Origin: an uncultured Pseudomonadota bacterium
GTDB taxonomy: Bacteria; Myxococcota_A; Bradymonadia; Bradymonadales; Bradymonadaceae
Assembly (NCBI GenBank): GCA_950059285.1
Contig: CATLTV010000028.1
Coordinates: forward strand, 1-38,103
Length of the DNA: 38,103 bases
Direction: 5' to 3'
The position numbers and the translations under genes are program-made. A model generated the notes under the pieces. That model was not told where the DNA came from. It searched no databases and was given only the letters and a program-made list of their open reading frames with translations. Shown here one piece after another: positions 1 through 38,103 of this stretch; position 1 is the stretch's first letter, and each line of letters opens with the position of its first letter.

Positions 1-22
1 CTACACGACGCTCTTCCGATCT
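1..22. other. Residual Illumina adapter sequence
   Basis: The first 22 bases match the 3' end of the Illumina TruSeq read-1 adapter (it ends CGCTCTTCCGATCT). It is an untrimmed sequencing artefact attached to genomic DNA that begins near base 23. It shows that position 1 is the end of an assembled contig. Confidence 0.97.
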
Positions 23-64
23 AATGGCCGCCCCGCGCCGCGTTCTTTTGCGATGACGTTCACA
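23..64 (-). terminator. Truncated arm of a probable long palindromic terminator after polX
   Basis: Read on the minus strand after the polX stop codon, this stretch goes from an A-rich part (CGCAAAAGAACG) into a G/C block containing GGGGCGGCC and then stops at the adapter. The complete palindromes in this window have the same layout: A-rich outer arm, then a G-rich inner arm, starting a few bases after a stop codon. The 30299-30364 palindrome also contains GGGGCGGCC. The second arm is absent here, so calling it half of a hairpin is inference. Confidence 0.35.
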
Positions 65-1798
65 TCAGTGATGGACAGAAGGACGTACAGCTTTGAGGAG
101 GTCCTTGGCCGAGAGGCAGTTCAGGACATCAGCCTTTTCCAGTCCAGCGCGACGAGCCTGGCCAAGGGCAAAGGGCATCACAGAGAGGCCATGCGTGGAG
201 TGTGCGTCGCTTCCCAGGGTGATTTTCACGCCCGCAGCACGTGCGATCGCGGCATGTTCAGCGTTAAAGTCGAGGCGTCCTGTGGAGCCATTGATTTCAA
301 CGGCGACCTGATTTTTGGCGCAGGCAATAAAAACGCGCTCCATATCGTATTCATAGCCGCCTCGCCCACCAAGAATGCGGCCCGTGGGGTGACCGAGTGT
401 GGAGACAAGACCTGATTCGACGGCCTTGAGGATACGTTCGGTCATGGCTTCCTTGCTCATTTTCTGGCTGATATGCACACTTCCCACGACCCAATCACAG
501 GCACGCAAGAGGTCTTCATCCATATCGAGGGAGCCATCCTTGAGGATGTCGACCTCAAGACCTGACAGGATAGTGAAGTCCTCGATTTGCTCATTTGCCT
601 CCTTGATGGCCTCGATGTGAGCGGCCAGTCTTCTGGGGTTGAGGCCATTTGCTACGGTGAGAACCTGTGAGTGATCGGTGATGGCGATGTATTTGTAGCC
701 AAGTTCCTTGGCGCGTTGAGCCATCTCAAGGATGGAGTTTTCACCATCGCTCTCGGTGGTGTGCATATGGAGATCGCCAAGGATATCCTGTTGTTCAAGA
801 AGAGTGGGGAGGTTTGACTCTTGTGCGAGGTTGATCTCGTCGTGGCCCTTGCGAAGCTCTGGTGGAATGAAGGGGAGGTTGAGGGCTTCGTAGAGGTCTT
901 CTTCAGTGAGAGACGCGATGGGGGTAGATGGGTCGGAGACTTTAAAGACACCATATTCGCTGATTTTGAGGCCCTTCTTTTTGGCGAGCGTGCGTAGTTT
1001 GACGTGGTGTTCCTTGGAGCCCGTGAAGTAGTGAAGGGCGCTGCCAAAGAGTTGTGGGTCGATGACGCGCAGGTCGACCTGAATATCTTGTACGGTGCGC
1101 ACGCTGGTTTTCTTGTCGCCGTGGACGAGGATATCAGAGACACCTGGGAGTTTTGTGAACGCATCCATGATCGGTTTTGGGTCGGATGTGGAGGCGACGA
1201 GGAGGTCAATATCGCCGATGGTTTCTTTTTGTCGGCGAATGGAGCCCGCGATCTGGATTTGCTCGACATCATCGCGTTTGGCGAGCGCATCGCGGAAGGA
1301 TTGAGCAAGTTGGAGTGCGGCGGGGAGAGGGGTACGGCCTGAGTTGAGGGAGATGCGTTCGACCTCGGCGAGGATGGTTTCTTCGATCTTTTTCCCAAAG
1401 CCTTTAAGTTCCTGGATTTTGTGGTCCTCTGCGGCTTTCTTGAGGGTTTCGAGGTTTGAGATGTTCAGATCATCGTAGAGGGTTTTGAGGCGTTTGGGGC
1501 CGAGTCCTTGAATTTTAAAGAGGTCAAGCAGTCCAGGGTCGAGCTCATCGAGGAGTTCTGTGCGCGTTTTACAGGTGCCTGTTTTGGAGATTTCCACGAG
1601 GTCTTCAGCGATGGATTTGCCCACGCCTTCAATCGATGTGAGGGAGTCATCCTTGATAAATTTCTCAATGGGTTCAAGAAGACCTCTCAAAGCGTTTGAC
1701 GCTGTGTCGTACGCGCGTATTTTGTATTTGTTCGCGCCCTTGATCTTAAGAAGCGAAGAGATTTCGTTCAATATGGATGAGTAATATGCGTTGTCCAT
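65..1798 (-). CDS. polX: DNA polymerase X family protein with C-terminal PHP domain
   Basis: Bacterial family X DNA polymerase, a gap-filling repair enzyme of the base-excision type. The 577 residues match the usual size of bacterial PolX (about 570-580). The N-terminus (MDNAYYSSILNEISSLLKIKG) is the typical helical start. Helix-hairpin-helix segments follow at about 50-150 (IEGVGKSIAEDL, IQGLGPKRLKTL, LKGFGKKIEETI). The polymerase palm carries GSIRR from residue 185 and the metal-binding GDIDLLV just after it. The PHP phosphoesterase domain begins with DLHMHTTESDG (H344, H346) and includes GSDAHS near the end; in characterised family members it gives 3'-5' exonuclease activity. A longer frame starts at a TTG at 1885, but the ATG at 1798 fits the family N-terminus. 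The gene is divergent from speD. It looks intact. Confidence 0.95.
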   Translation of the reverse strand: MDNAYYSSILNEISSLLKIKGANKYKIRAYDTASNALRGLLEPIEKFIKDDSLTSIEGVGKSIAEDLVEISKTGTCKTRTELLDELDPGLLDLFKIQGLGPKRLKTLYDDLNISNLETLKKAAEDHKIQELKGFGKKIEETILAEVERISLNSGRTPLPAALQLAQSFRDALAKRDDVEQIQIAGSIRRQKETIGDIDLLVASTSDPKPIMDAFTKLPGVSDILVHGDKKTSVRTVQDIQVDLRVIDPQLFGSALHYFTGSKEHHVKLRTLAKKKGLKISEYGVFKVSDPSTPIASLTEEDLYEALNLPFIPPELRKGHDEINLAQESNLPTLLEQQDILGDLHMHTTESDGENSILEMAQRAKELGYKYIAITDHSQVLTVANGLNPRRLAAHIEAIKEANEQIEDFTILSGLEVDILKDGSLDMDEDLLRACDWVVGSVHISQKMSKEAMTERILKAVESGLVSTLGHPTGRILGGRGGYEYDMERVFIACAKNQVAVEINGSTGRLDFNAEHAAIARAAGVKITLGSDAHSTHGLSVMPFALGQARRAGLEKADVLNCLSAKDLLKAVRPSVHH

Positions 1799-1856
1799 GT
1801 GGTGTTCGCCTGAAGCAAGAAGAGTGGTTAAAAGGCTGCTCTCTATAGGGTGTTGA

Positions 1857-1885
1857 GTTATAGTCGCAGGTGTATGGAGGAGCAA
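1857..1885 (-). promoter_or_regulatory. Possible sigma70-type promoter for polX
   Basis: On the minus strand, TTGCTC (1880-1885) and TATAAC (1857-1862) are separated by 17 bases, about 60 bases before the polX ATG. The -10 matches consensus at five of six positions; the -35 is weak. The rest of the 1799-2101 gap between polX and speD shows only a 12-base palindrome at 1961-1972 followed by an A run. I found no convincing speD promoter by eye. Confidence 0.3.
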
Positions 1886-2101
1886 GGCTTGAAGTTATTG
1901 TCATAATGATCTATTTATGGCTTGCTTTTCCCGCAGCTTAAAAGTAATAGACAGCGGCTCTCGGCGCGCCGAAAAAATGTGAAGTCGGCGCTTTTATTTA
2001 CCATACATACTCGGGTGGCATGTGAGAGAAGGGTCTGATTGAAGTGAAGGCTTGGTCAGGTACTGTGTCAGAGTGTGATGATAAGAGAAAGGAGTGTGCC
2101 A

Positions 2102-2503
2102 ATGGATGCTCTGGGTAGACATATCATATTGGAGTATTACGGTTGTCCCATGGAGCTTCTGAATGGACATGAGTTCATTGAGGAAGTGATGGTGGGTGCA
2201 GCGCGGGCGATGAGAGCGACACTTGTGAGTGTTCACTTCCATCAGTTCAACCCACATGGAGTCAGTGGCGCGGTGGTGATCAGCGAGTCTCACCTGACGA
2301 TTCACACCTGGCCCGAGTTTGGCTATGCCGCGATTGACGTTTTTACTTGTGGAGACGTGATCGATCCATGGGAGGCACACCGCTATTTGAAAGAGCGTTT
2401 CAAGCCCACCAAGGAGAGCATCATGGAGTTCAAGCGAGGATGTTTGGACGTACCTCCTGGGTCGTTGCCAACAAGTTATTCGATCAAGCCTGAAGGCGCC
2501 TGA
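2102..2503 (+). CDS. speD: S-adenosylmethionine decarboxylase proenzyme (prokaryotic class 1b type)
   Basis: Pyruvoyl enzyme that decarboxylates S-adenosylmethionine to provide the aminopropyl donor for spermidine synthesis. The 133 residues fit the short bacterial/archaeal class typified by Thermotoga maritima. The self-cleavage motif SESHLTIHTWPE is intact: cleavage before Ser63 would leave the pyruvoyl group, and His68 and Cys83 fall at the numbers known from the T. maritima enzyme. I chose the ATG at 2102 because AAAGGAG lies 7 bases upstream and MDALGRHIILEYYGC is the family N-terminus; an upstream in-frame ATG at 2075 lacks this. speE follows 95 bases downstream, so the two make a dedicated spermidine module. 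Confidence 0.96.
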   Translation: MDALGRHIILEYYGCPMELLNGHEFIEEVMVGAARAMRATLVSVHFHQFNPHGVSGAVVISESHLTIHTWPEFGYAAIDVFTCGDVIDPWEAHRYLKERFKPTKESIMEFKRGCLDVPPGSLPTSYSIKPEGA

Positions 2504-2537
2504 ATTGGCGTGAATGTTGTAAAAAATTAAGACTTTA

Positions 2538-2575
2538 AGATCGGTTCATGGTGATGTGTCATCATGAACCGATCT
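2538..2575 (+). other. Hairpin between speD and speE
   Basis: A perfect 13-bp inverted repeat (2538-2550 with 2563-2575, 12-base loop) sits between the speD stop and the speE ribosome binding site. The sequence after it is only modestly T-rich (GTTTATT). It may be a partial terminator or attenuator that sets the speD:speE ratio, or an mRNA-stabilising hairpin. Confidence 0.55.
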
Positions 2576-2598
2576 GTTTATTGCCTGGGAGATAGAGC

Positions 2599-3465
2599 AT
2601 GGCAAAGATTACATTTCGAGATCCAATTACAAAATCACTGATCATGGAGCACGAGATTCAGAAGTGGCACTTTAGCCAGGAGACTGAGTTTCAGCAGGTT
2701 GATGTCTTTGAGTCAGTGGAGTTTGGTATGACTCTGGCGCTTGGTGGCGTGGTGAACGTGACCGAGCGTGACGAGGTTGGATATCATGAGATGTTGGCAC
2801 ATGTGCCGCTGTTGTCTCACCCCGATCCAAAGAGGGTGTTGATCATTGGTGGTGGTGATGGTGGTACATTGCGCGAAGTCGTCAAGCATAGCTGTGTGGA
2901 AGAAGCAGTGATGGTTGAGATCGACGAGGTCGTGGTGAACGTGTGTAAAGAGTACTTGCCCGAGTGTGCGAGCGCGTTTGATCATGAGAAGGCAAACCTG
3001 ATCATTGGTGATGGCCTGAAGTATGTGGAAGAGGCAGAGTCCGAGAGCTTTGATATCATTCTCGTAGACTCCACTGATCCCGTGGATGCTGCGGTGGAGC
3101 TGTTCACTGAGAGCTTCTACAAAGAGTGTCACAGGGTCCTCAAGCCAGGTGGTGTGTTGGTGCCACAGTCTGATGCAGTGTTCCATTATGGAAAGAGGGT
3201 GCATGACATTGTGAAGAAGCTTCGTAACATCTATGACTCGGTGGATTGTTATCTTTCTTTTGTCACAGGTTATCCATCAGGTGTGTGGACGTTCTCTTAC
3301 GCTTCCAAGGGAGGCCACCCCACCGAGCAGATTGATGAGGCAAGGTTCAAGGAGATTGAGCCCACGTTGAAATATTACTCCACTGATTTGCACCGAGCGG
3401 CATTTGTGTTGCCCAAGAGTTACCAGCGCTGCATCGAAGAGGGTGTAGAAGTGGGTAAAGGGTGA
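2599..3465 (+). CDS. speE: Spermidine synthase (polyamine aminopropyltransferase)
   Basis: Transfers the aminopropyl group from decarboxylated S-adenosylmethionine, the SpeD product, to putrescine. The 288 residues match the family. Visible features are an N-terminal beta region with the substrate-channel segment (QQVDVFESVEFGMTLALGG), the Rossmann nucleotide motif GGGDGG at residues 84-89, an acidic strand end (VEIDEVVV), and the catalytic loop VDSTDP with Asp157 and Asp160. The ATG has GGGAG 8 bases upstream. The gene is co-directional with speD, and a hairpin terminator follows the stop. No ornithine or arginine decarboxylase is in the window, so the source of putrescine is not visible here. 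Confidence 0.96.
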   Translation: MAKITFRDPITKSLIMEHEIQKWHFSQETEFQQVDVFESVEFGMTLALGGVVNVTERDEVGYHEMLAHVPLLSHPDPKRVLIIGGGDGGTLREVVKHSCVEEAVMVEIDEVVVNVCKEYLPECASAFDHEKANLIIGDGLKYVEEAESESFDIILVDSTDPVDAAVELFTESFYKECHRVLKPGGVLVPQSDAVFHYGKRVHDIVKKLRNIYDSVDCYLSFVTGYPSGVWTFSYASKGGHPTEQIDEARFKEIEPTLKYYSTDLHRAAFVLPKSYQRCIEEGVEVGKG

Positions 3466-3512
3466 CGATAGGTTAGCGAGACACGTTTGAAGCAAGCGTG
3501 CTTGACGCCCAT

Positions 3513-3541
3513 ACAGGGGCAGGAATTATTCCTGCCCCTGT
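3513..3541 (+). terminator. Hairpin terminator after speE
   Basis: A perfect 13-bp stem (3513-3525 with 3529-3541) with a 3-base loop, 47 bases after the speE stop. The left arm is purine-rich (ACAGGGGCAGGAA), like the longer palindromes further on. Only a weak T-rich stretch follows. Confidence 0.7.
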
Positions 3542-3642
3542 TCATTTGTGGGGCGCAGGAATTTTGCTTATATTGCGTGGGTTTGTATGGATGTACGTGA
3601 AGACCTCTCTTGCTTGGCGATAAGAATGATGTGGTATGGATC

Positions 3643-3670
3643 TTGAGATCATACAAAGAGTCGCTATATT
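3643..3670 (+). promoter_or_regulatory. Sigma70-type promoter of the envelope-machine operon
   Basis: TTGAGA (3643-3648), a 16-base spacer, and TATATT (3665-3670). Each hexamer differs from consensus at one position. It lies between the speE terminator and the first gene of the cluster and predicts a 5' leader of roughly 85 bases before the GTG at 3761. It is the best promoter match I found by eye in the window. Confidence 0.6.
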
Positions 3671-3760
3671 AGGGGAGTTATGGTATAGGATAACACAGTG
3701 CAACTGGAGCCGAGTTCTAAGGATTCTCGGCAGAACTGTATGATACGAAGGAATATAACG

Positions 3761-4699
3761 GTGAAGATACAAGCAACAAAACAGATTGGTTTGGCTTTTG
3801 CGTGTGCGATGCTCATGACCCCCGCAAGCATTTTTGCTCAGGAGGCCGATGAGATTGGTTCTACGACAAATCCTGCGACTGAGGCTGCTGGGGAAGTTCC
3901 TTCCACAGCGGGAGAGGCCGCCGAGGGAGGCGAAGAGGTCACCACTGGAGGGGAGGTTGTGAACACAACACCAGGTTCACAGGCTCCTACAGGCGGCAGT
4001 GACAGTGAGGAGACAGACCCTGCGCTGGACACCACCGTGCCACCAGCTGCCGAGCCCAAGATTGGTCCAGGTGGCCGTGAGCTTCGCACAGATTATCCAG
4101 GCACAGAAGAGGCTCTGCGAGAGCGCATGGAGACAGACCGTATCAAGGGTGTCGCCAGTGGCGAGGTATCAAGCAAGGAAGTCTACGACCTGAGAGTCAA
4201 GGAGCTTGAGACACGTATTGATGATCTCAAGGATCAGGTGTTTCGCTCCAAGAGCCGCATCGTGTTGTTGAAGGAGACCTTGCTTGGCAACAAGTTGTCT
4301 GGCTCCAAGGCGATCATTGTGCAGAAGAGTGATCTTGGAAAGTCTTTCAAGCTCAAGCGTCTGACCATGATCTTGAATGGTTCCACCATTCGCAACGAGA
4401 TGGATCGTGATGGTAGCCTTGCAGACAAGGAGATGATCGAGATCTTGAATGGTTCTCTGAGCCCTGGCACGCATAACCTTGAGATTATTCTTGAGTATCA
4501 GGGTAGCGCAGCGGTGTTCAATTATTTTGAAGGATACACCACTCAGCTCAAGAAGGCGTGTAGGTTTACAGTAGAAGAGGGCATGGTCACCATTCTGGAT
4601 GTGGTTTCATTCAAGGATGGCAACGTGACAAAGAGGGCAGATCAGGCCGCAGCGCTGAAGTGTGAAGAGAGCAAAACTCCGATTGTTGAGGAGAAGTGA
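3761..4699 (+). CDS. Exported coiled-coil protein, first gene of Agl/Glt-like cluster
   Basis: Function unknown. The protein has a signal peptide (hydrophobic LAFACAMLMTPASIFA, cut before QEA). A disordered, acidic and Thr/Pro/Gly-rich stretch of about 90 residues follows, then a coiled coil (VYDLRVKELETRIDDLKDQVFRSK) and a C-terminal domain of about 130 residues that looks beta-rich (VSGSKAII-like strand, LKRLTMILNG, GTHNLEIILEY). Similar proteins next to large TPR genes in Myxococcota are, to my recollection, sometimes mislabelled dihydrolipoamide acyltransferase; I see no lipoyl or acyltransferase motif. The GTG at 3761 has AAGGA 8 bases upstream. An ATG at 3740 and a GTG at 3698 are in frame but lack a good site. 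A strong promoter lies 90 bases upstream. Probably a periplasmic part of the adjacent machine. Confidence 0.8.
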   Translation: MKIQATKQIGLAFACAMLMTPASIFAQEADEIGSTTNPATEAAGEVPSTAGEAAEGGEEVTTGGEVVNTTPGSQAPTGGSDSEETDPALDTTVPPAAEPKIGPGGRELRTDYPGTEEALRERMETDRIKGVASGEVSSKEVYDLRVKELETRIDDLKDQVFRSKSRIVLLKETLLGNKLSGSKAIIVQKSDLGKSFKLKRLTMILNGSTIRNEMDRDGSLADKEMIEILNGSLSPGTHNLEIILEYQGSAAVFNYFEGYTTQLKKACRFTVEEGMVTILDVVSFKDGNVTKRADQAAALKCEESKTPIVEEK

Positions 4700-4781
4700 T
4701 CTTGCTCGGGCTACGAAGCAGAGATAGAGCGAATTTATATATTTATTTGGGTGCGTCTTGTCAGAGGAAGAGAGCAACGTC

Positions 4782-7136
4782 ATGCGATTAATGGGTATGG
4801 GCTGTAGTATAAATAAGAGGGTGTCGGGAGCAATTGGAACCATGGTTTTTACAGCCATGGTATTTGGCTTTTCTGTGACACCTCGTGGCGTTGAGGTTGT
4901 TCCTCAGGCTTATGCACAGCAGGATGCATCGGCGGCACTGGACGCGATATCATCAGATCTCTCTCGTCTGGAGTCAGGTTCTCTTGACGCCGAGCTTGTA
5001 CGCACCAAGTTCAGTGCCGAGGAGCGTTTGAGTGATGCTCGTGTGGCATACGAGCTTGGCCAGTACGACCGTTCAAGTTATCTCTTCCTTGATGTCATCT
5101 CCAGGACATCGGCGGATAGCTTTGCAGGGTATCGTCAGGCTCTCTATATGTTGGCGGATAGTCTGTATCAGAATCGCAACTACATTGGCGCGCGTAACTA
5201 CCTCAAGGAGCTCAAGGCGCTTGGGCCAGGTGAGTATTATCAGGAAGGTCTGGCCAAGTTGCTGGAGATCTCCTACGCGACAAATAACTACACAGGTGTG
5301 GAAGAGCTTTACTCCGCGCTTGGTTCAAGTCAGAAGCCAGGGATCGCCTATCTGCGAGGTAAGGCGTTATACGAGCAAAAGCGCTACGTCGATGCCCAGC
5401 AAGCGTTTCAACAGTCTGCAGCAGATGAGGAGTTTGCTTACAAGGGGACATACTACGCAGGCGTGTCGCTGGTGGAGCAAGGTAAGTTTGATGAGGCGAT
5501 CACAAAGTTCAAGAGCCTCGCAACCCGTGTTCCCGAGCGTATTGATGACGAGCATATCTACAACCTTGCCCACCTGGCTCTTGGCAGGATCGCTTATGAG
5601 CAAGAGCGTTACGCCGAGGCTCTAAACCACTACACCTCTGTGGACAGGCGCGATGATGATGCATTCATCTCCGCGATGTATGAGTCTGCATGGGCCAATA
5701 TCCAGCTTGAAAAGTATCAGCAGGCCGAGCAGATGCTCGATATTCTGATCTCCGCCGAGCCAAGTGTGGACACTTATACACAGGCGATGTTGCTCAAGGC
5801 AGATCTGGCGCAGCGCTCCGAGAACTATGACTCGGCGTTGCAGACCTATGAGATTTTGCTCTCTCAATACAACCCAGTGCGCGATCAGCTCTTTGCATTT
5901 GCCGGACAGCACCCTGAGCTCAAGACCTTCTTCAGGGGATTGGTTCAGGATGATTTGAGCATCAGAATTCCAGAAGGGCTGCCCAATGTGAGGACTGACT
6001 TTGAGGTCATGCCACCCTCCGAGTGGTTGGTCGAGGATGAGCAGCTTACGCGCACTCGAGAGTTGATTGAGGATGTGGGTATTACACGCGCAAACTTGCA
6101 ATCTGCCTATGAAGATCTTCGTCAAATTGAAGCGAGGTTGAATTCGGGTTCAAGGCTGAAGTCATTCCCCAAGCTGGCGTCCAGTATGGGTAAGTTGACC
6201 TCGATTGAGAGTCGTCTGATCGATGTTCAGGCGAATCTGGTGGCAAAACAAGCGGAGTATATTTCTCCTGGCCTGTCGGGTGCTGATGCAGAGAGTTGGA
6301 AGGAGATGAAAGCCGAACTCGCTGTACTGCGAGAGCGCTATATGGATATCCCCCGCGATGTCAATGAGCTCAAGGATCGTGAGAAGAAGGTGGATACCGA
6401 CTTCAAGCGTTTGCAGGAGCGTATTCTTGAGGTGAGCTATGCACTTGATGGTGTGCGTTCCGAGCTGACAGAGATTGAGATCTATATGCAGACGCAGGAT
6501 CTTATGCTCAGTCAGGAGGAAAAAGCACGCGTCGAAAAGTTGCGCGTGGAGCTTCAGGACGCCATGACTGCACTGGCCAAGGAGGAGCAATCCTTGCGTG
6601 CAGAGATCAAGGTGGCCCGTGAGAATGCAAGTGGTGGTGACACGCTGGCAGATGAAGAAAGAAAGCTGAGGTTCAAGTATCAGCAAAAGTTGGCGGCAGC
6701 GGCAGATTTTCTCTCCAGAAGAAAAGGCAGCGCCTCCAGCCCATCCAGTGTGGCGAGTCTTGAACGCGCGCAGGCCAAGGTTGGGCCAATCTCCAGTCGA
6801 GTGCAGGGCTTCTATAAAAAGATGGACACTGTGGTGGTTGACAGGAGCAGTGATGTGGTCAAGACCGTGGAGAATCTAAAGATTGCTCTTGGTCAGGAGC
6901 GTGCGGCGCTGGAAGAAACGGCCGCGACCAGCCGCGTTGTTGCAGGCGATCTGGCCTACAGGACTTTCCTGGATCGAGCCTACCAGTTTGATCAGATTGT
7001 ACTGCGAGCTGATGTCGGCAAGATCGATGTGTTGTTCACTCAAAAAGAAGGGACCACAGACAAGATCAACGATCTGTATCAGAAGCGTACGGATGAACTG
7101 AGAGAGCTGCAGGAGGCATTTGATGAGCTGCGGTAA
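4782..7136 (+). CDS. Exported TPR and coiled-coil protein (Glt-like periplasmic scaffold)
   Basis: About 784 residues. A long N-terminal signal peptide (GAIGTMVFTAMVFGFSV region, likely cut after AYA before QQD) leads to a TPR solenoid over about residues 40-400, with repeats such as YELGQYDRSSYLFLDVI, ALYEQKRYVDAQQAFQQSA and LEKYQQAEQMLDILISAEP. The second half is mostly long charged helices (LTRTRELIEDVGITRANLQSAYEDLRQIEARL and following), so a coiled-coil rod is likely. TPR proteins of this kind occur among the periplasmic components of the Myxococcus Glt gliding machinery (GltC, GltD, GltI). I cannot assign it to one of them. The start is uncertain: the ATG at 4782 is chosen over a TTG at 4758; ATGs at 4791 and 4797 also exist. 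The next gene begins near or within its 3' end. Confidence 0.85.
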   Translation: MRLMGMGCSINKRVSGAIGTMVFTAMVFGFSVTPRGVEVVPQAYAQQDASAALDAISSDLSRLESGSLDAELVRTKFSAEERLSDARVAYELGQYDRSSYLFLDVISRTSADSFAGYRQALYMLADSLYQNRNYIGARNYLKELKALGPGEYYQEGLAKLLEISYATNNYTGVEELYSALGSSQKPGIAYLRGKALYEQKRYVDAQQAFQQSAADEEFAYKGTYYAGVSLVEQGKFDEAITKFKSLATRVPERIDDEHIYNLAHLALGRIAYEQERYAEALNHYTSVDRRDDDAFISAMYESAWANIQLEKYQQAEQMLDILISAEPSVDTYTQAMLLKADLAQRSENYDSALQTYEILLSQYNPVRDQLFAFAGQHPELKTFFRGLVQDDLSIRIPEGLPNVRTDFEVMPPSEWLVEDEQLTRTRELIEDVGITRANLQSAYEDLRQIEARLNSGSRLKSFPKLASSMGKLTSIESRLIDVQANLVAKQAEYISPGLSGADAESWKEMKAELAVLRERYMDIPRDVNELKDREKKVDTDFKRLQERILEVSYALDGVRSELTEIEIYMQTQDLMLSQEEKARVEKLRVELQDAMTALAKEEQSLRAEIKVARENASGGDTLADEERKLRFKYQQKLAAAADFLSRRKGSASSPSSVASLERAQAKVGPISSRVQGFYKKMDTVVVDRSSDVVKTVENLKIALGQERAALEETAATSRVVAGDLAYRTFLDRAYQFDQIVLRADVGKIDVLFTQKEGTTDKINDLYQKRTDELRELQEAFDELR

Positions 7137-7206
7137 TCAGGGTGAGAATGGTCTTGGGGCAAAGAAATCTAAATTGAGTAAAGTGATGAGAGAGCAAGTG
7201 GGCGAT

Positions 7207-10200
7207 ATGAACACACAGGGCACTAAGAAGTGTGGACATCTTGAGCGTATGTTAAGGCGTATGAGAGGAGCGATGATTGTCGCTGCGGTTGCGGGTGCGC
7301 CGATGACATCCGCCTATGCGCAGGATGACGCCGAGCCAGCTGTGGCTGATGAGCAGGCTCCTGATACGACTGATGCCGCAGACGCTGCGGTGGCAGAGGA
7401 TGCGGCGTCAGGAGACGCTGCAAACCCTGTAGCTCCCACGGGCGATGCCAGTGCGCAGCCTGCCACTGAAGAGGAAGGTGCAGGAGAGGCCGTGGCGCCC
7501 ACCATGCAAGTTGGCGCGACCGATGAAGAGCGTGCAGCGCTCCAGATGTATCAGAAGGCATTTTCACAGTACAAGCAGGAGTCTGACGACTACCAGAAGA
7601 CTGTGGATAGTTTGGTGGAGTCAAAGTATCGCCAGAAGGTGAGCGAAGTTCGGAGCACCTACAATCGTCAGATCGACGAGTTGACGGCGGTGGAGCGCTC
7701 CAAGCGAAACGATGCGATTGTTGCATTCGAGTCATTCATCGCCAAGCACCCCACCAACGAGAAATACACACCTGATGCGCTGTTCCGCCTTGCCGAGCTT
7801 TATTTCGAGAAGTCCAACGACGACTTCTTGCTCGCAGATGATGAGTATCAGGCTCAGATGGCGTTGTATGAGCGAGGAAAGATCCCTGATCAGCCTCCAT
7901 TGCCCACACGTAACTACGACAACACGATCTCGACGTTTCGCAAGTTGATTAACAACTGGCCCGAGTACCGTTTGCTTGATGGTGCATATTATTTGCTCGC
8001 TTACTGTGAGCTGCAGCAGGGCAACGATGAGGAGGCCAAGGATCTGTTTCTTGCCTTGATCGATAAGCGCCCTGACAGTGAGTTCGTACCAGAGGCGTGG
8101 ATTCGCATTGGTGAGTACTACTTTGATCTGGCTGATCTTGAGAATGCGCGCGAAGCCTACGCCAAGTCGATGGAGTATTCCAACAGTCGCTTTTATGACA
8201 AGGCGCTCTACAAGTTGGCGTGGACGTATTATCGACAGGATAACTTCCCTGACGCGATCGCACGGTTCAAGCAGTTGGTGGAATATTCGGATGAACTTGA
8301 GCGCAAAACGGGACGTTCGGGTTCTGTGTTGAGATCTGAAGCCGTGCAGTATGTGGCGATCAGTCTGGCCGAGAACGACTGGGATAGTGACGGTATTGTG
8401 GATGATAACTTTGGTCTTGCGAGGACCAAGGTATATCTGCCTGGCGAAAAGGATTATGAGCGCGAGATGCTTGCTCAGTTGGTGGATTATCTGTTTGACA
8501 ATGCGTTCTATCGAGAGTCAGCAGATGTCGCACGATACACGCTTGCGCAGTACAAGGAGGATCCCGAGAATCCGAAGTTACATGAGCAGTTGGTGCTTGC
8601 GTTGTTCCGTGATGAGGATATGGATTCGGCCTTTGAAGAGCGTCGTCAAATGGGCGCGTTTTATGGTCCAGACAGCGCATGGTACGCGGCTCAACAGAAG
8701 GCAGGGAACGTGGACGCGATGCGTTACGCTACAGACCTTGCGCGCGACAACTTGATTCAGTCAGCACAGTGGTTTCATGAGCAAGCGCAGAAAGAGCGTG
8801 ATGAAGCGATCGTGAACCAGGATGCCGAAATGTTGGCACGCGCTCAAAACAAGTATGGACTTGCAGCCAAGACCTATGCTGAGTTTTTGAAGAAGCACCC
8901 CAATGATAAAGATTCATTTAAATGGAACTTTTTCTATGCGGAAACACTCTTTTATTCCGAACAGTATCTGCCTGCGTATGAGCAGTATCGTGCGGTGAGA
9001 GAGATGGACCTGAGATCAAAAGAGTTTTACGAGATTCAAGAGACTAGCGCGTTTAACGCAGTGAAGGCGTTGGAGCTTGTGATCAAGGAGCGCATTGCTG
9101 AGGGTGAGATTCCTGGAAAGGTGATGCCCGAAGTTGCAAGTGCTGATGCAGAGGCTGCTGCTCCTGTGGAAGAGGGTGGTGCAATCAAGGCCGAGCCCTT
9201 ACCTGAGCTTGTGCGCAAGTATGTCACCGAGATGGATCGTTATGTTGTGCTCAAATTGAAGAACGCACAGGATCCCTTGCTGGATTCGAAGTTTGCATTT
9301 CAGGCGGCAAAGATCTTTTACGACTTTAATGACTTCCCTGAAGCTCGCAGGCGTTTTGACTGGATCATCAAGACGTATCCAGACAAGGACGTGGGAGCCT
9401 ACGCTGCATCGCTTACACTTGAGACATATCGTGTCGAGAAGGATTATGACAAGTTGGCTGAGAAGGCCAGTGAGTTTGCATCCTTGCTCAAGGGTGATCA
9501 GGTTGAGACCATCAAGGCCGAGATCGAGGAATACGAGCTTGCATCATTGTTCAAGGCAGCCGAGAAGGCTTATGCCGAGGAGCGCTATGAAGATGCTGTC
9601 AAGGGTTACCTTGAGTTGATGAGCAGGGATGAGGAGCAGAAGTATACAACGCTGGCCCTGATTAACACTGCAGTGGCCTATGAGAAGCTGGATAAACCAG
9701 GTGAGGCGGCCAAGGTGTACGAGCGTATCTATACGGAGTTCCCATCAGATGTGTATGCGCCTTATGCATTGTATCGTGTGGCTGTGACATCAGAGCGCTT
9801 CTTTGAGTTTGAGAAGGCATCACAGAACTACCTCGCGTTTTATGATCGTTTTGCAGACAAGGAGACGCCTTCAGAGCTTGATGCATTGCAGTTTGATTTT
9901 GCAGAAAAAGGCGGGCAGGCGCTGTTGAACGGTGCGATTCTGCTTGAGAACATGCAGCAGTACAAAAAGGCATCTGATCGTTACGTGGAGTATGCACGTC
10001 GTTATTCGGACAGACCTGATGCTGATGATGCTTACTGGCAGGCGATCAAGAGCTGGGAGAAGGCCGGTCAGACCCGTGACATGCTCAAGGGTTATGAGCG
10101 CTACATTGATCAGTATGGCAGCACTGAGAACTCGGGTAAGGTCTTTGAGGCTCTTGGTGAACTGTATGGTTATTACGAGGACAAAGGAAGGGATCGCGAT

Positions 10201-10836
10201 GCCAAGAAGTGGTATCAGCGAACCATCGAAGAGTATGGCCGTTATGGTATTCAGCCAGGCTCGCCCGAGGCGTATTATGCTGCGGAGGCCGAGTTTAAGT
10301 TGCTCGAATATGAATTTGCTGCCTGGGATAGCATCAAGATCAAGGGTTCACAAAAGCAGCAAGGAAAGTTGTTGCAAGACAGGATCAAGGGCCAGCAGGA
10401 ACTCAACCAGAAGTACGAGCGTATTTATGCGTATCGTAACCTTGAGTGGACGCTCGCCGCGAGCTTCAGGGTAGGCAGCATGTATCAGCGTTTTGCTCAG
10501 GCATTGTATGATACTCCTGTGCCCTTTGCTGAGGGGAGCGAGGAGTGGGACATCTACCGCACACAGTTGGATGATATTGCGGTGCCGCTTGAGGATGAGG
10601 CTGTAAAGAACTATGAGAAGGTAATTGCCAAGGCGCGAGAAGAGAAGGTGGTCAATGAATGGACCAAGCGAGCGCTTGAAGAGCTGAACAAGTACCGTCC
10701 AGCCGACTTCCCACTGTACAAGGAAGAGCGTCAGGGCATTCAGGACGAGATGAGCACAGGTCTGCCGTATCTTGATGGTGATGTGTACAACGAAGTTCTG
10801 GGTACAGGTGGTGAGAAGAAGGAGGAGTCTAAATGA
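7207..10836 (+). CDS. Very large exported TPR protein (GltD/AgnA-like in size and context)
   Basis: About 1209 residues. A basic N-terminus (HLERMLRRMRGAM) and hydrophobic IVAAVAGAPMTSAYA form a signal peptide cut before QDD. An Asp/Ala/Pro-rich low-complexity linker follows for roughly 80 residues, then TPR repeats run through most of the rest, many with BamD/YbgF-like spacing (YTPDALFRLAELYFEKS, FVPEAWIRIGEYYFDLADLENAREAYAKS, FYDKALYKLAWTYYRQDNFPDAIARF, YADAYFN-type helices). Size and neighbours suggest the large periplasmic TPR component of Agl/Glt-type systems; this is by context and not by a diagnostic motif. The start is uncertain: the frame opens at 7120, overlapping the previous gene, with ATGs at 7123, 7186, 7207 and 7249. 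I took 7207 because it leaves a normal signal peptide. The stop overlaps the next frame (ATGA at 10833). Confidence 0.85.
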   Translation: MNTQGTKKCGHLERMLRRMRGAMIVAAVAGAPMTSAYAQDDAEPAVADEQAPDTTDAADAAVAEDAASGDAANPVAPTGDASAQPATEEEGAGEAVAPTMQVGATDEERAALQMYQKAFSQYKQESDDYQKTVDSLVESKYRQKVSEVRSTYNRQIDELTAVERSKRNDAIVAFESFIAKHPTNEKYTPDALFRLAELYFEKSNDDFLLADDEYQAQMALYERGKIPDQPPLPTRNYDNTISTFRKLINNWPEYRLLDGAYYLLAYCELQQGNDEEAKDLFLALIDKRPDSEFVPEAWIRIGEYYFDLADLENAREAYAKSMEYSNSRFYDKALYKLAWTYYRQDNFPDAIARFKQLVEYSDELERKTGRSGSVLRSEAVQYVAISLAENDWDSDGIVDDNFGLARTKVYLPGEKDYEREMLAQLVDYLFDNAFYRESADVARYTLAQYKEDPENPKLHEQLVLALFRDEDMDSAFEERRQMGAFYGPDSAWYAAQQKAGNVDAMRYATDLARDNLIQSAQWFHEQAQKERDEAIVNQDAEMLARAQNKYGLAAKTYAEFLKKHPNDKDSFKWNFFYAETLFYSEQYLPAYEQYRAVREMDLRSKEFYEIQETSAFNAVKALELVIKERIAEGEIPGKVMPEVASADAEAAAPVEEGGAIKAEPLPELVRKYVTEMDRYVVLKLKNAQDPLLDSKFAFQAAKIFYDFNDFPEARRRFDWIIKTYPDKDVGAYAASLTLETYRVEKDYDKLAEKASEFASLLKGDQVETIKAEIEEYELASLFKAAEKAYAEERYEDAVKGYLELMSRDEEQKYTTLALINTAVAYEKLDKPGEAAKVYERIYTEFPSDVYAPYALYRVAVTSERFFEFEKASQNYLAFYDRFADKETPSELDALQFDFAEKGGQALLNGAILLENMQQYKKASDRYVEYARRYSDRPDADDAYWQAIKSWEKAGQTRDMLKGYERYIDQYGSTENSGKVFEALGELYGYYEDKGRDRDAKKWYQRTIEEYGRYGIQPGSPEAYYAAEAEFKLLEYEFAAWDSIKIKGSQKQQGKLLQDRIKGQQELNQKYERIYAYRNLEWTLAASFRVGSMYQRFAQALYDTPVPFAEGSEEWDIYRTQLDDIAVPLEDEAVKNYEKVIAKAREEKVVNEWTKRALEELNKYRPADFPLYKEERQGIQDEMSTGLPYLDGDVYNEVLGTGGEKKEESK

Positions 10837-10847
10837 GAGGATCATCC

Positions 10848-12185
10848 ATGACACGTCAGATAAAACGAGCATACATGATGTATTTGTGTTCATGCATGTT
10901 TGGTGGACTGGTTGCCTGTAAGACTCCTCAGGCTCCAGAGGACAAACCTCTTGATGAGGTCTCTACTGAGACGAGCAAGGCACCAAGTGCTGAGGATCTT
11001 GGTGCTCAGGATGAGCCCCAGGAAGACGCCAAAGAGACGACAGAGGTTGCGGCAGAGGAGACAGCACCTGAAGAAAAAGAGGCTCCAAAAGAGGGTTCAA
11101 AGGCTGGCTTTAATGTTGATGCATCGTTTAATCGAAAGGTGAAGCGGGCTGTTGAGGACGCTCAGAGCGGGGATTATGAGAGCGCGCAAACACGTTTGAG
11201 TGCGCTTGTGGAGGAGCCAGGTGGTTTCTTTGCTGCATACAACCTTGGTCTGGTGCAGGAGTCTCAGGGCGCCTACGACAAGGCTGCGACATCGTATTAC
11301 AAGGCGTTAAATCTTGAGCCTGATTTTAGTCCTGCGTTATTGAACCTGACTCGTCTTTATGTGCGTCAGGGAAGTCTTGAGGATGCCAGGAAGATTGCGC
11401 AGAAGTTTATCGAAGCAAGGCCAGATAATGTGACGCATCGTGTGGCAAGTCTTGAGGTGATGCTTGCACAGAAGCGTTATGAGGACGTTGAGAGGCAAGC
11501 AAGAGAGCTTCTGAGGCGAGATGAGCAGAATATTGAAGCGATGATTGTATTGGCCGATGCGAACTATCGTCTTGGGCGATATGAGTTGGCCAGAGCTATT
11601 CTTGAGCGAGGCGTGAAGATTGCGCCAAAGCGAGGCGAGCTTTTTTACAAGAATGGTTTGGTGGAGCTCAAGCTCAAGAACAAGACCAAGGCACGCGTTA
11701 ACTTTGAGGAGGCGGTGCGCATTCAACCGCGTTTGCCTGAGGCGCACAATAACCTTGGTGTGTTGATGCATGAGGCGCGTGATTATGACAATGCGATCGT
11801 ACACTATCGTAAAGCGATTGCCGACTGGCCAGACTTCGCGGTGGCGTGGTTGAACCTTGGCAATGCGCTCAAGGGGAAGGGTGAGTTCAAGGATTCCGAG
11901 GTGGCCTTCAAGAAGGCGATCGAGATGGACAAGGGATATGCTGATGCGTACTTCAACCTGGCGTTGTTGTACCTTGAGAGTGATGTGCCTGGTCTTACAG
12001 TTGAGCAGCGGTTGCAGAAAGCGATCGACACGTTGAACGAGTACAAGGGGGTGGCCAAGGGGCGTCTTGAGAAGGATGATCCTGCGGACAAGTACATTGC
12101 AGAGGCGAAGAAGGGGATTGAGGAGGAGAAAGCTCGTCAGGAGATGCTCCGTCAATCTCAGATGGAAGTCGAAAGCGGCGAATAA
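10848..12185 (+). CDS. TPR lipoprotein, GltE (AglT)-like
   Basis: 445 residues. The lipobox LVAC with lipidated Cys24 indicates a lipoprotein. An acidic linker rich in Glu, Ala and Pro follows (to about residue 90), then canonical TPR repeats: FFAAYNLGLVQESQGAYDKAATSYYKALNLEP, LPEAHNNLGVLMHEARDYDNAIVHYRKAIADWP, FAVAWLNLGNALKGKGEFKDSEVAFKKAIEMD, YADAYFNLALLY. Architecture, length and position between large TPR genes and a TolQ/ExbD motor match the gliding TPR lipoprotein GltE/AglT of Myxococcus, but I did not align them. The ATG at 10848 has GAGGA 6 bases upstream; an earlier ATG at 10833 overlaps the previous stop as ATGA. Either way translation is probably coupled to the gene before. Confidence 0.88.
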   Translation: MTRQIKRAYMMYLCSCMFGGLVACKTPQAPEDKPLDEVSTETSKAPSAEDLGAQDEPQEDAKETTEVAAEETAPEEKEAPKEGSKAGFNVDASFNRKVKRAVEDAQSGDYESAQTRLSALVEEPGGFFAAYNLGLVQESQGAYDKAATSYYKALNLEPDFSPALLNLTRLYVRQGSLEDARKIAQKFIEARPDNVTHRVASLEVMLAQKRYEDVERQARELLRRDEQNIEAMIVLADANYRLGRYELARAILERGVKIAPKRGELFYKNGLVELKLKNKTKARVNFEEAVRIQPRLPEAHNNLGVLMHEARDYDNAIVHYRKAIADWPDFAVAWLNLGNALKGKGEFKDSEVAFKKAIEMDKGYADAYFNLALLYLESDVPGLTVEQRLQKAIDTLNEYKGVAKGRLEKDDPADKYIAEAKKGIEEEKARQEMLRQSQMEVESGE

Positions 12186-12203
12186 CGCTTGAGGAGGTTT
12201 AAG

Positions 12204-12431
12204 ATGAAGAAATTTTTAGCAGGTTCAATGTGTGTATGTGGTCTGTTGTTGATCAGCAGTACAGCATCGGCTCAGGTGATCACTCTGGAAGAGACTGCGT
12301 TGAAGGGACGTATCCAGAAACCCGAGGCATTTTACATTCTACAGCATGCACAGCTTGATTATGAGTCCTTGGATGCAAAGCCTAGCTTTATTGAGGATTT
12401 AAAGGAGACTGTGGAAGAGGATCCTTTCTAA
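12204..12431 (+). CDS. Small conserved-looking exported protein (75 aa)
   Basis: Starts at an ATG with a strong GAGGAGG site 6 bases upstream, 18 bases after the TPR lipoprotein gene. A signal peptide (MKKFLAGSMCVCGLLLISSTASA, cut before QVITL) leaves about 52 mature residues, ending ETVEEDPF. The mature part (LEETALKGRIQKPEAFYILQHAQLDYESLD) resembles, from memory, short segments encoded beside Glt-type TPR lipoproteins in other Myxococcota. No catalytic motif is seen. Given its place between the TPR lipoprotein and the proton-channel genes, it is likely a small periplasmic subunit. It is the last gene of the first part of the cluster before a 305-base gap. Confidence 0.8.
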   Translation: MKKFLAGSMCVCGLLLISSTASAQVITLEETALKGRIQKPEAFYILQHAQLDYESLDAKPSFIEDLKETVEEDPF

Positions 12432-12736
12432 ATAAATGTGAAAGGGTACGACTTGCAGTAAAAAGAGGTTGGTAGGTAGCCTTCCTTTATGTTATAGACA
12501 TGAGTCCCGTGAGCGCACCTGATGAATTCTACAGATGAGAGAAGTCATCGGCTTCGAACTGGAAAGTATGTAGGGTGTGTGGATCGAGGAAGCAAAGAAA
12601 AGACTAACAGAGTGGTGTGAATAGCATTGTTGTAGAGAGAAGTTAGAGAGCATCAAGGAGTTTGATGCGATGCAACGATGAGAGAGAGCACTGCTAAACA
12701 AAAAGTAGACTAAACGTGTACTGGAGGTAACTGAAC
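12432..12736 (+). other. Intergenic gap inside the Agl/Glt-like cluster
   Basis: 305 bases without a credible gene. The second half is rich in GA on this strand. A weak promoter-like pair exists (TTGGTA with TATAGA, 18-base spacer, around 12470-12500). No strong terminator hairpin is visible, so read-through from the TPR genes into the motor genes is possible. A GGAGG site lies just before the ATG at 12737. Confidence 0.4.
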
Positions 12737-13381
12737 ATGGGCGCAATTGCTGAAGCCTTCCGCACAGGCGGTGTGTGGATGTATATTATCCTCGCCGTCA
12801 GCATCATCGCTATTGGCATCACGATCGAGCGATTCATCTACTTGTTCTTCAAGTACAGTGTGAACGCCGAACCATTCATGGCACAGATTCAGAAGTTGGT
12901 GATGGCCAACAATATTGATCGTGCTATCAAACTTTGTAACGCACAGCCATCAGCAGCGTTGCCACGCGTGATTAAGGCAGGCTTGACTCGCGCCAACAAG
13001 GGCGAAGTTGAGATTCAGAACGCACTTGAAGAAGCAACTCTTGAGGTTGTTCCTATGGTGCAGAAGCGTACACCTGTCCTTCAGCCCCTGGCGAACATCG
13101 CTACGCTGTTGGGTCTTCTGGGTACGATTATCGGTCTTATTCAGGCGTTCGCTGCGTTGGAGAAAGCTACACCTGAGACTCGTCAGAAGTTGTTGGCGCG
13201 TGGTATTGCTCTCGCGATGAACACCACTGCGTTCGGTCTTATTGTGGCTATTCCTACATTGGTGTTCCACATGGTGCTTTCAAGCATGACCAAGAAGATC
13301 TTGGATGAGATCGACATGTACAGTGTGAAGCTTGAGAACTTGTTGATCAGCCGTGGCAAGAGTGGCGCAGCTGAAGAGTAG
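12737..13381 (+). CDS. MotA/TolQ/ExbB proton channel protein (AglR-like)
   Basis: 214 residues, the usual TolQ/ExbB size. Inner-membrane subunit of a proton-driven motor that pairs with ExbD/TolR proteins. Three membrane segments are visible: WMYIILAVSIIAIGITIERFIYLF near the N-terminus, and the conserved pair LQPLANIATLLGLLGTIIGLIQAFAAL and LARGIALAMNTTAFGLIVAIPTLVFHMVL, with the polar Thr/Asn residues expected in the proton path. A cytoplasmic loop of about 90 residues lies between TM1 and TM2. It is followed by two ExbD genes, the same order as aglR-aglQ-aglS of Myxococcus gliding, and TPR/GltE-like genes lie upstream. A role in a Tol-Pal or TonB system is less likely because no tolA, tolB, pal or TonB-receptor gene is nearby. 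Confidence 0.93.
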   Translation: MGAIAEAFRTGGVWMYIILAVSIIAIGITIERFIYLFFKYSVNAEPFMAQIQKLVMANNIDRAIKLCNAQPSAALPRVIKAGLTRANKGEVEIQNALEEATLEVVPMVQKRTPVLQPLANIATLLGLLGTIIGLIQAFAALEKATPETRQKLLARGIALAMNTTAFGLIVAIPTLVFHMVLSSMTKKILDEIDMYSVKLENLLISRGKSGAAEE

Positions 13382-13647
13382 GTTTTCCTATCAGGGGAGA
13401 GTTGGTTAGGGTCGTGTGTGGCTGAAGTGTTGTGCGCGACCTTTTCCTACCCTCCTCTTTGTGAGCCGTGTTAGAAAAGTGGCAATGACAGATGGAACAT
13501 TTTAGGTGTGACGTTGTCTGTGATTGTTGTGAGGGGGATGCTGAGAAGTATGTGTCTGAGGCGGTTCGAAGTTAAGCAAGGAATACTGGGGTTGAGATGT
13601 ATAGAGATATAGGTTTTGGCCCCTGGTTTTAAGAAGAAGAGAGAGAC

Positions 13648-14343
13648 ATGTCGCGAAGTAAGCGAATGGAAGAGGAAGAGCAGGAGCTGGATCTTGCCCC
13701 GATTATGAACATGGTGGTGATTTTGATTCCACTTCTGTTGTTGTCGGTGGTGTTCGTTCAGGTCGCTGTGATCAACATTACAGCACCCAAGCTCTCGATG
13801 GGACCTCAGTCTGACACTCCACCTGATGAGGACAAGAAGCCATTGAACCTTACGGTGACGATTGCGCCTAACGGATTCCGCATCGCTGCTGAGGGTGGTA
13901 ACTTGAAGGCAGTGGCTGGGTGCCCTGAGGGTGGTCCTACGATTTGCTTGCGCAGCGATAAGAATGTCGATGTTGCGGCGAAGTTTGGCGATGCCAGGAA
14001 GTATGTTGCTGGCGGAGATCTTAAGGCTGCTGGTGATTCTATTGAAGAGGGTCTTACCGCGTTCAATTGGCGAGTGCTGTATAACGAACTTGCCAAGCTC
14101 AAAGCTCGTTTCCCTGAGGAGACAGTGATGAACGTGTCTGCTGATCCTGATATTCCTTTTGGCGCAGTGGTTCGTTTGATGGACGTTGCTCGTTATCAGC
14201 TTGATAAAGAGGCCTACGATGCAGATAAAGCGTTTTGGGATGCGTCATATAAGAAGGTGAAAGTCAAGGATGAGTCTGACGGGCAGTTCAAGGAGAAGCC
14301 AGCGGACTTGTTTAGCGACCCTGTGTTGGCTATTGCCCAGTAG
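13648..14343 (+). CDS. ExbD/TolR-family protein lacking the canonical membrane Asp (AglQ/AglS-like)
   Basis: 231 residues, long for ExbD. A single N-terminal membrane helix (PIMNMVVILIPLLLLSVVFVQVAV) leads to a periplasmic domain. The residue usually occupied by the proton-carrying Asp of ExbD/TolR (pattern P-L-x-D-V) is Asn21 here (API-M-N-M). The periplasmic region is longer than usual, with a two-Cys segment (GCPEGGPTICLRSD) and the C-terminal ExbD pattern MNVSADPDIPFGAVVRLMDVAR. It lies 266 bases after the channel gene, with no clear gene between, and 19 bases before the second ExbD gene. It would form a mixed stator with its neighbour, probably contributing structure more than proton transfer. 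Confidence 0.9.
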   Translation: MSRSKRMEEEEQELDLAPIMNMVVILIPLLLLSVVFVQVAVINITAPKLSMGPQSDTPPDEDKKPLNLTVTIAPNGFRIAAEGGNLKAVAGCPEGGPTICLRSDKNVDVAAKFGDARKYVAGGDLKAAGDSIEEGLTAFNWRVLYNELAKLKARFPEETVMNVSADPDIPFGAVVRLMDVARYQLDKEAYDADKAFWDASYKKVKVKDESDGQFKEKPADLFSDPVLAIAQ

Positions 14344-14362
14344 GTTGATTGAGGAGAGACTG

Positions 14363-14929
14363 ATGTCGGAACAGCAAGCAGATATTTGGAACGAGGTCAA
14401 GCCAAACCGTGGCAAGCGTCGTAAGAGGCGTGATGAAGGCGGTAGTGGCTCGATGAACATCAACTCGTTGATGGACATCATGGTGATTATCCTCGTCTTC
14501 CTTTTGAAGAGTTATGGTGATGAGCCATTGAAGGTGGAAGCAGAGGACTTGAAGGCTCCATCCAGTATGGCGGAGTTGACCCCCAAAGACATGACAACTG
14601 TGTCTATCACTCAGAAGGCGATTCTGGTGGATGACAAGATGGCTGCTCCCGTGAAAAACGGTGCGGTTGACAAGAGCATGAAGAAGGGTGGTGAGAACGC
14701 TTTGATGATTACACCTTTGTTCGAGAAGTTGAACGAAGCGGTCAAGCGTAAGAAGCGTGAAAAAGAGTTGATGCGTCAGGATTACGAGCCTGTCGTGACC
14801 ATTATTGCTGACCAGGCCATTCCTTACAGGTTGGTCACAGAGGTGATGTTCACTGCTGGTCAGGCTGAACTCAGCCAGTTCAAGATTGCTGTCATCAAGA
14901 AAGCTCGCCCCTCATTTGGTGCTAACTAA
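14363..14929 (+). CDS. ExbD/TolR-family protein with intact membrane Asp (AglS/AglQ-like)
   Basis: 188 residues. A very basic cytoplasmic start (NRGKRRKRRDE) precedes one membrane helix (NINSLMDIMVIILVFLLKSYG) that keeps the proton-binding Asp38 at the family position. A periplasmic ExbD domain follows, ending with the typical VVTIIADQAIPYRLVTEVMFTAGQAELSQFKIAVIKK. The ATG at 14363 has GAGGAG 6 bases upstream; the open frame extends to 14270 inside the previous gene but the longer start has no support. Together with the channel protein and the first ExbD it forms a one-channel, two-ExbD motor set. A hairpin with a T run follows at 15018-15067. Confidence 0.92.
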   Translation: MSEQQADIWNEVKPNRGKRRKRRDEGGSGSMNINSLMDIMVIILVFLLKSYGDEPLKVEAEDLKAPSSMAELTPKDMTTVSITQKAILVDDKMAAPVKNGAVDKSMKKGGENALMITPLFEKLNEAVKRKKREKELMRQDYEPVVTIIADQAIPYRLVTEVMFTAGQAELSQFKIAVIKKARPSFGAN

Positions 14930-15017
14930 TCAGTGTGATGGTGTGGTCGTGTAGTAATCATGCAGATCATGCCATCCTGATTGAGTAAATGAGTTGGCTA
15001 CAAGTATGTAGGCGATA

Positions 15018-15067
15018 GGATGTGCGATAGCTCCCCGTTGATAGGGCAGATGTCACACATCCTTTTT
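15018..15067 (+). terminator. Probable terminator after the motor genes
   Basis: A 7-bp stem (GGATGTG at 15018-15024 with CACATCC at 15056-15062) is followed directly by TTTTT. The loop of 31 bases is long but has internal complementarity. It is about 90 bases after the second ExbD stop. Confidence 0.45.
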
Positions 15068-15403
15068 GCATTTTGCGTAAGAACTTTGTAGTGTGGTCAG
15101 TGGTTTTTATAACAGAAATAAGTATGAGCTGGAACATTTGGGTGGTTTAAGGTGTCTGAGCTTGTGAGGCCTGTTGCGCTGGTGTGTTTTGCCTTGGCAG
15201 AGTGCGATTAACGCATGGATTGGGCTTTAATGGGATTGTATCCGTGTCGATACACGAGATGCTTCTAAAGTTGAGGCAACCCTGGCTTTTATGCTTTTAA
15301 AAGAGCTGGGTGTGTCAATGTTAAGTGAAAGGTTTTAACTATCCTCAAGGGATGTTCTCAGCACCGTTGTGAATATCTGTGATACAATGAAAGGGATCCT
15401 CTT
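15068..15403 (+). other. Intergenic region upstream of the GltG-like gene
   Basis: 336 bases without a credible gene. The only candidate signal is an extended -10 (TGATACAAT, 15380-15388) with no clear -35, placed so close to the ATG that the ribosome binding site AAGGGA would sit at the predicted transcript start. That makes the promoter doubtful. Confidence 0.3.
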
Positions 15404-16855
15404 ATGTCGAGCAAACAAACAAAAGCCAAGGTTCTGCGCATTGGGTTGTTTCAAAACAACCGCATTATTGAGGAGCGCTTACTTCGAACTCCTGGAGCGG
15501 TGACGATCGGGAGCGAGATGGGAAAGCGCAATACATTTGTGATTCCTGCCTCTGATCTTCCCAAAACCAGTACGGTGTTTGACATCAAGGGAGGGCAATA
15601 TGTGCTCTATATCCTTCCTGGTATGACAGGCCGTGTGCGCATGGGGGACAAGATTGCAACATTGCAAGAGCTTGTTCAGGAGGGTAAGGCCAAGAAGGGG
15701 CCAGGGAACATGCATATTGTGCCGTTGCCTCAGAGTGCTCAGGGTCGTGTGACCGTGGGTGAGGCGACCTTGTTGTTCCAGTTTGTGACACCTCCTCCTC
15801 CCCGTCCCAGGCCAGTTCTTCCCGCGTCCATGCGGGGTGGGTGGATTCAGGGCATGGATCGCATCCTTGTCTCATCGACTCTTATTACAGCGGTGCTATT
15901 CATTGGTTTTGTCGTTTTCCTCGAATCTCGTGACTGGCCTGTTGAGATGAACCAGGGCTTGAGCTTGGATGATCGCTTTGTTGTTCAGATCCTGGTGGAA
16001 GAAGAGCCCAAAATCGAGGAGCCTGTTGAGCCCGTTGAGCCTATTGATGATGGTGAGGGTGATGGTCCTGCGGCTGAAGAGGAAGCACCTTCCAAGCCAG
16101 CGCCAAAAGAAGATCCTGCTCCCACCAAGGAAGAGCCCAAGGCCGAGGATAAGGCACCCAAGAGTGCAGATGAGCTTGCCAAGCTTGAAGCGGAGCGTAA
16201 GCGTCGTCTTGCTGCGGAGGTTCAGAACAAGACGATCCTTGGACAGATTGGTGCTGTGAGCATGGATGGTTCCAGCGGTAGTCTTGTGGACACGTTGTCT
16301 CAGGGCGCGGGTAAGACCAGCATTGATGAGGCATTTGAGGGTTCGACTGGTATCAAGACGGGAGCTCTTGGTGCAGAGAAGTCAGGTATGGGCACCTCGG
16401 GCAGTTCGGGAGCTGAGGGTACTGGTAGTGCTGTGGCTTCAGGTGACATTGGCCAAAGTGAAGGTGCCAAAAAGGCGGCTGCTGGTGTGGGTACAGGTGG
16501 TGCCAAGAAGGAGACCAAGATCAAGGCTAACTTGAACATCAAGGGGCCCACCACAACCATTGGTGGTAAGCTTGACTCGGCTGAGATCAGCAAGAAGCTC
16601 AAGCAGCGTCAGTCGGCAATCAAGCGATGCTACGAGCGTCAGCTCAAGGCAAACCCAAAGGCTCAGGGTAAGGTCGTCGTGATGTTTGTCATTGGTGCTG
16701 CGGGTCGTGTGACCAGCGCCAAGGCTACGGCTGACTCCGTCGGTGGTGACACAGGTAGCTGTGTTGCGAACATCATCAAGAGGATCAAGTTCCCAAGGCC
16801 ATCAGGTGGTGATGTGACGGTGAACAAGAGTTTTGTGTTCTCTTCTGGTGGTTAA
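15404..16855 (+). CDS. GltG/PglI-like protein: FHA-like domain, one TM, AgmX/TonB-type C-terminus
   Basis: 483 residues. A cytoplasmic N-terminal region of about 130 residues has a degenerate FHA-like pattern (LLRTPGAVTIGSEMGKRNTFVIP, then VTVGEATLLFQFV). A Pro-rich link and one membrane helix (about 153-175, ILVSSTLITAVLFIGFVVFLE) follow. An acidic Pro/Glu/Lys-rich and then Gly/Ser-rich periplasmic stretch of about 200 residues could span the periplasm. The C-terminal 90 residues form an AgmX/PglI-type TonB-like domain with its two Cys (IKRCYERQ, Cys409; GSCVANIIKRIKFPRP, Cys453). In Myxococcus such proteins (GltG, GltJ) link the AglRQS motor to periplasmic partners. The two Cys probably form a disulfide. 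The ATG has AAAGGGA upstream; a 17-bp hairpin follows the stop. Confidence 0.9.
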   Translation: MSSKQTKAKVLRIGLFQNNRIIEERLLRTPGAVTIGSEMGKRNTFVIPASDLPKTSTVFDIKGGQYVLYILPGMTGRVRMGDKIATLQELVQEGKAKKGPGNMHIVPLPQSAQGRVTVGEATLLFQFVTPPPPRPRPVLPASMRGGWIQGMDRILVSSTLITAVLFIGFVVFLESRDWPVEMNQGLSLDDRFVVQILVEEEPKIEEPVEPVEPIDDGEGDGPAAEEEAPSKPAPKEDPAPTKEEPKAEDKAPKSADELAKLEAERKRRLAAEVQNKTILGQIGAVSMDGSSGSLVDTLSQGAGKTSIDEAFEGSTGIKTGALGAEKSGMGTSGSSGAEGTGSAVASGDIGQSEGAKKAAAGVGTGGAKKETKIKANLNIKGPTTTIGGKLDSAEISKKLKQRQSAIKRCYERQLKANPKAQGKVVVMFVIGAAGRVTSAKATADSVGGDTGSCVANIIKRIKFPRPSGGDVTVNKSFVFSSGG

Positions 16856-16882
16856 CTTGATGTGTTAATTTAAAACGTATGA

Positions 16883-16928
16883 AAAAGGTAAGTGGAGTGT
16901 GCTTTGGAGTGCACTCCACTTACCTTTT
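16883..16928 (+). terminator. Long hairpin terminator closing the Agl/Glt-like cluster
   Basis: A perfect 17-bp inverted repeat (16883-16899 with 16912-16928) with a 12-base loop, 27 bases after the stop codon. The left arm starts AAAAGG and the right arm ends CCTTTT, so the U tract lies inside the stem, as in a bidirectional terminator. Confidence 0.8.
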
Positions 16929-17268
16929 CTTGCGACTTACCTCCGGTTGTGCCGATGTGAGGTTGAGAAAGATCAGATTATCTGTGGGATGTCTTGATTT
17001 AATTGTGAGTCGTGTTAGGTTAGTAACGATGTAGTTTGTGAAGTTTGGACAAAGTTGATCAGTCTTTCGATTGGATCAAATGATTGTCTGCGCTTGTCAA
17101 GCTGGAGTAGATTAGAATAGAAGCATTCGGGTTGCGTCCAACTTATCTGTGGACGCAACGTTTGCTTTGTGATGACACAGGATGTTCACGTTGCCTGTTT
17201 GCTGTAGAGCAGTAGGTTTAGAAATATGTGGTTGTGTCAGGTGAACCAACCCTTGGTAAGAGGTTGAT
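16929..17268 (+). other. Leader region of the polysaccharide-export genes with a hairpin
   Basis: 340 bases without a gene. TTGTCA (17094-17099) and TAGAAG (17118-17123), spaced by 18 bases, are a possible weak promoter. A perfect 10-bp hairpin (17131-17140 with 17150-17159, 9-base loop) lies just after, so it would sit at the very 5' end of the transcript. No T run follows the hairpin, so it may act on mRNA stability and not termination. Confidence 0.4.
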
Positions 17269-17865
17269 ATGTGGCGTAGTAGATTTGTGGTTGTGAGTGC
17301 AGTGTGCATGGTTGTGGGATCATTTTTGGCTCCTACAGCATTTGCTCAGGATGAGCTCGCCAACGCGAAGTCTCGAGAAGCTTATATTAAGGCTGTCATG
17401 GAGAAGTCTCCTCAGCAACGTAAGGATGAATCCATCAAGCGTATTAATACGATGAAGGCGTCCGAAAAGTCTGTCAATGGCTTGCGTGATGAGGAGCGTG
17501 AAAATGGTCAAGAGATTACAAAGCTTAACTGTATTAACGACAAGCTATCCTTGATCAAAGGGCACATTAACCTGAGCGAGAAAGCATATCTCGCCATGGA
17601 TGAAGCTGAGCAAAAGAATGATGCTTCAAGTGTGGGTCACCATTATACTCTGATCGCTGTATCTTACGGAAAAGTTGCGGATCTGGAGCAAGAAGCTAAC
17701 CTGTGTGTAGGTAAGCAAAATGATATCTCCGAATCAGGAACTTCGATTTTGATAGAAGCTGATGATATCGTCCCTGTTGACCCTGTTTTACCTGGCGGCT
17801 ATACGCAGTTGGAAGATATCTTCGGTGATATTTATGACACGACGGGCTTGACTCCTATCAGATAA
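17269..17865 (+). CDS. Exported helical protein linked to polysaccharide export
   Basis: 198 residues, function unknown. The signal peptide (MWRSRFVVVSAVCMVVGSFLAPTAFA, cut before QDEL) predicts a periplasmic protein. The mature region is mainly helical and charged (KSPQQRKDESIKRINTMKASEKSVNGLRDEE), with a core LNCINDKLSLIKGHINLSEKAYLAMDEAEQ and later ANLCVG. The two Cys could form a disulfide. I recall similar Cys-containing helical proteins beside beta-barrel and OPX genes in Myxococcota, but no activity is known to me. The ATG has AGAGG 5 bases upstream. It is 130 bases upstream of the barrel gene and may share its transcript. Confidence 0.75.
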   Translation: MWRSRFVVVSAVCMVVGSFLAPTAFAQDELANAKSREAYIKAVMEKSPQQRKDESIKRINTMKASEKSVNGLRDEERENGQEITKLNCINDKLSLIKGHINLSEKAYLAMDEAEQKNDASSVGHHYTLIAVSYGKVADLEQEANLCVGKQNDISESGTSILIEADDIVPVDPVLPGGYTQLEDIFGDIYDTTGLTPIR

Positions 17866-17995
17866 AAGGTCAAGCTCGCCGGCCAGGACGTACGTTTATA
17901 TCTTATGCGTGTGCACTCTTAATCTCTCAAGGGTTGTAGTTGGGATAGTGCATCATAATGAAAGGATCACGCACTTGACGTGGTGAATTGCCTCT

Positions 17996-19300
17996 ATGAA
18001 GAATTATACAAAGCAGACACTGTTTACGAGTCTTGTTTTTATCTCTTGTATGTGTGTTGCTCCTGTTGCTGCCAGCGCCGAAGCAGGTGATGGTGTGCAG
18101 GGGGAGAACTTCGTGCTGAAGCTCTCTGCAGGGGCAGGTACAACATTCAACTCCAACCTGTTTTATCAGGATGAAAGCCCTTCATCTGCGTTGGCAGCTG
18201 TGCTTACACCTGGATTGTCTCTGGCTTCAGTGAAGACTGACAAGGTCGCCTTGAGTCTTGATTGGGGGCTTGCGCTGACACAATATTTGAGTAGCAACAG
18301 AGTGCTCAGAAGTCAGAGTGGTATCTCTACTGATCTTGGCGCAGCAGCACACTTTAATCAGGCTGGTGGTGTGAGCTTGCGTTTGGAGGAAAACCTTCAG
18401 CGTACGAACGAAGCGCCCAGCGCACCTAACGCACGTACAATTAATCGCTTTAACAACCAGGTGGGTGGTATTCTTGGTATTCACCCTGGTGGTCGTGTTC
18501 TTCAGGGGTACTTGAGCTACCACTGGCGTTCGCTCAACTTCAATAACCCTGATATTAACTTCAGCCAAGCCAACCGTGATGAGCACGCTCTTCAAGGTCG
18601 ATTTGTATGGCAGTTCAGACCTCGCACAGCGGCGAACCTGACTGCAAATTACACGTTCGTGAATTATGATCAGCCTCAGCGTGTGGTCAGTGGTGTATCC
18701 TATCCAAACATCAATACTCGTCCATTGCGATTGACTGCTGGGCTGAATGGTTTGATTCTCCGTAATCTTGGCGCTGAGTTGACTGCAGGTTATGGACGTG
18801 CGATTTATTCTACTGGGCCTTCATTCAACAGTTTCATCGGTCGCGCAGCACTCTCTTATTATATTCAAAGCAACAAGAATAACAGCGTGACGTTGGCTTA
18901 CGATCGTAGCTTCAATGACTCGATTATTGGTAACTACTATCTGTCCAATCGTGGTGACCTCATCTACACGCAACCTCTTATGGGAGAGCGTCTGGGGCTT
19001 GAGTTGGGCGCGTTTTATAACCGTCAGACATATCATATTATCCCTCAGCAAGGGACGACGACCAATGGTAGCAGCGTGGCGATTCCTGAAGTTGTGACCG
19101 ATAACCGCTTTGGTGGTGGTCTTGGTCTCGGTTTCACCCCTTTGAAGTGGTTGAACATCAAGGGGGGCTACCAGCTCAATGCGAACGCGTCTAATGATAA
19201 CGTGACAATCACTGGCGTGAGCCAGAATGGTAATGTCATCGTGTCTGGTCGTGGCTACATGCAGCACATTGTTAATGCTTCTGTCACGGCGACCTATTGA
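17996..19300 (+). CDS. Outer-membrane beta-barrel protein of polysaccharide export (Wzp-like)
   Basis: 434 residues. A signal peptide (LFTSLVFISCMCVAPVAASA, cut near EAG) precedes a mature protein of alternating amphipathic strands over its whole length (LSLDWGLALTQYLSSNRVL, LQGYLSYHWRSLNFNN, AANLTANYTFVNYD, NSVTLAYDRSFND, LNIKGGYQLNANAS), ending in VNASVTATY. The final aromatic residue is the usual barrel-assembly signal. It is followed 18 bases later by a short OPX protein. In Myxococcus xanthus, short OPX proteins lacking an outer-membrane helix work with separate barrels (WzpX, WzpS, WzpB); this pair fits that model. The specific polysaccharide is unknown because no synthesis genes are adjacent, apart from the distant ugd. 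Confidence 0.88.
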   Translation: MKNYTKQTLFTSLVFISCMCVAPVAASAEAGDGVQGENFVLKLSAGAGTTFNSNLFYQDESPSSALAAVLTPGLSLASVKTDKVALSLDWGLALTQYLSSNRVLRSQSGISTDLGAAAHFNQAGGVSLRLEENLQRTNEAPSAPNARTINRFNNQVGGILGIHPGGRVLQGYLSYHWRSLNFNNPDINFSQANRDEHALQGRFVWQFRPRTAANLTANYTFVNYDQPQRVVSGVSYPNINTRPLRLTAGLNGLILRNLGAELTAGYGRAIYSTGPSFNSFIGRAALSYYIQSNKNNSVTLAYDRSFNDSIIGNYYLSNRGDLIYTQPLMGERLGLELGAFYNRQTYHIIPQQGTTTNGSSVAIPEVVTDNRFGGGLGLGFTPLKWLNIKGGYQLNANASNDNVTITGVSQNGNVIVSGRGYMQHIVNASVTATY

Positions 19301-19318
19301 CGCTCTACGCGGACTCCT

Positions 19319-19948
19319 ATGGTGTATTTGCAGCCCTTATCTTGTTTTCGTATCGCAGTAGCCGTTTTGTGTGCTGTCTTGGCCCTGTCTTCCTGTAAGG
19401 AGGAGAGGGCTGATCCTCTTTATGAAGAGCTTGCCAAGCAGTACAACGCTCAGCCTGTCAGTGAGGACCTTGGTCCTGGAGACAAGGTCTCCATCAAGGT
19501 GCTTCATGAAGATAGCCTGTCTGGTGAGTTTACGGTCTCTCCTGCTGGTACAATTAGCTACCCCTATGTGGGGCGCATTAATGTGCGTGGTAAGACCTGT
19601 CTGAACCTTGAAGACACAATCGCTGAAGGTCTCAAGAAGGGATATCTCTCTGAGCCCAGCGTGTCGTGTTCAATTCTTGAGTATAACTCCAAGCAATTTT
19701 TTATCTTTGGTGAAGTGAAGTCCCCTGGGGCGTTTCCTTACAAGTCCAATGCGACCATTGTTGAGGCGATCGCACTCGCAGGTGGTTTTAGCGTAAGGGC
19801 GATGGGCAATCGGACTCGGCTTACTCGTCAGATGGATGATGCAAACCTTCAGATTGAAGTTCCCGTCCAGGATATTATTGAGGGTAAGACATCAGATTTT
19901 ACGATCCTTCCAGGTGATGTGATCTTTGTGCCAAAGAATCCATGGTAA
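19319..19948 (+). CDS. Short OPX polysaccharide-export lipoprotein (Wza family)
   Basis: 209 residues. The lipobox LSSC with Cys26 marks a lipoprotein. A Poly_export domain follows (LGPGDKVSIKVLHEDSLSGEFTVSPAGTISYPYVGRINV), then one SLBB-type beta-grasp segment (FFIFGEVKSPGAFPYKSNATIVEAIALAGGF) and a second partial unit ending LPGDVIFVPKNPW. It lacks the additional SLBB repeats and the C-terminal amphipathic helix that forms the outer-membrane pore of E. coli Wza, so it cannot cross the outer membrane in the Wza manner. The adjacent barrel would supply that pore. The ATG at 19319 lies 18 bases after the barrel stop, so the two are one transcript. The gene converges on the MscS gene across a 74-base palindrome. 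Confidence 0.93.
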   Translation: MVYLQPLSCFRIAVAVLCAVLALSSCKEERADPLYEELAKQYNAQPVSEDLGPGDKVSIKVLHEDSLSGEFTVSPAGTISYPYVGRINVRGKTCLNLEDTIAEGLKKGYLSEPSVSCSILEYNSKQFFIFGEVKSPGAFPYKSNATIVEAIALAGGFSVRAMGNRTRLTRQMDDANLQIEVPVQDIIEGKTSDFTILPGDVIFVPKNPW

Positions 19949-19956
19949 ATTTTGAT

Positions 19957-20030
19957 GTGACGAGCCAAGAAGCGACGCGGGCTGATGTTGATATATCAAC
20001 ATCAGCCCGCGTCGCTTCTTGGCTCGTCAC
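19957..20030. terminator. 74-base perfect palindrome between convergent genes (bidirectional terminator)
   Basis: Every base pairs, from G19957/C20030 to the centre A19993/T19994: 37 bp per arm and no spacer. It fills most of the 96-base gap between the OPX stop (19948) and the MscS stop (20045). Either transcript would form the same hairpin. No long T run follows on either side. It is the longest perfect palindrome in the window. Confidence 0.85.
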
Positions 20031-20044
20031 TCACCGCTCTACTG

Positions 20045-20923
20045 CTAGCTTGAGGTGTCTATCTTCTGATGTAGCCTCTTCAGGACATCACTTCTGAAAT
20101 GCTCTTGGTAATTGGGGTCAAATGCATAGCCCTTGATGTAGATCATTGAAGGAGCTTCTCCTCTGGATGTGCTCTCAAGGAAGACCTCTGGTTTATGGCG
20201 AGGGGATGCTAGTGGGCTAAGGATGGCGATTTCAAGTGCTTGTGCCATGACCAGATCGACGTTGGCTCCTTCCGGGAGCTGAATCCCTATTTTACACGCT
20301 GAATCGCTACCATCTCCGCTCAGATTTGCGACGCGTTGTGTCAGAAGATGCTCATGAGGAATGTCATGTAATGTGCCGTCAACGGCTCTGAGACGAGTTG
20401 AGCGCAGACCAAAATGTACGATGTCTCCTTCAAGGCCATCAAGTCGAACGGAGTCGCCAATTTCCAGGTGGTGTTCCAGTGTCAGTGCGATGCCTGCGAG
20501 GATGCTTTTGAGCCAGCTGCTGTTGAGGAAGATCAGCGCAGCAAAGACGAGCGCTCCACACAATAGCCATGCGATGGACTCTGTGCGTACAAGTACGACC
20601 GTGCTCAGCGCGATGCCAATTCCCCACAGTATGACATGTCCCGTAGGGAGCCATCTCTTGACTCTTTCTGCCACACGCAGTTTGCCAAACCTGTAGATCA
20701 GGAAGCTCATGATCGTGACGCCTATCCAGATGGGAACAAGTCCATAGGGTAGGGGTGGTGTGTCATCAGGCTCAAGAATTGGCTCGGCAACCTCAATGGT
20801 CGTCTCTTCTGCCTGTACTGAAACCTCATCAGGTTCCGTTGGAGTATCGATGTGATCCTGTTGGTCGTGTTGTTCTGCGTGCTCTGTATGTGTGTTTGTA
20901 GCTGTGTTGTGTGTATCAGGCAT
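20045..20923 (-). CDS. MscS-family mechanosensitive channel-like protein
   Basis: 292 residues. The first 60 or so are hydrophilic and rich in His, Glu, Gln and Thr. Three membrane segments follow (LVPIWIGVTIMSFLIYRF; VILWGIGIALSTVVLV; SIAWLLCGALVFAALIFLNSSWLKSILAGIALTLEH), the last continuing into the MscS beta domain (LEIGDSVRLDGLEGDIVHFGLRSTRLRAVDGTLHDIPHEHLL). The TM3 helix lacks the regular Gly/Ala packing pattern of E. coli MscS, so conductance may differ. The ATG is preceded by AGGGGG 5 bases away and lies 9 bases after the stop of the antiporter-ATPase gene, so it is the last gene of that operon. It could release ions or osmolytes in step with the antiporter. Confidence 0.88.
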   Translation of the reverse strand: MPDTHNTATNTHTEHAEQHDQQDHIDTPTEPDEVSVQAEETTIEVAEPILEPDDTPPLPYGLVPIWIGVTIMSFLIYRFGKLRVAERVKRWLPTGHVILWGIGIALSTVVLVRTESIAWLLCGALVFAALIFLNSSWLKSILAGIALTLEHHLEIGDSVRLDGLEGDIVHFGLRSTRLRAVDGTLHDIPHEHLLTQRVANLSGDGSDSACKIGIQLPEGANVDLVMAQALEIAILSPLASPRHKPEVFLESTSRGEAPSMIYIKGYAFDPNYQEHFRSDVLKRLHQKIDTSS

Positions 20924-20932
20924 GAGACCCCC

Positions 20933-23900
20933 TTAAATCAGGTTGCGCTGGCGCAGTTGTGAACTCAAATCCACGATGGCCATATCACAAATGCGATAGC
21001 TTTCATGGGCACTGCCCGCAATTCTTTCAATGATGCCAAAGCGCTCCAAATGCTGAAGCTCATTTTGCACAAACTCCTGAGAATGATTGATGATATTACT
21101 GATCGTTGCTTGATCAAGCGTGCCATGTTGGATCAACGCAGCAAGAATGATGCGTTTGTGCAATGTCATGGGCTCAATGTATTCCACGGTGTGCTCGGGC
21201 AAAGGTTCGACATGGATACACGTCTCTTTTTCTTCATCAAGACTTGAGGAGTGTAGCCATAACAGAAGAGCTTGCAGCGGGTTTCCGTGGCTGAGTTGAT
21301 ACAGCTTTTTGAGGAAGTCCTTCTTGGGGTTTCTCCTCATCTCGGAGGTGCTAATTGGATGTTGAGCACGTTGAAGTAATCTTGGTTGTGGCGTGTCAAA
21401 TGTCAGGTCAAAGCCGCTGACTCTATGACGGTTCATGATCATTTCTGCCAATTCATCTTCCTTGAATGGTTCCACTTCAAAGGTGTGTGTGAAGTAGTCT
21501 TCAAGATCGATGATGGTGTTCAGCAGTGTGACCGCAGGTGTGTCCATGAGTACAATCCACAAGATCTTGTCACTGCTTGAGTTGAGCAGGGACATGAACT
21601 TACGGCAAAGCTCAATGCCTTCCTGTGTGCGCCAGTAGGTTTTGATGGCGTTCTCTACAATGATGATCTGTCGTTTGTTCTGATCCTGTAATCTCTGGCA
21701 GATTTGATCCAGATTCTGGATGTTGTCTTGGAAGAGAGGTGCAAACGCCCTGCAAATGTCAGCTTCGGACTGGGCATCTTCAGGGATGCTGATGGTTTCA
21801 ATAGATGTCTGTTGGAACACAGGGTTGAGATCGTACACCTTGATGGGTACGAGGTTATGGATAAACGTGCGCTTACCGATGCCTCGTTCACCTTTGATCA
21901 AGATTGTATTGTGGTCACCATAACCCCAGTCACATACAGCTCTCAAACACTTCTTCTCTAGCTCAGGACGTTCCACATAGAACTCTGGAAGATCAAGAGG
22001 TACGGGGTTGAAGAGCCTCCTGTAGACAGGGGGAAGATTGCGTCTTCTGCGTTGGGCGCGAGGATCTTGTAGGCGAGCGCGGATCTGGTTGCGCTCAGGT
22101 GTCGTGGACTTATCGCTGAGCATCTGTTGGAGATCCTCAATGAACTCGCTGTACAGAGGTTTGACGCGTTGATACTGGCGGTCTGCCCAGTTGATTGGAT
22201 ATGCCATGATACGACCAAAGGGTGTTTTGCCCTGATATCGTACGGGAATATCCTCGTTTTTGGACAGGCTCCTGATGACTACATCAAGCTGATGGTTTGT
22301 AAACGGTTTGGCGGTTTGCTCCAGTAGTTTGGATGTTTGTTCAAGCATCCAACCTTCGATCATGACGAGGTCATGATTCAACGTCTCGGAGAGTTGTTGA
22401 ATCGTTTCTGTCAGGAGGAGCAAGCGTTGCTTCATCTCAGCGTCATGCGTGTCGCCAGGCTCTTTACTTGCTTCTGTCTGGGAGCCGTTTTGCTCGGGTT
22501 GCAGAATGGGACGTTCTTCCAACAGTGCTTCAATGGGTTCGGTGAGGATGCTTTGCAGTCCTTCAAGACCCACGAGGTTGCGTCTTACGATGCGTTGATG
22601 TTGTTCATTGAACTCGATATAGCGCAACGATAACTCGGAGACGAGCTTGGTGCTAAACCACTTGCGCACCTGGATGGACAGCGACTCTGAGCGCTGTTCA
22701 CTGGGTTGTGTGTCGTAAGGATCATCCTTGAGCAAACGCAGGTGCTCAGAGAAGCTCGCCACGCGGTACTCAAGTGCATCGATGAGTCGTCTTGATGTGA
22801 CTCCTTGAAGGACTTGAGTGAGCTCGCGATCAAGTGCTCGCTGGATGCTACGCAGTGTGGGGAAGATCTCCTTGCGATACCACTCTGTCCAGTCTGGCTG
22901 GAAGTCATCTTCTGGGTCTTTGAATCGGTCGAGCGCGTCCTGGCTACGTTGAGCCATGGTGCGGAGTTGTCGACTGTATTTCTCTTCAAAGAACGAGGTG
23001 TGTGAGTCAATAATACGCTTTTGATAATGCCCAAACCAGTTGGTAAAGAGCGCCAGTTGGTGTTCCAGAACAATCCAGCCTACATAAGCATTGATTGCTT
23101 CACGCTCGCGTTGGAGCTGTGTGGTGAGCTGGTTTTCTGCAAGACGAGCGTCATCAAACTTTTTGGATGGACGATAGATAACGCCAGGCAATTCAAGTGT
23201 GCCTGCGTGTTTTACCGCATGAAGGAACGAGCTATACGCTTGTTGTAAACTCCAGGAGTAGCCGCCCATGGCATCGCGTAGCCACTGGTTCAGGTTTGCG
23301 AGTACAGATTCTGCGCTCTCTTGATGATGTGTTTGTGCATCGCGGATGAATTGCAACGCACGTTGTCGTGGTGGCAACGAGGGATCAAGCTTTTTGATCA
23401 AGGGGGTGATGTCATGATTCTGTTCGGAGTGTTCATCCTCCTCAGACGCATGATTATCATGTTCTTCGTCATGCTCATTGGACTGTTGTGCAGATGGAAG
23501 CCCCAGCGCTTCTGGCGTAGAGTCTTGCTCCTTGTTTTGCTCAGTATCGTGTTGTTCTTCTGTGTCCTGTTCCTGAAGTTCTGGAAGTTTTGCAGGAATG
23601 AGGAGTTCTCGAAGTACAATGCTAAAGACTTCATCAAATCGGTGGAGGTACTGGCCAAGATCATACCAGTAGTACACATGTGATTGTGCCGAAACACTTG
23701 CCGCTTTCTCAAGGTAACGTGGGATGGAGAGTTCAATATAGAACCTCCAGAGTTTGCCAAGAGGAATATTGCGTCTTGTGGTTCCTACAAGAAAGCGCTG
23801 TGTGCTCCTGAGTCGACGTATGAGTTTGACCGTGCGTTGTTGAGCCTGTTGTGGGTCGTACAACGCTTCTTCAATTTCAACGACGTATTCCGAGTCAAAA

Positions 23901-25753
23901 GGTTCGACGTTTTGAATCTCGGAGATCAGCGCCATTGCTTGAGCAGGTTCAATTGCCAGAGGTTCAAGCTTTTCCCAGATCAGAATTGAGGGCTGAAGCT
24001 TGCGGCGTGATTGCATGTAAAGCGTTGTGATGGCGCGTTGTAGTGAGGCGAAGTCCTCGTAACGTTCTTCATTTTCAATCAGGTTCTCGAGTTTGGTGAG
24101 TGTTTCAGAGACGTCCTGTTGAATCTGATGGATGCTTTCTTCAAGTTTGCCACGGCGTGTTTCCAGAGGTTCTGCAATCTTTGTTTTATGAAGCGAGATA
24201 AGGTGTTCTCGCATCTCCATCAAGCGATTATTCAGGTGTGATGAATCAAGATCGGGCACAGGGAACTCTGCCATGGGGAGCGTTTCCTGTGCGGTGGTTT
24301 CGCCCTCACCTTGGCTATTTGCTTCAGCCTGAGACTCTTCGGTTTCGTTGGCCTTGCCCAGCGCAAACTTGAGCAGGGGAGGGCCAGCGATGATGTGTAC
24401 AACGACAGTGCCCACGACGACTGTTTGGAAGTCTGTTCCCCAAGCGAACAGGGGTTCTCCGGAGGCTGTGACTGCACTTGCGACCATTTCAGCGAGCACA
24501 AGATCGACGCCGCCACGCGAGATGAATGAGAGCCACAACCACCGTTGATGAACATCGCCCATGCCCAATTTTTTGGTGGCAAAACGTGTGCTTCCATAAT
24601 ACGCGCCAGCACGAAGTGCAGCGAGGATGAGTGTAATTGGCAAGTAGGCCACAACACCCATAATATCAAGCTTTGCGGCTTGAATCATGAAGTACACAAT
24701 GAACACAGGCGTACTGATCTTCTCCAGTTCATGAATAAGATCGTGCCCATGCTTTGAGAAGTTCTGGACAATAAAGCCTGCTGTCAAAAACGCGAGCAGC
24801 GTTTCAGCATGTAATACTTTGCTCAGGAACGATGCCGCAAAGATCACACCAATGGTGAAGAGCATCATCTCCTTGCGCACGTAGCGCATATAAAGGATGA
24901 AGATCAGCCCTGTTGCAGCACCAATGACAAACGCCCAACCAAACTCAAGTCCAATCCCAGGCAATGCTTCAGCAAGCTTTTCAAAGCTGAAACCATCAGG
25001 TGCGACAAGCAGCTTGGAGATGTTGAACCCAACAAGGAAAAAGGCGACCAGGACAAGGTCGGCCACAACCACAATACCAAGTGAAAGTGATGTGAACTTA
25101 CCTTTGGCTCGGGTTTCCTGGATGATCGCGAGCGTGGCTGCGGGACTCATCGCCATGGCGAGAATACCAAACAAAATCGCAGCGCCAAGCCTTGATGGTG
25201 TCGGGGCTCCATTGAGGAATGTGGCAAGCTCTACAGGGAGATAAGGAATGCTCATCACCACGCCAATTGTGATTGGAATCGCGGTGATTACCATCATCGA
25301 AATGGTCGCAAGAATGACCTTCCAGCTCTCCTTGATGTCAGAGATCTTGAGTTCGCCACCACCCATGGTGCCGATCACGCCGACAGTCAGCACGTTGATC
25401 AGGTAGAGATCATCGATGACCTTGTTGCTAAAGAGCGCACGTGGCGCGCGATCGCCGTAGATTTGATAGGTGAGCTGCGGGCTCAGATCCTTGAGGAACT
25501 CATAGATGATCTGAATGAGCTGAGGACCAAAGATGATGCCTGCTGCAATGTAACCCAGGAGTGCAGGAATCTTGAACTTTTTGAAGAGTTCACCCGTGGT
25601 GAACGCAGCGAGGATAATGAATCCAGTGGCCGCGAGGCTCTTGGGTGTAAAGGGTGGCTCATCACCAAGGTACTGCTCAAGAGGGACAAGGTTGAAGTCC
25701 TCCAGGCCGATCATCAAGGCGAGTAGAATTGCAATCGTAAGAATTTGCCACAT
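20933..25753 (-). CDS. CPA2 cation:proton antiporter fused to helical linker, P-loop ATPase and winged helix
   Basis: 1606 residues, several times the usual CPA2 length. Residues 1 to about 460 are a Kef-type antiporter membrane domain (KIPALLGYIAAGIIFGP, ILAMAMSPAATLAII) with the ion-binding Asp232 in VVVADLVLV. The usual RCK/TrkA domain is absent. About 465-1260 is mostly charged helix, with a disordered Glu/Gln/His-rich stretch near 731-784. An ATPase region begins near 1262 (EFYVERPELEKKCLRA) with Walker A GERGIGKRT at 1288-1296 and a Walker B-like RQIIIVEN at 1361-1368 that has Glu-Asn in place of Asp-Glu/Asp. A winged-helix-like C-terminus covers about 1527-1606. The fold resembles STAND/AAA-type sensors, but the class is uncertain. 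Its ATG overlaps the upstream stop (TGATG), so translation is coupled. No frameshift or stop is seen; it reads as one intact fusion. Confidence 0.9.
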   Translation of the reverse strand: MWQILTIAILLALMIGLEDFNLVPLEQYLGDEPPFTPKSLAATGFIILAAFTTGELFKKFKIPALLGYIAAGIIFGPQLIQIIYEFLKDLSPQLTYQIYGDRAPRALFSNKVIDDLYLINVLTVGVIGTMGGGELKISDIKESWKVILATISMMVITAIPITIGVVMSIPYLPVELATFLNGAPTPSRLGAAILFGILAMAMSPAATLAIIQETRAKGKFTSLSLGIVVVADLVLVAFFLVGFNISKLLVAPDGFSFEKLAEALPGIGLEFGWAFVIGAATGLIFILYMRYVRKEMMLFTIGVIFAASFLSKVLHAETLLAFLTAGFIVQNFSKHGHDLIHELEKISTPVFIVYFMIQAAKLDIMGVVAYLPITLILAALRAGAYYGSTRFATKKLGMGDVHQRWLWLSFISRGGVDLVLAEMVASAVTASGEPLFAWGTDFQTVVVGTVVVHIIAGPPLLKFALGKANETEESQAEANSQGEGETTAQETLPMAEFPVPDLDSSHLNNRLMEMREHLISLHKTKIAEPLETRRGKLEESIHQIQQDVSETLTKLENLIENEERYEDFASLQRAITTLYMQSRRKLQPSILIWEKLEPLAIEPAQAMALISEIQNVEPFDSEYVVEIEEALYDPQQAQQRTVKLIRRLRSTQRFLVGTTRRNIPLGKLWRFYIELSIPRYLEKAASVSAQSHVYYWYDLGQYLHRFDEVFSIVLRELLIPAKLPELQEQDTEEQHDTEQNKEQDSTPEALGLPSAQQSNEHDEEHDNHASEEDEHSEQNHDITPLIKKLDPSLPPRQRALQFIRDAQTHHQESAESVLANLNQWLRDAMGGYSWSLQQAYSSFLHAVKHAGTLELPGVIYRPSKKFDDARLAENQLTTQLQREREAINAYVGWIVLEHQLALFTNWFGHYQKRIIDSHTSFFEEKYSRQLRTMAQRSQDALDRFKDPEDDFQPDWTEWYRKEIFPTLRSIQRALDRELTQVLQGVTSRRLIDALEYRVASFSEHLRLLKDDPYDTQPSEQRSESLSIQVRKWFSTKLVSELSLRYIEFNEQHQRIVRRNLVGLEGLQSILTEPIEALLEERPILQPEQNGSQTEASKEPGDTHDAEMKQRLLLLTETIQQLSETLNHDLVMIEGWMLEQTSKLLEQTAKPFTNHQLDVVIRSLSKNEDIPVRYQGKTPFGRIMAYPINWADRQYQRVKPLYSEFIEDLQQMLSDKSTTPERNQIRARLQDPRAQRRRRNLPPVYRRLFNPVPLDLPEFYVERPELEKKCLRAVCDWGYGDHNTILIKGERGIGKRTFIHNLVPIKVYDLNPVFQQTSIETISIPEDAQSEADICRAFAPLFQDNIQNLDQICQRLQDQNKRQIIIVENAIKTYWRTQEGIELCRKFMSLLNSSSDKILWIVLMDTPAVTLLNTIIDLEDYFTHTFEVEPFKEDELAEMIMNRHRVSGFDLTFDTPQPRLLQRAQHPISTSEMRRNPKKDFLKKLYQLSHGNPLQALLLWLHSSSLDEEKETCIHVEPLPEHTVEYIEPMTLHKRIILAALIQHGTLDQATISNIINHSQEFVQNELQHLERFGIIERIAGSAHESYRICDMAIVDLSSQLRQRNLI

Positions 25754-27165
25754 CAGGCCACCTCCACATTTTCGCCTGCCAGGACCTGTTTGATGGTTCC
25801 AGGCGCGACATCTGTGTGATCCAGTAGCCAGGATCGTGTTCTAATATATGAGATCATTTCACTTAACAAAATGGCCACAAGCGCTCCTCCGTAGAGGATT
25901 GAGCTTGTGGTGAAGGTGCCGTAGATCGAGTCAAAATCAAGCAGTAGCGCCACGCTCAGGGCTCCTGGCGCAAGCATCACTCGTCCAAGTGCAGGAATGC
26001 GGAATGTGCCAAGCTGCGAGGGGGTGGTGCGCATGGCGATAATGCCTCCTGCTGTACGGGCGATGGAGCGCAAGAAGATGTACGGAATAGCGAGGAAATA
26101 TGCCCAGATAGGTGTGTCAAAAGAGAGCGTTGCGCCTGCAAAGAAGAAGAGAACAATGTACAGAGGACGTTTGACATGACGCAGCTTGAGCGCGACCTGT
26201 TCGTGACGTTTTGTCAGGTTTGCCAACACAATCCCAAGGACAAGGTTCACAAAGACAGGTGAGAGCCTCAAATAATAGGCGATACCACTGGTGAAAATAA
26301 CGACACCGATGATGACTGCGAGGCTCTTATCTTCGTCGAGATCCTGGCGCAAGAACTGTGCGAAGACCAGTCCCAGAGTGCCGCCTAGCAGGAGGTGGAC
26401 GATAAACCACTCCACCATCCTGAAGCCTTCAGGCAAGAAGACCGTCTCGTGATCAAACATGCAGAAGATCATGCCGAAGCTGAATACGGCCATGACCGAG
26501 CTGTATTTTGCGACGCGAATGGCTGCATCTGTGGCAGAGCCCTGTGCGCCCATAAAGTGGCGCAAGGATTGTACTGGGCTTGCGTCCGCGACCATGGCGA
26601 TGGCGCCAATGGCGAGGAACACACGCATCCATCTCAATGTTGTCTCCGCATCAGTCAGGAGATACAGGCCGAGCAAGGGAAGGATGACCATAATGACGAG
26701 CGTGATCATGGAGATCCATAACCCCACACGTAATGCCTCGAAATCAAGCGCCTCAAAGCGTTTGAAGTTCATGTGCATGCCTGCCATCAGTCCCAGCGAA
26801 CCTGTGCCCAACACGAGCGCAGGCGTGAACTTGCTCAATGTTGATGCATCGAGCAAACCAAGACCTGGTCCAATGAGTACCCCTAGGATGATGTATTCAA
26901 CGCCCGAGACAAGGCCAAAGCGCCGCTGAATGCGTTCCAGAAAGAGGTGGGTCATCATGTACGCCACACTGATCACAGTGAGCAAGACGAGGATGTCCTG
27001 GAACATATCGCTTGCCTCCTGTCCTGCGGAGTGTTCTCCGCCTGACGCAAAGGCAAGGCCAGGGGATATAATCCACAAGGCAATGAAGAGTTGTAAGAGT
27101 CGAGGCAGCAACTTCCCAGGAGGTGAGCTGCTCACTATCTGTGTGATGGAGCGCGTGGGCTTCAT
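25753..27165 (-). CDS. CPA2-like sodium/proton exchanger family membrane protein, probable Asp loss
   Basis: 470 residues. An N-terminal hydrophobic segment (LLQLFIALWIISPGLAFA) may be a signal peptide. About 12 membrane helices with the CPA2 layout follow (VEYIILGVLIGPGLGLL, LGLMAGMHMNF, IGAIAMVADASPVQSL, AVIIGVVIFTSGIAYYLRLSPVFVNLVLGIVLANL). Aligned by eye on the shared SP motif, the position of Asp232 in the next protein falls in AKYSSVMAVFSF, which has no acidic residue. It may therefore be a non-transporting or regulatory partner, or may transport by another route. It is the first gene of the operon and overlaps the antiporter-ATPase start by one base. The start at 27165 has only a weak upstream site. 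Confidence 0.88.
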   Translation of the reverse strand: MKPTRSITQIVSSSPPGKLLPRLLQLFIALWIISPGLAFASGGEHSAGQEASDMFQDILVLLTVISVAYMMTHLFLERIQRRFGLVSGVEYIILGVLIGPGLGLLDASTLSKFTPALVLGTGSLGLMAGMHMNFKRFEALDFEALRVGLWISMITLVIMVILPLLGLYLLTDAETTLRWMRVFLAIGAIAMVADASPVQSLRHFMGAQGSATDAAIRVAKYSSVMAVFSFGMIFCMFDHETVFLPEGFRMVEWFIVHLLLGGTLGLVFAQFLRQDLDEDKSLAVIIGVVIFTSGIAYYLRLSPVFVNLVLGIVLANLTKRHEQVALKLRHVKRPLYIVLFFFAGATLSFDTPIWAYFLAIPYIFLRSIARTAGGIIAMRTTPSQLGTFRIPALGRVMLAPGALSVALLLDFDSIYGTFTTSSILYGGALVAILLSEMISYIRTRSWLLDHTDVAPGTIKQVLAGENVEVA

Positions 27166-27441
27166 GTTTATCCGTATTTATAAATGTCCAGATCTTGTGG
27201 CTGCGAGATACACGCAAGCACACCCTGTTTTGTGGCAGGGGGTGCGTGTGACCAGTCGTGGTGGTTCATAACTACAAGTCTGTGTGAATGCATAAGCACA
27301 AGCTTTTTATATGGGTGGAATCCGAAGTCACAGGTTGATATTCTGCGAGCCTCCAAAAACAAGGAGTTCCTAATATGAGCACATAGATCATTCTGGCAAA
27401 GATTCTGCCAAGAGCAAGTTTACTGTGATGGTTACTCTGAC
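27166..27441 (-). other. Upstream region of the ion-transport operon
   Basis: Non-coding between the operon start and the palindrome at 27442; the full gap to the HEAT gene is 361 bases. On the minus strand a TATAAA-like box lies just before the ATG without a matching -35. An imperfect inverted repeat around 27211-27250 (CACACCCTG with CAGGGGGTG, plus flanking pairs) lies 45-85 bases before the start codon. It could be a leader hairpin or operator. I see no known riboswitch. Confidence 0.35.
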
Positions 27442-27514
27442 CCAAAGAAAGTGGCCCATCAGGGGGCGAGTGTTGCGCAGCAACACTCGCCCCCTGATGG
27501 GCCACTTTCTTTGG
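27442..27514 (-). terminator. 73-base palindromic terminator after the HEAT-repeat gene
   Basis: Perfect 35-bp arms (27442-27476 with 27480-27514) and a 3-base loop, starting 12 bases after the stop codon at 27527. The outer arms are CCAAAGAAAG/CTTTCTTTGG, so a U-rich tract lies inside the stem. The inner arm contains GGGGGCGAG. Confidence 0.85.
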
Positions 27515-27526
27515 TGAGAAAAAGGT

Positions 27527-28111
27527 TTACCTGATCTCAATAAGCATCTGCTTCATGTGCTCCTTGACCCAGTTATTGGTCTCGGTCTCAAGGGCTTTTT
27601 TAATCGCAGATTTACTGGCTGGAGTGTTAATCCGTCCGAGCGCATCGACCGCGGTGTAGCGGACCTGCTCATCTGTGGATGAGAGGTAAGGAGTTGCCCA
27701 TGAGGTGGCAAGTGTCTTGTCGAGGTGTTTGCTGGAGATGGTGAGGAGCTGGTGAAGCATCAGATCCTGTTCATCCACGGATGCAAACAACCCATCAAAC
27801 AACGCGACAGTGCGTTTGGATGGCCAGTAAGCGGCCAGTGCTTCCAGCGCGCGATAACGGTGCGCCTTGAAGACAGTGGTGTCCTTGGCGATGGTGATGA
27901 GGTCTTGCTCGGGTGTTGCGCTTGCTTTGGCAAAGAGATCCTCGGAAGGAAGCTCGTGATAAGCGGACAACAACCTGATGAGCTTGACGTTGCTTGCTGA
28001 TTTGCTCGTCTTTGTGGCCTGCTGTGCATGTGCATCTTGTGCAGGAAGTGCTGCGACAAGAGGCATGCTCACGATGGTTGCGACGAGGAATGTTTTGAGT
28101 GTGGTTTTCAT
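27527..28111 (-). CDS. Exported HEAT-repeat protein
   Basis: 194 residues, function unknown. A signal peptide (FLVATIVSMPLVAALPAQDAHA, cut before QQA) is followed by helical repeats. The clearest HEAT-like unit is YLSSTDEQVRYTAVDALGRINTPASKSAIKKALETE, and an earlier one is VFKAHRYRALEALAAYWPSKRTVALFDGLFA. HEAT solenoids usually bind other proteins. The ribosome binding site AAAGGA overlaps the end of the metalloprotease gene, which stops 4 bases before this ATG, so the two are co-translated. It may be a periplasmic partner or chaperone of that protease; this is inferred from gene order only. A long palindrome ends the transcript. Confidence 0.82.
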   Translation of the reverse strand: MKTTLKTFLVATIVSMPLVAALPAQDAHAQQATKTSKSASNVKLIRLLSAYHELPSEDLFAKASATPEQDLITIAKDTTVFKAHRYRALEALAAYWPSKRTVALFDGLFASVDEQDLMLHQLLTISSKHLDKTLATSWATPYLSSTDEQVRYTAVDALGRINTPASKSAIKKALETETNNWVKEHMKQMLIEIR

Positions 28112-28115
28112 ATGT

Positions 28116-30083
28116 TTAGTCCTTTGTCAGTGGGTTGACGCCAATGACATAGCTCTGGTTTGGTGTGACGTCTGTATGTGTGACGCCAGCCAGAGGGAAC
28201 ATCAAGTTATCAATATCGGGACAGTTGTCGGGGAACTGGTTGCGGCCACATACGGGTGTGTCCGTGAGTGGGTCCTGTCCCTGTGCGAACTGCTCGGTGG
28301 TGTGGAAGAGTCCAAGGTAGTGACCAAGCTCGTGCGCCATCACAACACCTGTGTATTCGTTGCCATTGGTCTGGCCTGAGCTAGGATCGTTAAATGTCTG
28401 TCCAAGGAACTCGCTGGTGAAGACCACGCCGCTTGCGCCTGTGCCATGAATACCAGCGGGGCCAGGGAGTCCCTGGGAGATACCGATGGTGCCACCACCC
28501 AGTGAGATGTTGCGCACAAAGAAGACGTTCAGGCTGAGCGCATCATCTGCGGTCTGACCTGGAACCTGACTCAATGCTACCAGCTCGGAGATGTCATCCT
28601 CGGTGCGAATGACACGATAGCTCTGTGCATCTGCGCCCGTGATATCAAAGTATCGCACGGTGCCAAGGCTGATGTTTGCTGCGGTGTAGATGTTTGAGAA
28701 CGCAGCGAGCGTGGCCTGAAGGTTTGTGTTTGTGGGGGCCTGTGCTGCGGTGATGTTTGGCACACCGACAAGGTAGATGTTCAGGTCGATTGTTGTGCCT
28801 GGAGTGGACTCCTCCAACACGTAGTGGCAGACATTTTGAGATTCTGCGTAAATGGTGTGTTGATGTGTGCCTGCCTGAAGTTGGTTTGCAAATTCGGGCT
28901 TGGCAGGAGTGGGGATGGGGCTGACAAACTTGAAGATCTGGGCGGTGGTGTTTTGGTACGAGTTACCACCCTGGAAATAGTTGATAGTTGTGTTGTTTGG
29001 CAGCGCGGTAGTGTCTGCTGCGATCTGCTGACCATCCATCGCCAACGTGGTGACCATGTATGCTGTGGTTTGTGGGGAGATCGTGTAGTCAAACGTATGG
29101 CTCTGCTGCTGTGGGTTTGTTGGAGCACCACAGGTGAGCGCGATCGGGTAAGTTGCAGGATCAAGTGTCAAGGGCTCGCTTGGATCTGGGACACAGAAGC
29201 CCTGGCCGCCACCCACAGGCTGACAGACGTAGTTTGTGCGACAATCACTGGTGCTCTGACACATGCGGACACAGAAGTTAGGTCCCTGAGGGTTCTGGTA
29301 ACAGCGGTTGTCCACGCCCTCTGTGGCGCAGTCTCGTCTGTTTTGACAGTTCATTGTAGTGCAGTAACCTTGTGGCCAGCCATCTTCATCGGGGATGCAT
29401 GTGCCACCTTCACAGTCAGTGTCTGCACTGCACGCCTCGCCATCGTTGACCGCAACAGAGACAGGATCTCGTGTTGGCAAACAGAAGGTGTCACCTGAAG
29501 TGTCCTGGTCTGCTGCACGACAGTCATAACCTTCACGGCAGGAGCTAAATCCTGGCTGTGGATTGGGGTTGCAGGGCTGTGCGCAAAAAGGTGTGCCATC
29601 AAGCACGGAGTCGTTGATACAAGAGCCACCTGATTGTGAACAGGCAAGATCATCATCACACTCAACACGTGAACAGTAATTGCCTTCCCAGATGACAGGA
29701 CTTTGATCGGGCAGGCATGATCCGCCAATGCACTCGTCATTAGTTTCACATGGAGCACCTGTTGTAAGACCTTCTGGTCCAAGGTCAGGTTCGCCAAAAT
29801 CGGGTTCGCCAAAATCGGGCTCGCCAAAGTCGGGCTGTCCAAGATCCACAGGACCCATGTCTTCCTCAACAGGTGGTCCCATATCTTCCGATGGCAGCAT
29901 GTCAGATACAACAGGCGTCATGTCTGCGGGCTCAGGTGTAGGCTCAACGAGGTTCCATTCATTGAGATCCCAGGGGGAACCATCTGTTTGTGAGGGGTCC
30001 TCTGCGCCACAGGCAGATAGGAGTGAAAGTGTAACAAGGCCAAACAATCCTGTGTAAAGCCTCTGGTTTTGAGATGTTTTCAT
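28116..30083 (-). CDS. Zinc metalloprotease lipoprotein with Cys-rich modules
   Basis: 655 residues. The lipobox LSAC (Cys25) places it on the membrane surface. A disordered acidic linker carries DMGP and DFGEP repeats. Cys-rich modules follow over about 110-300 (CETNDECIGGSCLPD, CSADTDCEGGTCIPD, CQSTSDCRTNYVCQP), a style common in secreted proteins of Bradymonadia and Myxococcota. A beta-rich region and a C-terminal metzincin-type protease domain come last. The zinc motif HELGHYLGLFH has His584, His588 and His594 with Glu585 as the catalytic base; a downstream Met in NLMFP is a candidate Met-turn. The sequence fits a pappalysin/M43-like enzyme. Likely a surface or secreted protease for nutrition or predation. 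It heads a two-gene operon. Confidence 0.92.
   Translation of the reverse strand: MKTSQNQRLYTGLFGLVTLSLLSACGAEDPSQTDGSPWDLNEWNLVEPTPEPADMTPVVSDMLPSEDMGPPVEEDMGPVDLGQPDFGEPDFGEPDFGEPDLGPEGLTTGAPCETNDECIGGSCLPDQSPVIWEGNYCSRVECDDDLACSQSGGSCINDSVLDGTPFCAQPCNPNPQPGFSSCREGYDCRAADQDTSGDTFCLPTRDPVSVAVNDGEACSADTDCEGGTCIPDEDGWPQGYCTTMNCQNRRDCATEGVDNRCYQNPQGPNFCVRMCQSTSDCRTNYVCQPVGGGQGFCVPDPSEPLTLDPATYPIALTCGAPTNPQQQSHTFDYTISPQTTAYMVTTLAMDGQQIAADTTALPNNTTINYFQGGNSYQNTTAQIFKFVSPIPTPAKPEFANQLQAGTHQHTIYAESQNVCHYVLEESTPGTTIDLNIYLVGVPNITAAQAPTNTNLQATLAAFSNIYTAANISLGTVRYFDITGADAQSYRVIRTEDDISELVALSQVPGQTADDALSLNVFFVRNISLGGGTIGISQGLPGPAGIHGTGASGVVFTSEFLGQTFNDPSSGQTNGNEYTGVVMAHELGHYLGLFHTTEQFAQGQDPLTDTPVCGRNQFPDNCPDIDNLMFPLAGVTHTDVTPNQSYVIGVNPLTKD
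29789..29833 (-). repeat. Three 15-bp tandem repeats encoding DFGEP
   Basis: The unit GTTCGCCAAAATCGG occurs twice exactly (29789-29803, 29804-29818) and once with two changes (29819-29833). A diverged fourth unit follows. The units are in frame within the metalloprotease linker and encode the Asp-Phe-Gly-Glu-Pro repeats. Copy number may vary by slippage without breaking the frame. Confidence 0.85.
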
Positions 30084-30095
30084 GGTGTTAATTCA

Positions 30096-30183
30096 CTTGT
30101 ATACAAGAACTGGTAAGAGCATATCCTGCTTCTTTCAGGGAGTGCCCAGATAGGTTTCAGGTTCTACACAATTTCTTGTGTAG
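30096..30183 (-). promoter_or_regulatory. Inverted repeats upstream of the metalloprotease gene
   Basis: Two symmetric sites lie upstream of the start codon at 30083. One is a perfect 12-base palindrome CTTGTATACAAG at 30096-30107. The other is an 8-bp inverted repeat CTACACAA/TTGTGTAG with a 4-base spacer at 30164-30183. Both have the form of dimer-binding operators, and the second could also form an RNA hairpin. I could not place a convincing promoter between them. Confidence 0.4.
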
Positions 30184-30298
30184 TATGAAGCCCTACAAAG
30201 ATGCACAGCTTTGAAACAAGATGCAAATATCTTTTTGTTCAATATGTTGCCTTGACACATATTGACATAATTGAGCGCGAAAGAGGCAACCAAGGGCG

Positions 30299-30364
30299 AG
30301 AAGACATGACAAAGAGAAGGGGCGGCCCGTTAACGGGCCGCCCCTTCTCTTTGTCATGTCTTCT
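30299..30364 (-). terminator. 66-base perfect palindromic terminator after the universal stress protein gene
   Basis: All 66 bases pair about the centre GTT/AAC (30331/30332): 33 bp per arm with no spacer. It begins 3 bases after the stop codon (30368-30370). The outer arm is purine-rich (AGAAGACATGACAAAGAGAA) and the inner arm G/C-rich. Only UUAA could form the RNA loop. Confidence 0.85.
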
Positions 30365-30367
30365 TGC

Positions 30368-31258
30368 TTATTCAGCAGCAGCGACATCGGGTGGGACAAC
30401 AAGCACAGTGCAAGGAAGCATCTGTGTAAGTTTCACAGAGACACGCCCGAACACGTTAGTGACCATGTTGTAGTGTGCTGCGTTACCCACAAAGACCATG
30501 TCGATGTTCTTGTCTTCAGCAAACTGTGTGACGGCATCGACGGGGCCTGCATGAATGATGTGAGAGGTGTAGTTGACATCGGTAAGCTCGGCAGAGTGTG
30601 TGCCAATGATCTTGTGCATCTGCTCATCGGTGGCCTGCTGGAGAGATTCCTTGCGGAGGTTCTCTGGCACGTTCTCATCTTCAATGTCGCTGGCCGAGAA
30701 CTTGGCTGCGTGAATGATGTCGAGGTGTCCTCCCACAAGCGTGCTCATAAGAGCAGCTTCGCTGATGGCTTTCTCGGCGCTCTCGGTCAAGTCAGTGGCG
30801 ACAGCGATCTTGCTGGCGTTGTCCAGACCTGTGTGATCAGGGTGCACAACAACGACGGGGCAGGGTGGGTTTGCAACCATCATCTGTGCGGTGGAACCTG
30901 CGAGCAACTTGCTAAGACCACTCTTGCCACTGCGTGCGAGCACAAGAAGGCTGATGTCATCGCCTTCAACCATGGTGTTCAACTGAGAATCAATGCTTCC
31001 ACCGGCGAGTTTGACCTCGGCAGCGCGCTCGCCTGTATGGGTATGATACCATTCATGAATGCGAGTTTCGAGTTTCTGACGCTGATCATCATCCTCAAGC
31101 GCGGTGTAGGCGTCGCGGAGCCAGTTGGGAATGCTCACCTCAATGATGTGCGCGAGCACGACCTGTGCGCCAGAGAGCTTGGCGTAGTTGCTTGCCCACT
31201 TCGCTGCGAAGGCTGAGTTTGCTGAAAGATCTGTCGCCAGTAGAATGCGTTTTGTCAT
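30368..31258 (-). CDS. Tandem universal stress protein (UspA family)
   Basis: 296 residues made of two UspA domains, about 1-140 and 145-290. The first starts MTKRILLATDLSANSAFAAKWASNYAKLSGAQVVLAHII and keeps the ATP-type loop GKSGLSKLLAGST. The second starts SKIAVATDLTESAEKAISEAALMSTLVGGHLDIIHA; its corresponding loop (GNAAHYNMVTNVFGRVS) is degenerate, so one domain may bind nucleotide and the other may not. Usp proteins are cytoplasmic stress and energy-status proteins. The ATG has AAAGGA 8 bases upstream. It is a single-gene unit with a palindromic terminator and a tandem 10-bp repeat upstream (31351-31370) as a candidate regulator site. Confidence 0.93.
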   Translation of the reverse strand: MTKRILLATDLSANSAFAAKWASNYAKLSGAQVVLAHIIEVSIPNWLRDAYTALEDDDQRQKLETRIHEWYHTHTGERAAEVKLAGGSIDSQLNTMVEGDDISLLVLARSGKSGLSKLLAGSTAQMMVANPPCPVVVVHPDHTGLDNASKIAVATDLTESAEKAISEAALMSTLVGGHLDIIHAAKFSASDIEDENVPENLRKESLQQATDEQMHKIIGTHSAELTDVNYTSHIIHAGPVDAVTQFAEDKNIDMVFVGNAAHYNMVTNVFGRVSVKLTQMLPCTVLVVPPDVAAAE

Positions 31259-31350
31259 GGTTGTTATCCTTTGTGATACCTGGTGATGACGAAATATAGA
31301 CTATCTATCCGTTGAAATCATGCTCGGGAGCTGGCCTGGAGACTATCAAT

Positions 31351-31370
31351 AAATACCAAAAAATACCAAA
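31351..31370 (-). repeat. Two tandem 10-bp repeats upstream of the universal stress protein gene
   Basis: AAATACCAAA is repeated exactly, end to end (31351-31360, 31361-31370), about 95-110 bases before the start codon. The 10-base period would put both copies on the same DNA face, as expected for adjacent regulator contacts. No regulator is identified. Confidence 0.5.
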
Positions 31371-31459
31371 TCCATGATGCCTCCTTGAGCGCAACAAGCT
31401 CGTTGAATTGTGCACAGCATAATCACATTGCACAGGCCTGTCACCTGTGCTCTCGATTT

Positions 31460-32440
31460 TCATGGCTGGCCTTGATGCCATTGACGTGCCTGCTCTACGT
31501 CCCTGTCCATCTGTGCGATCAGCTCTTCTGAACTTGAGAATGCCATGTCTCCACGTTGCCTGACATGAAACTTGATCTGCACGCGGCTCTCATACAGATC
31601 AAAGCCCTCCTTGGTTTGCGGCACGTTCAGGACAAATGTTTCGACATTTCTTCCCTTGGCCTCTTCATAAGTGGGCCTACTTCCAATGTAAGTACATGCT
31701 TGAAGACTTCCATAACGCTCTGTCTCAAGCGTTGTGGTGTAGATGCCATCGGGCAAGTGAACCTCTTGCTCAACCTGCGTATTTGCAGTCGGATAGCCAA
31801 GCTCTCGGCCACGAGCATCGCCGTGAATGACCTTGCCTGTAAGTGTGTAGGGCCTGCCCATCAGGCGAGTGACCTCGTCGAGCGCACCTTCCTTGAGCTG
31901 GGTTCTGATTCGTGTAGAGCTGATGTGCTCACCATGGTCATCAAGCAGTGGTATGGCGTGTGTGTTAAACCCATGTTTCTTGCCAAGCTCGGTCAAGCTC
32001 TCCACATTGCCCGAGCGTTTGTGACCAAAGTGGAAGTCCTCGCCAACAATGACCTCTCTGGCACACAGACTTGTGACCAGCGCCTGAATGACAAACTCTT
32101 CGGGCGTCTGGCTGGCGATGCCCTTATCAAAAGGAATCGCAAAGACTTCTTCCACACCATAAGTTCCAAGCGTGTCCACGCGCTGGTCCAGCGTCATGAT
32201 CTCGAAGCTCTCGAGCGTGGGCCTGAAGTAGCGCACAGGGTGTGGCCAGAAGGTCAGCGCGATCACGCGCAAAGGTGCATGTTCACCTGATTGCGCAAGC
32301 TTGACTGCATGTTCAATCAGACGCTGGTGGCCTCGGTGTACACCGTCAAAGTTACCGATCACAATGGCGGAACCTTGCTGGTCTCGTGATTTGCTGGCGC
32401 TTGCTGCTTCCTCAAAGGTCTTGTATGTGGTTGGTTTCAT
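31460..32440 (-). CDS. ribF: Bifunctional riboflavin kinase / FAD synthetase
   Basis: Converts riboflavin to FMN and FMN to FAD in the cytoplasm. The 326 residues match the bacterial bifunctional enzyme. The N-terminal adenylyltransferase domain has IGNFDGVHRGHQRL (the HxGH signature at His35-His38), a flavin-region FHFGHKRSGN, and the ISSTRIR motif. The C-terminal flavokinase domain has GRPYTLTGKVIHGDARGRELGYPTANT and the catalytic-side FVLN and LYESRVQIKFHVRQR segments. It is a stand-alone gene divergent from ugd. No FMN riboswitch is evident upstream. A small 7-bp hairpin at 31430-31450 lies just after the stop but has no T run. Confidence 0.96.
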   Translation of the reverse strand: MKPTTYKTFEEAASASKSRDQQGSAIVIGNFDGVHRGHQRLIEHAVKLAQSGEHAPLRVIALTFWPHPVRYFRPTLESFEIMTLDQRVDTLGTYGVEEVFAIPFDKGIASQTPEEFVIQALVTSLCAREVIVGEDFHFGHKRSGNVESLTELGKKHGFNTHAIPLLDDHGEHISSTRIRTQLKEGALDEVTRLMGRPYTLTGKVIHGDARGRELGYPTANTQVEQEVHLPDGIYTTTLETERYGSLQACTYIGSRPTYEEAKGRNVETFVLNVPQTKEGFDLYESRVQIKFHVRQRGDMAFSSSEELIAQMDRDVEQARQWHQGQP

Positions 32441-32681
32441 TGTTTCTTTACTGTGTTGGTTCGAGTGACTGTTCGTGCAACCTCTCTCTCTTTACCTTTT
32501 GCAATGCAGACTGCACAACTGAAACTCCTTGAATCCTGAAGAATTGCTTGCTTTGCAAAACACTTTTTTGATACTGCTCTGAGCATTGGGCTTGCCTCAG
32601 GGCAGGTTTTTCTTAGGAGCATTTGCTTACCCATTGATTTACATCATTATTTCGAACGCGAAATAGATGTCAGGAGAAGTT

Positions 32682-34010
32682 ATGAAAGTTGCTGTGATTG
32701 GGAGTGGTTATGTCGGGCTTGTGGCCGGAGCATGTCTTGCTGATGTGGGTAATGATGTGATCTGCGTGGACCGCGACACAGCCAAAATCGAAGCGTTGAA
32801 AGATGGCGTGATTCCTATCTATGAGCCAGGTCTTGAAGATATGGTCCTGCGCAACTATCAGGAACAGCGCCTTCACTTCACGACCAACACGCCAGACGCT
32901 GTGAAGGCTTCTGATGTGATCTTCATCGCGGTGGGCACTCCTCCTGGTGAAGATGGATCTGCGGATCTCTCTCACGTGCTGGCTGTGGCAAAAGATATCG
33001 CACAGAGCTTGAACGAAGAAGACAAGGTCGTGGTGTGTAAGAGCACCGTACCAGTGGGCACCGCAGATCGCGTGCGTGAAGTCCTCGTGGCACACAGTAG
33101 TTTTACGGCGCATGTGGTTTCAAACCCCGAATTCCTCAAGGAAGGTAGTGCGCTCAAGGACTTCCTCTCTCCTGATCGTGTGATCGTGGGTGCTGCCAAC
33201 GATGACGCTGCGAAGAAAGTTGGCAAACTTTACAAGCCATTTATGCGACGCTCCGAGCGTATCCTGTACATGGATAACCGTAGCGCCGAGATGACCAAGT
33301 ATGCGTCAAACTCGATTCTTGCGACCAAGATCTCGTTCATGAACGAGATCGCCAACATCTGTGATGCTGTGGATGCTGATGTGGCGCTTGTCCGTAAGGG
33401 CATGGCCATGGATGAGCGTATCGGTCCACACTTCATTTATCCTGGCGTTGGTTACGGTGGCTCTTGCTTCCCCAAGGATGTGCGTGCGCTCGCCAAAGTC
33501 GCCATGGATAATGATCTTGATCCCCAACTTTTGAACGCGGTGGAGAGCGTGAACAACCTCCAGAAACAGCGTCTTGTGGATCTTGCGACAGGTTTCTTCC
33601 AGGGTGATCTCTCTGGTAAAACCTTTGCTATCTGGGGTCTTAGCTTCAAGCCGAAGACTGATGATACCCGCGAGTCTCCCGCGCTGATCTCCATCCGCCA
33701 CTTCGTCGAACAGGGCGCCACCATCCGTGCATCCGATCCTGTGGCCATGCCAAACTCCGAGGCGGAACTTGCCGATCTCTCCGATTCAGTGAGCTTCCAC
33801 CGCGATTATTACAGTACGCTTGAAGGCGCCGATGCTTTGTTCCTGTTTACTGAATGGAACGAGTTCAGAAGCCCCGACTTCAAGCGCATCAAGGCGTTGC
33901 TCAATCACCCCGTCATCTTTGATGGTCGCAATATTTACGATCCAGGCGATTTGCGTGAGCTTGGCTTCACCTACTTTGGTATTGGTCGAAGCTCTCTGAA
34001 AATTTCGTAA
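32682..34010 (+). CDS. ugd: UDP-glucose 6-dehydrogenase
   Basis: Oxidises UDP-glucose to UDP-glucuronate with two NAD+, supplying a precursor for acidic polysaccharides. The 442 residues match the family. Visible are the N-terminal NAD-binding MKVAVIGSGYVGLVAGACLAD, the substrate-loop STVPVGTADRVRE and NPEFLKEGSALKDF, the catalytic Cys262 in GYGGSCFPKD, and the C-terminal UDP-binding FAIWGLSFKPKTDDTRESPA. The ATG at 32682 has AGGAG 5 bases upstream; an ATG at 32667 is in frame but lacks a site. A palindromic terminator starts 14 bases after the stop. It may feed the polymer exported by the proteins at 17996-19948, though the genes are far apart. Confidence 0.96.
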   Translation: MKVAVIGSGYVGLVAGACLADVGNDVICVDRDTAKIEALKDGVIPIYEPGLEDMVLRNYQEQRLHFTTNTPDAVKASDVIFIAVGTPPGEDGSADLSHVLAVAKDIAQSLNEEDKVVVCKSTVPVGTADRVREVLVAHSSFTAHVVSNPEFLKEGSALKDFLSPDRVIVGAANDDAAKKVGKLYKPFMRRSERILYMDNRSAEMTKYASNSILATKISFMNEIANICDAVDADVALVRKGMAMDERIGPHFIYPGVGYGGSCFPKDVRALAKVAMDNDLDPQLLNAVESVNNLQKQRLVDLATGFFQGDLSGKTFAIWGLSFKPKTDDTRESPALISIRHFVEQGATIRASDPVAMPNSEAELADLSDSVSFHRDYYSTLEGADALFLFTEWNEFRSPDFKRIKALLNHPVIFDGRNIYDPGDLRELGFTYFGIGRSSLKIS

Positions 34011-34023
34011 GTGTATCTTTGAT

Positions 34024-34077
34024 GGAAGACAACAAGGGGGCGCGTGCTTGAAAGCACGCGCCCCCTTGTTGTCTTCC
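34024..34077 (+). terminator. 54-base palindromic terminator after ugd
   Basis: Perfect 26-bp arms (34024-34049 with 34052-34077) with a 2-base spacer, 14 bases after the ugd stop codon. The arm GGAAGACAACAAGGGGGCG resembles that of the 30299-30364 palindrome (GAAGACATGACAA then AAGGGGCGG). CTCTTTGT follows. Confidence 0.85.
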
Positions 34078-34136
34078 TCTTTGTGGGAACTTGACCAACA
34101 TGACATCTCCGTTCACCATGGCAATCAGAAGAGTTC

Positions 34137-35639
34137 ATGGACGAGCTCTCTGACCTTGTTTTTTGGAGCGTGCGCGTGTCAAGATTGACCCCTCTCAAAC
34201 CTGCTGTACCAACACATTGTGCTCACCTTACCTCGCTTATTCTGGTGTGGATGAGCCTCGTGTCACTGGCTCCCTCTGCACACGCCAATGAACCTGACTG
34301 GAAGGGGACACTCGCTGCCGAATCTCATGTGGGTGTGCTTCAGGAAGATGTGTTTCTTGGTCTTTATTTGCAATTAAATCAATCGTTTGCGTTGCCTCAG
34401 GTTGGCGCAAGATTGCTCCCCTCAGAGCAGAGGTCTTCCTCCACTGCGTTATCACTGTCACTGCAAGCTCCGTTGCGTTTACGCCTTGCTGATCGTGCTC
34501 CTGTTCAGGGCACGCTCTTGCGTGAACAGGACTGGGATCAGCCGCGTGATGTGCTGCGTGTGCTGAGACGTCTCGCTTATGGTGAGGCAGGATCACCACT
34601 TCATATCCAGGCAGGCGAGCTCAACTCCATCACCTTGTTGGATGGTCAGTTGATCGCCAATTATTACAATGTGGTCAGCCCTGATGAACCCGCTACTGGA
34701 GTGGTCGTGTCCTCCAGTACACGCAGCTATGATGCCGCGTTGATGCTTGGTGATGTGCTCTCACCTTCTGTGATGGCTGCCGAGATAAAGCTTCGACCTG
34801 CGACCATTTTTAACGCAAAACATAACTTCCTGCGTCGGTTTGCGCTCGGTGTTGGATTGACTTCAGACATTCAAGCTCCCACTGCACTCGCGCTTGATGA
34901 ACGTGGTTTTATTGAGGTTGATGCGACCTCTTCTCCCTCTGTGTTGGAGTCGCAAGCTACCTGGATTGGTGGGCCTGAATTGCAGGCGTGGTTGGTGACA
35001 CGACCCAAGGTGAGTCTCTCTTTTGAGTCGAGTGTGTTCTGGCATGATCGGCTCGGGCGCGGTGAACATGTCGGGCTAAGTTTACAGCTGATGTCGTTGT
35101 ACTGGATGAAGATTCAGCTCAAAAGCTCCGTGGTGTTTGCACACGATCGTTATGTGCCTCACTACATCTCTCCGCTCTATCAGGTGGAGCGCTTTCAGGT
35201 CGATGGCTTTGGTGTGGCGTTGCCTGAAACCAAACTTCAAGCGGTTGCTGGCATGACTCCGCGCGATGATATGTATGTGGATAGTTCCTTCACGCTTGTG
35301 TTGCCTACATTGCAGAGTTCATTGTTTATCAACTATTTACATTCTAACGTGACCCCCATGGGAAGCGCTGTGACAGCCAAGCTAGATGTGGCTCCTCACA
35401 AGCTTGTCAATCTGAGCGCCTTCTACCACCAGAACCTCTTTGATGGCCCCAAACAAGCATTGAAACTCAGGCGTAGCTTGATTGGCTCCGAACTTCGTGT
35501 GATGCCGTGGGGACCTCTTTACGCTGTTGCCCGTTATGATCGACTGTGGCGCTTGCGTGATGATGGGCTCTGGTCTTCAGTGCAAAACTGGAACATTGGT
35601 GTGGGCGCTCAATGGGCGTTTGAAGCCTATACACGATGA
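34137..35639 (+). CDS. Putative outer-membrane beta-barrel protein
   Basis: About 500 residues, not recognised as a named family. A hydrophobic segment (LTSLILVWMSLVSLAPSAHA, cut before NEP) is a likely signal peptide, preceded by a long N-region, so the true start may be a later codon such as a GTG near 34170. The mature part alternates hydrophobic and polar residues in strand-like stretches (ALSLSLQAPLRLRLAD, VSLSFESSVFWHDR, SLFINYLHSNVTP, LVNLSAFYHQNLFDG, WNIGVGAQWAFEAYTR), as in a porin or barrel with more than 14 strands. It ends in YTR and not a terminal aromatic. The class A penicillin-binding protein gene starts 17 bases downstream, so the two are probably co-transcribed. Confidence 0.72.
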   Translation: MDELSDLVFWSVRVSRLTPLKPAVPTHCAHLTSLILVWMSLVSLAPSAHANEPDWKGTLAAESHVGVLQEDVFLGLYLQLNQSFALPQVGARLLPSEQRSSSTALSLSLQAPLRLRLADRAPVQGTLLREQDWDQPRDVLRVLRRLAYGEAGSPLHIQAGELNSITLLDGQLIANYYNVVSPDEPATGVVVSSSTRSYDAALMLGDVLSPSVMAAEIKLRPATIFNAKHNFLRRFALGVGLTSDIQAPTALALDERGFIEVDATSSPSVLESQATWIGGPELQAWLVTRPKVSLSFESSVFWHDRLGRGEHVGLSLQLMSLYWMKIQLKSSVVFAHDRYVPHYISPLYQVERFQVDGFGVALPETKLQAVAGMTPRDDMYVDSSFTLVLPTLQSSLFINYLHSNVTPMGSAVTAKLDVAPHKLVNLSAFYHQNLFDGPKQALKLRRSLIGSELRVMPWGPLYAVARYDRLWRLRDDGLWSSVQNWNIGVGAQWAFEAYTR

Positions 35640-35655
35640 TGCGCATGAGTTGATA

Positions 35656-38076
35656 ATGAAGGGTCAAGAGATACAGATAAAACGACGTTTTGGTGGCGTC
35701 ATCGGTTCGGCGCTCCGTGCTGTGCTTGTGATGTGTGTCTGGACGCCTCTGTTTGTGGCTGTACTGGCGACATTTCAACTCTCATTTATGGCACGTGATA
35801 TTCCTGATATCCCCACGCTTGATGTGTTGCAGCCTACATTTCAGAGTCGTGTACAACTTGCTGATGGCACACGTGTTTCTGGCGCATATGCAACCTCACA
35901 GGTGCCTTATGATGCACTCCCTCCACAACTCCTTGTCACCTTCCTCGCCGCAGAAGATGAGGACTTCTTCACACACACAGCCTTTAATCTTCGCGCAATT
36001 CTCAGAGCGGCTCTTGAAAACTTCCGCTCAGGTGAGCGTACACAGGGCGCCAGTACATTAAGCCAACAACTGGCAAAACAGTTCACTGGCGCCCAGAAGA
36101 GCTACTACCGCAAAGTACGAGAGCTCCTGCTCGCTCGTCGTATGGAGGCCACGTTCTCCAAGCACGAACTGCTACGTGTTTATCTGGAGACGTCGTTCAT
36201 GGGACACACTGCGTATGGCGTGACCCAGGCGAGCTGGTTTTATTTTGCCAAAGACCCACGGGAGCTTGATCAGGGAGAGCTTGCGACGATTGCGGGGCTG
36301 TTGCCTTCTCCCAATCGCTTCAGTCCTTTACGTCACCCCGAGCGGGCGCGTCAGCGCCGAGATCGTGTTCTGCAACGTATGCATGCCATGGGTGTGCTCT
36401 CCACGCAGGAACTTGAGCACTGGACCAGTCAACCTGTCGTGACGCGCACGCGTAAGCGCGATCAGATTGACTACCCTTATGTCCACGCATCGGCGCTGCG
36501 AATCCTCACCGATGATGGTAATAACAGCATGTTGGACATGTGGAGTGAGGGTGCATACACCATCACAATGCCTCATCTTCCAGATACTCAGATCAAGGCT
36601 CGTAATGCCGTGCGACAAGCTGTCCTTGATTATGACCATCGTCAGGGATACAGAGGCTTACCAGATGAGCAAAAACTAAATGATGAAGAAAAAGTCTTTG
36701 CGAATAAGGTGTTTACAAGAGCTTCTGTCAAGGATGTTCACAAGGAGCATTTGACGCTCACGGTCTTTACCTCGCCAGAATCTGTTGACATTGAGCTTTC
36801 TCTTGAGACGTTACGTTGGGCCTCGGATGCATCACTCACTCGCCATTACAAGAGACCTCGTACCTTACATGATCTCACGCATGCGTTTACACCAAGTGAT
36901 GAGGTGCGTGTGCGTTGGTCAAAGACCAAAGAGGCATGGGAGCTTGCTCAGGCTCCCCGTCTTCAGAGCGCGCTCTTTTCCATGGACACGATCACAGGTC
37001 AAACGCTCGCCAGCGTGGGCGGCGTCGAGCCAAAGATTGATATTTATCATCGCGCTGAACAGTCATGTCGACAACCTGGAAGTGTGTTCAAGCCCCTTGT
37101 GTACACGCCCGCGCTCGCGCTTGGTATTCACCCCGCGACGATGTTGGGCGATGTCCCCAAGGAGCTTGATAATGACGCTCATGGTGGAACCTGGACGCCG
37201 CGTAACGCGGACAGGAACTACAAGGGTTATATTACGATGAAACAGGCGCTGGCAGGTTCGCGAAATATCCCGGCGGCCTACCTGTTTGATCGCGTCGGTT
37301 CACGTCGTGTCATCGATCTTGCGCGCAAGCTAGGTATCACGGATGTGCTTGATCCTGCGCCCTCACTCGCGCTTGGGGCAAGCTGCGTCAAACCTGTAGA
37401 AATGATCGCGCTGTACACTGCATTTCAACGTCATGGCGTGCGAAAAGCGCCTGTGTTTTTCCTCGATTGGCGAGCCTCTGACGGAGAGGTTATCGCGCAG
37501 CATACGCACTATGCGATGCCGTTTGTGTCGCTTTCTGAACGACTTGTGGCGATTGCTGACTACAAGAAGTTTGAACAGAAGCGCGGTCCAATCTCTCGCG
37601 AGATCGCAGATACAATGTGGTGGATGTTACGACAGGTGGTGCTTGTGGGGACAGCTCATGAACTTCCCAATCGTTGGCCTGTGGCAGCCAAGACCGGGAC
37701 CACCAACAAGTATGACGCCTGGTTTATTGGGTTTGATGGACAGTCCACCACAGGTGTTTGGGTTGGAAGTGATAAGAACAAACATGCCCTTGGGCCAGGA
37801 GAGCATGGCGCGACTGTGGCGATGCCTGCATTTGAACAGTTCTACCGTGAGGTAAGCTGGTACGAAGACAAGCTCGCTTTGCCCGACTGGGAGGAGATCT
37901 TCCCGCTGGATACCATGACGCTTGTGCGAATCGATGAGCCCACGGGCATGTTGGCGCGGCCCAATCAATACGGTGTATTGTATCCCTTTATGAAAGGGCA
38001 GGAACCTTCCGAGCTTGCGCCCACACAAACGACCAAGAAGATGGAGCGTATTGATCTATTGGTTGATGGATTGTAG
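35656..38076 (+). CDS. mrcA: Class A penicillin-binding protein (PBP1A-type)
   Basis: Bifunctional peptidoglycan glycosyltransferase/transpeptidase, 806 residues from the ATG at 35656. A short cytoplasmic tail and one membrane anchor (LRAVLVMCVWTPLFVAVLATFQL) precede the glycosyltransferase domain, with the catalytic Glu100 in AAEDEDFFTH and RTQGASTLSQQLAKQF. The middle domain is divergent. The transpeptidase domain has the active-site Ser476-x-x-Lys479 (PGSVFKP), Ser535-Arg-Asn537 (GSRN) and Lys679-Thr-Gly-Thr. All catalytic motifs are intact, so the enzyme should be active. The frame is open upstream to 35527 inside the preceding gene, but this start gives the normal N-terminus. The subtype symbol is by resemblance. 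The stop lies 27 bases from the window end. Confidence 0.94.
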   Translation: MKGQEIQIKRRFGGVIGSALRAVLVMCVWTPLFVAVLATFQLSFMARDIPDIPTLDVLQPTFQSRVQLADGTRVSGAYATSQVPYDALPPQLLVTFLAAEDEDFFTHTAFNLRAILRAALENFRSGERTQGASTLSQQLAKQFTGAQKSYYRKVRELLLARRMEATFSKHELLRVYLETSFMGHTAYGVTQASWFYFAKDPRELDQGELATIAGLLPSPNRFSPLRHPERARQRRDRVLQRMHAMGVLSTQELEHWTSQPVVTRTRKRDQIDYPYVHASALRILTDDGNNSMLDMWSEGAYTITMPHLPDTQIKARNAVRQAVLDYDHRQGYRGLPDEQKLNDEEKVFANKVFTRASVKDVHKEHLTLTVFTSPESVDIELSLETLRWASDASLTRHYKRPRTLHDLTHAFTPSDEVRVRWSKTKEAWELAQAPRLQSALFSMDTITGQTLASVGGVEPKIDIYHRAEQSCRQPGSVFKPLVYTPALALGIHPATMLGDVPKELDNDAHGGTWTPRNADRNYKGYITMKQALAGSRNIPAAYLFDRVGSRRVIDLARKLGITDVLDPAPSLALGASCVKPVEMIALYTAFQRHGVRKAPVFFLDWRASDGEVIAQHTHYAMPFVSLSERLVAIADYKKFEQKRGPISREIADTMWWMLRQVVLVGTAHELPNRWPVAAKTGTTNKYDAWFIGFDGQSTTGVWVGSDKNKHALGPGEHGATVAMPAFEQFYREVSWYEDKLALPDWEEIFPLDTMTLVRIDEPTGMLARPNQYGVLYPFMKGQEPSELAPTQTTKKMERIDLLVDGL

Positions 38077-38103
38077 CGCGTGAAAAAGTCAGGGTGGGGG
38101 CGG
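38077..38103 (+). terminator. Truncated arm of a probable palindromic terminator after the penicillin-binding protein gene
   Basis: The last 27 bases go from GTGAAAAAGTC into GGGTGGGGGCGG and stop. The A-rich-then-G-rich order, and the distance from the stop codon, match the left arms of the complete palindromes in this window (several contain GGGGCG or GGGGGCG). The second arm lies outside the window, so this is inference. Confidence 0.4.

Follow-up and report, generated by a model that had tools for sequence, protein, structure and literature searches.

A CPA2-type antiporter fused to an AAA+/STAND-Orc-like ATPase module, and its conserved operon partnership with an MscS-type channel

The window analysed here (the whole stretch of 38,103 nucleotides) carries a gene in which a CPA2 antiporter is continued by a long helical arm, an ATPase module and a winged helix. 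The product is apparently an undescribed variant of the regulated CPA2 antiporters with a conserved ATPase-MscS partnership. It is encoded between a second CPA subunit and an MscS-type channel, and we consider it moderately likely that the three genes form an ion and osmotic homeostasis operon, in which the antiporter pair is gated by the nucleotide state of the ATPase module and coordinated with the channel. The features discussed below are:

20933..25753, minus strand: the 1606 aa fusion frame, encoding in order a CPA2 antiporter, a helical arm, an AAA+/STAND-Orc-like ATPase and a winged helix
24314..25753, minus strand: antiporter membrane domain, residues 1-480, with Asp232 and Arg381 (PF00999 5e-21; conservation)
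22034..24346, minus strand: helical arm in the cytoplasm, residues 470-1240, with an acidic linker between its two blocks (AlphaFold2)
20936..22048, minus strand: predicted ATPase module, residues 1236-1606, comprising a P-loop AAA+ domain, a lid with a GxP-like GNP motif and a winged helix
25753..27165, minus strand: divergent second CPA subunit, 470 aa (hhalign, synteny)
20045..20923, minus strand: MscS-type channel, 292 aa (MS_channel_2nd 1.1e-14)
27455..27501, no strand assigned: terminator-like hairpin with a 20-pair stem, setting the operon apart from the gene upstream

The fusion frame starts with ATG and, as originally predicted, runs through all 1606 residues without an internal stop; a stopped or frameshifted gene is ruled out by this unbroken translation. 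GC3 along the gene (0.45-0.61) is close to that of its neighbours, and together with the presence of the same fusion in many assemblies this rules out an assembly chimera. The fusion is found in 20 of the 21 genomes of the window's family (58 genomes were searched; contig ends interrupt several copies), among them single-contig ones, and in both Myxococcota and Bdellovibrionota, and is therefore not an assembly join. The original prediction, which had taken the fusion as real while raising the worry that long reads might reveal a stop or a join, had proposed looking for it in related genomes; its recurrence in unrelated assemblies and single-contig genomes speaks against a join, and the fusion extends to other orders and phyla. 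Records of the fusion come from Lujinxingia, Enhygromyxa, Paraliomyxa, Sandaracinus and many Myxococcota MAGs, and within Bdellovibrionota from Pseudobacteriovorax, Oligoflexia and Bacteriovoracaceae. The ATPase module is present in 132 of 379 genomes of the phylum. A first scan of the genome contigs with the C-terminal 355 residues alone returned nothing, and the fusion alignment did find relatives. Doubt would also have followed from halves that are always separate genes. CPA pairs free of the ATPase do exist, in Blastocatellia/Acidobacteria, Calditrichota and Aminicenantes (L084, L085, L135, L141, L142), but they fall outside the fusion clade and possibly represent the antiporter form that predates the fusion. 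A search of NCBIfam with the fusion gave matches far below cut-off only, among them a partial match to TIGR00932 (CPA2). The expectation that no such architecture had been described held for the open-access literature searched (most subscription papers lie outside it), where neither the architecture nor the operon is described.

The membrane domain has the hallmarks of a CPA2 antiporter, an Na_H_Exchanger domain with an ion-binding aspartate and a conserved basic residue. Residues 48-458 match PF00999 (E 5e-21), and Asp232, which had been singled out from the start, sits within ...LGIVVVADLVLV... and is an acid in 84/84 relatives (77 Asp, 7 Glu). Arg381 is equally invariant (84/84). The preceding position, 231, is Lys in 62 relatives and Ala in 13, none being acidic among the residues listed, so that the CPA motif reads Ala or Lys at position 6, Asp at position 7 and Arg at position 8. 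By the rules of Masrati et al. 2018 (PMC6181914), CPA2 proteins that lack an acidic residue at position 6 of the motif are expected to be electroneutral, and the fusion antiporter would, from its motif, be expected to be so too. The window's genome has three PF00999 antiporter genes, and two of them are such fusions.

RCK domains are known as gates of CPA2 antiporters. In the fusion no TrkA_N match indicative of an RCK/KTN domain was found with Pfam, and the AAA+ and winged-helix domains occupy its place; the proposal that a P-loop ATPase stands where Kef has RCK is thus supported, the predicted ATPase fold being conserved in relatives. The fusion resembles KefC and KefB in that its CPA2 membrane domain is followed at the C-terminus by a cytoplasmic control domain of nucleotide-binding type, in a K+ context. 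It differs from them in that an AAA+/STAND-like ATPase on a helical arm of about 760 residues replaces RCK/KTN, and its operon differs in containing a second CPA subunit and an MscS partner, with no KefF or KefG seen.

The arm is predicted to be extended and helical (AlphaFold2 mean pLDDT 82.9, pTM 0.75). A disordered acidic linker at about 734-779 divides it into two helical blocks; the original description of some 800 mainly helical residues therefore stands for helicity but not as one continuous stretch. No PDB match to the arm was listed at E below 1.6, and no known fold is assigned to it for that reason. The two blocks give a weak signal of internal repetition when aligned to each other (hhalign Prob 48).

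The ATPase module is predicted with high confidence (pLDDT 94.2, pTM 0.91) as an AAA+ P-loop domain followed by a lid and, at about 1528-1592, a winged helix, in agreement with the ATPase fold and winged-helix-like C-terminus first suggested for it. Its closest solved folds are those of Orc/Cdc6 proteins, 2qby_A (Z 16.8; 304 residues aligned, rmsd 9.0) and 1w5t_C (Z 16.7; 335 aligned, rmsd 5.7), with the STAND protein NLRC4 behind them (Z 14.2). In Pfam, 27 of 49 module relatives match AAA_16, 17/49 match AAA_22 and 16/49 match nSTAND1. The predicted module has the AAA+ and winged-helix fold that defines Orc/Cdc6, and also the STAND order of a P-loop NTPase and then a winged helix with a GxP-type motif, here GNP. 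It is unlike both in being carried C-terminally on a transporter, in an often altered P-loop, and in the absence of the superstructure repeat sensor that forms the C-terminus of STAND proteins; in the fusion, some 14 residues remain beyond the winged helix.

The operon partners had not entered the original prediction, nor had the frequent degeneracy of the P-loop. The second CPA subunit aligns to the antiporter domain with hhalign Prob 99.9, and its stop codon overlaps the start of the fusion (TGATG); the ATG of the MscS gene lies 9 bp past the fusion stop, and the ribosome sites in the operon are close by. The channel gene carries the beta domain typical of MscS, MscK and MscM (PF00924, 1.1e-14), a match shared by 43/43 scanned fusion neighbours. 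In the window's second CPA a Ser is aligned to Asp232, and Arg366 is kept in 76 of 77 relatives. A general loss of the acid from the upstream CPA is ruled out, as Asp or Glu is kept at the Asp232 position in 39/75 relatives. Gene neighbourhoods were counted over 69 loci with the fusion, each denominator being the loci with enough flank. All 63 informative loci have the second CPA upstream in the same orientation, and 56 of 59 have MscS downstream; in one family genome (L052/L077) the fusion has no adjoining MscS. TrkA and TrkH, whose identity was confirmed by Pfam in scanned loci, stand between the two CPA genes in 36/51 loci, so that many fusion operons contain the TrkAH system of K+ uptake, and 15/51, the window included, have no Trk adjoining. 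For example, a second copy in the window's own genome (L046, G000:C13:6000-19000) comprises five genes, CPA, TrkA, TrkH, fusion and MscS. To our knowledge, no operon has been described that couples Trk to both an antiporter and MscS. Pairwise identities of the operon members correlate (r 0.89-0.96), which is compatible with a complex, although shared ancestry alone could yield it. At one locus (L055/L078, G021:C162) an extra ATPase-arm protein and an MscS accompany a fusion whose Walker A is lost (GEPGHPPAS), and a division of labour between the extra protein and the fusion is possible there. Upstream of the operon in the window, the hairpin is near-perfect and has terminator-like features on both strands; beyond it a HEAT-repeat protein (27527-28111) adjoins a putative secreted metalloprotease (28116-30083) with weak reprolysin/M43 matches.

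The same module is found in a second family, where it ends proteins of about 900-1290 residues and a periplasmic coiled coil with several membrane helices replaces the antiporter. Each of the 35 loci examined for this family (L026-L044, L176-L195) has MscS downstream in the same orientation, directly next to the ATPase gene in 34 and at a distance of 3.5 kb in one, and all 35 neighbours match PF00924. The link between the ATPase module and MscS therefore does not depend on the antiporter. No clear membrane helices precede the module in two of the 35 proteins (L043, L189); the other 33 form one clade of the module tree with support 1.0. No useful PDB match was obtained by sequence for the N-terminal part of the family. 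Its layout of periplasmic coiled coil and membrane helices recalls MscK, with the difference that the channel has a gene of its own, apart from that of the coiled-coil/membrane part, which ends in an ATPase. At L028, L031, L032 and L033, plus-strand genes similar in size (about 350, 247 and 264 aa) recur beside the coiled-coil ATPase gene.

From the computed fusion, folds, motifs and conserved operon we infer a mechanism in which the fusion and the second CPA would pair as a heterodimer that exchanges a monovalent cation, probably K+, for protons in an electroneutral manner; K+ is suggested by the neighbouring genes rather than by a selectivity motif. The arm would bear the STAND/Orc-type module, whose nucleotide state (bound or unbound, or oligomerised) would open or block the antiporter, the role that RCK has in Kef. 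In KefC, the RCK domains dock on the transporter and thereby inhibit it (PMC11150392). The ATPase module of the fusion may also contact, control or sense the adjoining MscS-type channel, physical contact being suggested by gene order, and cation exchange would thereby be coordinated with solute release through MscS. The Trk genes in many of the operons, together with the saline habitats of Bradymonadales (PMC7188933), support a role in potassium and osmotic homeostasis. A bolder form of the proposal, possible though doubtful, has a single STAND-type module gate a heterodimeric antiporter and MscS directly, all within one supercomplex switched by nucleotide, with Trk nearby in many relatives; the coiled-coil version would act likewise without the antiporter.

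The P-loop bears directly on how the module could work. Walker A (GERGIGKRT, 1288-1296) lies where it had been placed, and the Walker B-like IIIVEN noted with it is at 1363-1368. Walker A is not canonical: Arg1295 occupies the Ser/Thr position, and GERGIGKR does not match GxxxxGK[ST]. Among 68 fusions the P-loop is canonical in 17, GKR[ST] in 12 (the window's clade), GKA in 19, GR in 12 and otherwise altered in 8. With Arg for Ser/Thr in Walker A and Glu-Asn at Walker B, ATP binding in the window's clade is putative. Since the P-loop is so often non-canonical, the module may work by something other than ATP hydrolysis. The pattern of change would be less expected of a powered motor than of a switch set by nucleotide state or of a site where nucleotide has a structural role, and the motifs suggest that the module acts as a switch. 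The 51 of 68 non-canonical P-loops, with the motif lost outright in one fusion (L078), could also be taken to mean that the ATPase fold is a relic and that the arm merely tethers the antiporter, its partner CPA and MscS in one complex. This is rather unlikely, given that the three P-loop glycines are kept in at least 66/68 fusions and Lys or Arg in 65/68, that the fold is confidently predicted, and that 25 of the 35 MscS-linked coiled-coil relatives (counted from motifs) have a canonical Walker A.

STAND-like folds are common in bacterial immune NTPases, and a channel or an antiporter could plausibly serve as effector, so the module might instead sense infection and open both, collapsing gradients and stopping growth. 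Such a defence role, raised as an option by the original prediction, now appears distinctly improbable. PADLOC gives the fusion weak helix-turn-helix matches only, the module has no relatives in the plasmid or phage records searched, and its P-loop is often degenerate. The fusion is near-universal in the family and shares many of its operons with K+ uptake genes, and these points, with the lack of relatives in the plasmid and phage records, favour homeostasis over defence.

The winged helix resembles those of MarR, TrmB and ArsR, and the Orc/Cdc6-like fold binds DNA in Orc, from which one could picture a membrane-bound transcription regulator sensing through its antiporter domain. On average the winged helix carries a net charge of -1 in the fusions and -2.6 in the coiled-coil family; in the window it carries -2, and the recognition-helix region is about neutral. 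This neutral to acidic character makes DNA binding less likely, the ion-exchange residues are kept, and we regard the regulator as very unlikely. CPA transporters are driven by ion gradients, no coupling is known for such a fold and its catalytic residues are often replaced, so that uphill ion movement powered by the ATPase is hardly credible despite the covalent joining of a P-loop ATPase to a transporter.

A homeostatic operon switched by nucleotide state thus stays the preferred reading, and it raises a direct question, whether the module gates the antiporter, MscS or both, about a partnership that gene order predicts in many genomes. MscS channels are viewed mainly as tension-gated valves; if the supercomplex exists, their opening would be under metabolic control and would not follow membrane tension alone. 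The fusion operon is probably a new way to control cell potassium and osmotic balance in predatory bacteria of saline habitats and in many of their relatives. If so, much of a large bacterial phylum would set its potassium and turgor through a nucleotide-switched module.
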